A stretch of 64,000 bases of DNA. It comes from Desulfococcus multivorans (GTDB lineage: Bacteria; Desulfobacterota; Desulfobacteria; Desulfobacterales; Desulfococcaceae). The stretch covers positions 3,321,001 to 3,385,000 of the forward strand of contig NZ_CP015381.1 in assembly GCF_001854245.1 (NCBI RefSeq), written 5' to 3'. The notes beneath the pieces are model-generated. The model did not search any database, was not told the DNA's origin, and saw only the letters and a program-made list of their open reading frames with translations. A program made the translations under genes and the position numbers. Positions within the stretch are counted from its first letter, which is position 1; each line of letters starts with the position of its first letter. Positions 1-64,000 of the stretch are shown here, piece by piece.

Positions 1-664
1 TTTCCTTGGGATCCCATCCCCAGTAACGCCCCCAGGCTGAATTGGCCCACACCGCCCCGGTGATGATCCCGGCGGTCAAAAAAAGAAACCCCAGCATCAC
101 CATCTGGTGGGTCAGTTCGTCCAGAACCCGTGGAGACGGCATTTTCCAGCCCGAACCTTGGGGTGAGTCGTGTTCTCTTTTTGCAAGAAACATCAAACTG
201 AGGCCAAAAGCAACGGCAAAAGCCGCATATCCGATAAAACAGGTGATGACGTGGGCAATCAACCAGTTGCTTTTGAGCGCAGGCAAAAGCGGCTGGATTC
301 GGTCGCTGATATTGGGCGACAGGGATGCATAGGCCATGGCCAGAAACGCCAGCGGCATGGCAACAGCCCCGATCGTCGGATGACCGTATTTCTTTTCCAC
401 GATCAGGTACAGAACGGCAATGGCCAGGGCGAAGAAAACCAGGGATTCATACAGGTTGGACAGCGGCGCATGGCCGATGCCCAATTGGTAGGTCTCGGCC
501 CACCGCAACCCGAACCCCGCAACATTGCCGAGCACACCGGCGACGCCGGTCCGGAATGCAATACGTCCCAACGCGTCTTTGTGAAACACCCATGCCGCGA
601 TGTAGAGAAAAGCGGCTGCACCATAGACAAAGGTAGTGATGGAAAGTATGAGAGAACTATTCAT
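1..664 (-). CDS. ccsB: CcsB/ResC-type cytochrome c biogenesis protein, 3' end cut by window
   Basis: Membrane protein of the system II cytochrome c maturation pathway, which carries heme across the membrane for attachment to apocytochromes. About 221 codons are visible, with several hydrophobic helices. The visible end carries the heme-binding tryptophan-rich motif WGRYWGWDPKE, diagnostic of the CcsA/CcsB/CcmC/CcmF heme-handling family. The ATG at 664 follows a strong AGGAGG and overlaps the last 8 bases of the upstream TPR gene, so the two are translationally coupled. The C-terminal third lies outside the window. Family assignment is firm; CcsB rather than CcsA naming follows common usage for this length. 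Confidence 0.9.
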   Translation of the reverse strand, partial: MNSSLILSITTFVYGAAAFLYIAAWVFHKDALGRIAFRTGVAGVLGNVAGFGLRWAETYQLGIGHAPLSNLYESLVFFALAIAVLYLIVEKKYGHPTIGAVAMPLAFLAMAYASLSPNISDRIQPLLPALKSNWLIAHVITCFIGYAAFAVAFGLSLMFLAKREHDSPQGSGWKMPSPRVLDELTHQMVMLGFLFLTAGIITGAVWANSAWGRYWGWDPKE

Positions 665-1319
665 GAACACCTCCTTTTTGCCGATTCAGATCTTTTTCAT
701 GGCCTTCCCTGAAATGCCGGACCCGCTCATCCACTGTCTGTCCGTCGGCAAAAGTCGCCAGCGGGTTGATTTCCAGCAAGGCCTCCCACGCTTCAACGGC
801 ACCCTTCTCATCACCAAGATCATACAACAGAACAATACCCTTGTTCATTCGGGAAACTTCATGCCTCGGATCCGCGGCCATGGCTTTGCTGAACGCCGCC
901 ACCGCTTTCCGGGGCTGCTGGTTTCGGCGATACATGACTCCGAGATCGGTCAATACGTTGGGATTGTTCGGCTCGATAGCAATTGATTTCTCATAAGCAA
1001 CGATTGCTTTCTGAAACTGATCGGCGTCGAAATAGGCGTTGCCGAGTTGTGTCCAGACATCGGCATTTTGCGGATTTCGCGCCGCCTCGGCCTCCAGGGC
1101 CTGAAACATTTCAGCCGGCGGCTGTTTACCGGAAGCCGCCTGGGAAACCGTTGAAGACCCGCCGGGCAGTGGGCTTGTCTTCATCACACCGAATATCGTA
1201 CCTGCAATAAAACCGACCAGCAGGGCCGACAATGAAAGCACGACCGCTGTCTGGCGGCTGACGGTTGAAGACTTGTCGGCGACAGCCTTCACCGACTTTT
1301 TTTGATATTTTTTTGTCAT
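657..1319 (-). CDS. membrane-anchored TPR protein of the cytochrome c biogenesis locus
   Basis: A 220-residue protein. It has a basic N-terminus, one transmembrane helix (about residues 27-47), and then a periplasmic part with tandem tetratricopeptide repeats from about residue 75 to 190 (motifs such as 'WTQLGNAYFDADQFQKAIVA' and 'LTDLGVMYRRNQQPRKAVAA'). It resembles the TPR half of CcmH/NrfG proteins, which hold apocytochrome c during heme ligation. It is directly upstream of and overlaps ccsB by 8 bp, which supports a role in the same pathway. RBS AAGGAG lies 11 bases before the ATG. The partner role is inferred from fold and position. Confidence 0.85.
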   Translation of the reverse strand: MTKKYQKKSVKAVADKSSTVSRQTAVVLSLSALLVGFIAGTIFGVMKTSPLPGGSSTVSQAASGKQPPAEMFQALEAEAARNPQNADVWTQLGNAYFDADQFQKAIVAYEKSIAIEPNNPNVLTDLGVMYRRNQQPRKAVAAFSKAMAADPRHEVSRMNKGIVLLYDLGDEKGAVEAWEALLEINPLATFADGQTVDERVRHFREGHEKDLNRQKGGVHE

Positions 1320-1563
1320 ATCCGAAAAAACTCCTTCTTCACTGAACAGGTCTTCCCGAACAAGGGAAGCGGCCGAAACAGGCGCCTCTCAATACAAACC
1401 TTTTGCGGTTTGGCTCTCAAGCGCGGGCTGGCCGGGGTTGTCGCAAAACGCCCGATGCTGTCCACGGTTCAAGCGGCACTGGTTTCATACACGGCCGCAG
1501 AGAACCCTATCCTGTAAATATCGGGGATGCCTGATGGATAATGTAGGGTCGTGAAGAGAGCCT

Positions 1564-1947
1564 TCAACACAAAAAAGCGCATTTGATCATGAAGGGCGGC
1601 GGTGATGCCTCAGGAAAGGGGTGTGGAAAAAACAGCACGCCTTTTCTGATGGCAACGAACGACGCTGCCGTCGGTGTCGTTATCGGATGTGAAGTGAATG
1701 CCCGGGGTTTATCGAGAAGCCTTCTTTCATTCCGGAAATCGGAGGAGCTCGCCCGCGTCAACAGCCGGTCCTCGTGAGGCCGACAGGATCCCATGTTGCA
1801 GGGTACGGAATTGTGCGGGCCTGCATCACGATGCGCGGTGCTGATGCCGTGACACGCCGAAAAGCAGGCGTCGACCGCCGCCGCGGCACACCCCTGCCCC
1901 GGGTTTGAACCCAGCAACAGCAATATGACAATCCACACTCTCGACAT
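1564..1947 (-). CDS. small secreted Cys-containing protein, unknown function
   Basis: A 127-residue ORF with a clear N-terminal signal peptide (hydrophobic stretch at about 4-14, small residues at 20-25), followed by CFSACHG and CNMGSC motifs that could bind metal or form disulfides. I do not recognise a family. It lies 75 bp downstream of the ccdA-like gene on the same strand and so may be the last gene of the arsR-permease-thioredoxin cluster. The ribosome binding site is weak. The C-terminal half is Pro/Phe-rich and looks less protein-like, so the true gene could be shorter or the ORF non-coding. Confidence 0.45.
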   Translation of the reverse strand: MSRVWIVILLLLGSNPGQGCAAAAVDACFSACHGISTAHRDAGPHNSVPCNMGSCRPHEDRLLTRASSSDFRNERRLLDKPRAFTSHPITTPTAASFVAIRKGVLFFPHPFPEASPPPFMIKCAFLC

Positions 1948-2025
1948 CAACTGAATCCCATCATCCGTGTTCTTTCGATTCTTAAACCATATTGGGCCGG
2001 TTTGGAAGATGCAATTTCGTCTCTG

Positions 2026-2733
2026 TCACGTCCCCAGAAACGGGTTTACAATGAAATAAACTCCGAACAGTCCGATGGCGATGCCGGCCGTCTTCCGGAA
2101 CCACAGGCTCCCCTGCTGGAAATTGCTGTTTTCCAGAAGCCGCTGCACCAGAGCCGTGGAACTGCCGGCCACCGCAATGGGAATGCAGTGCCCGATCCCG
2201 AAAATCACGATATAGAAAATCCCGACGGCGATCTGTTTCTGGATCGTGATAAAGGCCAGGATCGGAGCGATAAACCCGAAGGTGCAGGATCCGGAGAGCA
2301 GGCCGTAGGCCAGGCCCAGGACAAATGCGCCGAACATGCCCCTGAGCTTGAATTTCCCCATCAGACCGCCGGACACGGAGCAGGCTGAAACACCCATCAT
2401 GCCCAGCGCCACCCAGATCAGTATTCCGCCCACCAGGATGGTCCAGTATGGCCCGATCTCGCCGAGCATCCGACCCAGCAGGGAACAGACGATGCCTACC
2501 ATCGCGATGGTGATGAAGAGGCCTGCGGTGAAACTTACGGCGTATTTGGCGCCCTGCCGGGGGCTGAGGGTTTGATTCTGGCCTGCCACATAGCTGACGA
2601 TAAGGGGGATGGACGCCAAGTGGCAGGGGGAAAGCAGGATGCTGATCATTCCCCACAGAAAACAGCCGGCGGCCGCAACGGCGATGCCGCCGGTCATCCA
2701 CTGATTGACCGTCAGAAAAAAGGTTTCCAACAT
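2026..2733 (-). CDS. ccdA: CcdA/DsbD-like transmembrane electron carrier
   Basis: A 235-residue, six-helix membrane protein of the CcdA/DsbD membrane-domain family, which moves reducing equivalents from cytoplasmic thioredoxin to periplasmic thiol proteins. The two conserved redox cysteines are visible: C37 in LLSPCHLASIPL (helix 1) and C150 in LLSGSCTFGF (helix 4). Good RBS (GGGAGG) before the ATG. It lies 21 bp downstream of the secreted thioredoxin-like gene, which is its likely electron acceptor. It could serve cytochrome c maturation, but its operon points to the permease cluster instead. Confidence 0.9.
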   Translation of the reverse strand: MLETFFLTVNQWMTGGIAVAAAGCFLWGMISILLSPCHLASIPLIVSYVAGQNQTLSPRQGAKYAVSFTAGLFITIAMVGIVCSLLGRMLGEIGPYWTILVGGILIWVALGMMGVSACSVSGGLMGKFKLRGMFGAFVLGLAYGLLSGSCTFGFIAPILAFITIQKQIAVGIFYIVIFGIGHCIPIAVAGSSTALVQRLLENSNFQQGSLWFRKTAGIAIGLFGVYFIVNPFLGT

Positions 2734-2754
2734 CGGTGCATCCTCCCTGGAGAC

Positions 2755-3129
2755 TCAGTTGACGCCCATTTTCTTCAGTTGCGCGACAATGGCCTCTTCG
2801 CTCATGAACCCGATGTTCCGGAACACCTCCTTGCCGCTCTCGTCAAAAAAAATCTGGGTCGGAATGGCTCTCAGACCGTATTTTTTCGCCTGGCTCTGGT
2901 CTTCCCACACATCGATGAACACAATGGCGGCCCGACCGTCATAGGTCTTCTTCAGTTTGTCGAGAATCGGGGCCATGAGCTTGCAGGGAATGCATTCGCT
3001 GGCACCCAGGTCGATCATGGTGACCATTCCCTTGACGGGCACTTCCGGGGATGTCGGCGAAGCAAAGGCAATGGCGACGGATCCAATACAGACGAAAACC
3101 ATCAAAACCAGCTTGCGTCTCTGATTCAT
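2755..3129 (-). CDS. secreted or membrane-anchored thioredoxin-like protein
   Basis: A 124-residue protein from the ATG at 3129, chosen because GGGAG lies 10 bases upstream; an in-frame ATG at 3192 adds 21 residues of poor quality. An N-terminal hydrophobic signal segment (about 7-23) is followed by a thioredoxin fold with the active site ECIPC (C46, C49) and the cis-proline loop AIPTQIFF. Adjacent to the CcdA-like carrier, it probably acts in the periplasm as the thiol reductant or oxidant fed by that carrier. Substrate unknown. Confidence 0.85.
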   Translation of the reverse strand: MNQRRKLVLMVFVCIGSVAIAFASPTSPEVPVKGMVTMIDLGASECIPCKLMAPILDKLKKTYDGRAAIVFIDVWEDQSQAKKYGLRAIPTQIFFDESGKEVFRNIGFMSEEAIVAQLKKMGVN

Positions 3130-3223
3130 TTTTCCCATTCTCCCTCTCGGTCGATTCATCAAATTGTCTTTGAACTCACAATGCTTCCCCACAGCACTGC
3201 ACGCTCCCCCTTCGAGGGATAAC

Positions 3224-3457
3224 TCACTTTTTAAGCCACTTCTTAACCTCTTCCTTGGAGGGGATCTTGCCCACCGATTTCACCTCTCCATCGATGACCA
3301 CCGCCGGCGTGCCGAACACGCCGTATTCCCCGATTTTCAGAATATCGGTCACTTTTTCCACCTGAGCGTCCACACCCGTTTCCGCAACAGCATCCTTGAC
3401 CGCTTTTTCCGTCTGCTGACATTTGGGGCATCCAGGCCCCAGCACTTTGATTTCCAT
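3224..3457 (-). CDS. small redox-active thioredoxin (TIGR00412 type)
   Basis: A 77-residue cytoplasmic glutaredoxin-sized thioredoxin with the active site GPGCPKC (C10, C13) and the cis-Pro segment GTPAVVIDG. It matches the 'redox-active disulfide protein 2' family, regularly encoded beside ArsR regulators and DUF318 permeases. Strong AAAGGAGAGG RBS. It probably donates electrons to the CcdA-like protein or to the permease; this is inference from the neighbourhood. Confidence 0.9.
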   Translation of the reverse strand: MEIKVLGPGCPKCQQTEKAVKDAVAETGVDAQVEKVTDILKIGEYGVFGTPAVVIDGEVKSVGKIPSKEEVKKWLKK

Positions 3458-3481
3458 GGTACCTCTCCTTTAATGTTGATC

Positions 3482-3505
3482 TTGCGACGCCATGAGGCGT
3501 CGCAA
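3482..3505. repeat. perfect 10-bp stem hairpin between permease and thioredoxin genes
   Basis: TTGCGACGCC and its exact complement GGCGTCGCAA are separated by the 4-base loop ATGA. It lies in the 140-bp gap between the permease stop and the small thioredoxin start. No T-run follows on either strand, so it is not a standard intrinsic terminator. An mRNA-stabilising or processing hairpin inside the operon is possible. Confidence 0.6.
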
Positions 3506-3597
3506 CGAGTTGCATGTTGACTATAATTCAGACCTGATGAAACCGTGGCATGAAAACCATCCGACAGGGTGATCGGAGTCACGATCCGGAATCTCAA

Positions 3598-4980
3598 TCA
3601 TACGAAATAATGCCCGAAAATCATTCCGCACAGAGTGGACATAATGACGACCAGACACACAAAAACAGCAGTTTTCCTGGTGCCCATAACGCTTCGGATA
3701 ACCAGCATGTTGGGAAGCGAGAGAGCAGGACCGGCCAGGAGCAGCGACAGCGCCGGCCCCTGACCCATTCCCGAGCCGATGAGCCCCTGCAGAATAGGAA
3801 CTTCCGTGAGCGTCGCGAAATACATGAACGCCCCCACGATCGCAGAAAAGAAATTGGCCCCGAAGGAGTTTCCCCCCACCAGACCACTCACCCATTGGGA
3901 AGGAATGAGCCCTTCGCTGCCCGGTCGTCCCAGCAGCAGTCCGGCCACCATGACGCCGCCTAGAAGCAGCGGCGTGATTTGCCTGGTGAAACCCCAGGTG
4001 GCGATGAACCAGTCTTCGGTTTCGCCACGAGTGGTGGTGATGAGAATAGTGAGAGCTATGATTCCCGCACTGAAGGAGATGAGTGGTTCGTGGGGGAAGA
4101 GGAATGCCAGGGCCGCCACAATGATTCCCGCAAACACCACCTTGATCGCTTTTACGCGAAACCAGACGATGAACTCAATCCCCAGACCCACGGCAAACGC
4201 CCCCGTCAACCACCATTTGATCTGAAAAACGGCGTTCCAGAAGCCTACAGGTTCAGATGGCTTGCCCCAGGTGGCGGAGATCAGCAATCCGATCATAGTG
4301 GAAAAATAGACCACATTCTGCCACAAAGGCCGCTCGACCTCCACAGAAGGCAAATGCATTGCCGCCTGCACCTTTTCTTCTTCTTCTCTCAGGAAGAAAA
4401 AGTGCATCAGCAACCCGATGACGATGCTGAACAAAATCGCTCCAACGGCACGTGCGATGCCCAAGGGCAATCCGAGGATCCTCGCGGTCAGCACGATGGC
4501 TAGAATGTTGATGGCCGGGCCGGAGTATAGAAAGGCTAGGGCCGGTCCAAGACCTGCCCCCCGCTTCCAGATACCGGCAAAAAGGGGCAGCACGGTGCAG
4601 GAGCAGACCGCCAGAATGCTGCCTGAAACCGAAGCCACGCCGTAGGCCAGAACCTTGTTGGCCGTAGGGCCCAGGTACCGCATCACCGCGGCCTGAGACA
4701 CAAAACAGGAAATCGCCCCGGCAATGAAAAATGCCGGCACCAGACAAAGCAGTACATGCTCCTGGGCGTACCATTTGACTAGAGACAGGGATTCCAGTAT
4801 GGCATTGGTGAACCGCTCGCTTTCCATGGGAAGATAAAAGGCAACCAGGAACGCCCCCACAATCAACGACATCGGTATCCAGATCGTGCTCCAGTCGATA
4901 CGGCTGGGTGCCGTTTCCTCCACATCCTCTGCCATATCGTCCCTCATCGATTCTTTATGAGCTGTTTGAGCGTTGCTCAT
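3598..4980 (-). CDS. DUF318/UPF0718 (ArsP-like) permease
   Basis: A 460-residue membrane protein with about ten helices in two halves. The diagnostic motif CSCTVLPLFAGIWKRGAG and the following YSGPAINILA are those of the DUF318 permease family (ArsP organoarsenical permease, SO_0444-type Cu/Zn efflux proteins). A charged linker (EEEEKVQ) sits in the middle. The start at 4980 is chosen over 5082 because AGGAG precedes it by 9 bases. It is encoded between an ArsR repressor and small thioredoxins, which suggests metal- or metalloid-responsive efflux. The true substrate cannot be read from sequence. Confidence 0.88.
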   Translation of the reverse strand: MSNAQTAHKESMRDDMAEDVEETAPSRIDWSTIWIPMSLIVGAFLVAFYLPMESERFTNAILESLSLVKWYAQEHVLLCLVPAFFIAGAISCFVSQAAVMRYLGPTANKVLAYGVASVSGSILAVCSCTVLPLFAGIWKRGAGLGPALAFLYSGPAINILAIVLTARILGLPLGIARAVGAILFSIVIGLLMHFFFLREEEEKVQAAMHLPSVEVERPLWQNVVYFSTMIGLLISATWGKPSEPVGFWNAVFQIKWWLTGAFAVGLGIEFIVWFRVKAIKVVFAGIIVAALAFLFPHEPLISFSAGIIALTILITTTRGETEDWFIATWGFTRQITPLLLGGVMVAGLLLGRPGSEGLIPSQWVSGLVGGNSFGANFFSAIVGAFMYFATLTEVPILQGLIGSGMGQGPALSLLLAGPALSLPNMLVIRSVMGTRKTAVFVCLVVIMSTLCGMIFGHYFV

Positions 4981-5122
4981 GACTGATTCTCCTCGTTGTT
5001 CGGTTGAGTTTTTTTCTGCGGTCGCGATTTGCCGGCCGTGGTCCCGGGAGGTTGTCATCTCTTCTAAAAAATTTAAATTCAAATTTAACGATATATTGGT
5101 TCATATTAAAAACGTCCGGATA

Positions 5123-5401
5123 TCAGTTATATTGCACCATATGACGATATATAAACCCCAGAAACATCTGTTGCGGCAGATAAAGGATGATCAAACCGGC
5201 ATCTCTCAGTATTTTGAGATGCTTGCTGACGGAAGACTGTGCAAGCCCCGTCGCCCTTTGAATGTTGCAGACATACAAGATCCTGCGCTGCAGCAATTTG
5301 ATCATTTTCACCCGGTTGGGGTCCGAAAGCGCTTTCATCACATTGATACATTCTCTCACAGATACCCTTTGTATCGCTTTTTTGGAATATACTATCTGCA
5401 C
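5123..5401 (-). CDS. arsR: ArsR/SmtB-family winged-helix repressor
   Basis: A 92-residue protein with the ArsR signature: ALSDPNRVKMIKLL, then the recognition helix region ATGLAQSSVSKHLKILRDAG. It is short at the C-terminus: after DAGLI the wing is poorly conserved and the frame ends early, so a C-terminal truncation is possible. CNIQ lies at the helix where many ArsR proteins carry sensing cysteines. An alternative GTG start at 5359, preceded by AAAGGG, would remove 14 residues. It is transcribed into the permease cluster and is probably its autoregulated metal or redox sensor. It is divergent from the Yej genes. Confidence 0.85.
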   Translation of the reverse strand: MQIVYSKKAIQRVSVRECINVMKALSDPNRVKMIKLLQRRILYVCNIQRATGLAQSSVSKHLKILRDAGLIILYLPQQMFLGFIYRHMVQYN

Positions 5402-5533
5402 AAACCGGTGTCAATGGAAAATCCATGGGAGAATGGAGACCGGTAATGTCAGGTCGCTCGAACTCCTTGAGTTCGGTGCCGTTTGCTGGTAAGTATAGAG
5501 AGAAATTTTCCACCTTTTTCTGCAAAGGCATCC

Positions 5534-6565
5534 ATGACCGCGTATTTCATCCGACGATTGCTGCTGATCATTCCCACCTTCCTGGGCATCACCATCATGG
5601 TTTTCGTCATCACCCGTTTCGTGCCCGGCGGTCCCATCGAACGGATCATCGTCCAGGCCCAGCAGATGCGCAGCCTCGAGGGCGGGCATCGGACAGCGAC
5701 CGCCATGAGTGAACAGACCCAACCGCTTTCCGAGGAACAAATCGCCGAACTCAAAAAATACTACGGATTCGACAAGCCGGTCCTGGTCAGCTACGGGTTG
5801 TGGCTGAGCAAGGTTCTCAGGGGCGATCTGGGCACCTCCACCCGCTACTACGACCCGGTCTGGGAGATGATCAGGACGCGCATCCCCATCTCCCTCTATT
5901 TCGGCATTCTTTCCATGATACTGGTCTACGGCGTCTGCATCCCGCTGGGCGTGGCCAAGGCCGTGCGGCACAAGAGCCTTTTCGACAACCTCTCCTCGGT
6001 CCTTGTCTTCATCGGCTATGCCGTCCCCGGATGGGTGGTGGGGATCCTGCTGCTCATCCTCTTCTCTTCTCACTGGGATTTTTTCCCCCTGGGGGGCCTG
6101 GTCAGCGACGAATTCGAGGATTTCTCATTGATACAGAAAGCAATGGACCTCGCCTGGCATACGGTTCTCCCCCTTGCCGCCTATGTCATCGGCTCCTTCA
6201 GTATCATGACGCTTCTGATGAAGAATACCCTCATGGACAACCTGGCGTCGGATTACGTCCGAACGGCCATCGCCAAGGGATTGCCCTTCCGGAAAGCCGT
6301 CCTCCGGCACGCCTTCCGAAACAGCCTCATCCCCATCGCCACCCATTTCGGCAACAATGTCTCGGTCATTCTCATGGGCTCGTTCCTCATCGAGACTGTC
6401 TTCAATATCGACGGCATGGGGCTTCTGGGCTACGAATCCATCGTCCAACGCGACTACCCCGTGGTTCTGGGCATCCTCGTAATCTCCTCCCTGCTCCTCA
6501 TGATCGGCAACATCCTGTCGGACATCTGCGTCGCCCTCGTCGACCCCCGGGTGCAGTTCAAATGA
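5534..6565 (+). CDS. yejB: YejB-like peptide ABC transporter permease
   Basis: A 343-residue inner-membrane permease of the Dpp/Opp/Yej class. N-terminal helix ITIMVFVITRFVPGGPIER is typical, followed by the long YejB-type insert (about 40-75) and five more helices. The C-terminal EAA-like coupling loop includes YVRTAIAKGLPFRKAVLRHA. The ATG at 5534 is chosen because AAAGG precedes it by 5 bases; an in-frame upstream start adds 17 non-conserved residues. The stop overlaps the next start as ATGA. It forms the channel with the following permease. Confidence 0.93.
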   Translation: MTAYFIRRLLLIIPTFLGITIMVFVITRFVPGGPIERIIVQAQQMRSLEGGHRTATAMSEQTQPLSEEQIAELKKYYGFDKPVLVSYGLWLSKVLRGDLGTSTRYYDPVWEMIRTRIPISLYFGILSMILVYGVCIPLGVAKAVRHKSLFDNLSSVLVFIGYAVPGWVVGILLLILFSSHWDFFPLGGLVSDEFEDFSLIQKAMDLAWHTVLPLAAYVIGSFSIMTLLMKNTLMDNLASDYVRTAIAKGLPFRKAVLRHAFRNSLIPIATHFGNNVSVILMGSFLIETVFNIDGMGLLGYESIVQRDYPVVLGILVISSLLLMIGNILSDICVALVDPRVQFK

Positions 6566-7605
6566 GACGAAATCCCCTGACCCTCAAAAAGATCCGCCGG
6601 TTCAAGTCGATCCGGCGGGGGTATGTCTCCTTCATCATCTTCTGCCTGATGATGGGTCTGTCTCTGACGGCCGAACTTTTCATCAACAGCCGGGCCCTGG
6701 TGGTTCATTACGAGGGGCGTTATTACTTCCCCACCTACGGCCGGATCCTTCCCGGCACCACCTTCGGCCTTGACTATGATTACGAAACCAATTACCGCGA
6801 GCTGAAGGCGCGCTTTGACGCAGCAGGCGAGGGCAACTGGGTGCTGATGCCGCCGGCGCCCTACAACCCCTATGAAAACGACCTGAGAGATGACGCTTTT
6901 CCGCCCTTCCCACCCTCCATCGCTTCCCGTCATTTCCTCGGCACCGACATCGTCGGCAGGGATCTCCTGGCCCGACTTGTCTACGGGTTCCGCATCGCCA
7001 TTTTTTTCTCCCTCGGACTCCTCCTGGCCAACTACGCCATCGGCGTCAGCATCGGGTGCGCCATGGGATATTTCGGAGGACGGTTCGACCTCTTTTTCCA
7101 GCGGATCATCGAAATCTGGTCCAACGTGCCGTTTCTCTATGTCATCATCATCATCTCATCCGTGGTCGTGCCCAACTTCTTCATCCTCATCCTGATCATG
7201 GCCTTCTTCGGCTGGATCGGAATGACCTGGACCATGCGGACCGTCACCTACAAGGAGAAGGAGCGGGAATACGTGCTGGCGGCGCAGGCCCTGGGCGCTT
7301 CCAACCTGCGGATCATCTTCAGGCACATCATCCCCAACACCGTGGCGGTGATCGTGACCTATGCGCCCTTCTCGGTTTCCGGGGGCATCGTCTCCCTCAC
7401 CTCCCTCGACTATCTGGGGTTCGGGCTCCCGCCCCCGACGCCGAGCTGGGGAGAGCTTCTGCAGCAGGGATGGACCGCCATGGATGCCTGGTGGATCGCC
7501 GGATCCGTGATCGCAGCCATGGTCGTTACGCTCGTTACGGTGACGTTCATCGGCGAGGCGGTGCGGGAAGCTTTCGATCCCAGGCTCCACACGGTATATG
7601 AATAG
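6562..7605 (+). CDS. yejE: YejE-like peptide ABC transporter permease
   Basis: A 347-residue partner permease. After the first helix there is a long periplasmic segment (about 35-120), as in YejE, containing the HFLGTDIVGRDLLARLVYG motif common to DppC-type permeases. The coupling loop is EREYVLAAQALGASNLRIIF. The start overlaps the yejB stop by 4 bases, so translation is coupled. The reading frame is open far upstream of 6562, but that part is antiparallel noise over yejB. Confidence 0.93.
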   Translation: MRRNPLTLKKIRRFKSIRRGYVSFIIFCLMMGLSLTAELFINSRALVVHYEGRYYFPTYGRILPGTTFGLDYDYETNYRELKARFDAAGEGNWVLMPPAPYNPYENDLRDDAFPPFPPSIASRHFLGTDIVGRDLLARLVYGFRIAIFFSLGLLLANYAIGVSIGCAMGYFGGRFDLFFQRIIEIWSNVPFLYVIIIISSVVVPNFFILILIMAFFGWIGMTWTMRTVTYKEKEREYVLAAQALGASNLRIIFRHIIPNTVAVIVTYAPFSVSGGIVSLTSLDYLGFGLPPPTPSWGELLQQGWTAMDAWWIAGSVIAAMVVTLVTVTFIGEAVREAFDPRLHTVYE

Positions 7606-7680
7606 ATGGCAAGCATACCGGGGAGCATCACCGTGCCGCCGCGAACCCGGACGTATCAGGCCATCAGGAAGGACAAACGG

Positions 7681-9504
7681 ATGAAATCGAACAACAGCAT
7701 TCTCATCGTGACGATAATTCTCATGGGGATCACCCTGGTCGTTCAGCCCACCCCCCTCGGCGCCGCGCCCGCGCTTCCGGACGATATCCAGTGGCTCACC
7801 AACACCGCGGACCCGGTGTTCGCCTCGCCCGAAGCCCGGCGGGGCGGCACCTTTCACACGGCCCTCATGACCTTTCCCCTTACCTTTCGAACGGTGGGCC
7901 CCGATTCCAACAGCAGCTTCCGAAGCGCCATCCTGGGCAACCAGTTGAGCCTCATCGGCCTGCACCCGAATACCCTGAACATCATCCCCGAGCTGGCGAC
8001 CCACTGGGCATTCGATCTGGACAAGAAGACCATGTACTTCAAACTGAATCCCAGGGCCCAATGGTCGGACGGGGTTCCGGTTACGGCGGACGACTTTGCC
8101 TTCACCCTGGAGTTCATGCGCTCCGAGCATATCATCGCGCCCTGGTACAACGACTACTACACCCAGGAGATCGACCGGGTCATCGTTTACGACGGCCACA
8201 CCCTGGCGGTAGTCAGCACCAAGGCGGTCCCCGACCTGCACCTGAAGCTCGGCATCGCCCCCACACCCCGGCACTATTACCAGACCCTCGGACCGGATTT
8301 CGTCCGCAGGTACAACTGGGAAATCGTGCCCAACACCGGCGCCTACCAGATCTCGTATTTCCGAAAAGGGAAATACGTCATGTTCAAGCGAAAGCCGGAC
8401 TGGTGGGGGAATGATCTCCATTATTTCAACAATCGCTTCAACGTGGACCGGGTCAAATTCACCGTTGTGCGGGATTTCAACGTCCTGTGGGAATATTTCA
8501 AAAAAGCCCGGATCGACACCTTCGCCATGAACTTTCCCCAGTACTGGCACATCCGGTCGAAAACGCCCCAGATCGAAAAAGGATACATCGAGCGCATCTG
8601 GTTTTTCAACGACACCCAGCAGTCGGCCATGGGGCTCTGGCTGAACCAGGATCGCGAGATCTTCAGAGATCCGCGACTCCGGTACGCCTTCGCCCATGCC
8701 ATGAACGTGGAAAAGGTGATCGAACAGGTGTTGCGGAACGATTACTTCCGCCTGGAAAGCGGGTTTGTGGGATATGGTCCCTATTCCAACACGGAGATCC
8801 GGGCACGACGCTTCGATCTTGAAAAGGTAAACGAATATATGAAGGAAGCCGGCTGGCGGCGGGGGCCCGACGGCATCTGGACCAAGGGCGGCCGACGCTT
8901 TTCGGTGGAGGTTTCCTACAGCATCGAGGAGCACACCCCGCGGCTGGTGGTGTTGAAGGAGGAGGCCAAGAAGGCGGGCATCGAGCTCCAGCTCCAGCGT
9001 CTCGATCCGTCAGCCGCCTACAAGATGGTTATGGAAAAGAAGCACGACGTGGCGTGGATGGGCTGGAGCACCTCCCTCCGGCCCCAGTACTGGGAGCATT
9101 TTCATTCCGTCAACGCCCACAAGCCCCAGACCAACAACATCACCAACACGGACGATCCCGAACTGGACCGGCTCATCGACGCTTATCGAAATTCCCTCGA
9201 TGAAGCGGAACGGATCGACCTCTCGCGGCGGATCCAGGCCCGGGTGCATGAGATCGGCTGTTTTGTACCGACCTTCATGGTGCCTTATGTCCGCCAGGCC
9301 TACTGGCGGTGGTGGCGTCTGCCGACCCCGCCGGGCACCAGGATCAGCGGCGACCTGTTCGACCCCTTTGACAGCGTCACCGGCGGGCTCTTCTGGTTCG
9401 ACGAAGCCCGGCACGAGGAAACCCGGCAGGCCATGCGGAAGCGGCAGCCGTTTCCACCGGTGACCCGCATCGATGAAACCTATAAAATGAAGTTTCTGAA
9501 GTGA
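7681..9504 (+). CDS. yejA: YejA-like extracellular solute-binding protein (SBP family 5)
   Basis: A 607-residue periplasmic peptide-binding protein. Signal peptide at residues 1-29 (hydrophobic core [12 protein letters not shown], cleavage near GAAPA). The body shows SBP_bac_5 features such as [17 protein letters not shown] and [16 protein letters not shown]. The start at 7681 has AGGAAGG 8 bases upstream; 25 codons of open frame before it are not conserved-looking. Placement between the permeases and the ATPase completes a full importer. In other bacteria Yej imports oligopeptides such as microcin C; substrate here is inferred. Confidence 0.92.
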
Positions 9505-11531
9505 AGCCGGCACCCATACTCGAGGTCCGCCGCCTGGTGACGGTGTTCGATACGGAGGAGGAAAGCGTCCGAGCGGCGGATGATGTGAGTTTCTCCCTCG
9601 ATCGGGGCGCCACCCTCGGCATCGTCGGCGAGTCCGGATGCGGCAAGAGCGTCACGGCTTTGTCGATCCTGCGGCTTCTGCCCAGGCCCGCAGGCCGTAT
9701 CGCAGCGGGGGAGATCTGGTTCGACGGCACGGACCTCGTTCGCCTGCCTGCCGGGGAGATGAGCCGGATCCGCGGGAAACGGATCTCCATGATTTTCCAG
9801 GAACCCATGACGGCACTCAACCCGGTCCACCGCATCGGTCGACAGCTCGGCGAGGTTTTCCAACTCCACTTTCCGGATATGCCGACGGGCGACATCGAGG
9901 CGGCGTCCGTCTCCATGCTTCGGAAGGTCGGCATTCCCGAGCCCGAACAGCGGATGCGGGAATACCCCCATCAGATCTCCGGCGGCATGCGCCAGCGGGT
10001 GATGATCGCCATGGCCCTGGCCTGTCGGCCGGACATCCTGATCGCCGACGAACCGACCACGGCCCTGGACGTCACCATCCAGGCTCAGATCCTGTCGCTC
10101 ATTCGCGATCTCCAGGCGGAAACCGGCATGTCGGTCATCATCATCACCCACGACCTGGGGGTTATCGCCGAGACCTGCGACGCCGTCGCCGTGATGTATG
10201 CCGGGAGAACCGTTGAAACCGCATCCATCCGGGAGCTCTTCGAAAATCCGCGTCATCCCTACACGCGGGGTCTGCTCACCTCGATCCCCCGGCTGGATTT
10301 CCCGCGAAAAACGCCACTCAGCATCATCCGCGGCGTCGTTCCCGGCCTTCACGAGCTGCCCGAAGGCTGCCGGTTCCGCAACCGTTGCCCCCATGCAAAG
10401 CCCCTCTGCCGAACCGATCCGCCCATGATGAACGTCGGCGAGGATCATTTCGCCGCCTGCCATTTCAGTGACACCCTTGCACCTTTCAGCCTCGAAACCG
10501 CTGACAAAGAGGCTGTCGGGCCGTCTGTCGGCACATCGGCATCGACACAGGCCATTTCCCGGATCTGCCTCGAGGTCCGAGACCTCAAGATGCATTTCCC
10601 CATCTACGGCGGAATCCTCCGCCGCCCGGTGGGCAAGGTCTTTGCCGTCGACGGCGTCTCATTTGTCATCCGACGGGGACGGACCCTCGGACTGGTGGGC
10701 GAATCGGGATGCGGCAAAACCACGGTAGGCCGATCGATTCTGCGGCTCTACCAGCCCACGGCCGGGAGCGTGAGGTTCAACGGCCGCGAGGTTCTCACCC
10801 TGGACCGAAGGCAGCTCCAGGCCGTTCGACGGGATGTCCAGATGATCTTCCAGGACCCCTTCGAATCCCTCAACAGTCGGTTCACGGTGGCGGACATCCT
10901 GGAGGAGCCCTTCATCATCCACCGCATGGGATCCGGAAATGAACGCCGGGAAAAGGTGCGCCGCCTCCTTGGAACCGTGGGCATGCCCGAAAGCGCACTC
11001 ACGCGGTTCCCCCATGAATTCAGCGGCGGGCAACGGCAGCGGATCGGCATCGCCCGGGCCATTGCCCTGAACCCCGAGCTCGTGATCTGCGACGAACCGG
11101 TCTCGGCCCTTGACGTCTCCATCCAGTCCCAGATTCTCAATCTGCTGCTGGATCTCCAGGAGGAGTTGGGTCTGACCTATCTGTTCATCTCCCATGACCT
11201 GACGGTGGTTCGCCACATCTCGGACGACATCGCGGTGATGTATCTCGGCAAGATCGTGGAGCACACCGATGCGGACGGCATTTACGCCTGCCCTCTTCAC
11301 CCCTACACCCGGGCACTGATCGCAGCCATACCGGTTCCATCCCCCGATCCGAAGCCCCAGAAGCCGTTTCCGGCAGGCGACGTCCCTTCACCCATCCATC
11401 CGCCGTCCGGGTGTCGATTTCGAACCCGATGCCCTATCCGGATCGACCGCTGTACCGAGGAAGAGCCCATCCTGCGAAAAGTGGACGACGGCAACGGCAA
11501 TGTGCATTGGGTGGCGTGCCACCGGGTCTAG
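9501..11531 (+). CDS. yejF: YejF-like double ABC ATPase of the peptide importer
   Basis: A 676-residue fusion of two ATP-binding domains. Domain 1 has Walker A GESGCGKS (about residue 40), signature ISGGMRQR and Walker B ILIADEPT. Domain 2 has Walker A GESGCGKT (about 400), signature FSGGQRQR and Walker B LVICDEPV. Each is followed by the oligopeptide-transporter C-terminal Cys motif ([14 protein letters not shown] and [14 protein letters not shown]). GTG start overlaps the binding-protein stop (GTGA). The stop shares a CTAG palindrome with the dapB stop on the other strand. Confidence 0.94.
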
Positions 11532-12358
11532 TCTCCCTTGAGGACGTCGATCATTGAAAACACGCGTCCCCGAATGCCGTCACGCATCCGGCAATGCAAA
11601 TACACCACGGCATCCAGGGTACCTTTGACGTAGACCTCGCGGCCGTTGACATTGTGGGTGAAGGAAAATTTGACGGTTTCGTCGTCGGATACCAGGGTGT
11701 AGGTATGCCAGGCATGTCCGGCCAGGTGCGCCTCCGGAATACCCCACACCGTCTTCTGTCGCTGGGGGTCTCGCTCCTTGACGATGTCCGCTTCGGTAAA
11801 CGTACACCCGAGGCGATTGAAATAGCCGACCATGGCCTTCGCCGTTCCGCTGGTATCGGCCTTGCCCTGCTGATGGCTTTCCCGGATATCCAGGGAATAG
11901 CCGGCGAAAAGGCCGGGGAACGTTTCGGCGGCATAAGCCATCATCGCCTGAAAACCGACGATCTGTTTGGCCATATTCGGCGCGATGACGGCGGAGATGT
12001 TGGAAGCGGCAACGCGCGCCATGAGTCGCTCCCGATCACCCCCGGTGGTGCCCATGACAAAGGGAAGGCCGCCCTCGCAATAGAATTCCGCGTTCTCGTT
12101 GACGGCGGCGGGGTGGGTAAAATCGATGCAGATAACCTCCGGTCCCGCCGCCCGAACGGCCGCAAGCGCCTGAGACCTGGCTTCCGGCAGGAACAGCTGC
12201 ACCGCAACGTCGTCCACGTTGCAGATCTTCTCGTTGATCTCCGGACCCGTCAGCGAGTATGGCACCAGCGCGAACCGAGGATCCTGGATGATCCGACGGA
12301 TAACCGTGCGGGCGACATTACCCGGGGCTCCGTTGACCATAACCTTGATTGTTTCCAT
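11528..12358 (-). CDS. dapB: 4-hydroxy-tetrahydrodipicolinate reductase, plant-type
   Basis: A 276-residue NAD(P)H-dependent reductase of the diaminopimelate/lysine pathway. Nucleotide-binding motif VNGAPGNV at about 8-15; [14 protein letters not shown] and [16 protein letters not shown] are the DapB catalytic segments. The wording of these motifs and the roughly 276-residue length match the plant-type DapB subfamily (TIGR02130) better than the short E. coli type. The ATG at 12358 is preceded by AGGAGG at optimal distance. It lies behind the terminator of the ribosomal cluster and is convergent with yejF. Confidence 0.92.
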
Positions 12359-12376
12359 TACAACCTCCTTCAAAGT

Positions 12377-12408
12377 AAAAAAGCCCTGCCTTCAGGGGCA
12401 GAGCTTTT
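12377..12408 (-). terminator. intrinsic terminator of the ribosomal protein cluster
   Basis: The stem CTGCC/GGCAG is extended by GC and AAAA/TTTT pairs around one mismatch, with a 6-base loop. On the minus strand it is followed by a run of T, and A-rich sequence precedes it, so it may work in both directions. It sits between the rplQ stop (12443) and the dapB RBS, where the alpha operon should end. Confidence 0.8.
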
Positions 12409-12442
12409 CCATCAAGGTGTCCTCCCGGGAGGACGAACCGCT

Positions 12443-12946
12443 TTATTGAACTTCCGATTTCGTTTCCGTGGCGGGTTCGCCTTCCCCGGTGCCCTTGATG
12501 GACTCGGCCTCGGGAGCGGTTTCTGCTGTCGGTGCGGTTTCCACGGGTGCCGCTTTCTCGACCTTGGGCGCTTTTGGCGCCTTTCGCTTATCTGCCGCCA
12601 CCAGCTCGATCATCGACATGGCCGCCGCATCTCCGGGGCGTCGCCCCACCTTGACAATGCGGGTGTACCCGCCGTGGATGTCGCCAAAACGCTCGCGAGC
12701 CTCATCGAAGAGCCGGTGAACCACCGCCTGTTCGCGAATGATCGAAAGGGCCTGGCGCCGGGCGTGAAGATCCCCGCGCTTGGCCAGGGTGACGATATGA
12801 TCCGCCCAGCCCCTGAGAGCCTTGGCCTTGGCATCGGTAGTCCGAATACGGTCGTACTTAAAAAGTGAGGTCACCATGTTGCGAAACATGGCCTTGCGAT
12901 GACTGCTGTTCCGACCTAATTTTACCCCTGCTTTTCGGTGTCTCAT
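12443..12946 (-). CDS. rplQ: 50S ribosomal protein L17 with C-terminal extension
   Basis: 167 residues. The first ~115 are canonical L17 (MRHRKAGVKLGRNSSHRKAM, HGGYTRIVKVGRRPGDAA). The last ~50 are a Lys/Pro/Ala then Glu/Thr-rich low-complexity tail, absent from E. coli L17 but of a kind seen in several phyla. Last gene of the alpha operon, just after rpoA, as usual. Confidence 0.97.
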   Translation of the reverse strand: MRHRKAGVKLGRNSSHRKAMFRNMVTSLFKYDRIRTTDAKAKALRGWADHIVTLAKRGDLHARRQALSIIREQAVVHRLFDEARERFGDIHGGYTRIVKVGRRPGDAAAMSMIELVAADKRKAPKAPKVEKAAPVETAPTAETAPEAESIKGTGEGEPATETKSEVQ

Positions 12947-12952
12947 AGAATC

Positions 12953-13975
12953 TTACTCTCCTTCCTCCGCATCTTCCTCCGGAGGTATAAATCCCTCAAG
13001 CTTCATCCCAAGAGAAAGGTCCATCTCGGTCAGGACCTCTTTTATCTCGTTGAGAGACTTTCTCCCGAAATTTTTCGTTTTGAGCATCTCGGCCTCGGTT
13101 TTGGCGACCAGCTGATAGATCTTGTGGATATCAGCGTTCTTCAGGCAATTCGCACTGCGGACGGACAGCTCAAGTTCTTCGACGCTTCGGTAGAGGTTCT
13201 CGTTAAACTTGGGTTGTTCCTGTTCTTCGGATGTTCTTTCCGGCTCGGGCTCGACATCCTCATCAAAATTGATGAAAATCGACATCTGCTCTTTCAGGAT
13301 TTTTGCCGCATAGGCGACTGCATCCTCCGGCTTGACGCTCCCATCCGTCCAGACTTCCATCGTCAATTTGTCGTAATCTGTCTTCTGTCCGACACGGGCG
13401 TTCCCGACGACGTAGTTCACCCGCTTGATGGGTGAAAAAACAGCGTCGATGGGAATCGTGCCAACCGGTGCTTCCTCATCCTTGTTGGCTTCGGAAAGGG
13501 AATACCCCCTGCCGACCTTTACCATCATCTCCATTTTCAGTTCGGCATCGGCCCCCAGCGTCGCGATGTGCTGCTCGGGGTTGAGAATCTCCACCCTGCC
13601 GTTGTCGCTGATGATATCTCCCGCCGTGATTTCGCCCTCTTTACTCACGTCAATTCGAACCATTTTGGGTTCAGGATCGGACACCTTGAGACGAACTTCT
13701 TTGAGGTTCAATATTATCTCGGAAGCATCCTCGAGCACACCCGGAATCACGCTGAATTCGTGCATCACCTGATCAAATTTCACGGATACGATCGCTGCCC
13801 CGTAAAGGGAAGAGAGAATAATCCGCCTGAGAGAATTTCCGATGGTGATACCGAACCCTCTCTCAAGGGGTTCGCAAACGAACTTACCATAGGAAAGTGT
13901 GGATTCTTCTTTCTGAACCTTTTCCGGCTTGATGATCTCGCGCCAGTTCATATACATGAGTTCATTTGATGACAT
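12953..13975 (-). CDS. rpoA: RNA polymerase alpha subunit
   Basis: 340 residues. The N-terminal dimerisation/assembly domain (EPLERGFGITIGNSLRRIIL) is followed by an acidic linker (EPEPERTSEEQEQ) and the C-terminal DNA/activator-binding domain with ELSVRSANCLKNADI and helix-hairpin-helix NFGRKSLNEIKE. It scaffolds beta and beta-prime assembly and contacts UP elements. Sits between rpsD and rplQ in the standard alpha operon order. Confidence 0.98.
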   Translation of the reverse strand: MSSNELMYMNWREIIKPEKVQKEESTLSYGKFVCEPLERGFGITIGNSLRRIILSSLYGAAIVSVKFDQVMHEFSVIPGVLEDASEIILNLKEVRLKVSDPEPKMVRIDVSKEGEITAGDIISDNGRVEILNPEQHIATLGADAELKMEMMVKVGRGYSLSEANKDEEAPVGTIPIDAVFSPIKRVNYVVGNARVGQKTDYDKLTMEVWTDGSVKPEDAVAYAAKILKEQMSIFINFDEDVEPEPERTSEEQEQPKFNENLYRSVEELELSVRSANCLKNADIHKIYQLVAKTEAEMLKTKNFGRKSLNEIKEVLTEMDLSLGMKLEGFIPPEEDAEEGE

Positions 13976-14087
13976 TTTATATTAACTCCAGACTTTTCAG
14001 GAAGATGTCCGAGTAGTCGTCGTTTGTATCCTACAACATCACGAATGGTGCGAACGCCCCCTGTATTTCATCAAGGACGAACGCAAA

Positions 14088-14717
14088 TTATTTCGAGTAG
14101 AGCTCGACAATAAGCTGTTCCTGCATCGGCATGGTCAGATCCTCACGGACCGGCAGGCTCTTGACGATACCCTTCATGTTTTCCTTCTCAACCTCGAGCC
14201 ACTGGGGGATGCCCCTGCGAACCACGCTCTCCAGCGCATCGGTCATTGCCTGAATATTGCGGCTCTTGTCTCGCAGTTCGATGACATCACCCACCTTCAC
14301 CTGATAGGAGGGAATATTGACCGCCTTCCCGTTGACCAGAAAATGTTTGTGCCGAACGAAATGACGCCCCTGGGTACGGGAATTGGTAAACCCAAGCCGG
14401 TAGACGACATTGTCGAGGCGGCATTCGAGGGCGACGAGGAGATTGGTGCCCGTGATGCCCTTTTGTCGTTCGGCCCTTTTGAAAAACAGGCGAAACTGAT
14501 TTTCGTCAAGACCGTAGATACGTTTCACCTTCTGCTTTTCACGGAGCTGAATCCCGTAGTCGGACAATTTCCCTCGCCGCCGCTGACCATGTTGACCCGG
14601 CGGATACCCGCGCCGATCAAATGCACATTTGTCCGAATAACAGCGGTCTCCCTTCAAAAACAATTTCAAATTTTCTCGTCTGCATAGCCGGCAAACAGAA
14701 CCTATATATCGTGCCAA
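14088..14717 (-). CDS. rpsD: 30S ribosomal protein S4 (TTG start)
   Basis: 209 residues, starting [16 protein letters not shown]. Contains the S4 RNA-binding domain ([20 protein letters not shown]) and N-terminal zinc-type cysteines (C9, C12, C27, C32 region, CYSDKC). The start codon is TTG, fixed by homology and by AAGGAGG 5 bases before it; the same RBS-start block precedes rpsN. In enterobacteria S4 is the autorepressor of this operon; whether that holds here is not shown. Confidence 0.97.
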
Positions 14718-14732
14718 ATTTTCCTCCTTATT

Positions 14733-15119
14733 TTACACCCTGCGGCGTTTCGGCGGTCTGCAACCATTATGCGGTATCGGTGTAACATCCTTGATCATGA
14801 CGATGTTGAATCCGGCAGCCTGCAACGACCGAAGAGCGGATTCCCGTCCGGCTCCCGGGCCTTTGACATAAACCTCGACATTTTTCATGCCGTGCTCCAT
14901 CGCTTTTTTGGAAGCGTCCTCAGCGGCCAACTGAGCGGCGAACGGCGTACTTTTCCTTGACCCCTTGAAGCCCTGCACACCGGCACTGGACCAGGAAACG
15001 ATATTTCCCGTCGGATCCGTAATGGTCACGATGGTGTTATTGAACGTCGATTGAATATGCACGACGCCGTTTAATATATTTTTTTTCTCTTTTTTTTTGG
15101 TTCGAGTTTTTCTCGGCAT
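14733..15119 (-). CDS. rpsK: 30S ribosomal protein S11
   Basis: 128 residues with canonical S11 motifs [18 protein letters not shown] and the C-terminal [10 protein letters not shown]. Binds the 690 region of 16S rRNA on the small-subunit platform. Lys-rich N-terminus ([12 protein letters not shown]). Standard place between rpsM and rpsD. Confidence 0.98.
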
Positions 15120-15183
15120 AAACGCTGTTCCTCTGTTGCGCGCCCATCGGCGCTGTTTGCGACGCCGCGCAATCCCTCATGAA

Positions 15184-15567
15184 TTACTTTTTCTTGGCTG
15201 CGCCTTTTTTCTTCACTGCCGCCCGTCGCGGCCCCTTCCGGGTTCTCGCATTGGTTTTGGTCTGCTGTCCCCGGACGGGAAGCCCTTTTCGATGCCGAAG
15301 TCCACGATAGCATCCCAGATCCATCAACCGCTTGATGTTCATGGAGACCTCGGTTCGAAGCTCGCCCTCGACCTTGTATCCGCCGTCGATCATTTTTCGA
15401 ATGTCGTTGATTTGTCCTTCGGTCAAATCATCTGTCTTTACATTCGGATCGATATCCAGCTGTGACAGTATCCGACTCGACGACGTTCGACCGATACCAT
15501 AGATATAGGTCAGCCCGATTTCAATCCGCTTTCCCTTAGGTAAATCTACGCCCGCAATTCTTGCCAA
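15184..15567 (-). CDS. rpsM: 30S ribosomal protein S13
   Basis: 127 residues beginning [20 protein letters not shown], with the helix-two-turn-helix region and the C-terminal [20 protein letters not shown] that contacts the 50S and tRNA. The basic tail ([13 protein letters not shown]) is slightly longer than in E. coli. First gene after rpmJ in the alpha block. Confidence 0.98.
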
Positions 15568-15583
15568 CGCTTATCCTCCTCTG

Positions 15584-15697
15584 TTAACCTTGTCTCTGTT
15601 TATGGCGCTTATTTTCGCAGATCACTCGGATCACGCCTTTCCTGCGGATAATCTTGCATTTGCTGCATATCCTCTTAACAGATGCCCTGACTTTCAT
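15584..15697 (-). CDS. rpmJ: 50S ribosomal protein L36
   Basis: 37 residues, [20 protein letters not shown] then a basic tail. It keeps the zinc-ribbon ligands (CSKC, then C and H near residues 27-33), so it is the zinc-binding form. Located between infA and rpsM, its usual position. Confidence 0.95.
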
Positions 15698-15727
15698 TGA
15701 ACCAAGCTCCTTCAAGCGCTTTTACGC

Positions 15728-15946
15728 TTATTTTGATCGATAAACAATTCTGCCCCGGGTCAGATCATACGGAGACAACTCGACTGTCACGTTATCACCG
15801 GGTAGAATTCGTATAAAATGCATCCGCATCTTCCCGGAAATATGCGCAAGAATCTGATGGCCGTTTTCCAGTTCCACCTTGAACATGGCGTTCGGCAGGG
15901 TTTCTTTCACCGTACCTTGCACCTTAATCGGTTCTTCTTTCGGCAT
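15728..15946 (-). CDS. infA: translation initiation factor IF-1
   Basis: 72 residues forming an S1/OB fold. Motifs [20 protein letters not shown] and [20 protein letters not shown], ending in the family hallmark GRIVYRSK. Occupies the ribosomal A site during initiation. Encoded between secY and rpmJ; the adk and map genes often found here are absent. Confidence 0.97.
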
Positions 15947-16010
15947 GCTATCTCCCTCTGTCTTTTCATTGGGACGAGCCCAACAACTGATTCCGCAAAG
16001 CGCAGATTCT

Positions 16011-17330
16011 CTAGTGGCGTCCCTTGATTCTTGTTCCGCCCCCTTTTTTCAGGAAACCCTCGTAGTGACGGGTGAGCATATGGGATTCGATCTGGGAAAC
16101 CGTATCAATAGCAACCCCCACCACGATCAATAGTGCTGTTCCACCGAAATAAAACGGAATGTTAAATTTGGATATCAGAATGGACGGCAACACGCATATC
16201 GTTGAGACATAAATGGCGCCGCCCAGCGTAATCCGCGTCAGGACCCGATCGATGTAATCGGCCGTGCGTTTGCCCGGACGAATCCCCGGAATGAACCCCC
16301 CGTGCTTTTTCATGTTGTCCGCCACATCAACCGGATTGAACGTCACGGCGGTATAGAAATAGCAGAAGAAGAAAATAAAGACGACGTATAGTGCTTCATA
16401 CGCAAGATTCCCCGGTACCATAGCGCCTGCGACCTGCTGCATCCAGGGAACGTTGATAAAGTTGGCAATCGTCGCCGGAAACATGATGATGGACGATGCG
16501 AAGATGGGCGGAATGACGCCCGACGTATTGATCTTGAGGGGCAGGTGGGTGCTCTGACCGCCGTACATTCGCCGCCCCACCACGCGCTTGGCGTATTGTA
16601 CCGGAATCCTGCGCTGCCCCTGCTCCACGAAGACGATCACAGCCACCACGACCAGCATCAGCACCACCAGGATAACGATGGAAAAAACGCCCATCTCTCC
16701 AGTGGACACGAGGCGGAACGTATTCGAGACGGCGACGGGCATTCTGGCTACGATGCCGGCAAAGATGATCAGTGAGATGCCGTTTCCAATACCCCGCTCC
16801 GTGATCTGTTCACCCAGCCACATGATAAACGCGGTTCCCGCCGTCAGCGTAATCACGGTCATCAGACGAAACGTCCAACCCGGATCGATCACCACTGCGG
16901 CACCGCCGGGAGATGTCATGCTTTCCAAACCGATGCTGATACCGAATCCCTGAATGATGCTGAGAAGCACCGTTCCGTACCGGGTGTACTGAGTGATTTT
17001 TTTCCGCCCCTGCTCCCCTTCCTTGGAAAGCTGCTCCAGATGCGGCACGACCACCGTCAGAAGCTGAATGATGATAGAGGCGCTGATATAGGGCATGATT
17101 CCCAGCGCAAATACTGACAGTTGCTCGAGCGCGCCGCCCGAAAACATGTCGAAGAGCCCCAACAGGGTGCCTTTTGCACGGGCGAAGAACGACGCCAGCG
17201 CAACGGTATCGATTCCCGGTGTCGGAACATGAACCCCAACGCGATATACGGCCAAAAGACCAAACGTGTACAAGACGCGCTTTTTTAATTCGGGAATCTT
17301 TAAAATATTCTGGAACCCGCCACCAACCAT
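16011..17330 (-). CDS. secY: protein translocase channel SecY
   Basis: 439 residues with ten transmembrane helices. Typical motifs are the N-terminal [20 protein letters not shown]-like start (here MVGGG), the plug region [15 protein letters not shown], and the C-terminal [16 protein letters not shown]. It forms the SecYEG channel with SecE, encoded in this window at 40.6 kb. Last gene of the spc group, after rplO. Confidence 0.98.
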
Positions 17331-17401
17331 AGATATCCCTCGTCTGCTGCTGTGAGTGTGTAACCTTTTTCGTCAGTCCGATGGGCCGTGGACTCCGCGG
17401 C

Positions 17402-17839
17402 TTAGACGATCGTGCCGCCGGCGGCCTCGATCTTTTTTCTGGCGTTTTCACTGACGGCATCCAAACGGACCGTCAACGGATAATCGATATCCCCGAACCC
17501 CAACAATTTAATGCCGTCAATGCTTCCCTTGACGATTCCCGCCTTGATCAGGGCCGGGCCGTCAATGGTGTCGCCGCTCTGGAACTTCGCAAGATCCCGA
17601 ATATTGACGACGGCGATATTTTTCTTAAAGATATTGGTAAATCCCCGTTTGGGAAGACGACGGTGGATCGGCATCTGACCGCCCTCGAATCCCGGCCTGA
17701 CGCCGCCGCCGGAACGGGCGTTGTGTCCTTTGCTGCCTCGACCCGCTGTCTTTCCCCATCCGGAGCCGACGCCGCGGCCAATGCGTTTCCGTGATTTTCG
17801 CGCCCCTTCCGCGGGGGACAATTCATGCAGTTTCATCAA
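17402..17839 (-). CDS. rplO: 50S ribosomal protein L15
   Basis: 145 residues with the Gly/Arg-rich N-terminus (KRIGRGVGSGWGKTAGRGSK) and C-terminal L15 domain (VVNIRDLAKF, IKLLGFGDI). Its start overlaps the end of rpmD by 17 bases, suggesting coupled translation. Binds 23S rRNA late in assembly. Confidence 0.97.
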   Translation of the reverse strand: MMKLHELSPAEGARKSRKRIGRGVGSGWGKTAGRGSKGHNARSGGGVRPGFEGGQMPIHRRLPKRGFTNIFKKNIAVVNIRDLAKFQSGDTIDGPALIKAGIVKGSIDGIKLLGFGDIDYPLTVRLDAVSENARKKIEAAGGTIV

Positions 17840-18020
17840 GGATCTCCTCTGACTTTACCAAATGCGATACAGCGCCGACCATCCCTCGAATTGCGGGGGT
17901 ATTCTCAAGAACGACTGTTTTGTTCAGTTTGGTCAGCCCCATTCCCCGCAACACCTTTCGATGCTTTTCCGGCCTTCCGATCATACTTTTTACAAGTGTT
18001 ATCTTTAATTTTTCAGCCAT
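17823..18020 (-). CDS. rpmD: 50S ribosomal protein L30
   Basis: 65 residues, MAEKLKITLVKSMIGRPEKH with the conserved LRGMGLTKLNKTVVLENTPA. Overlaps rplO by 17 bases and follows rpsE in the standard spc order. Confidence 0.96.
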   Translation of the reverse strand: MAEKLKITLVKSMIGRPEKHRKVLRGMGLTKLNKTVVLENTPAIRGMVGAVSHLVKSEEILDETA

Positions 18021-18074
18021 TTGTCTTCCTCTAACATCCGTTTGCCGTAGATGCGCATCCAGCCGGACGATTCG

Positions 18075-18581
<507 letters not shown>

Positions 18582-18602
18582 GGGAATGCCTCCTTATTCC
18601 TT

Positions 18603-18977
18603 TTAAAAATCCAATCCGGCCTTACGCGCACCCTCGGAGACGGCCTTGACCCGTCCGTGGTACAAAAAGCCGTTTCTGTCGAAGACGACCTGTTTCACAC
18701 CTTTTTCAATCAACCGCTCGCCAACCAGTTTCCCTACAAATTCCGCGGTATCCTTTTTGCCTTTGGCAGCGGCAAGCTCTCCATTTTCCTTAACGGCCGG
18801 TTCCGTGCTGGAAGCGGCGACCAGGGTGATGCCTTGGATGTCGTCAATCACCTGCGCATAGATGTGCTTCGCGCTTCGAAAAACACTCAACCGAGGCCTC
18901 TCGCTGGTTCCGGCCACATGTTTTCGAATTCTTTTTTTGCGCTTCAGACGCGCTTGTTTTTTATTGAAAGAGCCCAT
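18603..18977 (-). CDS. rplR: 50S ribosomal protein L18
   Basis: 124 residues with the 5S-rRNA-binding signatures [20 protein letters not shown] and the C-terminal [20 protein letters not shown]. Standard spc-operon position between rplF and rpsE. Confidence 0.97.
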
Positions 18978-19034
18978 CTTAATCTATTTCCTTGCACACT
19001 TGAACCATCAGAAAGGATCTTCTATGGCTATGGG

Positions 19035-19574
19035 TTATTTTGCGCCGGTCTTCCCGGCCTTGCGCTGAATCTTTTCCTGAGCGTATTTGATGCCCTTGCC
19101 CTTGTAGGGCTCCGGGGGTCTCAGGCGTCGAATGGATGCAGCCATTTGTCCAAGCGCTTCCTTATCGATGCCTGAAAGTTTGATCGTGTTGTTCCGGTCG
19201 ACTTCGGCGGAGATCCCCTTGGGTATCTCGAAGTTGATGGGGTGGGAATAGCCAAGGTTCAGCACGATCTGATTTCCGCTCACCTCCGCGCGATATCCGA
19301 TGCCGTTGATCTCGAGGATTCTCTCGAATCCGGCGCTCACCCCGGTCACCATGTTGGAAACGAGGCTTCGGGTCAACCCCTGGATCGCCCGAATTTCACG
19401 CGTATCCTTCTCCATGGTCACATGGATCTCGTTGTCTTGAACATCCAGGTTCACCGCATCGTGAATCGTCCGAGTCAGCTTGCCCTTTTCACCTTCAACG
19501 CTGATCATTCCGTCTTTATAGGATACCTTCGTTTTGCTTGGTATCGGAATCGGTTTTTTACCTACTCGAGACAT
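19035..19574 (-). CDS. rplF: 50S ribosomal protein L6
   Basis: 179 residues, MSRVGKKPIPIPSKTKVSYK start, two alpha/beta domains and the L6 signature RLRPPEPYKGKGIKYAQEKI with a basic C-terminal KAGKTGAK. Binds 23S rRNA near the factor-binding centre. Confidence 0.98.
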   Translation of the reverse strand: MSRVGKKPIPIPSKTKVSYKDGMISVEGEKGKLTRTIHDAVNLDVQDNEIHVTMEKDTREIRAIQGLTRSLVSNMVTGVSAGFERILEINGIGYRAEVSGNQIVLNLGYSHPINFEIPKGISAEVDRNNTIKLSGIDKEALGQMAASIRRLRPPEPYKGKGIKYAQEKIQRKAGKTGAK

Positions 19575-19589
19575 CTGTCACTCCTCTTC

Positions 19590-19988
19590 CTACCAGACCC
19601 TGCAGAGGATCTCGCCCCCTACGTTTTCCTTACGGGCCTGCTGGTCGGTCATGATCCCCTTGGATGTGGACAAAATGGCAATACCTGTGCCGTTAAAAAA
19701 GGGCTTGATATCCTTACCCTTCACGTAAACCCGCCTGCTCGGCTTGCTGACGCGCTCTATCTGGTAGATGGCATTTTCGGAATCCGAACCATATTTCAGA
19801 TAAACCCGAAGGACACCCTGTTTGTTGTCTTTTATGAACTTGTAGTTCTTGATATAGCCTTCGTTTCGCATCACCTTGGCCAGTTCGACCTTCATGTTCG
19901 AGCCGGGGATGTCGACACTCTTCAGCTTCGCCCTCCCGGCATTCCGGATTCGGGTCAGCATGTCCGCTATTGGATCGCTAATCGTCAT
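19590..19988 (-). CDS. rpsH: 30S ribosomal protein S8
   Basis: 132 residues. [20 protein letters not shown] at the N-terminus and the C-terminal signature [20 protein letters not shown] are canonical. Primary 16S rRNA binder; in E. coli it also represses spc mRNA at rplE, but no such site was traced here. Confidence 0.98.
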
Positions 19989-20018
19989 TATCGTTGCTCC
20001 TTGCCCTGATGTATCCGT

Positions 20019-20204
20019 CTACCAACTCGACTTTATAACGCCGGGGAGTTTACCTTGCGAAGCGAGATTCCGAAAACAGATACGACAGATCCCAAACTTT
20101 CTGATGAACGCTCTCGGCCGACCGCACATCGGACACCTGTTGTACGCCCGTACCTTGAATTTCGGCGTTCTCGTTGCCTTCGTTCTCAGTGCTTTCCTTG
20201 CCAA
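20019..20204 (-). CDS. rpsN: 30S ribosomal protein S14, zinc-binding type Z (TTG start)
   Basis: 61 residues: short S14 with four zinc cysteines (CPMCGRP and CRICF). The start at 20204 is TTG, chosen because AAGGAGG lies 5 bases upstream and the first residues MARKALR match the family; the longer open frame (to 20267) runs into rplE. The RBS and start block is the same as that of rpsD. Confidence 0.95.
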
Positions 20205-20214
20205 ATTTTCCTCC

Positions 20215-20754
20215 TTAATTCCTGAACGGCATCCCCAAGAGCTTAAGCAGTGCCTTTCCTTCTTCATCGGTCTCGGCTGTCGTAACGACCGAAATGTTCA
20301 GGCCCTTGATCTTGTCGATCTTGTCATAGTCTATTTCCGGAAAAATGATGTGCTCCCGGATGCCCAGGGAGTAATTCCCCTTTCCGTCGAAAGCCTTCCC
20401 GGAGATACCCCTGAAGTCCCGAACACGCGGCAAGGCGATATTCACCAATTTGCTGAAAAAATCATACATCCGATCACGGCGAAGGGTCACCCGGCAGCCG
20501 ATGGGCATGCCTTCCCGCAGCTTGAAAGCGGCGATGGACTTCTTGGCGCGCGTAACGACCGGTTGCTGTCCGGCGATCATCCTGAGTTCCTCGACGGCGG
20601 AGTCGATCAATTTGATATTGTGGATCGCTTCTCCCAACCCCATGTTGAGCACAATCTTGGTCAGCTTCGGCACCTGCATGATGTTTTTGTACTCGAAGGT
20701 CTCGATCAACTCGGGAACGATCTTTTCCTCATAAGTTTTTTTTAAACTATCCAT
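20215..20754 (-). CDS. rplE: 50S ribosomal protein L5
   Basis: 179 residues from [11 protein letters not shown], with GGAGGG upstream fixing the start. Motifs [11 protein letters not shown] and [20 protein letters not shown] are typical. Binds 5S rRNA and contacts S13 across the subunit bridge. Ends 11 bases before the rpsN start. Confidence 0.98.
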
Positions 20755-20775
20755 CACTACCCTCCAACACAAGCC

Positions 20776-21108
20776 CTATGCGTCCAACACCTCATCGCAT
20801 TTTGCACAAACGCGCACCTTTTTGCCGTCCTCGAGCTGCCGCATCCTGATACGGGAAGGCGACATGCACTTGTTGCACATCAACATGACGTTCGTCCAGT
20901 GAATCGGCGCCTCGGTCTCGATGATGCCGCCCTGTCTGTTCTGTGCGCTGGGTCTTGTGTGGCGCTTTACGATATTGATGTTTTCGACAAGAACCCGATT
21001 CTTCTTGTTGATCACCTTCAGCACTTTGCCGATCTTCCCCTTGTCCTTGCCGGTGATGATTTTAACTTTATCGTCCTTCTTGACGTGGCATTTATTCGTG
21101 TTTTTCAT
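20776..21108 (-). CDS. rplX: 50S ribosomal protein L24
   Basis: 110 residues with the KOW motif (VKKDDKVKIITGKDKGKIGK) and the C-terminal zinc-like pair CNKC...CAKC, found in many bacterial L24 proteins. An assembly initiator protein for the 50S subunit. Confidence 0.97.
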   Translation of the reverse strand: MKNTNKCHVKKDDKVKIITGKDKGKIGKVLKVINKKNRVLVENINIVKRHTRPSAQNRQGGIIETEAPIHWTNVMLMCNKCMSPSRIRMRQLEDGKKVRVCAKCDEVLDA

Positions 21109-21142
21109 TCTTCATTTCTCCACAGGGCAAACCGAGATGAAA

Positions 21143-21511
21143 CTATAATACCTCTGGAGCCAGTGAAATAATTTTCATAAACCGTTTCGCTCGGAGTTCT
21201 CTTGCCACAGGTCCGAAGATACGTGTTCCAACGGGCTCCTTGGCCGCATTGATCAGCACGGCGGAATTGTCGTCGAATCGGATGTAGGATCCGTCCGGAC
21301 GCTTGATTTCCTTCTTGGTCCGAACCACCACCGCTTTCAGGACTTCCCCTTTTTTGACCTTTGCATTGGGTATGGCCTCCTTGACGGTCACCACGATGAT
21401 ATCGCCGATGCTGGCATACCGTCTTCTGGAACCACCGAGGACTTTGATACAGTATAGAACTTTGGCTCCGGAGTTATCCGCTACCGTCAGTCTAGATTCT
21501 GCCTGAATCAT
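21143..21511 (-). CDS. rplN: 50S ribosomal protein L14
   Basis: 122 residues, [20 protein letters not shown] and the C-terminal [20 protein letters not shown]. Full length and highly conserved; forms an intersubunit bridge. Confidence 0.98.
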
Positions 21512-21530
21512 TCTAATTTTCCTTTATGTA

Positions 21531-21788
21531 TCAAACAGCTTTTTCGAGTATTTGGCTTACTCGCCATCGCTTGGTTTTGCTGAGCGGCCTGGACTCGGTG
21601 ATCATCACCTTATCCCCCACCTGGCAGACGTTAGCCTCGTCGTGGGCTGCAAACTTGGCCCGCCTACGAATGTATTTTTGGTAAAGTCGATGCTTCACCA
21701 ACCGTTCGACCTGGACGACGACGGTTTTATCCATCTTGTTGCTGACGATCGTCCCGGTCAACTGTCGTTTCATTCCTCGCTTTTTCAT
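21531..21788 (-). CDS. rpsQ: 30S ribosomal protein S17
   Basis: 85 residues, OB fold with LTGTIVSNKMDKTVVVQVER and CQVGDKVMITESRPLSKTKR. Standard S10-operon end position. Confidence 0.97.
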   Translation of the reverse strand: MKKRGMKRQLTGTIVSNKMDKTVVVQVERLVKHRLYQKYIRRRAKFAAHDEANVCQVGDKVMITESRPLSKTKRWRVSQILEKAV

Positions 21789-21801
21789 AGCTATTCTTTA
21801 T

Positions 21802-22002
21802 CTATATGTTTTTGCGTTCAGTCTCTTTGATAATCGTCATGACTCTAGCCAGACCACGCTTGGTGGATTTGATCTTCTGCGTGTTTTCAAGCTGACCCAC
21901 ACCATGCTGAAAGCGCAGGTTGAAGAGCTCTTCGTAGAGGTCGTTCGCCTTCTGGCGCATTTCCTCGGGGCTCAGCTCTCTAATCTCACTTGCCTTCATC
22001 AC
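21802..22002 (-). CDS. rpmC: 50S ribosomal protein L29
   Basis: 66 residues, two-helix protein with [20 protein letters not shown] and [20 protein letters not shown]. Start overlaps the rplP stop by 4 bases. Sits at the peptide-exit tunnel. Confidence 0.97.
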
Positions 22003-22412
22003 ACATCCCCTCTTTCAACAAATTTGGTCTTGATGGGAAGCTTGTGGGCGGCCAGCCGAAGGGCCTCTTTGGCCAGTTCCACCGGGACGCCCTCCATTTC
22101 GTAAAGGATTCTGCCGGGACGAATGACGGCCACCCAACCTTCAGGTGCGCCTTTACCCTTTCCCATTCGTACTTCGGCGGGCTTTTTGGTGAAAGGTTTG
22201 TCGGGAAAAATCCGAATCCACATCTTTCCGCCCCTCTTGACATGGCGGGTCATGGCGATACGCGCGGCCTCGATCTGCTTGGAGCTGATGGTGCCGCACT
22301 CCATCGCCTGCAGACCGAACTCGCCAAAAGCCAAGTCGCTGCCGCGCCAGGCGATCCCGCGCATTTTCCCTTTTTGTTGTTTTCGAAATTTTACCTTCTT
22401 AGGACTCAACAT
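21999..22412 (-). CDS. rplP: 50S ribosomal protein L16
   Basis: 137 residues, [20 protein letters not shown] and [20 protein letters not shown] are canonical. Includes the arginine (R82 region, [12 protein letters not shown]) that is hydroxylated in some bacteria. Binds near the A-site tRNA. Confidence 0.98.
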
Positions 22413-22444
22413 GTCCGTATCTCCTTAGCATGCTCACCGCTTGG

Positions 22445-23083
22445 CTATATCACATCCTTCTTCAAGATTTCGCCATTGAAAACAAATACCTTAATACCGA
22501 TGATGCCGTATGTCGTGTTGGCTTCCGTAAATCCGTAATCGATATCAGCCCTCAAGGTATGCAACGGAACGCGACCTTCACGGTACCATTCGGTCCTTGC
22601 CATTTCCGCACCGCCCAAGCGGCCTGCGCAGATGATCTTGACGCCTTTGGCTCCAAAACGCATCGCCGAGGAGACCCCCCGCTTCATCGCCCGCCGGAAG
22701 GCCACGCGTCTCTCGATCTGGGCGGCGACATTTTCGGCAACCAGCTGTGCATCGATTTCAGGTTTTCTGACCTCCTGGATGTCAATCAGGACCTCCTGGG
22801 TGATCATCTTCTCCAGTTCATTTTTGAGTTGTTCGATCTCGGAGCCCTTTTTGCCGATGACAATCCCCGGCCGTGCTGTATAAATTCGGAGTCTAACACG
22901 CTTGGAGGATCTTTCGATCTCTATTTTAGAAATCCCTGCGTGGTAAAGCTTCTTCTTTATAAACTTCCGGATTTTAAAGTCCTCTAGAATGTAATCCGCA
23001 TAGTTTTTCCCAGCATACCAGCGGGAGTCCCATGTCTTTACGATACCGAGTCTTAACCCAACAGGGTTTACTTTCTGGCCCAA
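22445..23083 (-). CDS. rpsC: 30S ribosomal protein S3
   Basis: 212 residues. N-terminal KH domain ([20 protein letters not shown]) and C-terminal S3 domain ([20 protein letters not shown]). Lines the mRNA entry channel. Standard S10-operon order after rplV. Confidence 0.98.
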
Positions 23084-23099
23084 GCGTTTACCTCCTTAT

Positions 23100-23435
23100 C
23101 TACGCCATTTCCTCTAAAATTACAGTGATGTGACTGGTCCGCTTGAATATTTGCGTCCCCCTGCCGCGTGCCCTGGCGTGAAAGCGCTTCAACATGGGCC
23201 CCTGGTCGGCGATTACGTTTTTAATTATCAACGCGTCAACATCAATCCCCAAATTCTCATCCGCATTCGCCACCGCTGAACGGATTACCTTTGCAACAAT
23301 CCCTGCGGTCTTTTGCGGCATAAATTTGAGAGTACTCAGTCCGCGTTCAACCGGCTGCCCTTTGACGGCATCAACGATTGATCGTACTTTCTGCGGCGAA
23401 GTACGCACATATCTTAATACAGCTTTGACCTCCAT
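23100..23435 (-). CDS. rplV: 50S ribosomal protein L22
   Basis: 111 residues; [20 protein letters not shown] at the start and the tunnel-lining loop [20 protein letters not shown]. Its loop narrows the exit tunnel and is a macrolide-resistance site; no insertion is apparent. Confidence 0.97.
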
Positions 23436-23462
23436 TACGACATACCCTTTTCCCAGAATGGA

Positions 23463-23744
23463 CTACTTTTTCAATTTAGATTTCTTATCACCGGCGTGAC
23501 CGTAGAATGTACGCGTAGGCGAAAATTCACCCAGCTTGTGCCCCACCATGTTTTCCGTCACGAACACCGGGATAAATTTTTTCCCGTTGTGAACCGCCAG
23601 CGTGGTGCCAACCATCTCAGGGATGATTGTCGAACGCCGGGACCACGTTTTGATCACCTTGTTACTGCGGGTCTCCTGGGCCACCAACACCTTGTTCATG
23701 AGTTTGGCATCAATGTATGGACCTTTTTTTAACGACCGTGGCAT
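23463..23744 (-). CDS. rpsS: 30S ribosomal protein S19
   Basis: 93 residues, [20 protein letters not shown] and the C-terminal [20 protein letters not shown]. Full length; in the standard order between rplB and rplV. Confidence 0.98.
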
Positions 23745-23798
23745 AAGCCTCTCCTACACTTGCAGACAACCTGACATTCAGGTCAGGCTTGCACGCTT

Positions 23799-24626
23799 TT
23801 ATTTTTTCGTACGCCTTTTGACAATATATCGATCGGTCCGTTTGTTTTTACGTGTCCGATAACCCTTCGTCGGAATACCCCACGGCGTGCACGGATGGCG
23901 GCCGCCGGAGGAGCGACCTTCGCCGCCGCCCATGGGATGGTCCACCGGGTTCATGGCCACGCCCCGGACCTTGGGTCGACTACCCAGCCAACGTTTACGG
24001 CCGGCTTTGCCCAAAGCGATGTTCTCGCTCACAACGTTCCCCACCTGGCCGATGGTGGCCTGGCAGGTCAACAAAACCATCCGAACTTCGCCCGAGGGCA
24101 ATTTGATCTGGGCGTAACGATCTTCCTTGGCCATAAGCTGGGCAAAAGTTCCGGCGCTTCTGACGATCTGACCGCCTTTTCCCACCCGCAACTCGATATT
24201 ATGGATCAACGTACCCAGTGGTATGTTCTTTATCGGCAGCGTGTTGCCGGGCTTGATGTCGGCTTCGGGCCCGGACATGACCTGATCGCCTACGGCGAGA
24301 TTCACCGGCGCAAGAATGTATCGTTTTTCACCATCCGCATAATAGAGAAGCGCGATTCTTGCGCTTCGGTTGGGATCGTATTCGATGGATGCGACCTTTG
24401 CGGGAATGCCGATCTTGTCTCGTTTGAAATCGATGACGCGATAGTGGCGTTTGTGCCCACCGCCGCGATGCCTGCACGTAATCCGGCCGTTGGTATTTCG
24501 ACCACCCTGTTTCTTGAGAACCCGAAGCAGACTCTTTTCAGGCTCTTTCCGGGTGATCTCCTCGAAGGTAGAATATTCCTGGAACCTACGACCGGGAGAT
24601 GTCGGTTTTATCCTCTTAACTGCCAT
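23799..24626 (-). CDS. rplB: 50S ribosomal protein L2
   Basis: 275 residues. Contains the RNA-binding OB and SH3-like domains and the conserved catalytic-centre loop [20 protein letters not shown] with the histidine important for peptidyl transfer. Ends in the basic tail [14 protein letters not shown]. Confidence 0.98.
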
Positions 24627-24641
24627 TACAACTCCTAAATG

Positions 24642-24932
24642 TTAAACGCCTTCAAAAAAGTCAATCCGTTCTCCGGGCATCAGTGTGACTACCGCCTTTT
24701 TCCAGTCTTTTCGCTTCCCGACAATCCGGCCTCTCTGCTTGACCTTGCCTTTGACGTGCATGGTCCGAACACCGGCGACGCGGACGCTGAAAATCTTTTC
24801 GATAGCCTTTTTGATCTCCACACGGTTTGCTCTGGGGTTCACCTCGAACGAAAATTGATTGTTGAGTTCTTTTTGATTCGTCGTCTTTTCCGTCACCAGA
24901 GGGCGTATAATCTGATTGTAATAGTTGTTCAT
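24642..24932 (-). CDS. rplW: 50S ribosomal protein L23
   Basis: 96 residues with [20 protein letters not shown] and [20 protein letters not shown]. Docking site of signal recognition particle and trigger factor at the tunnel exit. Overlaps the end of rplD by 4 bases. Confidence 0.97.
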
Positions 24933-25552
24933 GCGGAGAGCCTCCCTTCAATCGCTTTTACGGCGGGCTCAAGCAGGATAATATCCCTGTATTTCAAGAT
25001 ATCATAGACATTGAGCCCTTCGACCTTGATCACCTTGACATTGGGAAGGTTCCGGGAGGAAAGAACGAGTTTTTCATCCGCCGCATCGGTCACCAGCAAG
25101 ACATTGCTCTTGTTCAGTGCGCGGATCACCTCGGCAAACGCCTTGGTCTTGATTCGATCCAGCTCCAGTTGATCCACCACCGTCAGTTCATTTTCCTGAA
25201 GTTTGCTGGAAAGCGCCATCTTCAGCGCCATGCGCCTGACCTTCTTGGGGACCTTGTAGGCATAAGATTTGGGTGAAGGGCCAAAGACGACACCGCCGCC
25301 TCTCAACAACGGCGATTTGATGTTTCCCCGTCGCGCCCGACCGGTTCCCTTCTGGCGAAAAAGTTTTTTGGTGCTTCCGGCGACATCTCCGCGGCGCTTG
25401 ACCGATGCGCTCCCCGACCGCCGGGAGGCCAACTGCATGGTGACCACCTCATGGAGAACGCCGGGCTTCACGGGAACGCTGAATATCTCATCTGAAAGCT
25501 CTACCTGAGAAACCTTTTCACCCTTGCTGTTCAGAACATCTACAACTGCCAT
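24929..25552 (-). CDS. rplD: 50S ribosomal protein L4
   Basis: 207 residues from the ATG at 25552 ([12 protein letters not shown]), preceded by GAGG; the longer open frame adds 22 basic residues unlike L4. The tunnel loop [20 protein letters not shown] is intact. In E. coli L4 also represses the S10 operon; the distant rpsJ leader here shows no obvious copy of that element. Confidence 0.97.
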
Positions 25553-25624
25553 AACGAACCTCGCCGACCCCTTACTTGACCGCTCCCTCGTTGAGGATCG
25601 GCCTTCGCGGGGCCTCACGCGATA

Positions 25625-26257
25625 TTATTTCGCGAATTTAGTTTTTCTCACCATAACAAGCCCGGACTTCGATCCGGGAACCGCGCCCTTAAGCAGTACC
25701 AGATTGTCATCCATCCGAATATCGACAATCTCAAGGTTTCTGACGGTCTGTTTCTCGTTTCCGTAGGCCCCGGGCATCCGCTTTCCCTTGGTCACACGGG
25801 CCGGCCACGCGCTGCATCCGATGGAGCCCGGGATGCGGTGACTATGACTTCCGTGGGTTTTTTTGCCCCCGGAAAATCCGTGACGACGCATAACGCCGGA
25901 AAATCCTCGCCCCTTGGTCTTTCCGATGACGTCCACCTTCTCACCGACATGGAAGATATCCGCCGTGATAACCTGACCGGGGGTGAACTCCTCAGGATTG
26001 TCTACCGGCACCTCACGCAGGGCTGCCGTAGACGTGAGATTGCTTTTTTTCAAATGTCCCTTGACCGGCTTTGTAACGCGTTTTTCTTTTCGCTCTCCAA
26101 ACGAAAGCTGAAGCGATTCGTAGCCGTCCGTCGACTTGGTTTTCACTTGGGCAACCGTGCAGGGGCCGACCTGCACAACCGTTACCGGGATCTGCTTGCC
26201 TTCCGGCGAATAGACGGTACTCATGCCCAATTTCTTTCCAATCAATCCTTTACACAT
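25625..26257 (-). CDS. rplC: 50S ribosomal protein L3
   Basis: 210 residues. [20 protein letters not shown] start and [20 protein letters not shown], which carries the conserved Gln/His region near the peptidyl-transferase centre. Early assembly protein. Confidence 0.98.
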
Positions 26258-26281
26258 CGCTCTATCTCTCCTGTCGTCCTG

Positions 26282-26593
26282 CTACAGCTTGATCTCCACA
26301 TCCACTCCCGGAGAAAGATCGAGCTTCATAAGGGCGTCGACCGTCTGTTGGGTAGGATCAAGGATATCCAGCAGTCGTTTGTGGGTTCTCATCTCAAACT
26401 GCTCACGAGATTTTTTATCGATGTGAGGGGATCTGAGCACGCAATACTTGTTGATTGTGGTCGGCAACGGAATCGGCCCGACGACCTTGGCACCTGTTTT
26501 GTTGGCGGTATCGACGATATCCGCCGATGACTGGTCCAGCAGCTTGTGGTCGTAGGCTTTCAGCCGTATCCTGATCTTCGTATTCATTATCAT
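26282..26593 (-). CDS. rpsJ: 30S ribosomal protein S10
   Basis: Up to 103 residues; [20 protein letters not shown] is canonical S10. The first ATG at 26593 gives an extra Met-Ile; the ATG two codons later (26587) matches homologues better, and neither has a strong Shine-Dalgarno. S10 doubles as NusE in antitermination. It starts the S10 group directly after tuf, only 18 bases downstream. Confidence 0.97.
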
Positions 26594-26610
26594 AGCTTCA
26601 ATCGTCCTAA

Positions 26611-27804
26611 TTATTCGATAATTTCGCTCACGACACCGGCACCGACGGTACGGCCGCCTTCACGGACGGCAAACCGAAGTTCCTTCTCCATGGCGATCGG
26701 CGTAATCAACTCGCCGGTGATCTTCACATTGTCTCCCGGCATGACCATCTCGACGCCCTCGGGAAGCGACAGAATCCCCGTCACGTCCGTTGTCCGAAAA
26801 TAAAACTGGGGGCGATATCCGGTGAAAAACGGCGTATGGCGGCCGCCCTCCTCCTTGCTCAGAATGTACACCTCCGCCTCAAACTTCGTGTGCGGCGTGA
26901 TGCTCCCCGGCTTCGCAACTACCTGACCCCGCTCAACCTCGTCCCGCTTCGTCCCGCGAAGCAGCAACCCGACGTTGTCGCCCGCGCGACCCTCGTCCAG
27001 CAACTTCCGGAACATCTCCACACCCGTGCAAACCGTCTTCGCCGTCGGACGGATCCCCACGATCTCCACAGGTTCGTTCACCAGAATCTTCCCGCGCTCA
27101 ACACGACCCGTTACAACGGTCCCGCGTCCCGAAATACTGAACACGTCCTCGATGGGCATCAAAAACGGCTTGTCGATGTCCCGCTCCGGTTCCGGTATAT
27201 AGCTGTCGATCGCATCCAAAAGCTCAAAAATGCACTTCGCTTCCGCGCTGTCCGCATCATCCGATTCCAGCGCCTTCAATGCCGAACCCCGAATGATCGG
27301 CGTGTCGTCACCCGGAAACTCGTACTTGTCCAGAAGCTCCCGAAGCTCCAACTCCACCAGCTCGATCAATTCCTCGTCGTCAACCATGTCGCACTTGTTC
27401 AAAAACACCACGATCCGCGGCACCCCAACCTGGCGCGCCAGCAAAATATGCTCCCGCGTCTGCGGCATCGGACCGTCGTCGGCACCAACCACCAGAATCG
27501 CACCGTCCATCTGAGCCGCGCCCGTGATCATATTCTTGATGTAGTCCGCGTGACCCGGACAGTCCACATGCGCGTAATGGCGGCTATCCGTCTCGTACTC
27601 CACGTGCGACGTCGCAATCGTGATCCCGCGCTCCTTCTCCTCCGGCGCCTTGTCGATCTGGTCGAACGGGATAAAATTCGCCTTGCCCTTCAGCCCGCAC
27701 ATCTTCGTGATCGCCGCCGTCAACGTCGTCTTCCCGTGGTCGATATGACCGATCGTCCCCACATTCACATGCGGCTTTTTTCGTTCAAACTTTTCTTTCG
27801 CCAT
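26611..27804 (-). CDS. tuf: elongation factor Tu, copy 1 (str operon)
   Basis: 397 residues. GTPase motifs [16 protein letters not shown] and NKCD, then domains II and III; delivers aminoacyl-tRNA to the ribosome. The start at 27804 follows GGGGAGG; seven in-frame upstream codons are not conserved. It directly follows rpsG with no fusA between. The gene is nearly identical to the second copy at 41.4-42.6 kb (three silent differences plus a TAA/TAG stop difference). Confidence 0.98.
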
Positions 27805-27820
27805 CTTAATCGTCCTCCCC
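26612..27820. repeat. tuf repeat, copy 1 (1209 bp)
   Basis: Pairs with 41374-42582 in direct orientation. Line-by-line comparison shows only three differences, at 27106, 27472 and 27580 (41868, 42234 and 42342 in copy 2). Identity stops within the stop codon on one side and 16 bases upstream of the start on the other, so it covers the coding region plus the RBS. Confidence 0.95.
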
Positions 27821-27916
27821 TTCAAGCCGGGATTTTATTCTTGTCTCGCGTTTTCCACGAACGGCGGATGGGCCTGAATGCTGTCGGCTGATCCCCCCCA
27901 GCATCGAACCTGCCGA

Positions 27917-28387
27917 CTACCAGCGGAAATGCGCAAATGCCTTGTTGGCTTCGGCCATCTTGTGCGTATCTTCTCTCTTCTTGACGGTAGCACCTCGGTT
28001 ATTGGCGGCGTCCAGCAACTCCCCCGCCAACTTCTTGGACATTCCCTTTTCCGAGCGTTTCCGCGAAAAATCGATAATCCAACGGATCGCCAACGCCGTT
28101 CTGCGAGACGGCCGGATCTCCGTCGGAACCTGGTAGGTCGATCCGCCGACGCGCCGTGATTTGACCTCGATGGTCGGCTTGGCGTTTTCCATGGCGTTTT
28201 CGAACACCTTCAGCGGCGCCTCGTTGGTTTTTTCCCCAATAATGTCAAAAGCGTCGTAAAGGATTCTCTCCGCCACGCTTTTCTTGCCGTCGCGCATGAT
28301 GGATTTGACAAACCTTGCGACAAGCTTGCTGTCATACTTTGGATCCGGAACAATCACCCGCTCGGGAACTTCTCTTCTTCTTGGCAT
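27917..28387 (-). CDS. rpsG: 30S ribosomal protein S7
   Basis: 156 residues, [20 protein letters not shown] and [20 protein letters not shown] are canonical; C-terminal [12 protein letters not shown]. Primary 16S head binder. Follows rpsL; the expected fusA downstream is missing and tuf comes next. Confidence 0.98.
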
Positions 28388-28409
28388 AGGTCACACCATT
28401 CTCACTGTG

Positions 28410-28781
28410 TTATTTGGGTTTCTTGGCACCATATTTGGACCGCCCCTGCTTCCGATCTTCCACGCCCAGTGTATCCAGGGTGCCCCGGACGATATGATAC
28501 CGCACACCAGGTAAGTCCTTGACGCGGCCGCCTCGAACCAGGACGACGGAGTGTTCCTGAAGATTGTGGCCGATACCCGGAATGTAAGCGCTCACTTCGA
28601 TCCCCGTGGTGAGCCGGACCCTGGCGACCTTCCGCAAGGCGGAGTTCGGCTTCTTGGGCGTCGAGGTGTACACGCGGGTGCAGACCCCTCTTTTCTGAGG
28701 CGCACCTTTTAAAGCCGGGGTACCGGTCTTTTTCTTAATTCGCTGTCTACCTTTTCGCACTAATTGGTTTATGGTCGGCAT
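28410..28781 (-). CDS. rpsL: 30S ribosomal protein S12
   Basis: 123 residues. The decoding loops [17 protein letters not shown] and [15 protein letters not shown] keep the lysines whose mutation gives streptomycin resistance, so the sequence is wild-type at those sites. First gene of the str group, with its own strong promoter in the gap after rpoC. Confidence 0.98.
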
Positions 28782-28839
28782 AAAAACCCCTATCTCCTAA
28801 TCTAAATCACCATTTTTGTGATACATGACAAAATTCTTT

Positions 28840-28868
28840 TTTATATACATGTAAGGATTCTCTGTCAA
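28840..28868 (-). promoter_or_regulatory. sigma70 promoter upstream of rpsL
   Basis: On the minus strand TTGACA (28868-28863), 17-base spacer, TATAAA (28845-28840): a full -35 consensus and five of six bases at -10. It lies between the rpoC stop (28883) and rpsL (start 28781), so it can drive the str-S10-spc-alpha genes independently of rpoBC. Confidence 0.8.
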
Positions 28869-28882
28869 GAGATTTTCTCGTT

Positions 28883-31800
28883 TCAGAGGGAATCGATCTC
28901 CAGCTCGGAATATGACGGAAATCCCGTTCCCGCTGGAATAATGCGCCCCATGATGACGTTTTCCTTGAGTCCCTTGAGATAATCCTCGGCACCGGCAATG
29001 GCCGCCTCGGTGAGCACCTTGGTCGTTTCCTGGAAAGAAGCCGCGGAAATGAAACTGTCCGTACTGAGGGAGGCCTTGGTGATGCCCAGAATCAGGGGTT
29101 CGGCTACTGCCGGTTTCCCGCCCTTGGCCTTGACCTCCTTATTCACCGCTTCGAACACGCTTTTATCGATCTGTTCCTCTATGATGAACTCGGTGTCCCC
29201 CACTTCCTTGATCTTGACGCGCCGCATCATCTGCCGAACGATCACCTCGATATGCTTGTCATTGATGCGCACGCCCTGGAGGCGATACACCTCCTGAACC
29301 TCGTTGACCAGGTATCGCGCCAGAGCGACCTCGCCCTTGATGGTCAGAATATCCTGGGGGATGGCGGAGCCGGCGATGAGGGGCTCGCCCGCGCGGATGT
29401 AGTCCCCCTCGTAGAAATTGATGTGCTTGCCTCGAGGAATCAGGTACTCCTCGACATCCCCGCCGTCCACGGGGGTCACCGTCACCTTCTGTTTGCCTTT
29501 GGGCCCCTTGGCGATGGAGACGTATCCGTCTATCCGGCTCAGCACCGCCGTCTCCTTGGGCCGACGGACTTCGAAAAGCTCCGCGACGCGGGGAAGACCA
29601 CCAGTGATATCCTTGGTCTTGGTGGTGGCGCGAGGCAGCTTTGCCAATACGTCGCCCGCCTTTACCGTGTCGCCTTCCTCCACGAGGAGAATGGCCTCCA
29701 CAGGGAGTGGATAGCGCATTTTTTTTCCGTCCGGCCCCTTGATGGTGATCCTGGGGCGGACCTCCGCCAACTTGGACTCGATGATCGTCCGGCTCGATTT
29801 TCCGGTGACGGGGTCGACCTTTTCCTGGAGGGTTTTCCCCAGCGAGATGTCGCCGTATCGGATGACGCCGTCCACTTCGGTGATGATGGGCGTCGTGAAG
29901 GGATCCCATGTCACCAGGAGGTCGCCGGCCTTCACCTCCTGCCCGTCCTTGACGAGAATATGAGCACCGTAGATGACCGGAAACCGCTCCAGCTCCCGAC
30001 CGGTCTTGCCGACGATGGCGAATTCGCCGCCCTGACGGTCCATGACGATCAGTTCACCGTCGGCGTTCCTGACCACGTTGACATCGATGAACTGGATGTT
30101 GCCTTCCACCCGTGCCCGGATGTCCGCCTGCTCGACACGCCGACTGGCAGTACCGCCGATGTGGAAAGTCCGCATGGTCAGCTGGGTGCCCGGCTCTCCG
30201 ATGGACTGGGCGGCCAGAATGCCGACCGCCTGACCGACCTCGACCCGTCTTCCGTGGGCAAGGTCCCTGCCGTAGCATGCGGCGCAGACGCCCTGGGCAC
30301 TGTTGCAGGTCAACACCGACCGAATTTTCAGTTTGGTGAGGCCCGCCCTCTCGATCTTCGCCACGACGGTTTCGTCAATCTCGTCGCCGATGTTGGCAAT
30401 GATCTCGTCGGTGTATGGATCCCGCACATTCTCCTCCGCCACCGTCCGTCCCAGAACCCGTTCGCCCAGACGCTGAATGATCTCGCCGCCTTCCATGAGC
30501 GCCTCCACCTCCACGCCCCGGATGGTGCCGCAATCCGGCTCCATCACCACGCAATCCTGGGCTACATCGGCAAGTCTCCGGGTGAGATAACCGGAGTTCG
30601 CGGTTTTCAAGGCAGTGTCGGCGAGACCTTTCCGGGCGCCGTGGGTGGAAATGAAGTATTGCAGCACCGAAAGGCCTTCGCGGAAATTGGCCGTGATCGG
30701 GGTTTCGATGATCTCTCCCGACGGCTTGGCCATCAACCCCCGCATGCCCGCCAGCTGCCGCATCTGGTCCTTGCTGCCTCGAGCGCCGGAATCGGCCATC
30801 ATGAAGACCGGGTTGAAGCCTTCCATGAGAATGGGCCGGCCGTCCTTGTCGAGACGGGGATTTCCCTCATCGTCCAGAAGCGGGGCCTTTTTCATGGCAT
30901 CCATCATTTCGTTGGCGACGTCGTCCGTAGCCTTGGCCCAGATATCGACCACCTTGTTGTATTTTTCTCCCTGAGTGATCAGACCTTCGGTATACTGTCG
31001 ACCGATCTCCGTCACCTGCTCTTCCGCCCGTTTGAGAATCTCCCATTTCATCTCAGGGATGATCATGGCGTCGATGGAGATGGAAAGCCCCCCCAGGGTC
31101 GAATATTTATATCCGATGTCTTTCAGGCGGTCTGACAGGATGACGGTCGCCTTGGCGCCCAGGTTTCGATAAACCTTGTCCACCAACTCCCGCAGCATCT
31201 TCTTGTCCATGACGTTGTTGACCGTGTCGAAGGGAATATCCGGCCGCTTGGTCAGAATTTTGAAGATGTGGTAGGCACCATCGCCAAAGATGGCCTCCGT
31301 CACATCGCCTTCGGAAAGAGCGAACACGTCCTCGATATCAACCTGCTTGGCATTGAAGATTCTCCGGAATTCGTCCTGCCGCAGAAGCCCCACCATACCG
31401 TCGTCCTCGACATCGCTGCTCACGGAGTGTCGTCGGACCATCTCGATGAAGTCGGCGCCGCCCCGGATCTCTGCCAGAATTTTTTTCGCGGTTTCCTTGT
31501 CCGAAATCTCGATGTGGCGCATTTTGAGCAGACTGTCTTTGGGAATGATCTCCCAGAGCAGAACCCGCCCGACAGTGGTCTCCACCATCTTTCCGTCCAT
31601 TCTGACGGAAATCCTGGCATGGAGATCGACTGCGTCGGCATCAAAAGCGGATCGGACCTCGTCCACGTTGGAAAAGCGCTTCCCGGCCCCCCTGGAAAAC
31701 GGAATTTCCCGCGTCATGTAATAAATCCCCAGAACGATGTCCTGACTGGGGACGATGATCGGGCTCCCGTTGGCCGGAGAGAGGATATTGTTGCTGGAGA

Positions 31801-33253
31801 GCATCAGTATCCGGGCCTCGATCTGGGATTCAACGGACAACGGCACGTGAACGGCCATCTGGTCGCCGTCGAAGTCAGCGTTGAACGCCGTACAGACCAA
31901 GGGATGAAGTTGAATCGCCTTCCCCTCGATCAGGGTCGGCTCGAAGGCTTGGATCCCCAATCGATGCAATGTCGGGGCCCGGTTGAGCATCACGGGGTAT
32001 TCCCGCACTACCTCGTCCAAGGTGTCCCACACCTCGGGAATTTCACGCTCGACCATTTTCTTGGCGCTTTTGACCGTCGAGACGAGCCCTTTCTGTTCAA
32101 GCCGGTAGTAGATAAAGGGCTTGAACAGCTCGAGAGCCATTTTCTTGGGCAAACCGCACTGGTGCAGCCGCAGGTTGGGCCCGGTAGTGATGACGGTACG
32201 ACCGGAATAATCGACTCGTTTTCCAAGCAGATTCTGGCGAAACCGCCCCTGTTTGCCCTTCAGGGTGTCGCTCAGGGATTTGAGCGGGCGCTTGTTGGTT
32301 CCGGTAATGACCCTGCCGTGTCGCCCGTTGTCGAACAGGACGTCCACGGATTCCTGAAGCATCCGTTTTTCGTTCCGAACGATGATGTCGGGCGCGTTGA
32401 GATCCATCAGCCGTTTGAGTCGATTGTTCCGATTGATAACCCGTCGATAGAGGTCGTTGAGGTCCGACGTGGCGAAGCGCCCCCCCTCGAGAGGGACCAA
32501 TGGCCGGAGATCCGGCGGCAACACCGGGATAACATCCATGATCATCTGCTCCGGCTTGATACCGGATTTCCGGAAAGCGTCCACGATCTTGAGCCGTTTG
32601 GACAGTTTCTGCCGCTTGGCCATAGAGGTCGTGGAATTGATCTCCTCCCGGAGTTCCCGGTGCAGTTGCTCCAACTCCAGGCCCTGCAGAAGGATTTTTA
32701 CGGCCTCCGCGCCGATGCCCGCATCGAACTTGTATCCGTATAGCTCTCGCGCCTCACGATATTTCTCTTCGGTCAGCAACTGGCCCCTGGTAAGACCAGT
32801 CTCTTTCGGGTCGACAACGATGTAGCTGTCGAAGTAGAGCACCTTCTCCATATTTTTGAGAGTCAGATCCAGAAGGTTGCCAATTTTGCTGGGCAGGCTC
32901 TTCAGAAACCAGATATGGGCAACGGAAGTCGCCAGGTCAATATGGCCCATGCGCTCACGCCGGACCTTGGATTGAATGACCTCGACGCCGCATTTTTCAC
33001 AAATGACGCCCCGATGCTTCATCCGCTTGTATTTGCCGCAGTTGCATTCGTAATCCTTGGTTGGACCGAAAATTTTTGCACAGAAAAGCCCATCACGCTC
33101 CGGTTTGAAGGTCCGGTAGTTGATAGTTTCCGGCTTTTTGATCTCCCCATGAGACCATTCCCGAATCTGTTCCGAGGATGCCAAGGCAATCTTGACCCCT
33201 TTGTAGTTTTTCGGGTCCATGGGTTTTGCAAAAAAATCGTATAACGTTTCCAA
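28883..33253 (-). CDS. rpoC: RNA polymerase beta-prime subunit
   Basis: 1456 residues, as expected for this phylum. N-terminal zinc ribbon [20 protein letters not shown], catalytic metal site [12 protein letters not shown] (Mg2+ aspartates), trigger-loop region, and the second zinc site [15 protein letters not shown]. The C-terminal end is ELEIDSL. Starts 51 bp after rpoB. Confidence 0.99.
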
Positions 33254-33304
33254 ATTGATCCCCCTTTAAAGCTTTAGGCGTTAAACCAAACGAAAACGAT
33301 CCTG

Positions 33305-36300
33305 TCAGTTTTCGTTCTGCATGAGGGTAATGTCCAACCCCAGACTCTGCAATTCTTTGGTCAGAACTTTGAAAGATTCGGGGATACCAGGTTCCAGGAC
33401 GTTCTGTCCCTTTACGATCTTCTCATACATTCTTGTCCGGCCGGCCATATCGTCGGATTTCACCGTCAGGAATTCCTGCAACGCATGAGCCGCGCCGTAA
33501 GCCTCCATGGCCCAGACCTCCATTTCGCCCAACCGCTGACCGCCAAACTGCGCCTTGCCGCCGAGCGGCTGCTGGGTGACCAGGGAATAGGGGCCGATGG
33601 AGCGGGCGTGTATTTTATCATCCACCAAGTGGTGCAATTTAAGCATGTACATCGTTCCAACAGTAATTCTCTCTTTGAAGGGCTCACCGGTACGCCCGTC
33701 ATAGAGGGTCGCCTGTGCCGTCCGGGAAAGCCCCGCTTCCACCAGGAGCGCCTTGATTTCATCTTCCTTGGCGCCGTCGAAGACCGGTGTCGCCATATGA
33801 ACACCGTCTTTATAGAAGGATGCAAAACTCAGCAGCGTCGCATCGTCCATTTCCGCGATCTCGTTGATCACCTGAATCTCGTTGTCGTTCAGGGCATCCA
33901 TCTTTTCCGTCGAAAAGATACGCTTGACCTTTTCCCTGAGCGCGACCGTTTCCTTGTTTCGAACCATCGCCTCGAGCTGCTCGCCCAGAACCTTGGCGGC
34001 TCGACCCAGGTGAATCTCGAGGATCTGACCGACGTTCATCCGCGACGGCACGCCCAGCGGGTTGAGCACCATATCGACCGGCGTACCGTCCTCGAAATAG
34101 GGCATGTCTTCCTGGGGGAGTATTCTCGACACCACGCCCTTGTTGCCGTGTCGGCCGGCCATCTTGTCGCCCACGGAGAGCTTCCGTTTCATGGCGACAT
34201 AGACCTTCACCATCTTGATTACTCCAGGCGGCAGGTCGTCGCCCTTCTCGAACCGGCTCACCCGTTGTTCAAAATTGAGGCGGCAGCGCTCGCACTGCTC
34301 GGTATAGATATCCAGGATGTTGTGGACCTGATCGGTGACGTCAACATCTTCCAGGACGATGCCCTCCAGTTGAGAGAGGGGATCGATATTGTCCAGTATC
34401 TCCCGGGTAATTTCGACGTTTTTGGGAATCAGTACCGTCTTGCCCTTTTTCAGAGGCACCGAGCATTTCTGTCCGACGAGAAGCCGGGCGATCCGCTCCC
34501 AGACCACATCCCCCATGATCGCGATTTCATCGTCCTTGTTCCGCTCGAACCGGGAGATCTCTTCGTCTTCGATCCACCGGGTCCGATCGTCTTTCTCGAC
34601 GCCCCGGCGGGAAAAGACCTTCGCGTTAATCACGATCCCCTCGACGCCGGGCGGCACCCGAAGCGAGGTGTCCTTCACATCGCCCGCCTTTTCACCAAAG
34701 ATGGCCCGAAGCAGTTTCTCCTCCGGGGAGAGTTGGGTCTCACCCTTGGGCGTGACCTTGCCCACCAGGATGTCGCCGGATTTCACCTCCGCTCCCAGAC
34801 GGACGATCCCGCTGTCGTCAAGATTCTTAAGGGCCTCCTCCCCCACGTTGGGGATATCACGGGTGATCTCTTCCTTGCCCAGCTTGGTGTCGCGGGCAAC
34901 CACCTCGAACTCCTCGATATGCACCGAAGTGTAGACCCCGTCTCGGACCAGTCGGTCGCTCACCAGAATGGAGTCCTCGAAGTTGTAGCCGCCCCACGGC
35001 ATGAAAGCGACGGTGACATTCTGGCCGAGGGCCAACTCGCCGTTTTCGGTGGCCGGGCCGTCCGCGATGATCTCCCCGGCCTTGATTCGCTGCCCCTTGT
35101 GGACGATGGGCCGCTGGTTGAAACATGTGTTCTGGTTAGACCGGACGAATTTGGACAGGTTGATGGGCTCGACGACCTTTTCCGACGGATCCTCCGACAT
35201 GTCGTATTTCAGAAGGATACGCGAGGCCTCCACATCCAGGACGATCGCATCGCGCTTGGCGACGATGGTCACGCCCGAGTCTTTTGCCACCACGGACTCG
35301 ATGCCCGTGCCCACCAGGGGCGCCTTGCTCTGCATGAGGGGAACGGCCTGCCGCTGCATGTTGGATCCCATGAGCGCACGGTTGGCGTCGTCGTTTTCCA
35401 GAAACGGAATCAGAGAGGCCGAAACGCTCACCAGCTGATTTGGGGAGATGTCCATCAGTTCGATATTCTCCCGGTCGACCATCTCGAACTCGCCGGAGAC
35501 GCGTGACGTCACCCTCGGATTGACATACTGCTTGTTCTCGTTCATGGGCGCATTGGCCTGGGCGATGGGATGCTTCTTCTCCTCGAACGCGCTCAGGTAT
35601 CGAACCTCGTCGGTCACCGTGGCATTCCGAACCACGCGATAGGGTGTCTCGATAAATCCGTAATCATTGACCCGCCCGTAGGTACTGAGGGAAACGATCA
35701 GACCGATGTTGGGCCCTTCCGGGGTTTCAATGGGGCATATGCGTCCGTAGTGAGACGGATGAACGTCCCGCACTTCGAAGCCGGCTCGCTCCCGGGTGAG
35801 ACCGCCCGGGCCCAGCGCACTCAGACGGCGCTTGTGGGTCGTTTCCGACAGAGGGTTGGTCTGGTCCATAAACTGAGATAGCTGACTCGTTCCGAAAAAT
35901 TCCTTCACCACGGCGGACACCGGCTTTGGGTTCACCAGATCGTGGGGCATGAGGGCATCGACCTCTTGAAGGCTCATCCGCTCTTTGATGGCGCGCTCCA
36001 TCCGTACCAAACCGATGCGATACTGATTCTCCAGAAGCTCTCCCACGGCCCGGACCCGCCGGTTGCCCAAATGGTCGATATCGTCCACAACGCCCTGGGT
36101 ATCCCGGAGTTCCACCAGCGTCTTGGTGGTCAGGAGGATGTCTTCCTTGCGAAGCGTCCGCACGTCGACGGGGGTATCGATGCCCAGCCGGAGATTGATC
36201 TTCATTCGCCCGACACCCGACAGGTCGTAGTAGGAGGACTTGAAGAACAGATGATCGATAAAATCCTGAGCGACCTCCGGCGTCGCGGGATTGCCCGGCC

Positions 36301-37438
36301 GAAGCCTCCGATATATCTCGATCAATGCTTCTTCCTTGGTTTCGACCTTGTCGAGCAGAAGGGTCTTTCGTATGGAATCGCTGATGCTGACGCCGTCGAT
36401 CAGCAGAAGTTCGAATTGATCGATTCCCACGCGGCTGATCTCCTTCAACACCTCTTCATCCACCGGATCGTTAGCTTTAGCGATGATCTCACCGGTTTCC
36501 GGCGCGATCACGTTGAAGGCGAAGAAGCCGTTCAGGATGTCGTCGACGCTGATGGGGATTCGCTGGACATCCGCAGCCTTGAGTTGCCGAATGGCCCGTT
36601 GAGTGAATATACGCCCCTTTCGGACCACCACTTCGCCGGTGTCGGGAAGAACGATATCCTGGGAAGCCCGCTGCCCCTTGAAGGCATGTTCCTCGAAGAT
36701 CTTATAGAATTCATCCCCCTCGATGACGATCTTCTGGGTTTCATAAAAATAGGCCAGGAGGTCCTCGGTGGTATATCCGAACGCCTTGAACAGCAGCGTC
36801 ACCGGAAACTTCCGTCGTCGATCGATGCGAATGTAGACGATGTCTTTCGGGTCAATCTCCATGTCGATCCAGGAGCCCCGAACAGGGATGATCCTCGATG
36901 AATAGATGACCTTTCCACTGGAGTGGGTCTTTCCCTTGTCATGGTCGAAAAACACGCCGGAAGAACGATGAAGCTGGCTGACGACTACCCGCTCAGTCCC
37001 ATTGATGATGAAGGTTCCCTTGTCGGTCATTAAGGGGATGGTGCCGAAATATATCTCCTGTTCCTTGATGTCGCGAATATTGGAGACCCCCGTCTCCTTG
37101 TCGATATCGTATACGACGAGCCGGACGGTGATACGAACAGGAAGCTCATAGGTCATGCCGCGGTCTATACACTCTTCGACGCTGTGCTTGGTTTCCGCAA
37201 AACGGTAAGAAACAAATTCAAGGGACGCGCTCCCCGTAAAATCCTTAATGGGAAACACCGACTTGAATACGGTTTGCAGCCCGATATCTTCACGCTTTTC
37301 AGGAGGAACGTCGATTTGCAGAAAACGTCTGTAAGACTCTCTTTGCATTCCGATAAGATCAGGAATCTCGATAATTTTCTTAATTTTCCCGAAGTTTTTC
37401 CTTATGCGTTTAGCTGCCGCTAAAGGCTTTCCCGTCAT
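33305..37438 (-). CDS. rpoB: RNA polymerase beta subunit
   Basis: 1377 residues from the ATG at 37438, preceded by GGAGA; an upstream in-frame start would add 21 residues that lie inside the large hairpin and are not conserved. The rifampicin-pocket segment ([28 protein letters not shown]) has the sensitive-type Asp, His and Ser. The C-terminal [20 protein letters not shown] contacts beta-prime. Confidence 0.98.
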
Positions 37439-37471
37439 ATCGTCTCCAATGAATAATGGTATTCTGAAACG

Positions 37472-37517
37472 GCGACAATGGGATGAAAGCCGTAACGGCA
37501 TTCCATCCCATTGTCGC
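37472..37517 (-). promoter_or_regulatory. long hairpin in the rplL-rpoB gap (candidate processing/attenuation site)
   Basis: A perfect 14-bp stem (GCGACAATGGGATG with CATCCCATTGTCGC) continues inward, past one mismatch and one bulge, through AA/TT and GCCG/CGGC to a TAA loop. No T-run follows, so RNase III-type processing or partial attenuation fits better than termination. In E. coli the same gap holds an attenuator and an RNase III site that set the ratio of L7/L12 to RNA polymerase; the function here is inferred by analogy. Confidence 0.75.
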
Positions 37518-37553
37518 TGATACTATAATGGCGTGTAGGAGTGAGGATGTGGC

Positions 37554-37940
37554 TTATTTTATTTCGACCTGCGCGCCGGCTTCTTCAAGCTGAGCCTTGA
37601 TTTTGTCGGCCTCATCCTTGGGAACCCCTTCCTTCACCGGTTTGGGGGCCTCATCCACCAGGGCCTTGGCTTCTTTCAGGCCGAGACCGGTAATGGCGCG
37701 CACTTCCTTGATCACCTGAATCTTCTTGTCGCCCGAGGCAGTCAGGATGACATCGAACTCCGTCTTCTCTTCGGCTGCGGCCGCAGCGCCCTCGGCGGGC
37801 ATGCCGCCGGCCATCATCGCCACGGGTGCGGCAGCGGAGACGCCGAATTTCTCTTCCAGTTCCTTAACCAGCTCCGACAGCTCCAGAACCGACATATTTG
37901 CAATAAATTCTATAACATCTTCTTTGGTAACATCCGCCAT
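37554..37940 (-). CDS. rplL: 50S ribosomal protein L7/L12
   Basis: 128 residues: N-terminal dimerisation helices ([20 protein letters not shown]), Ala-rich hinge, and the C-terminal factor-binding domain ([20 protein letters not shown]). Multiple copies form the stalk that recruits translational GTPases. Confidence 0.98.
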
Positions 37941-37984
37941 TTTTACTTATCCTCCAAGTCTTGTTTTAACAGGTACGAAACACC

Positions 37985-38506
37985 TCAGGCCGCTTCTTTC
38001 TGCTCTTTGATGGCCTGCAACGCATACAACAGTTTCTGGGGAACCGCATTGAGAACGCGCACGAACGCTGTCGGAACCCCGTTCATCGCGGAGAGCACCT
38101 GCGCGAGCAGGACCTCTCTGGACGGCAGGGACGACAGCGCCTTGATGGCCTTGACATCGATCCGTTTGCCGTTCATGACGCCGATTTTGATCTCGAACTT
38201 GTCGTTTCCTCCCGCAAACTCCGTCATGACCTTCGCGGGCGCGACCGGATCGTCGTAGCTCATCGCTACGGCGCTGGGGCCTTTGAAGTCATCTTTGATC
38301 AATGCCACCTCGGTGTCTTCGGACGCTCTGACGAGAAGCGTGTTCTTGACGACCTTGAATTCGACATTGACCTCGTTGAGTTTTTTCCTCAATTCACTGA
38401 CGGCGGCCACATCAAGCCCCTTATAGTCGGTCAGGATGACAATCTTGGATTTCGAGAACTTTTCGTGAAGTTCCTCCACGATCGCCTTTTTCTTGTCCAG
38501 CTTCAT
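37985..38506 (-). CDS. rplJ: 50S ribosomal protein L10
   Basis: 173 residues from MKLDKKKAIVEELHEKF; AGGAGG lies 11 bases upstream, and the longer frame adds an 11-residue non-conserved start. The stalk base protein that anchors L7/L12. Its mRNA leader carries an L10-type autoregulatory structure. Confidence 0.97.
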   Translation of the reverse strand: MKLDKKKAIVEELHEKFSKSKIVILTDYKGLDVAAVSELRKKLNEVNVEFKVVKNTLLVRASEDTEVALIKDDFKGPSAVAMSYDDPVAPAKVMTEFAGGNDKFEIKIGVMNGKRIDVKAIKALSSLPSREVLLAQVLSAMNGVPTAFVRVLNAVPQKLLYALQAIKEQKEAA

Positions 38507-38559
38507 ATAATTTTCACACCTCCTTTCGTGCCTGTTCAAAACCAGAGGTAAGTAAACTT

Positions 38560-38650
38560 GGAAAGCTACTGTCTCGGCAGGCCGAACATGTCGATTAAAT
38601 ACAAATCAGCAGAGCACCAGAATTTGTATACCCACGGTCTTTGACAGGAA
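38560..38650 (-). promoter_or_regulatory. L10 leader (autoregulatory RNA) upstream of rplJ
   Basis: In the 220-bp gap between rplA and rplJ the transcript contains AAGACCGTGGGT, an 8-bp perfect stem (ATACAAAT at 38629-38622 with ATTTGTAT at 38606-38599), then GGCCTGCCGAGAC. The order GACCGURGGU, hairpin, CCURCCGAG is that of the known ribosomal L10 leader, bound by L10(L12)4 to repress translation. Edges are approximate. Confidence 0.75.
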
Positions 38651-38726
38651 TATTTTTTGAGTGCGGTATTGGCGTGAGTAGGAACGGCGCGATTGAAACC
38701 TCCGCCCCCTGTCTCCTCAAACATAA

Positions 38727-39431
38727 TTATTTTACCAGATCTTTGATGGATGCCGTATCGACCTTGACGCCGGGTCCCATTGTCGTGGATACGGCGATGC
38801 TTCGGATGTAGGCACCCTTACTCGCCGAAGGCTTCAGGCGCATGATCGTTTCCAGAAACGCAGTTGCGTTCTGCACGATCTTTTCGGCGCCGAAAGAGAC
38901 TTTCCCCATGGGTGCGTGGACAATTCCCGCCTTTTCCACTCTGAAGTCAATCTTTCCCGCTTTCAATTCGGTGACCGCCTTTGCCAGATCAAAGGTGACG
39001 GTTCCGGTCTTTGCATTGGGCATCAGACCTCTCGGCCCGAGGAGACGACCGATCTTTCCGACGGACCCCATCATGTCGGGCGTCGCGACGGCCTTGTCGA
39101 ACTCGAACCAGCCGCCCTTGATCTTTTCGATCAATTCATCGTTTCCGACATAATCGGCTCCGGCCTCTTCAGCCTCTTTTTCCTTTTCGCCCTTTGCAAA
39201 TACGAGAACCCTCACCTCTTTCCCGATTCCATTGGGCAGGACAACCGTCCCTCTGACCATTTGGTCCGCGTGCCGCGGATCAACACCCAGTCTGACGGCG
39301 ATATCAAAAGTCTCGTCGAATTTCGCAAAAGAGGTCTCAATCGCTCGTTGTACAGCTTCCGTAAACCCGAGTAGCGCTCCAGGACTTGACTTTTTCTTTG
39401 CCTCTAAATATTTTTTACCCCGCTTCGGCAT
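38727..39431 (-). CDS. rplA: 50S ribosomal protein L1
   Basis: 234 residues, [20 protein letters not shown], with [20 protein letters not shown] and [20 protein letters not shown]. Forms the mobile L1 stalk at the E site; in other bacteria represses its own operon. Confidence 0.98.
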
Positions 39432-39531
39432 CGTTTATCCTTGCTCCTTATCCATTATCCTAATGATCAATCGTCCCTTCAGCGGCAACCCCACCCTCCG
39501 GCGTTGATCATTTATCTGCGATCTCAGACGA

Positions 39532-39954
39532 TCAAGCTACCTCGATCCCCATGCTCCTTGCGGTACCTTCGATGATCTTGCAGGCCGCATCCAAATCGTA
39601 GGCGTTCAAATCAGGCATCTTGAGCTTGGCAATCTCCTCTACCTGCGCCCGCGTCACCCTGGCGACCTTATCGCGCTTCGGATCGCTCGCACCCTTGGCA
39701 ATTTTCGCCGCTTTTTTCAGCAGGACGGCAGCAGGCGGTGTTTTGGTCACAAAGGTAAAGGACCTATCCTGATAAACGGTGATGACAACCGGGATGATCA
39801 TGCCTTCCTCATTGGCCGTTCTCGCGTTGAAGGCTTTGCAGAAATCCATGATGTTGACACCGTGCTGTCCAAGCGCCGGACCGATCGGGGGGGACGGGTT
39901 GGCCTTGCCTGCCGTCACCTGTAGTTTTATCTGTGCAATTACCTTTTTTGCCAT
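39532..39954 (-). CDS. rplK: 50S ribosomal protein L11
   Basis: 140 residues, [20 protein letters not shown] and [20 protein letters not shown] are canonical. Part of the GTPase-associated centre and the stringent-response trigger region. Confidence 0.98.
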
Positions 39955-40036
39955 CTTTCTCTATATACTCCTGATCAAGGCGTTTTTGGGAGGTTCGGGT
40001 CACCGGCCCAAGCAAGCCGTCCACCCCCCAGACTAC

Positions 40037-40567
40037 TTATAGTTTTGTCACTTGTACGAAATCGAGTTCCACCGGTGTGGAACGGCCGAATATGCTCACC
40101 AGAACCTTTATCTTACCCTTCTCCGGATTCACTTCCTCCACGGTGCCGTTGAAATTGGTAAACGGCCCGTCGATAACTCTGACGTCGTCTCCCGTCTCGA
40201 AATAAAACTTGGGCTTGGGCTTGAGCTGGCCGGCTTCCATCCGGTTGAGAATGCCGGCGGCCTCTTCGTCGGAAATCGGTACTGGTTTTTCGCGGCCGCC
40301 CAGGAAGCCGCTGACCTTGTCGGTGTTGTTCACGATATGCCAGGTTTCATCGTCCAGATCCATCTGAACCAGAATGTATCCCGGATAGAATTTACGGGAA
40401 GAGGTCTTTCGCTTTCCCTTAACGAGTTCGACAATCTGTTCCGTCGGTACGACGATCTCACCGAACTTTGCCGCATGAGGAGAAGAGGCGATTCGTTCCT
40501 CCAGGGATTTCTTGACCTTGTTTTCAAACCCTGAATACACATGGACGATGTACCATTTTAGCGCCAT
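40037..40567 (-). CDS. nusG: transcription elongation/antitermination factor NusG
   Basis: 176 residues: NGN domain (KWYIVHVYSGFENKVKKSLE, PGYILVQMDLDDETWHIV) and C-terminal KOW domain (GDDVRVIDGPFTNFNGTVEE). Couples RNA polymerase to the ribosome via S10 or to Rho. Between secE and rplK, as usual. Confidence 0.98.
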   Translation of the reverse strand: MALKWYIVHVYSGFENKVKKSLEERIASSPHAAKFGEIVVPTEQIVELVKGKRKTSSRKFYPGYILVQMDLDDETWHIVNNTDKVSGFLGGREKPVPISDEEAAGILNRMEAGQLKPKPKFYFETGDDVRVIDGPFTNFNGTVEEVNPEKGKIKVLVSIFGRSTPVELDFVQVTKL

Positions 40568-40581
40568 TTTTATCTCCGTTT

Positions 40582-40965
40582 TTACTGAAGCACGACATGA
40601 ATCAAACTTGACAGCGCCAAGTCCACAACCCCGAGAAACAAAGAGATGATCATTACAAGGATAATGACGACGACCGTCGAGCCGATGGTCTGCTTTTTGG
40701 AAGGCCAGGTGACTTTCTTCAGCTCGGCCTTGGCCTCCCTCAAAAACTGAATCCCCTTTTCCAGGTAGCCGATCTTGATGGTTCCGGTCGAGAGCTTTTT
40801 CTGAGGCGCGGGGAATCTTTTTTTCTGGACTTCCCGGGGAGCGACCGAAACGGCCTCACCCGCCACCGCCTCAGCGTCCTGTCCGTCGGAGGACACCGCC
40901 GATTCGCCGCCGTCACCCGGTTTCTTTTTTTTCTCTGTTTTTTTCTTCCTCTGTAACCGTGCCAT
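40582..40965 (-). CDS. secE: preprotein translocase subunit SecE
   Basis: 127 residues from MARLQRKK, preceded by AGGAGC; the longer open frame is rejected for lack of an RBS. The first ~65 residues are a charged, low-complexity extension. The conserved core begins at FLREAKAELKKVTWPSKKQT, followed by one transmembrane helix (about 100-122). Partner of SecY. Confidence 0.95.
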   Translation of the reverse strand: MARLQRKKKTEKKKKPGDGGESAVSSDGQDAEAVAGEAVSVAPREVQKKRFPAPQKKLSTGTIKIGYLEKGIQFLREAKAELKKVTWPSKKQTIGSTVVVIILVMIISLFLGVVDLALSSLIHVVLQ

Positions 40966-41062
40966 TATGCTCCTAAAAATATGGAAAGCCCAAAGAGTCA
41001 ACCGGCCGAAGCGGCCCGTCTACGCCTTGAGCTTGCACCATAAAATATCCGCATGATTCTGG

Positions 41063-41135
41063 CAGGCCAGGAGGGACTCGAACCCCCAGCATTCGGATTT
41101 GGAGTCCGACGCTCTACCATTAGAGCTACTGGCCT
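41063..41135 (-). tRNA. trnW: tRNA-Trp (CCA)
   Basis: A full cloverleaf: acceptor AGGCCAG pairs with CTGGCCT, with anticodon loop CTCCAAA and T-loop GGTTCGAGTCC. The CCA tail is not encoded. Sits between rpmG and secE, a very common bacterial position. Confidence 0.97.
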
Positions 41136-41205
41136 GAACAAAGCACCTTGCCTATGAAGCAACCGGATTGACCGACCCGCCCTTGTTCGACATCGGGCGG
41201 ATCAA

Positions 41206-41355
41206 CTACTTGGTTTCTTTGTGAGGCGTATGCTTTTTACAAAATCGGCAATATTTTTTGAATTCCAGCTTATCCGGCGTCGTCCGTTTGTTCTTGGTCG
41301 TCATGTAGTTCTTCTGCTTACACTCGGTGCATGTCAGCGTTACATTTACTCTCAC
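41206..41355 (-). CDS. rpmG: 50S ribosomal protein L33 (GTG start)
   Basis: 49 residues, [20 protein letters not shown] and a tail with CRFC, so four cysteines are present and this is the zinc-binding form. GTG start with AGGAG 7 bases upstream. Immediately follows tuf copy 2 (18 bp). Confidence 0.95.
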
Positions 41356-41372
41356 AGGAAACTCCTTCAGTG

Positions 41373-42566
41373 CTATTCGATAATTTCGCTCACGACACCG
41401 GCACCGACGGTACGGCCGCCTTCACGGACGGCAAACCGAAGTTCCTTCTCCATGGCGATCGGCGTAATCAACTCGCCGGTGATCTTCACATTGTCTCCCG
41501 GCATGACCATCTCGACGCCCTCGGGAAGCGACAGAATCCCCGTCACGTCCGTTGTCCGAAAATAAAACTGGGGGCGATATCCGGTGAAAAACGGCGTATG
41601 GCGGCCGCCCTCCTCCTTGCTCAGAATGTACACCTCCGCCTCAAACTTCGTGTGCGGCGTGATGCTCCCCGGCTTCGCAACTACCTGACCCCGCTCAACC
41701 TCGTCCCGCTTCGTCCCGCGAAGCAGCAACCCGACGTTGTCGCCCGCGCGACCCTCGTCCAGCAACTTCCGGAACATCTCCACACCCGTGCAAACCGTCT
41801 TCGCCGTCGGACGGATCCCCACGATCTCCACAGGTTCGTTCACCAGAATCTTCCCGCGCTCAACACGGCCCGTTACAACGGTCCCGCGTCCCGAAATACT
41901 GAACACGTCCTCGATGGGCATCAAAAACGGCTTGTCGATGTCCCGCTCCGGTTCCGGTATATAGCTGTCGATCGCATCCAAAAGCTCAAAAATGCACTTC
42001 GCTTCCGCGCTGTCCGCATCATCCGATTCCAGCGCCTTCAATGCCGAACCCCGAATGATCGGCGTGTCGTCACCCGGAAACTCGTACTTGTCCAGAAGCT
42101 CCCGAAGCTCCAACTCCACCAGCTCGATCAATTCCTCGTCGTCAACCATGTCGCACTTGTTCAAAAACACCACGATCCGCGGCACCCCAACCTGGCGCGC
42201 CAGCAAAATATGCTCCCGCGTCTGCGGCATCGGGCCGTCGTCGGCACCAACCACCAGAATCGCACCGTCCATCTGAGCCGCGCCCGTGATCATATTCTTG
42301 ATGTAGTCCGCGTGACCCGGACAGTCCACATGCGCGTAATGACGGCTATCCGTCTCGTACTCCACGTGCGACGTCGCAATCGTGATCCCGCGCTCCTTCT
42401 CCTCCGGCGCCTTGTCGATCTGGTCGAACGGGATAAAATTCGCCTTGCCCTTCAGCCCGCACATCTTCGTGATCGCCGCCGTCAACGTCGTCTTCCCGTG
42501 GTCGATATGACCGATCGTCCCCACATTCACATGCGGCTTTTTTCGTTCAAACTTTTCTTTCGCCAT
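41373..42566 (-). CDS. tuf: elongation factor Tu, copy 2 (tRNA-tuf operon)
   Basis: 397 residues, protein identical to copy 1. GTP-binding motifs [16 protein letters not shown] and NKCD are present. It follows four tRNA genes, as tufB does in E. coli, and precedes rpmG and tRNA-Trp. The stop codon is TAG, against TAA in copy 1. Confidence 0.98.
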
Positions 42567-42582
42567 CTTAATCGTCCTCCCC
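41374..42582. repeat. tuf repeat, copy 2 (1209 bp)
   Basis: Direct repeat of 26612-27820 with three silent differences. Flanks differ completely from 16 bases upstream of the start, so each copy keeps its own regulatory surroundings. Confidence 0.95.
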
Positions 42583-42673
42583 CACCGTTGATAAACGTGT
42601 CAATTCAAGCAATCTAAGAAACTTAAACCCATAAAGCTTCTTGTATTCCGAAAAAGGCAGTGCTGTAAAAAAA

Positions 42674-42750
42674 TGGAGCCCACGACCAGAATCGAACTGG
42701 TGAACCTCTTCCTTACCAAGGAAGCGCTCTACCGACTGAGCTACGTGGGC
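42674..42750 (-). tRNA. trnT: tRNA-Thr (GGT)
   Basis: Acceptor GCCCACG with CGTGGGC, anticodon loop TTGGTAA, T-loop AGTTCGATTCT, discriminator T and encoded CCA. The tRNA nearest to tuf, equivalent to E. coli thrT. Confidence 0.97.
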
Positions 42751-42793
42751 TTTATTGGATTGAAAAACTCGCTCTTCCGCCAGACAAGTCTAT

Positions 42794-42869
42794 TGGAGCG
42801 GGAGACGAGGCTCGAACTCGCGACATTCAGCTTGGAAGGCTGAAGCTCTACCAACTGAGCTACTCCCGC
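42794..42869 (-). tRNA. trnG: tRNA-Gly (TCC)
   Basis: Acceptor GCGGGAG with CTCCCGC, anticodon loop CTTCCAA flanked by TCAGC/GCTGA, encoded CCA. Equivalent to glyT in the E. coli cluster. Confidence 0.97.
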
Positions 42870-42992
42870 TCTGGAAAACCTAGTCCAAAACCGACCCGGA
42901 AGGCGCGTTTAAGACCGATGCGATGGAAGCCGTGTAGTCACACAATCCAACCATTACAGCTGAAATCTCCTACAAACAGCCCGCTATGAGAT

Positions 42993-43077
42993 TGGTGGTG
43001 GGGGGAGGATTCGAACCTCCGAAGGCTTCGCCGACAGATTTACAGTCTGTTCCCTTTGGCCGCTCGGGAACCCCACC
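42993..43077 (-). tRNA. trnY: tRNA-Tyr (GTA)
   Basis: A class II tRNA of 85 bases: acceptor GGTGGGG with CCCCACC, anticodon CTGTAAA, a long variable arm (GTCGGCGAAGCCTTC region), discriminator A and encoded CCA. Confidence 0.97.
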
Positions 43078-43085
43078 CGGAAATA

Positions 43086-43161
43086 TGGAGCCAACGGAGG
43101 GACTCGAACCCCCGACCCACTGATTACAAATCAGTAGCTCTACCAACTGAGCTACGTTGGC
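43086..43161 (-). tRNA. trnT: tRNA-Thr (TGT)
   Basis: Acceptor GCCAACG with CGTTGGC, anticodon loop TTTGTAA, encoded CCA. First gene of the tRNA-tuf transcript. Confidence 0.97.
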
Positions 43162-43207
43162 CCTTCGTTGTCTGCACATTCAAAAGCTCTCTCAAAGACC
43201 CATGACG

Positions 43208-43234
43208 TTTATACCTTAAGCACTTTTTTTTCAA
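43208..43234 (-). promoter_or_regulatory. candidate promoter of the tRNA-tuf operon
   Basis: On the minus strand TTGAAA (43234-43229), a short 15-base spacer, then TATAAA (43213-43208), about 45 bases before the first tRNA and within an AT-rich stretch. The spacing is sub-optimal, so the assignment is tentative. Confidence 0.45.
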
Positions 43235-43745
43235 GTTTCAAAAACAGGATAAATAAGGCATTAGTTGGCTTTAAAGGAGAATTTATACATATTTAAACTG
43301 CATTTCGATTATTTAAGCCTGATATCTAATTTTTTCTCGACTTTCAGTTTTTATGACGGTAAAGGGGGCGGCGGCTGAAGATTGAAGGCGGATAAGGGTC
43401 CCGTTCGTCACAGACGTACACTGCAAGCCTTCAGCCTGTGTTCCTGAAACAACGATATCGGCGCACATCGACGGCACCGTCTTCTGAACCTCGAATGTTG
43501 ATTTTTGTAAATGGCGCAGCATGTCGCCCGACAATTTATACGGGTGATCGCTCTCCCGTATTCTGTACATGGCATCCGGGACATCGTCCGGAGGGCATCG
43601 ACAGCCATAATTCCTTGACAGATCTCGATCTTTTATGCTTTATTTCCGATGTATGCCGGTTTCGGACCACCAAAGATCCACTGAGACGGTTTCACGTCGC
43701 ATCATAGCCGATTTCAAAGCCAAGGACAATTGAGGAAATTCTTCT
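43235..43745. other. gene-free stretch between tRNA-Thr and mltD
   Basis: About 510 bases between divergent transcription units. The first 90 bases are AT-rich, as expected upstream of a strong promoter. Short open frames exist on both strands (for example 43313-43570 minus), but they lack a ribosome binding site and a recognisable product. No repeat, tRNA or terminator seen. Confidence 0.6.
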
Positions 43746-45719
43746 ATGAATACGTTCCGATCCGCTGTTGTGTTATGCTGTTTATTGGTTCTTCTCGTCG
43801 GTTGCTCCACCCCATCCAAAAACCAGAACGCAGCGTCTCCCCGGCAACCGACAGCGGAAAAGCGCACCGTCGCACAAGGCCCTTCCCGCACCCCCGCTTC
43901 CGACACGGTTTTGCTTTCCACGCCGCCCGACATGCCGCTGGATCCCCAATCCCATGCCATCATCAACAAGGCAGTGTCCTACTGCAGGAAATCCCAGACC
44001 TGCTGGCAAAAAGAGGAGATCGAAGAGGCTCTCGCCGCTCTGGATAAGGCCTATGCCTTGCTGCTGAAGCTGGATGACGAAGACGACCCCGATATGGTCA
44101 AGCGCAAAGAGGACCTTCGATTCCTCATATCCAAACGGATCCTGGAGATCTATGCATCCCGCAACACCACGGCCAAGGGCCACCGTCGGGCGATTCCCAT
44201 CGAGATCAACCGCCACGTCCAGAAAGAGATCGACTATCTGACGAAGGGGGATTTTTTCGTCAACGCTTACCGACGCTCGGGACGGTACCGCGCCCACATC
44301 AGCCAGGAGTTGTCCAAAGCCGGTCTGCCGCCGGAACTCTCCTGGCTGCCCCTCATCGAAAGCGGCTACAACGTCCGGGCACTGTCCAGCGCCCGGGCAC
44401 TCGGTCTCTGGCAGTTCATTCCGTCGACGGGATACCGTTTCGGCCTGAATCGGGACCGGTACGTCGACGAGCGGATGAATCCTTACAAATCTACCCAGGC
44501 GGCCATCGCCTACCTCAAGGCCCTTCACGACATGTTCGGCGACTGGACGACCGTTCTGGCCGCCTACAACTGCGGCGAAGGGCGGGTTCTCAGGGTCATT
44601 CGTGCACAGCAGATCAATTATCTCGACAACTTCTGGGATCTCTACGAACAGCTCCCCAATGAAACCGCCCGATACGTTCCCCGGTTTCTGGCGACCCTGC
44701 ACATCGTCAACAATGCGGAAAAATACGGCATCGATAAAGTAAAGCCCTACAGGCCCATCCCCTATGAAACCGTCACGGTTTCGAAACAGGTTTCCCTCGC
44801 GGATCTTGCGACACATCTCGACGTCCCCGGCGAGACGCTGAAGGAGCTGAATGCCGAACTCCGCCAGGGGATTCTTCCCGGGACACCCTACGAACTGAAG
44901 GTGCCCCCGAAAAAGGAACGGCTGGTTCTCGCAAAGCTCCACGACATTCCCGTCGCCAGTCCGCCCAGAACCGTCAAACCGACCGTCCGCTCCAGAAAGA
45001 GCCCGCCTGCTGTAGTCTACCATCGCGTTCAACGTGGCGATACCCTGACGGAAATTGCCAGAGCCTACCGCACCGACGTCGATACCATCAAGCGCGCCAA
45101 CGGCCTGAAGCGCAGCAACGTCATCGCCCTCGGAAAAGTGCTCAAGATCCCCGGCGGCAAAACGCCAACGGCCATGGGAAAAAGTGCTCCCGCAGTAGCC
45201 TACCATCGCGTTAAACGTGGTGATACCCTGACGGAAATTGCCAGGACCTACCGTACCGACATCGACACCATCAAGCGCGCCAACGGCCTGAAACGCAGCA
45301 ACGTCATCGCCCTCGGAAAAGTGCTCAAGATCCCCGGCGGCAAAACGCCCACCCCTCCTGAAAATGAGGTCGCCGCCAAACGACGGCCGCGACAGAGCAT
45401 CAAATACGTCGTTCAAAGAGGGGATACCCTCTGGAACATCGCCAAACGCAACGGCGTCTCGACCCAGAAAATCATGAGGGCAAACGGCATGAAAAACAAG
45501 AAGGTGCTGGTCGGGCAGACCTTGAGAATCCCCCATGACGGCGCCGGCGGTACCACAATCGCGGCCAACGACGCCTTGAAGACCTACCGGGTCAAAAGCG
45601 GCGATGCTCCGATGGATATCGCCAAACGTCATAAGATGACATTACAGCGCTTTCTCCACGTCAACAACCTGACCCATGACAGCAAGATCTATCCGGGCCA
45701 GAAGGTGTCGGTGGAATGA
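43746..45719 (+). CDS. mltD: MltD-like lytic transglycosylase lipoprotein with LysM repeats
   Basis: 657 residues. Lipoprotein signal with lipobox LLVGC (Cys20). The SLT catalytic domain spans about 185-310: ELSWLPLIESGYNVRALSSA carries the catalytic Glu, then GLWQFIPSTG and LAAYNCGEGRV. Four LysM peptidoglycan-binding repeats follow (about 424-470, 485-531, 552-597 and 613-657), each with the pattern V-x-RGDT-x-x-x-IA; the last has SGDAPMDIA. The first two are near-identical, including linker. RBS GAGG. Cleaves glycan strands during wall remodelling, from the outer membrane. Confidence 0.93.
   Translation: MNTFRSAVVLCCLLVLLVGCSTPSKNQNAASPRQPTAEKRTVAQGPSRTPASDTVLLSTPPDMPLDPQSHAIINKAVSYCRKSQTCWQKEEIEEALAALDKAYALLLKLDDEDDPDMVKRKEDLRFLISKRILEIYASRNTTAKGHRRAIPIEINRHVQKEIDYLTKGDFFVNAYRRSGRYRAHISQELSKAGLPPELSWLPLIESGYNVRALSSARALGLWQFIPSTGYRFGLNRDRYVDERMNPYKSTQAAIAYLKALHDMFGDWTTVLAAYNCGEGRVLRVIRAQQINYLDNFWDLYEQLPNETARYVPRFLATLHIVNNAEKYGIDKVKPYRPIPYETVTVSKQVSLADLATHLDVPGETLKELNAELRQGILPGTPYELKVPPKKERLVLAKLHDIPVASPPRTVKPTVRSRKSPPAVVYHRVQRGDTLTEIARAYRTDVDTIKRANGLKRSNVIALGKVLKIPGGKTPTAMGKSAPAVAYHRVKRGDTLTEIARTYRTDIDTIKRANGLKRSNVIALGKVLKIPGGKTPTPPENEVAAKRRPRQSIKYVVQRGDTLWNIAKRNGVSTQKIMRANGMKNKKVLVGQTLRIPHDGAGGTTIAANDALKTYRVKSGDAPMDIAKRHKMTLQRFLHVNNLTHDSKIYPGQKVSVE
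45012..45349 (+). repeat. tandem 183-bp duplication inside mltD (LysM 1 and 2)
   Basis: Bases 45012-45166 recur at 45195-45349 with only about a dozen differences, many of them silent. The 183-bp offset is exactly 61 codons, so the reading frame is kept. This is a recent in-frame duplication of one LysM domain plus its linker. Confidence 0.85.
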
Positions 45720-45799
45720 GCTGAACAGCGTCTGCCGCGCCGGCCGTCGGCGCTCATGCAACCTGAACCTCAAAAAAACCACCATCCCGCTAAACGGCA

Positions 45800-45828
45800 T
45801 TGACGCGGCAAAACCGCTATGCTAATAG
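45800..45828 (+). promoter_or_regulatory. candidate sigma70 promoter for tRNA-Arg
   Basis: TTGACG (45800-45805), 17-base spacer, TAATAG (45823-45828), about 80 bases upstream of the tRNA-Arg gene. Good spacing and no other gene nearby that it could serve. Confidence 0.55.
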
Positions 45829-45910
45829 AACGGGCGATTCGAGGCTGGGGGCATCCCCCCCGCCGGACATTTCCGAAAGGCGTCCAGAGGTTCGCCGGCT
45901 TCCCCAAAGC

Positions 45911-45986
45911 GCCCCCGTAGCTCAGTGGATAGAGCAATGGATTCCTAATCCATGTGCCGCAGGTCCGATTCCTGCCGGGGGCACCA
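45911..45986 (+). tRNA. trnR: tRNA-Arg (CCT)
   Basis: Acceptor GCCCCCG with CGGGGGC, anticodon loop TTCCTAA, T-arm GCAGGTCCGATTCCTGC, encoded CCA. tRNA genes of this type are common integration sites, but no integrase or repeated 3' end is visible next to it here. Confidence 0.97.
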
Positions 45987-46224
45987 TTAAAATCAAGGGA
46001 TTGGCCATATTCAGCCCCCCCTGTTTTTCTGAGCACGGTTATTTACCCCGCATTACCCCCCCAGTCCACGGCCGTGATGCGGCTCCGCCCCAGGCCTGCT
46101 TGTATTCCAGCATGAGCCGAAAGGTTGGCCGCCGGATCGAGGACGGCCTATCATCCTCCCTGCCCGAGAGGATAAGCTGATGAAGCGCCGGATCTGGGGC
46201 GTCTGGCACGCCCCGCATCAGGGC

Positions 46225-46776
46225 TTACCGAGTGCATGCTTTCATGGTTTCGGAAACCTTCCGATAGACATCCGAGAACCGCAGGAGACCAACGATCCTG
46301 TGGTTCTCCATCACAAAAAGCGCATCGTGACGATTCATGACGAAGAGGTGAAAGCATTTGTTCAGGGGGTCATCCGGAGTCGCGGTTTGCCCTTTGGAAG
46401 GCGCCTTGAGAAAGTCCTTTATTCTGACCCCTTCGGCTTTCCGGCACAAATCCTTGAATGGGTTTTCCCATAAATTATAATCCCGTTGCATGGATGTCCA
46501 CACGTAATGAAGCCCGAAACGGTTCAGGGCGTTCTCCACATCGATCCGCCCATAGTTGGTCTCCAACCCGCCCAAAAGATCAATGGGAGAAAATTTTCCA
46601 ATGACCTTCCCTGCCTCGTCTTCCACCAGCAGGATTCTCTGCTCGGACTCGCCGGAAAGAAACTTTTCCTGGGCCGCTTCAAGGGCCGAAAGCCCCTCGT
46701 ACAGGGTTGCCTGCAAGGATATTTTTGGGAATTTTTCCGCGGCCACCATCAGATCCCGTACTGTCAATGCTTCCAT
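46225..46776 (-). CDS. CBS-domain pair protein
   Basis: 183 residues from the ATG at 46776 (AGGAGC upstream). Two CBS motifs: about 6-60 (VRDLMVAAEKFPKISLQATL then ILLVEDEAGKVIGKFSPIDL) and about 120-172 (VRIKDFLKAPSKGQTATPDD then ALFVMENHRIVGLLRFSDVY). Such stand-alone pairs usually bind adenosine nucleotides and regulate a partner; no partner is evident beside it. Cytoplasmic. Confidence 0.82.
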   Translation of the reverse strand: MEALTVRDLMVAAEKFPKISLQATLYEGLSALEAAQEKFLSGESEQRILLVEDEAGKVIGKFSPIDLLGGLETNYGRIDVENALNRFGLHYVWTSMQRDYNLWENPFKDLCRKAEGVRIKDFLKAPSKGQTATPDDPLNKCFHLFVMNRHDALFVMENHRIVGLLRFSDVYRKVSETMKACTR

Positions 46777-47310
46777 GTTATGCTCCTTTTGTTTGCAGAA
46801 CATCGTCTATCCCTGACCACACCAACGTTTTGGGCTCACTCTATTTTATAAGATTAACCACCGATACCCCCCGTGCCAAGCCCATACCCCCCGAACGCAA
46901 CGGTTTCCCATTCCTGCACGCATTTCAGTACCTGAGATTCTGCTTTTCGCGGCAACCGTCAAGCGTTGCACAGATACGGCCCACGCCCTGCTTCAGCGAT
47001 CCGGCTTGTCGACACAATTCTTGCGGTGAGTGGGGAACCGGAAAAAATTAACGACCCTGAAACGACAGCACCGTCGACGAGACTGGACAATCTTTCCGAT
47101 CGTTTCAAAAAAACCGCCACTGGTATAGCGATGGCCGCGGAAATCGGCATCCCCGGAATGCGCTCCGCCTGTCCGCTGTTTGACGCCTGGATCACGAAAC
47201 GGGAATCGCCGGTGAGGTGGGAAAGACGGCAAAACGTAAATTTTCACGGAATTCGAGCAGACGGAGGGTTCAGGCTTCCGCCTGCCCGATGATGAATAGC
47301 GTCATGCTGA
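46777..47310. other. gene-free stretch between CBS protein and sulfite reductase
   Basis: About 530 bases with only short overlapping open frames on both strands, none with a recognisable product or good RBS. No terminator, tRNA or repeat was found. The part next to 46850 is AT-rich and could hold the CBS-gene promoter. Confidence 0.55.
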
Positions 47311-47967
47311 TCAGCTCAGGGCCGACTTCAAAGCATCGAGGCCGACCCTCTCGATCATTTTCCCGATCCGTTCTCCTTTGTTGGCATTTTCCGTATAGTA
47401 GGCAATCAATCTTTTTGCATAATCCAAGGCCTGTTCGTCATCGAGATTTTTGGCGACCTCATCGGCTATTCGGGGGGTCACGCCAACATTTCCGCCCACG
47501 ACGACCTTCCAGCCGTCGGCTTCGCCGATCAGGCCGAAATCACGCACCGAAGACTCCGCACAGTTGATTTTGCAGCCTGAAACTGCCATCTTGAATTTAC
47601 CCGGCAATTGAGTGGCATGGTAAAGGGCATCCAGCTTCATCCCCATGCCCAAAGCGTCCTGTTTGCCCATGGTGCAAAACGTGGTGCCCGGGCAAGCCCT
47701 GATGCTGCGCACGCAAAGCCCCACGGCCGCGCCCTTGTCCATCCCCAGATCATTCCATACGCTGTCGATATCTTCTTCCTTCAGGCCAACGAGGGCGATT
47801 CGGGTTGCACCGGTGATTTTCATTGCCTGAACCTTATATTTCTCGGCGATGTCGGCAAGCTTTCTCAACAAGTCCGGCGTCACCACACCGCATGGGATAT
47901 GGGGAGCAATGGCATAGGTGGTCTTACCTTTTTGAGGGATGGCGCCTTTTTCTCCAATTTTAAGCAT
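47311..47967 (-). CDS. small siroheme-[4Fe4S] sulfite/nitrite reductase-like protein
   Basis: 218 residues, the size of the low-molecular-weight 'assimilatory-type' sulfite reductase of Desulfovibrio. An N-terminal ferredoxin-like half domain is followed by the siroheme-cluster cysteines: C92 and C98 (ACPGTTFC) and C132 and C136 (GCKINC). The arginines expected to bind sulfite/siroheme (TGATRIAL, CVRSIRACPG) are present. RBS AAAGGAG. No sulfate-activation or partner genes lie next to it, so its physiological role is open. Cytoplasmic. Confidence 0.92.
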   Translation of the reverse strand: MLKIGEKGAIPQKGKTTYAIAPHIPCGVVTPDLLRKLADIAEKYKVQAMKITGATRIALVGLKEEDIDSVWNDLGMDKGAAVGLCVRSIRACPGTTFCTMGKQDALGMGMKLDALYHATQLPGKFKMAVSGCKINCAESSVRDFGLIGEADGWKVVVGGNVGVTPRIADEVAKNLDDEQALDYAKRLIAYYTENANKGERIGKMIERVGLDALKSALS

Positions 47968-48084
47968 TTGATATCTCCTTTGTTATTCTGTTTAAAAGTG
48001 TTAACTTTCGTCTTCCATGACGTTACCCGGAAAGCGGTGCCGGGAGGATACGGCCAAGCCTCTTCAAAAGAACCTCAATCATCA

Positions 48085-48894
48085 TCAAAACGACAACGCA
48101 ATTGACGCCCCCAGGCCGCCCTCAACAAAATCGGTTCCCCAGGCTTGTCGGAACGCTGCGATGGCCGCCTCCCCGGTACAGTGGCTGGGCGCCACCTTTT
48201 CAACGCCCATGGCTTTGAGACGAAAAATGATCGCCTGAATCTCCGATCGTTTTTTCCCCTCGAGGTGAAAGCCGCCCAGGAGAAGATGGATCCTTATGCC
48301 CGTGAGGCGAACGGCCGATTCCGCGATATGGACAATGCCGGGGTGGGCACAGCCGGTAATAACCACCAGGCCCTTCCGCGTCTCCAGGATCAGGGCCTGT
48401 TCGACAATGCCGACATCAAACGGCCCCGTGCTGTAGACACGGTCCATGAGACGGCCGCCCTTTTCCACCACCTGAACCTGTGCGCCCTTTTCGACGATCG
48501 ACCGCAGAAAAGGGGTGGGGAATCCCTGAGGCAGAACGACCTGCACGTCGGAACCCCGGGCAAGAATCGCATCAAGTCCGCCGGTATGATCACTGTGGAT
48601 ATGAGAAAGGAAAACGACGTCAATCCGTTCTGGATCCAACTCAAGCCGTCTCATGTTGGCAAGCAGTACTTCGCCGTCGGCACCTGTATCAAACAGAATA
48701 ATCTTTTCGGGGCTCTCCACAAGGCAGGAAAAACCCCATCCCAAGGCGAGCCCCGGCGCATGGGATACATTGTTGAAAAGGATCGTGATGCGCGGGAACG
48801 CATCCGGCGAACCGGCATGGCCGGCTGTGCCTTTCGCCGGAGTCAGCGCGAGGGTCAAAAGCGCAAGCCATGGGCCTATAAGATACTTAGACAT
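48085..48894 (-). CDS. exported metallo-beta-lactamase-fold hydrolase (COG1237-like)
   Basis: 269 residues from the ATG at 48894, which has GGAGG at 9 bases; the ATG two codons earlier is too close to it. N-terminal signal peptide to about residue 25. Metal-binding motif SHIHSDHTGGLD, then VVITGCAHPGIVHI and LLLGGFHLEG, the order seen in the MJ0301/COG1237 group (related to a methanopterin-precursor enzyme). The C-terminal APSHCTGE supplies a last ligand. Probably periplasmic; substrate unknown. An 80-bp gap separates it from the Nudix gene upstream. Confidence 0.85.
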   Translation of the reverse strand: MSKYLIGPWLALLTLALTPAKGTAGHAGSPDAFPRITILFNNVSHAPGLALGWGFSCLVESPEKIILFDTGADGEVLLANMRRLELDPERIDVVFLSHIHSDHTGGLDAILARGSDVQVVLPQGFPTPFLRSIVEKGAQVQVVEKGGRLMDRVYSTGPFDVGIVEQALILETRKGLVVITGCAHPGIVHIAESAVRLTGIRIHLLLGGFHLEGKKRSEIQAIIFRLKAMGVEKVAPSHCTGEAAIAAFRQAWGTDFVEGGLGASIALSF

Positions 48895-48980
48895 TTCCAT
48901 TCCCCTCCGAAGACAAAAGGTCTCCGCTCATGACAGGGTATTGAAGATGCGACAGGTTGGAATGAGAACTCATATCCTGT

Positions 48981-49454
48981 CTAGTCGGACAACAGAAACT
49001 CACCGTTATACCGCAGATAGTCTTCAATGGTTGGTTTGTGAATCGGTACGATATCCGCGGGGAGCCCTGAAACCTTGAAAAATTTGACCACAGCGCCTTC
49101 GACGCCGTCTGCACGGGGTATACCGCACCACTCCCGGACAATAAAAGCAAGCGCAAAACACTGGACCTCATCATGGTTTGGGTAGGCAAATTTCTGGTGC
49201 GGGCCGCAGTAGAGGCCCATGGGCTGCGCTGAAATCACTTTCAGGGAGGTCTCTTCTTCCACCTCGCGTGCCAGAGCTTCCATGGGCGTCTCATTCAATT
49301 CAACGGCACCCCCCGGTATCCCCCACAAACCATTATCTCTCCGGCGTTGAAGAATAATCTCCTCGAACTCGTTCACAATGATCGCGCGCACCCCGGGCAC
49401 AAAAACTCTGCGATGCCCCACCAGCGTTCTGATCTCTTCAAGATACCCCCCCAT
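48981..49454 (-). CDS. Nudix hydrolase
   Basis: 157 residues. The Nudix box GGAVELNETPMEALAREVEE followed by ETSL fits G-x5-E-x7-REUxEE, with Thr where Gly is usual near the end. The preceding WGIPGG strand is typical of the family. It probably hydrolyses a nucleoside diphosphate derivative; specificity cannot be told. Confidence 0.88.
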   Translation of the reverse strand: MGGYLEEIRTLVGHRRVFVPGVRAIIVNEFEEIILQRRRDNGLWGIPGGAVELNETPMEALAREVEEETSLKVISAQPMGLYCGPHQKFAYPNHDEVQCFALAFIVREWCGIPRADGVEGAVVKFFKVSGLPADIVPIHKPTIEDYLRYNGEFLLSD

Positions 49455-50027
49455 CTTTCAACCCTCCACGCCAATTCTCGTTCTTTCCAGGTCCAAACCG
49501 CCAATGCGTTGCCGCTATATCCGCCAAGACCGTAACAGTCCCCGGCATGAAAAAACTTCAAGCCTCCGATCCGGTTGATCTGAAAACGAAAATTGAAATT
49601 TCGGACCATGTGCAGCGCCGGCCATATAGAAAAGATGAAAACACGATACGGCAGACCGTACCCGGCGGTTGAAGGTTTTCGCAGGTCAAGTTAACAAAAA
49701 TTTGCGCAAAAAGGAAACGAAAATTCGAAACATTGAGAGCGCCGTTGAAAGACGCATCAGTAAGGTCGTATGGACCCTGTTCACAGCTACCTGCACAGTA
49801 TGGCGATGTTCGTTCTTTTCGAGCCACATTTGGTACTGGCGGCGCTGAAACTCACCGCTGAATGGGCGCGGGCCGTATCCTCCCGGCACCGCTATCCGCT
49901 TACCATCATGAAACTCGAAAGTAGAGTAATAATATAGAAGAGGTTCGGCGAACCTGATCCGTCAGGTTTCGCGAGCGATCTTTTCTCCATTCGGGTTCAC
50001 TTTCCGGCTCCATGCCACCAAATAGGG
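49455..50027. other. gene-free stretch between Nudix gene and hydroxypyruvate reductase
   Basis: About 570 bases. Overlapping short open frames on both strands have no recognisable product and no convincing RBS. AT-rich patches near 49700 and 49920 could hold promoters. Possible decayed coding sequence around 49690-49900, but too weak to name. Confidence 0.5.
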
Positions 50028-50147
50028 TTGAGAAAAGATGGAAAAGCTGGCATTCTTTATTTCAAGTGCGCGCTTCCTGCCGCGCCGAAAGCACAGGCAG
50101 GTGCCGTGGTTTATGACCTCATTGGCCGCAAAAGGGAAAATATTGTT

Positions 50148-51293
50148 TTGAATTCAGAGAATTGGAAAACATACAATGCTGCCGGCCGCAAACGCATCGT
50201 GGTTACAAAACCACTGCCCGGCGATCTCTGGCTGAACCGCCTGATCGATGCGGATTGCAAAGTCGAAGTCTACACCGCAACCGATGTGCTCGGCGTTGAT
50301 GCGCTCAGAGCCGCCATCGGCACGCGGTGCGATGCAGTCCTTGGCCAGCTGACCGAAAGCTGGAACGATGCCCTGTTTGCCGCACTCAAGTCTGCCGGCG
50401 GAAAAGCCTTCAGCAACGTGGCTGTCGGCTATGACAACGTTGATGTCGAGGCTGCCACCCGGTACGGCATCGCCGTCGGCAACACCCCGGGGGTTTTGAC
50501 CGAAACCACCGCCCAGATGGCCGTTGCCCTGACTTTCGCTGCTGCCCGGCGTATCGGCGAAGCGGAACGATTTTTGCGGGCCGGCAAGTTCAAGGGCTGG
50601 ATGATGACCCTTCTTCTGGGAGAGCTGCTATGGCGCAAGACTGTGGGGGTTATCGGGGCGGGACGCATTGGTTCGGCCTACGCGCGCATGATGGTCGAGG
50701 GGCACAAGACCAATCTGATCTATTATAGTCCTCATCCCCATCCCGACCTGGAAGCCGACATTGCCGCATACGCAGACTTCCTCGTTTCCAGGCGACAAAA
50801 ACCGGTATCCTGCAAACGTGCCGACACGATCGAAGATGTGCTGCGGGAAGCCGATTGTGTCAGCCTGCATGCCGCGCTGAATGAATCGACTTATCATCTT
50901 ATCAATGCCGAGCGCCTGGCCTTGATGAAGGAAAACGCCCTGTTGGTCAACACCAGTCGAGGTCCGTTGATCGACGAAGCCGCCCTGGTCGAACATTTGC
51001 GTAAGCATCCGAACTTTCGTGCCGGACTGGATGTCTTTGAAGACGAACCCGACTTGAAGCCCGGTTTGAGTGAACTGGACAATGTCGTCATCGTACCCCA
51101 CATCGCCTCAGCAACGCGTTGGACGCGCGAAGGCATGGCGACACTGGCTGCCGGCAATGCCATCGGCGTTTTATCGGGCTGCCCGGCATGGAACAAACCT
51201 GATATTTCCCCCTTCCTGGCGGAAGACCCGCCTCTGGCCTCACCCAGTATTATCAATGCGGAGGCTTTAGGCCTCACCTTATTCGACAAATGA
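50148..51293 (+). CDS. NADH-dependent hydroxypyruvate reductase, plant HPR1-like
   Basis: A D-2-hydroxyacid dehydrogenase of about 381 residues that interconverts hydroxypyruvate and D-glycerate. Rossmann motif TVGVIGAGRIGSAYARMMVE; catalytic Arg in NTSRGPLIDEAALVE, Glu in DVFEDEP and His in PHIASATRWTREGMATLAA. Wording and length match plant peroxisomal HPR1 strikingly (GKAFSNVAVGYDNVDVEAA, GNTPGVLTETTA). Start uncertain: TTG at 50148 fits homologue length and has AAAGGG upstream; TTG at 50028 or GTG at 50106 would lengthen it. Followed 14 bp later by glycerate kinase. Confidence 0.9.
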   Translation: MNSENWKTYNAAGRKRIVVTKPLPGDLWLNRLIDADCKVEVYTATDVLGVDALRAAIGTRCDAVLGQLTESWNDALFAALKSAGGKAFSNVAVGYDNVDVEAATRYGIAVGNTPGVLTETTAQMAVALTFAAARRIGEAERFLRAGKFKGWMMTLLLGELLWRKTVGVIGAGRIGSAYARMMVEGHKTNLIYYSPHPHPDLEADIAAYADFLVSRRQKPVSCKRADTIEDVLREADCVSLHAALNESTYHLINAERLALMKENALLVNTSRGPLIDEAALVEHLRKHPNFRAGLDVFEDEPDLKPGLSELDNVVIVPHIASATRWTREGMATLAAGNAIGVLSGCPAWNKPDISPFLAEDPPLASPSIINAEALGLTLFDK

Positions 51294-51307
51294 ATTCAGA
51301 TTGAAAT

Positions 51308-52660
51308 ATGATACAACCGGTTGGCTCAAAACGTTTCACCGATTTGAAGCGAATCGCATCGGAAATCTTCTCTGCCGGAATCAAAGCGGTTGATCCTGAA
51401 ATCTGCGTCAGAAGACATCTCCGGTTGGATGCCGGCGTATTGCAGATAGGGAATTCGTCCTTTCCTCTTGATCAGATAAAACGCCTGTATTTGATCGGAT
51501 TCGGCAAAGCCTCGGCTGCTATGGCCCGCCCGGTTGAGGCACTGCTGGGCGATCGCATAGACGGTGGATTGATCGTTACCAAATACGGACACGGTGTACC
51601 TTTGAAACATTGCCGTGTGATGGAAGCGGGGCATCCGGTTCCCGACGAAAATGGTGTCAAGGCGACCGATGCATTGCTGGATCTTTTGGCTTCTGCAAAC
51701 CACAATGATTTGATTCTATGCATGATTTCCGGTGGAGGATCTGCACTGACACCCGCACCTGTCAAAGGGGTCGATCTGACAGACAAGCAGGAGATGACCC
51801 GCTTATTGTTATCCTGCGGTGCCAATATTCATGAAATCAACACCATTCGAAAACACTTGTCCCATATCAAAGGGGGACAGCTTTGCCGGAAGGCAAACGG
51901 TGCCTCACTTGTCTCTCTGATACTTTCCGATGTCATCGGTGATGATCTGGATATCATCGCTTCCGGCACCACAGCTCCGGACATCAGTACATTCCATGAC
52001 TGCCTGACGATATTGTCACGCTACAGCCTTCTCGAAACAGCACCCGATTCGGTGCTCAGGCACATGTCCGAAGGCTGCAAGGGCCAGGTCGATGAAACAC
52101 TGAAACCAGGGGCCTCTGAATTCGACCGTGTTGAAAACCATATTGTCGGCGGTATTTCCGATGCATTGAATGCCGCCGCAAAAAAGGCCTGCCTTCTTCA
52201 TTTCACGCCGATCATTCTTTCCTCCTCGATCCAGGGAGAAGCCAGGGAAGTTGCCAGGGTTTTGAGTTCCATAGCCAGAGAAGTCAGGCGATTCGGGCGG
52301 CCTGTATCGCCTCCGGGATGCTTGTTGTCCGGAGGCGAAACCACGGTTACGCTCAGCGCCAACGGTAAGGGGGGCCGCAACATGGAGTTGGCTTTGGCCG
52401 CGGGGATTGAACTGGCGGATGTCCCCCGCACATTGCTGCTGTCAGCCGGTACAGACGGAACGGACGGTCCGACCGATGCCGCTGGTGCATTTTCCGGTGA
52501 CTCAACCGTTATTCGAGCGAACGCCCTGAATCTTTCTGTGCACCAACATCTTGCGCAACACAATTCCTACCCGTTTTTTCAACAACTGAGCGATCTTCTG
52601 GTCACCGGACCCACCCGTACCAATGTCATGGATCTGCAGATTATACTGATCGACAAGTGA
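51308..52660 (+). CDS. gck: glycerate 2-kinase (GckA/TtuD, MOFRL family)
   Basis: 450 residues: N-terminal DUF4147 domain (LIGFGKASAAMARPVEALLG, HPVPDENG, CMISGGGSALTPAP) and C-terminal MOFRL domain (LLSGGETTVTL, SAGTDGTDGPTDAAGAF). Phosphorylates D-glycerate to 2-phosphoglycerate. With the preceding reductase it forms a two-step route from hydroxypyruvate into glycolysis, so both are probably one transcription unit. Confidence 0.93.
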   Translation: MIQPVGSKRFTDLKRIASEIFSAGIKAVDPEICVRRHLRLDAGVLQIGNSSFPLDQIKRLYLIGFGKASAAMARPVEALLGDRIDGGLIVTKYGHGVPLKHCRVMEAGHPVPDENGVKATDALLDLLASANHNDLILCMISGGGSALTPAPVKGVDLTDKQEMTRLLLSCGANIHEINTIRKHLSHIKGGQLCRKANGASLVSLILSDVIGDDLDIIASGTTAPDISTFHDCLTILSRYSLLETAPDSVLRHMSEGCKGQVDETLKPGASEFDRVENHIVGGISDALNAAAKKACLLHFTPIILSSSIQGEAREVARVLSSIAREVRRFGRPVSPPGCLLSGGETTVTLSANGKGGRNMELALAAGIELADVPRTLLLSAGTDGTDGPTDAAGAFSGDSTVIRANALNLSVHQHLAQHNSYPFFQQLSDLLVTGPTRTNVMDLQIILIDK

Positions 52661-52792
52661 GCGCGACGATGATTATTTTGTGTGTTTTCGACGCTTCGAT
52701 CAGGTCAACACCACGCGCCGAAGTCTGTACACCGCGTACAATACAGGGCGCAATGGCACAGATGGTCTCACCTCCGGAAATCAGGGTATGCC

Positions 52793-53221
52793 TCAGCGAT
52801 CTGTCCGATCTCTGTAACTTCGCCGGTATTTATCATCTTCACGATGGTTATCGTTTCTTCGATGCCTGTCACCCCGGTATCTGTCGCTTTCCCGATGCCG
52901 GCTATCCCGATGGCTGTCATTTTTCCGATATCTCTCATCTCCCCGGTGCGTTTCGTTTCTCTTCTTCTTGAATCTCACCTCTCTCGGGTAGCGCTCCTTT
53001 GGAAGATGTTTCCAGTGCCTGTCCTTTGTTTTTGAGTAATACCAACGGTTTTGATGATAATGATAATGATAGCCGCTGTAGACATAATATGAATCCACCA
53101 ATTCCACAACGATCGGAAGGTGCGGAGCGACCGCCACATCAGCGCCGTAAGGTCTCACAGCCGCAACACATGAAACACTGGTGAACGCTGCAAAAATCAG
53201 GATAAAAATAAATTTTTTCAT
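52793..53221 (-). CDS. secreted protein with Arg/His/Asp-rich repetitive tail
   Basis: 142 residues from the ATG at 53221 (AAAGGAG 5 bases upstream); a longer open frame runs into the IS end. Signal peptide about 1-21. Residues about 35-75 are Tyr/His-rich (YYVYSGYHYHYHQNRWYYSK), resembling small envelope proteins of unknown function. The last ~65 residues are an imperfect repeat of R-x-R/D/H units (HRGDERYRKNDSHRDSRHRE). Function unknown; metal binding by the His patches is only a guess. An insertion sequence ends 37 bp upstream of its start. Confidence 0.7.
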   Translation of the reverse strand: MKKFIFILIFAAFTSVSCVAAVRPYGADVAVAPHLPIVVELVDSYYVYSGYHYHYHQNRWYYSKTKDRHWKHLPKERYPREVRFKKKRNETHRGDERYRKNDSHRDSRHRESDRYRGDRHRRNDNHREDDKYRRSYRDRTDR

Positions 53222-53252
53222 AAGTTCTCCTTTTTTTAATCCGGCATCTCTC

Positions 53253-53257
53253 TTCAT
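53253..53257. repeat. target-site duplication TTCAT, left copy
   Basis: TTCAT directly abuts the left inverted repeat of the insertion sequence and recurs at 55238-55242 directly after the right one, as expected for a 5-bp duplication made on insertion. Confidence 0.85.
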
Positions 53258-55237
53258 CTTGGGTTTGATTTTTGTAAGAACACAAAATCGCGCGAAGGCT
53301 TGACGCACGGGCATCCGCGCGAATGAACGAGATTCAGCGTGTGTCTACGAAATCGGGCTGTTTTCAGGTCAGTTTTTCCAGCTCGATGACCTGCTTTGGA
53401 GGGGTGATCTTTAACAATTTAAGAATGTTGATGGTTTTGGCGGGCAGCTCGTTGCGCATGAGCACACGGAAATTTAAATTGAAAAATTCTGTGATCTGGA
53501 GCTCATCCAGCGCGCCTTGGATCTGGTGCCAGGGCCTGTCGCATGCCAGCTCGGCGACACGCTCGATCAGGAGCGCCAGGACACAGATTTTGACGTGGGC
53601 CTCGATGCGCCGGGATGCCCAGTGGTACATGGGCATCATCCTGATCTGGGTCCGCTTCAGGGAGCGGAAACAGCGTTCGATGACCATCAGGCCTTTATAG
53701 CCGCAGGCGGCGTCCTCCAGGCTGATGGTGTCGTCGTTGGTCTCGAGGACCCACTTGCCGTCATAGGTTTCCGCTTCCCGTATTTTGCCCCGGTCGATGC
53801 GGACCTTGTTGGTCTTGGTGACCTTCAGGTAGCGCTTGAAGCGGCGGGAGGCCAGCAGCTCGATGGCCCATTGGGCGGTTGCCGATGCATCCTTGTGGGA
53901 CTCGAGCTCCTTCTCCAGGACGGCGACGGTCATCTCCCGGTGCTTGCGCTGCCGTTCGGCCTCCCTGGGGTTGTAGCAGAGGATATAGCGCCTGCGGCGC
54001 TCGCCGTCGCCGACGACAACCTCCTTTGCATGGAGGTTGTCCTTGAAAACGGTGTAGCGGCCGCGCTTGCTCAGGACTTTTTTGCGGATCTCGGCCACGT
54101 TGGACATGCGGCAGGCCAGGAGGTACTTGCCGCAGGCCCTGGCCAGTTCCCTGCGGTTGTCCTCGGAGTTCATGCCCGAGTCGGCGACAAACATGGCACG
54201 GCCCAGGTTCCAGCCCCTCAGGTCCGCCCGAACCTTCTCGACGGTCGCCACGTCGGAGGTGTTGCCCGGCAGCACCCAGCTGCGCACGGGGATGCCCTCG
54301 CGGGTCACCGCCAGGGCGACCACCACCTGGGGGCTCCACGTGCCCTCCTTGGAGTGGCCGAACTTGCGCAGGGTGGCATTGGCGTACCGGTCGGGGTCGT
54401 CCTCCTGGTCCACATGAAAAGACGCGGTGGTCGTATCATAGAAGATCAGGTCGACCTCCAGATTGAAGAGATCGGCGATATGAAAGAAGATGGCCTCCTC
54501 GATCTTGTCAGCATGTTCGTACAGCAGGTCCATCGCCTCGTACATGTGTTTGAGTTGGAGACCGTCGCAGGAAGGGAGATAGACCCTGGAGAGCCAGCGG
54601 TCCCATACGCCAAGCTTGGACTCGGGATCGCACAGCCGGTTGGCGGTCATGGCCATCAGGGCTCTTTCATAGGGAACCCGCAGGCCTTTGGCGTTGACGA
54701 CGCCTTCCAGTGTCTTTTTCAGTCCGAGCCGCTCCCAGAGGGCCTCGATGACCATCGGGCAACCAAAGGCTCGGGTTTTCCGGATCTTCAGGTCTTCGAA
54801 GAAGCCCGCTTCGCCCGGCGGTGTGGCGCTCAGAACTTCATCATCAAGAGGATCGACGACGGTTATCCCGCATACCCGGGCGATGGATCTGCACAGCCGG
54901 ATCAGCTCCTGCCGGTCGAGCTGGTCGGCACGGCCGAAGTTGTGGATGATTCTGGCAACCGGCTTGCGGGTATCCGGGTGGCGCTCGTTATGCGCCAGCT
55001 GGAAATATTCGACCACGGAGCCGTCTTTGTTCTTTCGCTTCGTAGACCGCAGATACATGTTTACGTTTATGGCATTTTATTCCCTTTGAGTCAATAGAAA
55101 ATTGATAATTCGTGTGCCTACGCGTTTTTGAGATTGAGAGAAGGCCGGGTAGGCACAATAGCTTGTAATTATTAGGGGCGGGTGGTGGCGGCGGGCCAAT
55201 TTGGGGTGGTTTTCTGCCTACAAAAATCAAACCCAAG
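53258..55237 (-). mobile_element. complete IS1634-like insertion sequence (1980 bp)
   Basis: The ends are 19-bp perfect inverted repeats: 53258-53276 reads CTTGGGTTTGATTTTTGTA and 55219-55237 is its exact complement. It is flanked by TTCAT duplications and holds one intact transposase gene read on the minus strand. About 105 bp of non-coding sequence lie at one end and 180 bp at the other. Perfect ends, duplication and intact gene point to a recent, possibly active insertion. Confidence 0.92.
53364..55058 (-). CDS. tnp: IS1634-family DDE transposase
   Basis: 564 residues. N-terminal MYLRSTKRKNKDGSVVEYFQ is typical of this family. The IS4-like RNase H core has DLIFYDTTTASFHVDQED (first Asp), FVADSGMNSEDNRRELARAC (second Asp) and a C-terminal YKGLMVIERCFRSLKRTQIR with the catalytic Glu in the Y-x2-R/I-E-x-x-F/R-x6-K context. 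Full length, no frameshift. It cuts and joins the element ends described above. Confidence 0.93.
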   Translation of the reverse strand: MYLRSTKRKNKDGSVVEYFQLAHNERHPDTRKPVARIIHNFGRADQLDRQELIRLCRSIARVCGITVVDPLDDEVLSATPPGEAGFFEDLKIRKTRAFGCPMVIEALWERLGLKKTLEGVVNAKGLRVPYERALMAMTANRLCDPESKLGVWDRWLSRVYLPSCDGLQLKHMYEAMDLLYEHADKIEEAIFFHIADLFNLEVDLIFYDTTTASFHVDQEDDPDRYANATLRKFGHSKEGTWSPQVVVALAVTREGIPVRSWVLPGNTSDVATVEKVRADLRGWNLGRAMFVADSGMNSEDNRRELARACGKYLLACRMSNVAEIRKKVLSKRGRYTVFKDNLHAKEVVVGDGERRRRYILCYNPREAERQRKHREMTVAVLEKELESHKDASATAQWAIELLASRRFKRYLKVTKTNKVRIDRGKIREAETYDGKWVLETNDDTISLEDAACGYKGLMVIERCFRSLKRTQIRMMPMYHWASRRIEAHVKICVLALLIERVAELACDRPWHQIQGALDELQITEFFNLNFRVLMRNELPAKTINILKLLKITPPKQVIELEKLT

Positions 55238-55688
55238 TTCATGTGGAGATGGATATCATGTTCACGTGAGCCGCAGTTCATGATCTATTTTCCAAATCAA
55301 TTCCTGCTTTGTTACGTTACGTCGGAGGAGTGTCGGGATGGGTTACAGGAAAGATTCAGACTGTTCTTCCGTTATGGGGGCCAACGCCCCTCGCGGCACG
55401 AAAATCATCGTCCGGCAGTTTCTCAACCGCATCCTGAATAGAGCCGGAAAGTTACGATAAAATCATCTTTCTGAAGGCCGCCGGACAACGTGCGGCATAG
55501 CGCAAAAGAAATGCTGTTTTCATTTGACAATCGGGATCTATCCTGCTTAGCTTCTCTCAGTCATCCCGTCAGAAGCCAAACCCGAAAATCGCGCCCGCTG
55601 TGGCGCCTGAAATACAGCGGACACCGTCGTTAAAAACAACGCTCGAACGCGAAGTGGATGTCAACTGACGAAAGGAGTCGCTCTACCG
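55238..55688. other. gene-free stretch upstream of the envelope transport operon
   Basis: About 450 bases: right TTCAT duplication (55238-55242), then the continuation of the original upstream region of the secreted-protein gene, then the upstream region of the ABC operon. A short plus-strand open frame (55241-55441) has no recognisable product. Confidence 0.55.
55524..55552 (+). promoter_or_regulatory. candidate sigma70 promoter of the envelope transport operon
   Basis: TTGACA (55524-55529), 17-base spacer, TTAGCT (55547-55552). The -35 is perfect, the -10 weak. It lies about 135 bases upstream of the first ABC gene with nothing else between. Confidence 0.45.
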
Positions 55689-56396
55689 ATGGACATTGTG
55701 ACCTTCGAGAATGTTTCAAAGATCTATCGCATCGGCGAAGTCGATGTTGCCGCGCTTCTGGATGTCACTCTACACATTCCCCGAGGCGCCTTTACGGCTC
55801 TCGTGGGCCCTTCCGGCAGTGGCAAAACCACCGCCCTCAATCTGATGGGCTGTCTGGATCGTCCGAGCAAAGGCGAGGTCATGGTGGACGGCCGGCAGGT
55901 CGATCGTCTGGGCCGGCGTGAGAGCGCCGCCTTCAGAGGCGAAAAACTGGGTTTCGTGTTTCAGGACTTCAATTTGCTGCCGGTGCTCACGGTGTTCGAA
56001 AACGTGGAGTATCCGCTGCTCATGATCCGCAACCTGCCAAGAAGTCAACGAAAACCCGCGGTAGATCGGGTTATTTTGGCCGTGGGCATGTCGAACCAGG
56101 CCCGGAAGTATCCGTCGCAGCTTTCCGGCGGACAAAAACAGCGGGCCGCCGTGGCACGGGCACTGGTGGGCGAGCCGGCCCTGGTTCTGGCCGATGAGCC
56201 TACCGCCAATCTGGACGGCCAAACCGCCCAGATGGTGGTGGATCTGATGAAGCGCATGCGCGATGAATTCGGCACGACCTTTGTATTTTCCACCCACGAT
56301 CCCAGGATCATGAAACAGGCCGAAGTCATGTTCCATCTGGAGGACGGACGATTGCTGGACGGATCTTCCGTCATCGGGGAGGAACACCATGATTAA
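55689..56396 (+). CDS. LolD/MacB-type ABC transporter ATPase
   Basis: 235 residues. Walker A GPSGSGKT (about 40-47), Q-loop VFQDFNLLPVLT, signature QLSGGQKQR, Walker B LVLADEPTANLDG and H-loop STHD. The MacB/LolD class powers FtsX-type permeases that move lipoproteins or other envelope molecules rather than import solutes. Overlaps the permease gene by 8 bp. Confidence 0.93.
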   Translation: MDIVTFENVSKIYRIGEVDVAALLDVTLHIPRGAFTALVGPSGSGKTTALNLMGCLDRPSKGEVMVDGRQVDRLGRRESAAFRGEKLGFVFQDFNLLPVLTVFENVEYPLLMIRNLPRSQRKPAVDRVILAVGMSNQARKYPSQLSGGQKQRAAVARALVGEPALVLADEPTANLDGQTAQMVVDLMKRMRDEFGTTFVFSTHDPRIMKQAEVMFHLEDGRLLDGSSVIGEEHHD

Positions 56397-57639
56397 GATC
56401 CTGCGTCTGGCACTCAAAAACCTGTTACGTTACAAACGGCGAACGCTGCTCACCGGTCTGCTGATCGCCGTGGGTATAGTCGCCGTAATTGTTTTTGTCG
56501 GCCTCAGCGGTTCCTTCAAAACAGCTGTTGTGGGCCAGATCACGGATTCGGTATTGAGCCATTTGCAGGTGCATCGCAAGGGCTATACGGCCAGCATCGA
56601 CAATCTGCCGCTGGACCGCATGATATCTTTCGAGGCCTACACAAACCTCCTGTCCGTTCTTTCACAAACAGAAGAGGTTGCCGCTGTTTCTCCCCGCATC
56701 AAGTTCGCCGCCATGCTGAGCAACTACGCCCAGACCACCAACCTTCGGTTGAACGGCATCGATCCGGAAAAGGAACATGCCGCAGCCCCACTGTTGTTAT
56801 CCCGCATTCAGAACGGCATAAGACCCGATGTCCTGCTGGGTCCCGGAGAGGTGCTGCTGCCGGAAATCCTGGCCAGAGGCATGGCGTTGAAAACCGGCGA
56901 CACGGTAGTTCTGGTGGCCAACAATAAAGACGGTTCGGTGAACGGCATGACGTTCAAAGTGGCCGGTCTGGTGAAAAGCCTGATGGGACCCGGGGGAAGA
57001 GACGGTTACCTGCACATCGACGATGCGGCGACCCTGCTGCGCATGGAGAAGACGGAAATCAGCGAGGTGGCGGTGCGGCTGAAGGACTTTGATCAATTGC
57101 CCGCCGTAGCCGAACACCTGAGCAATTCACTGGGAGCCTTCAAGGACAAGCAAGGCAAACCCGCTTTCGAAATCCATACATGGGAACAGCTCAGCCCGTT
57201 TTACAATGTCGTGCGAATGATGAACATCATGAACATGGGCATTCGGATGATCCTGATTTCGGTGGTCCTCATCAGCGTTCTTAACGTCATGATGATGAGT
57301 GTTTATGAACGGGTTCGAGAAATCGGCACTCTGGCCGCCATGGGCACCCAGCCCGTCCGGATCATGGCCTTGTTTGTGGCCGAAGGATTCAGTCTGGGCC
57401 TGGTGAGCGCCCTGGCGGGAACCGCCGTCGGACTGGGGATTCTCTGGATGCTTGACATCGTCGGCGTCGAGGTGGCCTTTGGCGGTGCCAACCAGGTATT
57501 CATGCTGGAACCGTCGGTTTCGGCAACCGAGGTGATCTGGACCTGCCTGATTGTGCTTCTGGTTTCCGTCATTGCCGCCCTGCAACCCGCAGCCAAGGCG
57601 GCACGACTCGCTCCTGCGGAAGCATTGCGACATGTATAG
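56389..57639 (+). CDS. FtsX/LolCE-type ABC permease
   Basis: 416 residues: one N-terminal helix (about 20-40), a ~230-residue periplasmic MacB-PCD-like domain (from SVLSHLQVHRKGY on), then three C-terminal helices of the FtsX domain (ISVVLISVLNVMMMSVYERV, REIGTLAAMGTQPVRIM). Ends with RLAPAEALRHV, the usual terminus of these permeases. Only one permease is encoded, so it probably forms a homodimer. Candidate mechanotransmission exporter. Confidence 0.92.
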   Translation: MIKILRLALKNLLRYKRRTLLTGLLIAVGIVAVIVFVGLSGSFKTAVVGQITDSVLSHLQVHRKGYTASIDNLPLDRMISFEAYTNLLSVLSQTEEVAAVSPRIKFAAMLSNYAQTTNLRLNGIDPEKEHAAAPLLLSRIQNGIRPDVLLGPGEVLLPEILARGMALKTGDTVVLVANNKDGSVNGMTFKVAGLVKSLMGPGGRDGYLHIDDAATLLRMEKTEISEVAVRLKDFDQLPAVAEHLSNSLGAFKDKQGKPAFEIHTWEQLSPFYNVVRMMNIMNMGIRMILISVVLISVLNVMMMSVYERVREIGTLAAMGTQPVRIMALFVAEGFSLGLVSALAGTAVGLGILWMLDIVGVEVAFGGANQVFMLEPSVSATEVIWTCLIVLLVSVIAALQPAAKAARLAPAEALRHV

Positions 57640-57660
57640 TGTACAAAGGAGGTATCCAAA

Positions 57661-58053
57661 ATGATCAGAAAATCATTGGCAACGGCAATTCTGGTGCTTA
57701 CCGTACTTGGCGTTTGTGTGACGGCAACAGCCGAAAACAGGGCCATCCTTGCGGTTGCCGCTGACGGCGCAGCGGCAACCGCTCAGGTCGGTACGACGGC
57801 GGCCCGATCCCCCTATTTCCTGCTGTTTGACCGGAATGGAGAACTGTTGGAAGCCGTGAAAAATCCCTATGTCGCGGAACACCGAAACGCCGGCCCCAAA
57901 GTCGTCGACTTCCTGTCGGCCAGAGGGATTCACACGATAGTTGCCGGTGAGTTCGGTGCAAAGATGATTGCGGCCATGCAGCAAAATGACATGGCTTTTC
58001 ACACGGCCACAGGCCCTGCGGCAGATGCCGTAATGCTGATGAAAAAGAAATAG
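57661..58053 (+). CDS. secreted NifX/NifB-type cofactor-binding domain protein
   Basis: 130 residues. A signal peptide (about 1-24, cut near TATAEN) precedes a domain that matches the dinitrogenase iron-molybdenum cofactor family (PF02579): ILAVAADG, ARSPYFLLFD, HRNAGPKVVDFLSARGIHTI, VAGEFGAKM. Members are normally cytoplasmic, so export is unusual. No cysteine follows the signal peptide; His and acidic residues could bind ligand. RBS AAAGGAGG. Middle of the envelope transport operon. Confidence 0.82.
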   Translation: MIRKSLATAILVLTVLGVCVTATAENRAILAVAADGAAATAQVGTTAARSPYFLLFDRNGELLEAVKNPYVAEHRNAGPKVVDFLSARGIHTIVAGEFGAKMIAAMQQNDMAFHTATGPAADAVMLMKKK

Positions 58054-58064
58054 AAGGATTTCCC

Positions 58065-58811
58065 ATGCCGCATATCGCCGTCCTTCCGATTATCCTTCTG
58101 TCGGTGTTGCTTTCGCAGGCCCCTGGTTTTTGCGATGCGTTGACCGGCGTCCAGATCCTGGAACAGGTGGACCGCAACCTTCAACCGGGAGACCTGGAGA
58201 TGTACCGCAAGATCATCAACATAGAGCCCGACGGCCGGAAAAAGGAGTTCGTACTCTGGTTTTTGAGGAAAGACAAGGACAAGGTCGTCACCCTCTTTAT
58301 TTCGCCGCCCAGTGAAACAGGTCGCGCCACCCTGCGCCTGGGCGACAACATGTGGCTCTTTATTCCCAATGTCGGCAAACCCATCCGCATCACCAGCATG
58401 CAGTCGGTAGTGGGCGGGGTGTTCAACAATGCCGATATCATGCGTCTGGACTATAGTGTTGAATACGACGTGGCCGGCCTTGAAGAAGACCAGGGACGGT
58501 ATCTTCTGGACCTCAAGGCCAAGAGCGGCGCCGTTGCCTACGACCGACTCAGGATGTGGGTTCTGAAGAAGGAACTGGCGCCCACCCGGATCGAATGTTA
58601 CGCCGCCACAGGCATGCTCATCAAGACCTTGCACTTCAAGGAGATCAAGGACATCGGCGACGGTGTCGTGCGGCCGGCCGTAATGGAGACCGAAAGCCCG
58701 CTTTACAGAGGATACCGATCCGTCATGATTTCCGCAAACCTGAAAAAACGCAGTCTGCCCGACGAGGTGTTCACGCTGAATTATCTCCCCAGGATCAAAG
58801 ACTTGCGTTGA
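58065..58811 (+). CDS. LolA-like outer-membrane lipoprotein-sorting protein
   Basis: 248 residues with signal peptide (about 1-24). The body resembles the LolA_like family annotated as outer-membrane lipoprotein-sorting proteins (PF17131), for example FISPPSETGRATLRLGDNMW, LFIPNVGKPIRITSMQS and VFNNADIMRLDYSVEYD. It probably binds a lipid or lipoprotein in the periplasm for the LolDE-like transporter upstream. RBS AAGGA, 11 bp after the NifX-like gene. Confidence 0.82.
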   Translation: MPHIAVLPIILLSVLLSQAPGFCDALTGVQILEQVDRNLQPGDLEMYRKIINIEPDGRKKEFVLWFLRKDKDKVVTLFISPPSETGRATLRLGDNMWLFIPNVGKPIRITSMQSVVGGVFNNADIMRLDYSVEYDVAGLEEDQGRYLLDLKAKSGAVAYDRLRMWVLKKELAPTRIECYAATGMLIKTLHFKEIKDIGDGVVRPAVMETESPLYRGYRSVMISANLKKRSLPDEVFTLNYLPRIKDLR

Positions 58812-58815
58812 TCTC

Positions 58816-60114
58816 ATGGGTTTCTGGATTTCTCTTCTGTTGCTGATGGTCTCCCTGGCCGACCCGACCGGCGCCGAAGAATTTGACTTCATCATCTCCG
58901 AAGCCCAAAAAAAGCCCTACGCGGTGGGGGGACGATTGGAATCCCGCTTCATCTACCACCGACTCGATGAGGATGCGATCCGTTACAGCCCCAATGACCA
59001 CCTGAAGGATGTCGGGGACGATACGCATGAATGGCGGACATCGGCGGAACTTTCCGGCAGCTGTCAATACGGCGTCTTTCAGGCGGGTCTGCTCACCCAC
59101 CATCAATTCGAGGAGACGCATGAGGACGACGGATGGGACCACAAAATATACGAGGGCTACATGTCGCTGACCCCTACCCCCCGCCTGACGGTGGACGCCG
59201 GCAAAAAATCGATACTGTGGGGCAAAGGGTACGCCTGGAACCCGGTTGGATTCATCAACCGGCCCAAAGACCCTGACGATCCGGCTCAAAATCTTGAAGG
59301 ACGCACGTTTCTGGGGGTCGACCTCATCAGAAGCTTTGCAGCCGGTCACCTGAGCAACATCGGGGTTACGGCGCTGCTGCTTCCGGTCATCGATGACTGG
59401 GCCAATGCGGAATTGGGCGAGGGGGGTGATCTGAACATTGCGCTCAAGCTTTACCTGCTATGGCATGACACCGACCTTGACGTCATCTGTTTTGACGGCC
59501 CGGACCAGCCCGCCGGCTTTGGATTCGATTTTGCCAAAAACCTTGCCGAAAACATCGAAGTGCACGGCGAGCTGGCGGTGCGGAAGGATGTGCCGCACAT
59601 GGTCCCCGATGCCGATGATCTTCCCCGGGAATCGCGGGAAGATCAGATCAGCCTGCTTCTGGGCGCGCGCTACCTCAACACGATCGACACCACTTTCATC
59701 GCGGAATATTATCATAACGGCGCCGGCTACGATCGCGGCGAGATTGAAGACGTGTTTGTGCTCAAGAAGGCCGCATTCCGCGAGTGGCAGACAACCGGCG
59801 ACGCCTCGGTCATGGAGCGTATCGCCCGGACCACCCGACCTTACGATCGGCAGCGGAATCCCGGGAAGGATTACGGCTACATCAAAATCTCCCAGAAGGA
59901 GCCTTTCGACCTGTTGTACTTCACCCCCTGGGTGGCGGCAGTCGTCAACCTGAGGGATTTCAGCTTCAACCTCCAGCCGGGTCTGACCTGGGCGCCCGTG
60001 ACCGATCTGGAATTGAATCTTCGCGTGGGGATCCCCATCGGCCCGGCGTACACCGAATTCGGCGAAAAACCCGATACGTATCGACCCGAAGTCTGGGTAC
60101 GCTACTATTTTTAA
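58816..60114 (+). CDS. probable outer-membrane beta-barrel protein
   Basis: 432 residues with signal peptide (about 1-20, cut near TGAEE). The rest alternates short amphipathic strands with charged loops and ends in the aromatic C-terminus VWVRYYF, a signal for the Bam machine. I do not recognise a named porin family. Starts 4 bp after the LolA-like gene with a weak RBS, so it is probably coupled. Likely the outer-membrane end of the system. Confidence 0.75.
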   Translation: MGFWISLLLLMVSLADPTGAEEFDFIISEAQKKPYAVGGRLESRFIYHRLDEDAIRYSPNDHLKDVGDDTHEWRTSAELSGSCQYGVFQAGLLTHHQFEETHEDDGWDHKIYEGYMSLTPTPRLTVDAGKKSILWGKGYAWNPVGFINRPKDPDDPAQNLEGRTFLGVDLIRSFAAGHLSNIGVTALLLPVIDDWANAELGEGGDLNIALKLYLLWHDTDLDVICFDGPDQPAGFGFDFAKNLAENIEVHGELAVRKDVPHMVPDADDLPRESREDQISLLLGARYLNTIDTTFIAEYYHNGAGYDRGEIEDVFVLKKAAFREWQTTGDASVMERIARTTRPYDRQRNPGKDYGYIKISQKEPFDLLYFTPWVAAVVNLRDFSFNLQPGLTWAPVTDLELNLRVGIPIGPAYTEFGEKPDTYRPEVWVRYYF

Positions 60115-60124
60115 AGGAATTTCC

Positions 60125-61099
60125 ATGACCGATGCCTTAATCGTCAAAGACATGGCCAAGCGTTTTGAAAAGATCGATGCCGTCTCCGGCATTTCATTTC
60201 GTGTTCAAAAAGGAGAACTCTTCGGCTTTCTCGGCCCCAACGGCGCCGGAAAAACCACCACCATCAACATGTTGACGGGATTGGCGCGCCCGGACACGGG
60301 AACGGTCCGGATCGGGGGCATCGACTGCACGGACAATCCCCGGGCAGCCCAGCATCTCGTGGGCGTGGTGCCGGACGAAAGCAATCTGTATGCGGAACTC
60401 ACCGGTTTCGACAACCTGTGCTTTTGTGCTGCGCTTTACGGCATCGGCAAGGCCGAACGACAGACCCGGGCCCGAACACTTCTGGAAACCTTTGGTCTGA
60501 CCGAAGCGGCCGGTCGCAAGTTCGGAAAGTATTCCAAGGGGATGAAGCGGAAGCTCACCATCGCGGCGGGGATCATTCACCAGCCCGAAATCCTTTTTCT
60601 GGACGAACCCACCACAGGCATCGACGTCGCCAGCGCCCGACAACTCCGTCAGCTCATCGCAGATCTGAACAGAAACGGAACCACCATCTTCCTGACCACC
60701 CACTATATCGAGGAGGCGGAAAGACTCTGCGGCCGTATCGCATTCATCGTCTCAGGGCGTATCGTCCGCATCGACACGGTCGAGAATCTGCTCCAACCCC
60801 TCCAGGAGAAACACGTGGTTCGGATCACATGCGCCAACCCCCTGACCCACCGCCGGCAAATCCTCTCCGAAACCTTTCCAGATCTCAAATTCACTCTCTC
60901 CGGGCAGGATGTTATCCAGGTGGAAAGCGACGGGATCGTCCGCGTAGGCACACTGGTTCGATTCCTGGAAGACCAGGGGGCGGAGGTTCTGGAGGCCAGA
61001 CGAATGCGACCGAGCCTTGAAAACATCTTTGTGCGGATCACCGGCATCGAGGCCGAGGCCATGCGAAGAGAAAAAGAGAAAAAAGGGGGGGAGCCATGA
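60125..61099 (+). CDS. ABC-2 exporter ATPase (CcmA/DrrA class)
   Basis: 324 residues. Walker A GPNGAGKTTTI (about 39-49), signature YSKGMKRKL, Walker B LFLDEPTTGIDVASAR and H-loop TTHYIEEAE. The C-terminal ~90 residues are the regulatory extension of DrrA-like ATPases. AAAGGA RBS; the stop overlaps the permease start by 4 bp. Substrate unknown. Confidence 0.92.
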   Translation: MTDALIVKDMAKRFEKIDAVSGISFRVQKGELFGFLGPNGAGKTTTINMLTGLARPDTGTVRIGGIDCTDNPRAAQHLVGVVPDESNLYAELTGFDNLCFCAALYGIGKAERQTRARTLLETFGLTEAAGRKFGKYSKGMKRKLTIAAGIIHQPEILFLDEPTTGIDVASARQLRQLIADLNRNGTTIFLTTHYIEEAERLCGRIAFIVSGRIVRIDTVENLLQPLQEKHVVRITCANPLTHRRQILSETFPDLKFTLSGQDVIQVESDGIVRVGTLVRFLEDQGAEVLEARRMRPSLENIFVRITGIEAEAMRREKEKKGGEP

Positions 61100-61833
61100 A
61101 ACGATGGATCGCTTTCTGGAACATTCTGCTCAAGGACATGCGCACCTACTACCTGAAGCCACCCAATGTCAGCTGGGGACTCGTCTTCCCCCTGGCATGG
61201 ACGGCGATGTTTTTCATCAGATCCGGCACCGGCACCGAAAGCATCCCAACGCTGCTCCCCGGCGTGACGGCAGTCTCCATCCTCTTCGGCACCACGTCGA
61301 TGCTGGCTGTGACCGTGACCTTCGAGAAAAAGACCCGTTCCTTCGAGCGGCTGCTCCTCGCGCCCATTCCATTGCATCTGTTGATGCTGGCCAAAACCAG
61401 CGGCGCCATTTTTTTCGGTGTGGCCAACGCCTTCGTGCCGATCGTCATGGCGGTTTTCCTCACCGATCTCTCGCAGGTGGCCTGGAGCGTTTTCTTTCCG
61501 GCGGTTTTCCTGATCGCCGTGGCCTCCGCCTTTCTGGGCCTTTTCATCGCCGTGGCGGTGAGCGAGGTGTTCGAAGCCCAGACCTTCTCCAATTTTTTCC
61601 GCTTCCCCATGATATTCCTCTGCGGGCTCTTTTTTCCCATTGACAGACTGCCTGTATTTCTCAAACCGCTTTCGTATGCACTGCCCCTGACCTATGGGGC
61701 CGACCTGCTCCATGGGGCCGTCCACGGCGGGCATATCATGCCCTTTTCCCTTGACCTGTCCGTTCTCGGGGTTTTCTGTGTTGTATTGTTCACAGCAAGC
61801 CTCTACAACATCAATCGCAAATGGATCGCCTGA
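61096..61833 (+). CDS. ABC-2 type permease
   Basis: 245 residues with six predicted helices and the ABC-2 signature region (VAVSEVFEAQTFSNFFRFPM, FLCGLFFPIDRLPVFLKPLS, ALPLTYGADLLHGAV). Partner of the preceding ATPase. Its last 13 bases overlap the start proposed for the peroxiredoxin-like gene. Confidence 0.9.
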   Translation: MKRWIAFWNILLKDMRTYYLKPPNVSWGLVFPLAWTAMFFIRSGTGTESIPTLLPGVTAVSILFGTTSMLAVTVTFEKKTRSFERLLLAPIPLHLLMLAKTSGAIFFGVANAFVPIVMAVFLTDLSQVAWSVFFPAVFLIAVASAFLGLFIAVAVSEVFEAQTFSNFFRFPMIFLCGLFFPIDRLPVFLKPLSYALPLTYGADLLHGAVHGGHIMPFSLDLSVLGVFCVVLFTASLYNINRKWIA

Positions 61834-62204
61834 CCCCATCCCTCCACTTCTATCCCAAGGCCGGCACCTCCGGCTGAACCGCCCAGGCCCAGGCGGTGCG
61901 GGACGCACTCGCGGAACTTTCGGCAGCGGACATCTTCGTGGTCGGCATCAGTCCGGATAAACCGGCCCAACAGAAGAAGTTCGACGACAAACACGGATTG
62001 CACTTTCCGCTCCTCTCCGACCCGGATCACCGGATTGCCGAGGCTTACGGCGTGTGGGCGGAGAAAAAGATGTACGGCAAGGTTTACATGGGCATCGTGC
62101 GATCCGCCTTTCTCATTGATGAAAAGGGCTGGATCGCAGCGGCGTGGTACGGGATCAGCCCAAAAAACACGATTCCGGAATTGATGAAGGTGATGAAAGG
62201 CTAA
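61821..62204 (+). CDS. Bcp-like peroxiredoxin with in-frame TGA, candidate selenoprotein (N-terminally short)
   Basis: Read through one TGA (61875-61877), the frame encodes 127 residues. HFYPKAGTSG-[TGA]-TAQAQAVRD aligns with the Bcp active site FYPKDxTPGCTxEAxxFRD, so the TGA replaces the peroxidatic Cys. Downstream it is clean Bcp: VVGISPDKPAQQKKF, HGLHFPLLSDPDHRIAEAYG, GIVRSAFLIDEKGWI. A SECIS-like hairpin follows the TGA. Odd: about 30 N-terminal residues of normal Bcp are missing, and the ATG at 61821 lies inside the permease gene without an RBS. Either a short selenocysteine peroxiredoxin or a decayed bcp; I lean to the former with moderate certainty. Confidence 0.6.
61893..61912 (+). 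promoter_or_regulatory. bacterial SECIS-like hairpin after the TGA codon
   Basis: Stem GGTGC (61895-61899) with GCACT (61905-61909, one G-U pair), extended by GC/GC past a bulged C; apical loop GGGAC. The loop begins 22 bases after the TGA and has G at its first two positions, matching the general bacterial SECIS pattern. An alternative 6-bp hairpin (ACCGCC with GGCGGT, 61878-61897) overlaps it. Confidence 0.5.
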
Positions 62205-62216
62205 GGACCGTTCCGA

Positions 62217-62690
62217 TCAGGCTTTTCCGGTATAAACGCCGTCGTAGTCGCCGGTATCCAAAGCATCCGCGTCGGCCGTCAGACGGCCGGCGACCACCTC
62301 GCCGATAAAGAGGGTGTGATTGCCCGGCTGCAGGCTCTCCTTGACCGCGCATTCCAGGTAGGCGATGCAGTCCGGGAGGACCGGGCAGCCGGTTTTGCCC
62401 TTTCGCCACTCGAGTCCCGAAAATTTCGCCGTCGGGTTCGGCCCCTTGAAGCGCGAAAGGAAGTCTTTCCGGTCTTTTGCAATCACGTGGAGGACAAAGG
62501 CGCCGCTTTGTCGGATCAAGGCGTGGCAATACCGGTTGGGATGCACGGCAGCCATGATGAGCGGCGGGTCGTGGGAGACCTGGGATACCCAGGAGGCCAC
62601 CATGCCGTTGATCGCAGTTCCGTTTCCCGTAGTCAGGACATAGATGCCGTAAACCATCTTCCCCAAAGCCTGCTGCCATTCCGTTTTCAT
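62217..62690 (-). CDS. flavin reductase-like FMN-binding split-barrel protein
   Basis: 157 residues with the flavin-reductase-like barrel: KMVYGIYVLTTGNGTAINGM, VSQVSHDPPLIMAAVHPNRY, GAFVLHVIAKDRKDFLSRF and NHTLFIGEVVAG. Binds FMN and uses NAD(P)H or acts as an FMN-dependent redox protein in sulfate reducers and clostridia. Strong GGGAGG RBS. Convergent with the peroxiredoxin-like gene (12 bp apart). Confidence 0.88.
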   Translation of the reverse strand: MKTEWQQALGKMVYGIYVLTTGNGTAINGMVASWVSQVSHDPPLIMAAVHPNRYCHALIRQSGAFVLHVIAKDRKDFLSRFKGPNPTAKFSGLEWRKGKTGCPVLPDCIAYLECAVKESLQPGNHTLFIGEVVAGRLTADADALDTGDYDGVYTGKA

Positions 62691-62729
62691 TAAAACCTCC
62701 CTTTCCGCCGCACCGATCGGCTCCGGCCG

Positions 62730-64000
62730 TCACAGGGGAACGGAAAGAAGCCTGTCCTTGAGGACGCGTTCACGGTAGGCATTCAACAACACGTCTTTCC
62801 TGAGGATCCCCACAACCCGATCCGGATCGTCCGGCGGGGTGACGGGCAGGCAGGAGACGTGATGGGTTTCAAATCGATAAAACGCCGTTTCGAGGTTGTC
62901 GGCGGCTGAAACAGTGATGACCTTCCGCTGCATGAGGTCCGCGGCGACGACGATTTCCCGGAGCATTTCGAAATCGTTCAGAACCCCCCGGACATCCCGA
63001 AGGGAGAGGAAACCGGCCAACCGTTCGCCGGCCAGCACCACAAAATGGGGATAGTTCGATTCACAGATCCGTTCGACGATGTGGGGCAGCGACGCATTTT
63101 CAGGCAAGGTTTCAAAATCGTCGTCCATGAAATCCTTGACGACGAGATGCCGCAACACGCCGACATCGTGCCCTCGGACGATATTCACCCCTTTCCTGAG
63201 CAGCTTCATTTCGTAAACGGAATACCCGAACAGGAGCCGGACCACCAGAACGCTGCTGATACAGGCCACCATGAGCGGGAGAATCACCGCTTCGTTATTC
63301 GTCAGTTCGAAAATCGTCATGATGGCCGTAATGGGCGCCAGGGTCGTTCCGGCCACCACCGCGCCCATCCCGGCCAGCGCATAAAAGGCGGGATTCAGAT
63401 CGAGTCCTGGAAACACCTGATTGGCGGCAAGTCCGACGGCGGTGCCCAGCGTCGCGCCCAGCACCAATGAAGGGGCGAAGATGCCGCCGCTCATGCCAGA
63501 GCCCACACAGAGGGCGGTGGCGATCATCTTGACCAGGAGCAGGGCCACGGCGGCACCGAGGCCCAGGGATGCGGTGAGTGCGGCATTGACCGTATCGTAT
63601 CCGATCCCCAGAATCTGCGGAAACGCCAGGGCCGACACCCCCAGAAGGAGTCCGCCGACGGCCGGCTTCAGCCATTCGAAAATCCGGGTCCCCATGAACA
63701 GATCCTCGCTCAGGCCGACGGTGCGGATAAATAGGATGGCGACGAAGCCTCCGGCGAGACCCAGAGCCAGATAGACGCCGAGTTCCCAGAAGTGGTAAAG
63801 CACGAAGTCCACCGCAACAAACGTTGGAAACTCGCCCAGAAATATGCGGGACACCACCGACCCGACCACCGACGCGATGACGATGTTGCTGATGTGGCTC
63901 AGTTCAAGGTCAAGAAGAATGATCTCGACGGCAAAAAGGGTGCCGGTGATGGGTGCGTTGAAGGTCGCGGCGATGCCCGCCGCCACCCCGGAGGCCAGGC
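62730..64000 (-). CDS. ClC-family chloride channel/antiporter with CBS domains, 5' end cut by window
   Basis: About 423 residues visible, N-terminus beyond the window. ClC hallmarks are AAGIAATFNAPITGTLFAVE (the pore Glu region), GSGMSGGIFAPSLVLGATLG and MGAVVAGTTLAPITAIMTIF. A cytoplasmic pair of CBS domains follows (about the last 140 residues: VKDFMDDDFETLPENASLPH, ADLMQRKVITVSAADNLETA). Channel versus Cl-/H+ antiporter cannot be settled. The stop at 62730 lies 40 bp upstream of the flavin reductase start. Confidence 0.92.
   Translation of the reverse strand, partial: LASGVAAGIAATFNAPITGTLFAVEIILLDLELSHISNIVIASVVGSVVSRIFLGEFPTFVAVDFVLYHFWELGVYLALGLAGGFVAILFIRTVGLSEDLFMGTRIFEWLKPAVGGLLLGVSALAFPQILGIGYDTVNAALTASLGLGAAVALLLVKMIATALCVGSGMSGGIFAPSLVLGATLGTAVGLAANQVFPGLDLNPAFYALAGMGAVVAGTTLAPITAIMTIFELTNNEAVILPLMVACISSVLVVRLLFGYSVYEMKLLRKGVNIVRGHDVGVLRHLVVKDFMDDDFETLPENASLPHIVERICESNYPHFVVLAGERLAGFLSLRDVRGVLNDFEMLREIVVAADLMQRKVITVSAADNLETAFYRFETHHVSCLPVTPPDDPDRVVGILRKDVLLNAYRERVLKDRLLSVPL

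Follow-up and report, generated by a model that had tools for sequence, protein, structure and literature searches.

An exported NifX-fold protein as an optional companion of a Lol-like transporter operon in Desulfococcus multivorans and related loci

Proteins of the PF02579 family have been studied for their handling of FeMo-co, thioferrate and Mo-Cu-S clusters, for the most part within the cell. One gene of the marine sulfate reducer Desulfococcus multivorans raises the question of whether this fold is also put to use in the periplasm. Within the window (the whole stretch of 64,000 nucleotides of contig NZ_CP015381.1 that was analysed), an original prediction had pointed to a NifX/NifB-type domain with an N-terminal export signal, placed between a transporter and a LolA-like protein, and had suggested a periplasmic ligand-binding role. 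We find that the exported NifX-fold protein is real and recurrent; a clade of this kind, tied to one transporter operon, would add a periplasmic branch to metal-sulfur handling. The features of the locus are collected in table 1.

Table 1. The operon and its upstream neighbour, in window positions
Feature	Coordinates	Strand	Evidence or remark
DDE transposase (PF01609)	53364-55058	-	upstream of operon, opposite strand
LolD-type ABC ATPase, 235 aa	55689..56396	+	PF00005 110.8 bits; best NCBIfam match TIGR02211 LolD, 216.6 bits
LolE/FtsX-type permease, 416 aa	56389..57639	+	MacB_PCD 61.2, FtsX 48.7, TIGR02212 lolCE 129.4 bits
Shine-Dalgarno sequence of the exported NifX-fold gene	57645..57653	+	sequence
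Exported NifX-fold (PF02579) protein, 130 aa	57661..58053	+	PF02579 38.2 bits; AF2 model; ORP 2wfb Z 17.3
Predicted signal peptide, residues 1-24	57661..57732	+	hydropathy rule; cleavage A24/E25 by eye
LolA-like periplasmic carrier, 248 aa	58065..58811	+	PF17131 144.1 bits
Outer-membrane beta-barrel, 432 aa, 18 predicted strands	58816..60114	+	AF2 pLDDT 88.7
Second ABC ATPase (DrrA-like)	60125..61099	+	TIGR01188 300.9 bits, cut-off 312.45
ABC-2 type permease	61096..61833	+	PF01061 88.5 bits

The gene is an ATG-initiated open reading frame of 130 codons, whose start lies 7-8 bases downstream of the Shine-Dalgarno sequence AAAGGAGGT. Its product begins with MIRKSLATAILVLTVLGVCVTATA followed by EN, that is, with a basic n-region, then a strongly hydrophobic core (top 10-residue Kyte-Doolittle mean 2.99) and an A-T-A end, the cleavage site and the absence of a lipobox being assessed by eye; for want of that lipobox, a lipoprotein reading was rejected. 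Signal peptides were called throughout with a simple in-house hydropathy rule, and domains were termed exported-type when they reached at least 115 bits against a profile built from the mature part only, so that the signal is not built into the definition. By this rule, 30 of the 33 exported-type domains carry a signal, as opposed to one of four divergent relatives and one of 86 other PF02579 domains (L070, a borderline case). The three signal-negative exported-type members are one at a contig edge (L042), one whose start region holds no open signal (L040) and an apparent chimera (L169/L189). In the last of these, a murA-like 5' end, recognized by eye, is joined out of frame to the NifX-type domain at the end of a contig, and L189 is probably an assembly chimera. 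A further copy with a signal, the second in L079, was left out of the count, its domain match being split; the two exported NifX-fold genes of that locus stand in tandem within a single operon (L079:7228-8157).

Signals are lacking in 85 of the 86 PF02579 domains outside the clade and in three of the four divergent relatives, as would be expected if the window gene encoded an ordinary cytoplasmic PF02579 protein whose hydrophobic stretch reflects a mis-called start or chance. However, the Shine-Dalgarno sequence stands at the called start, and the signal recurs in those 30 exported-type domains, which are of diverse sequence. We therefore rejected the cytosolic reading with a mis-called start, and consider a cytoplasmic protein very improbable. 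The export signal first noticed in the window protein is borne out, as a Sec-type signal by this rule, and export to the periplasm, as predicted from sequence, is well supported.

The assignment to PF02579 was confirmed as well. Indeed, a Pfam-A scan placed the window protein in this family (Nitro_FeMo-Co) with an E-value of 1.8e-9, its score standing well above the gathering score of 26.3, and all 18 members of alignment A3 (the window protein and 17 relatives) matched it at E 0.01 or better. The host genome holds five PF02579 matches, among which the window gene is the weakest (38.4 bits, versus 64-88.7 for the others). The AF2 model, computed from 18 sequences, reaches a pLDDT of at least 90 at 93 of 130 residues, including most of the mature part, and, in the structural check proposed with the original prediction, it displays the RNase-H-like NifX/ORP fold: the best match, Orange Protein (ORP), is tied within 1 with TM1816 (1o13, Z 16.9), followed by NafY (1p90, Z 12.6) and NifX in the NifEN complex (9ian, Z 11.2), whereas unrelated structures score Z 7.5 and below. 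None of the NifX, NafY and MrpORP equivalogs of NCBIfam was matched at its cut-off, the sole match up to E 0.1 being MrpORP at 15.7 bits for a cut-off of 450.

The closest structural counterpart, ORP of Desulfovibrio gigas, superposes with an rmsd of 1.9 over 105 residues and is likewise a single PF02579 domain from a sulfate reducer. ORP is cytoplasmic. The two proteins share 21% identity, and the window protein differs in its signal peptide, in its AAR motif in place of FGR[C/A], and in its location in a Lol-like operon.

This operon brings together a LolD-type ATPase, a LolE/FtsX-type permease and a LolA-fold carrier, as does the LolCDE-LolA lipoprotein pathway, but it has a single permease gene, a barrel of 18 strands and, in some loci, a NifX-fold protein. 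The carrier is a clear LolA-fold protein, its closest solved structure being 3buu (NE2245, E 3.1e-28). The ATPase and the permease, in contrast, both score below the cut-offs of the Lol equivalogs (307.75 bits for LolD and 362.45 bits for LolC/E), and the system is thus Lol-like in outline, without having been found to be a Lol system. Nor does it conform to MacAB-TolC, in which MacB unites ATPase and permease in a single chain and a MacA-type adaptor belongs to the operon: here ATPase and permease are separate genes, and no adaptor family was matched among the operon proteins scanned. The barrel model resembles the OprD/Occ porins (Z about 23) and AlgE (Z about 22), a likeness of architecture only at about 10% identity with the porins; no Pfam family was found for the window barrel, and none consistently across the 38 members of alignment A5. 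The window permease is 50-77% identical to nine relatives in alignment A2. The DrrA-like ATPase located 3' of the barrel was seen there in close relatives only, with high-scoring copies in L036 (= L088), L037, L092 and L094.

We then considered whether the exported proteins form a group of their own, as had been asked of them. A search of 395 genomes of the phylum with an eight-member profile returned 11 matches of at least 123 bits, the window protein included, the next best reaching 94 bits. In a tree of 123 domains (105 columns, many forks open), the 33 exported-type domains and the four divergent relatives fall on one side of a branch with an SH-aLRT of 98, and the 86 other PF02579 domains on the other side. 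The separate clade is therefore recovered, though it takes in the divergent relatives, signal-less ones among them. These relatives are heterogeneous: three of the four have no signal by the simple rule, one of which (L087) is followed downstream by a binding-protein ABC transporter that carries a TOBE domain, whereas L084 (= L056; 93 bits) is exported, stands outside any Lol-like operon, and groups within the exported type.

The gene order originally described, with the transporter before and the LolA-like gene after, was found again, the neighbours being an FtsX-type permease and a LolA_like (PF17131) protein. The further suggestion that exported members always neighbour FtsX-type permeases was largely upheld. 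Indeed, all 16 members from protein searches with readable flanks (the window protein, six from the first search and nine from the 395-genome search, two more being cut by contig ends) lie beside a LolD-like ATPase and an FtsX permease, and the same link occurs in two loci labelled Aminicenantes; the exceptions are L084 and L189, the latter probably an assembly artefact. The operon link of the NifX-fold protein is thus well supported.

The converse does not hold. A scan with the permease alignment returned at least 556 relatives, the best 80 of which were analysed. Among these, 77 have the LolD-like gene, 79 the LolA-like gene, 68 the barrel and 65 all four core genes, many of the missing genes falling at contig ends. 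The loci among these best 80 of at least 556 are mostly labelled Desulfobacterota, and also Nitrospirae, Aminicenantes, Omnitrophota, Auribacterota, Krumholzibacteriia and others, labels which may err as most loci come from metagenome bins. In the same set, the NifX-fold gene is present in 18 loci and absent from 46, the operon being cut by a contig end in the other 16; it is hence missing from 46 of the 64 readable operons, and the transporter must work without it. A 51-bit match in L146, an ordinary PF02579 gene by its sequence, was rejected and scored as absence. The 18 carriers hold the gene either between permease and LolA-like gene (12 loci) or upstream of the ATPase (six loci).

Of the 62 loci in which no NifX gene was visible, 50 had their whole genomes searched for one. 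Three gave a result: a gene that lies next to LolD and FtsX on a different contig (L188, genome G493), a partial copy before another LolA-like/barrel pair (L190, genome G498), and the gene within the apparent assembly chimera L189 (genome G509). In the other 47, nothing scored within the range of the exported type. On the permease tree, from which L036, L042, L074 and L076 (copies of named loci) and L080 were left out, presence of the gene changes 15 times, 12 of these changes being forced by starred branches. The NifX-fold gene is accordingly a module that operons can do without and that has repeatedly been acquired, lost or exchanged, and conflicts between the FtsX and NifX trees over L148 and L082 make exchange between operons possible. 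Two observations concern the composition of these loci: the operon of L100 is followed by an MMPL/RND transporter together with another LolA_like (PF17131) gene (L100:7305-10587), which places two LolA-type routes side by side, and in L134 the slot of the NifX gene is occupied by another small protein, whose start resembles a signal and which has no trustworthy Pfam match.

What would such a protein do in the periplasm? Judging from their families, the LolD-like ATPase and the LolE/FtsX-like permease may lift a hydrophobic or amphipathic cargo from the inner membrane, the LolA-like protein may carry it, and the barrel may receive it at the outer membrane. The NifX-fold protein might then bind an anionic metal or metal-sulfur species (a thiometallate, an iron-sulfur fragment or a soft metal ion) and, as scavenger, chaperone or sensor, couple metal stress to the export system. 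We tentatively favour, with somewhat less than even confidence, a periplasmic binder of metal or metal-sulfur species serving as optional accessory of the Lol-like trans-envelope system. Periplasmic ligand binding, as suggested at the outset, thus stands for its location, given the clade-conserved signal and the envelope operon, whereas the ligand itself is extrapolated from the fold and from family precedent.

By analogy with ORP, MrpORP and IssA, this ligand would most likely be a metal or a metal-sulfur species. ORP binds S2MoS2CuS2MoS2 and MrpORP a 3Fe-4S cluster, whose ligand has been proposed to be CXHFGHCE, a motif found where the domain begins (PMC6345978). IssA of Pyrococcus furiosus is a thioferrate storage protein of the NifB/NifX family (IPR003731) that binds an anionic iron-sulfur polymer (PMC5524996); it shares its NifB/NifX-family domain with the window protein, but forms cytoplasmic bodies and bears a cationic tail of 70 residues, where the window protein is tailless. 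FmpB of Desulfovibrio magneticus RS-1 combines a NifX/NifB domain with a magnetochrome domain and takes part in magnetosome formation (PMC4287615). Given the topology that we infer for it, the fold would have been used outside the cytoplasm there as well, and it is the one precedent that we found for this domain outside its usual setting; FmpB is a multidomain protein with PDZ and magnetochrome domains, whereas the window protein consists of one exported domain only and is encoded in a transporter operon. Among the PF02579 domains collected for the tree, very long open reading frames of L015, L021 and L024 (873-1085 aa, same order), with two or three such domains each, cluster together and are possibly FmpB/magnetosome-like, which is a guess. 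A further comparison may be offered by MorP of Desulfovibrio alaskensis, a Mo-Fe-S protein of some 15 kDa in the periplasm of a sulfate reducer.

The residues that set the exported type apart bear on whether a ligand is bound at all. Position 47 is A in 31 of 33 exported-type domains and F in all 63 other domains compared; position 102 is M in 29 of 33 and A in 63 of 63; position 44, D in ordinary members, is S in 32 of 33 (G in the window). Alanine at positions 47, 48 and 95 marks the exported type. The FGR[C/A] strip that is typical of ordinary members, without formally defining them, is absent from the window protein, which reads A47-A48-R49. The strip distinguishing the exported clade (44, 47-48 and 102) is taken to sit at the ligand site, and positions 47-49 correspond, in our reading, to the motif of MrpORP.

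These changes are what would be expected of the main rival to a metal or metal-sulfur binder, namely a structural adaptor that has lost ligand binding, its RNase-H-like module docking on the periplasmic domain of FtsX or on the LolA-like protein and tuning the transporter. Indeed, the ordinary strip is altered at F47 in 33 of 33 domains and at G48 in 29 of 33, cysteines are depleted (0.45 versus 1.57 per domain in other members), the operon linkage is tight, and the gene is optional, as its repeated changes on the FtsX tree indicate. Apart from positions shared across the family in general, N68 and G99 for instance, no invariant ligand residues were found in the exported type. However, the general family core is kept (A77-G78, G99 and N68, with R or K at position 49 in 17 of 18), no fusion to FtsX or to the LolA-like protein caught the eye, and an adaptor does not predict the enrichment of metal-stress genes around the operon that is described below. 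We regard the adaptor as rather unlikely, while it still calls for more attention than the other alternatives.

The genes lying upstream of the operon were surveyed at positions U1-U3 with simple in-house gene calls. Seven loci had been set aside for doubtful gene calls, as had nine proteins (edge fragments, one protein containing unknown bases, one locus), and 120 of 129 proteins, from 46 loci, entered the census. The most frequent Pfam families were PF13801 Metal_resist (5), ArsR-type HTH_5 (4), LTXXQ (4; a related model, which picks up Metal_resist proteins as well, that of L100 among them) and ArsP_1 (3); Pyr_redox_2, HTH_20 and Cytochrome_C7 were level with the last, and MFS_MOT1 (molybdate transporter), CDF and SBF occurred twice each, together with several non-metal families. 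The NCBIfam models matched by these upstream neighbours included ArsR/SmtB metalloregulators (4), the SaoE (3) and SO_0444-type (3) efflux models and many kinase models. In place of a downstream-gene control, for which no more than 46 genes remained, base rates were established for PF13801 and ArsP_1 only, from 57 and 62 matches in 35 genomes of about 129.7 Mb: at 1.1 kb per gene, 0.06 upstream matches are expected for each, with Poisson probabilities of 5e-9 and 4e-5, values to be read in the light of the two families having been chosen after seeing the census and of neighbours within one locus not being independent.

This enrichment characterizes the operon in general and not specifically those operons that bear the NifX gene. 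Metal_resist lies upstream in L100, and also in L077, L079 and L081, which were picked by eye for likeness; among the 10 NifX-bearing loci whose upstream genes were part of that survey, it is known in L100 only. The immediate upstream neighbour in the window is a transposase and no metal gene, and the original upstream genes may therefore have been replaced, separated or lost.

Recurrent Metal_resist genes could also point to a different function, a periplasmic metal or sulfide sensor serving neighbouring regulators (ZraSR-like or ArsR), in the manner of Spy/ZraP rather than of a transport protein. Among the best 80 of at least 556 loci, histidine kinases of one cluster are found in 10 and a sigma-54 regulator in six, and L134 offers the example of another small exported protein in the same slot. 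The kinase cluster, however, shows no clear preference for gene-bearing loci (three of 18, namely L100, L110 and L114, versus seven of 62 others, many loci being short), and no kinase gene was seen by eye near the window's operon in the list of open reading frames from 50 to 64 kb. A sensor is thereby decidedly unlikely in our judgement.

Returning to the binder of metal or metal-sulfur species, two possible correlates were considered and set aside. The idea that presence of the exported gene tracks sulfide production was rejected, as dsrA is detected at E 1e-20 in 13 of 18 genomes with the NifX-fold gene and in 33 of 46 without (Fisher p 1.0), and above the curated cut-off in 11 of 18 and 29 of 46, respectively; a sulfide-specific ligand thus gains no support. 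A basic pI was dropped as marker of an anionic ligand, the median being 9.3, versus 9.2 in the LolA-like partners. A more specific proposal, quite unlikely as it stands, is that the protein would be dedicated to chaperoning inorganic metal-sulfur species (thiometallates, thioferrate, metalloid sulfides) in the periplasm and would feed or gate the Lol-like export line; if true, it would give anaerobes a route for metal-sulfur material, or for lipids bearing it, out across the envelope.

Among the papers listed in searches of the open-licence literature, we found no description of the operon or of an exported single-domain NifX clade. The NifX-fold clade would provide a first point of access to a Lol-like system of four genes that recurs across loci.

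Two kinds of loci deserve mention for their upstream genes. The operons of L092 and L094 are close relatives of the window's operon, lack the NifX gene, and are preceded by MOT1-type genes and ArsR regulators (L092:3783-5036 and L094:963-2162). In L139, a CDF transporter with a C-terminal PF02579 fusion (L139:3229-4446) adjoins a stand-alone PF02579 gene, upstream of a Lol-like operon.
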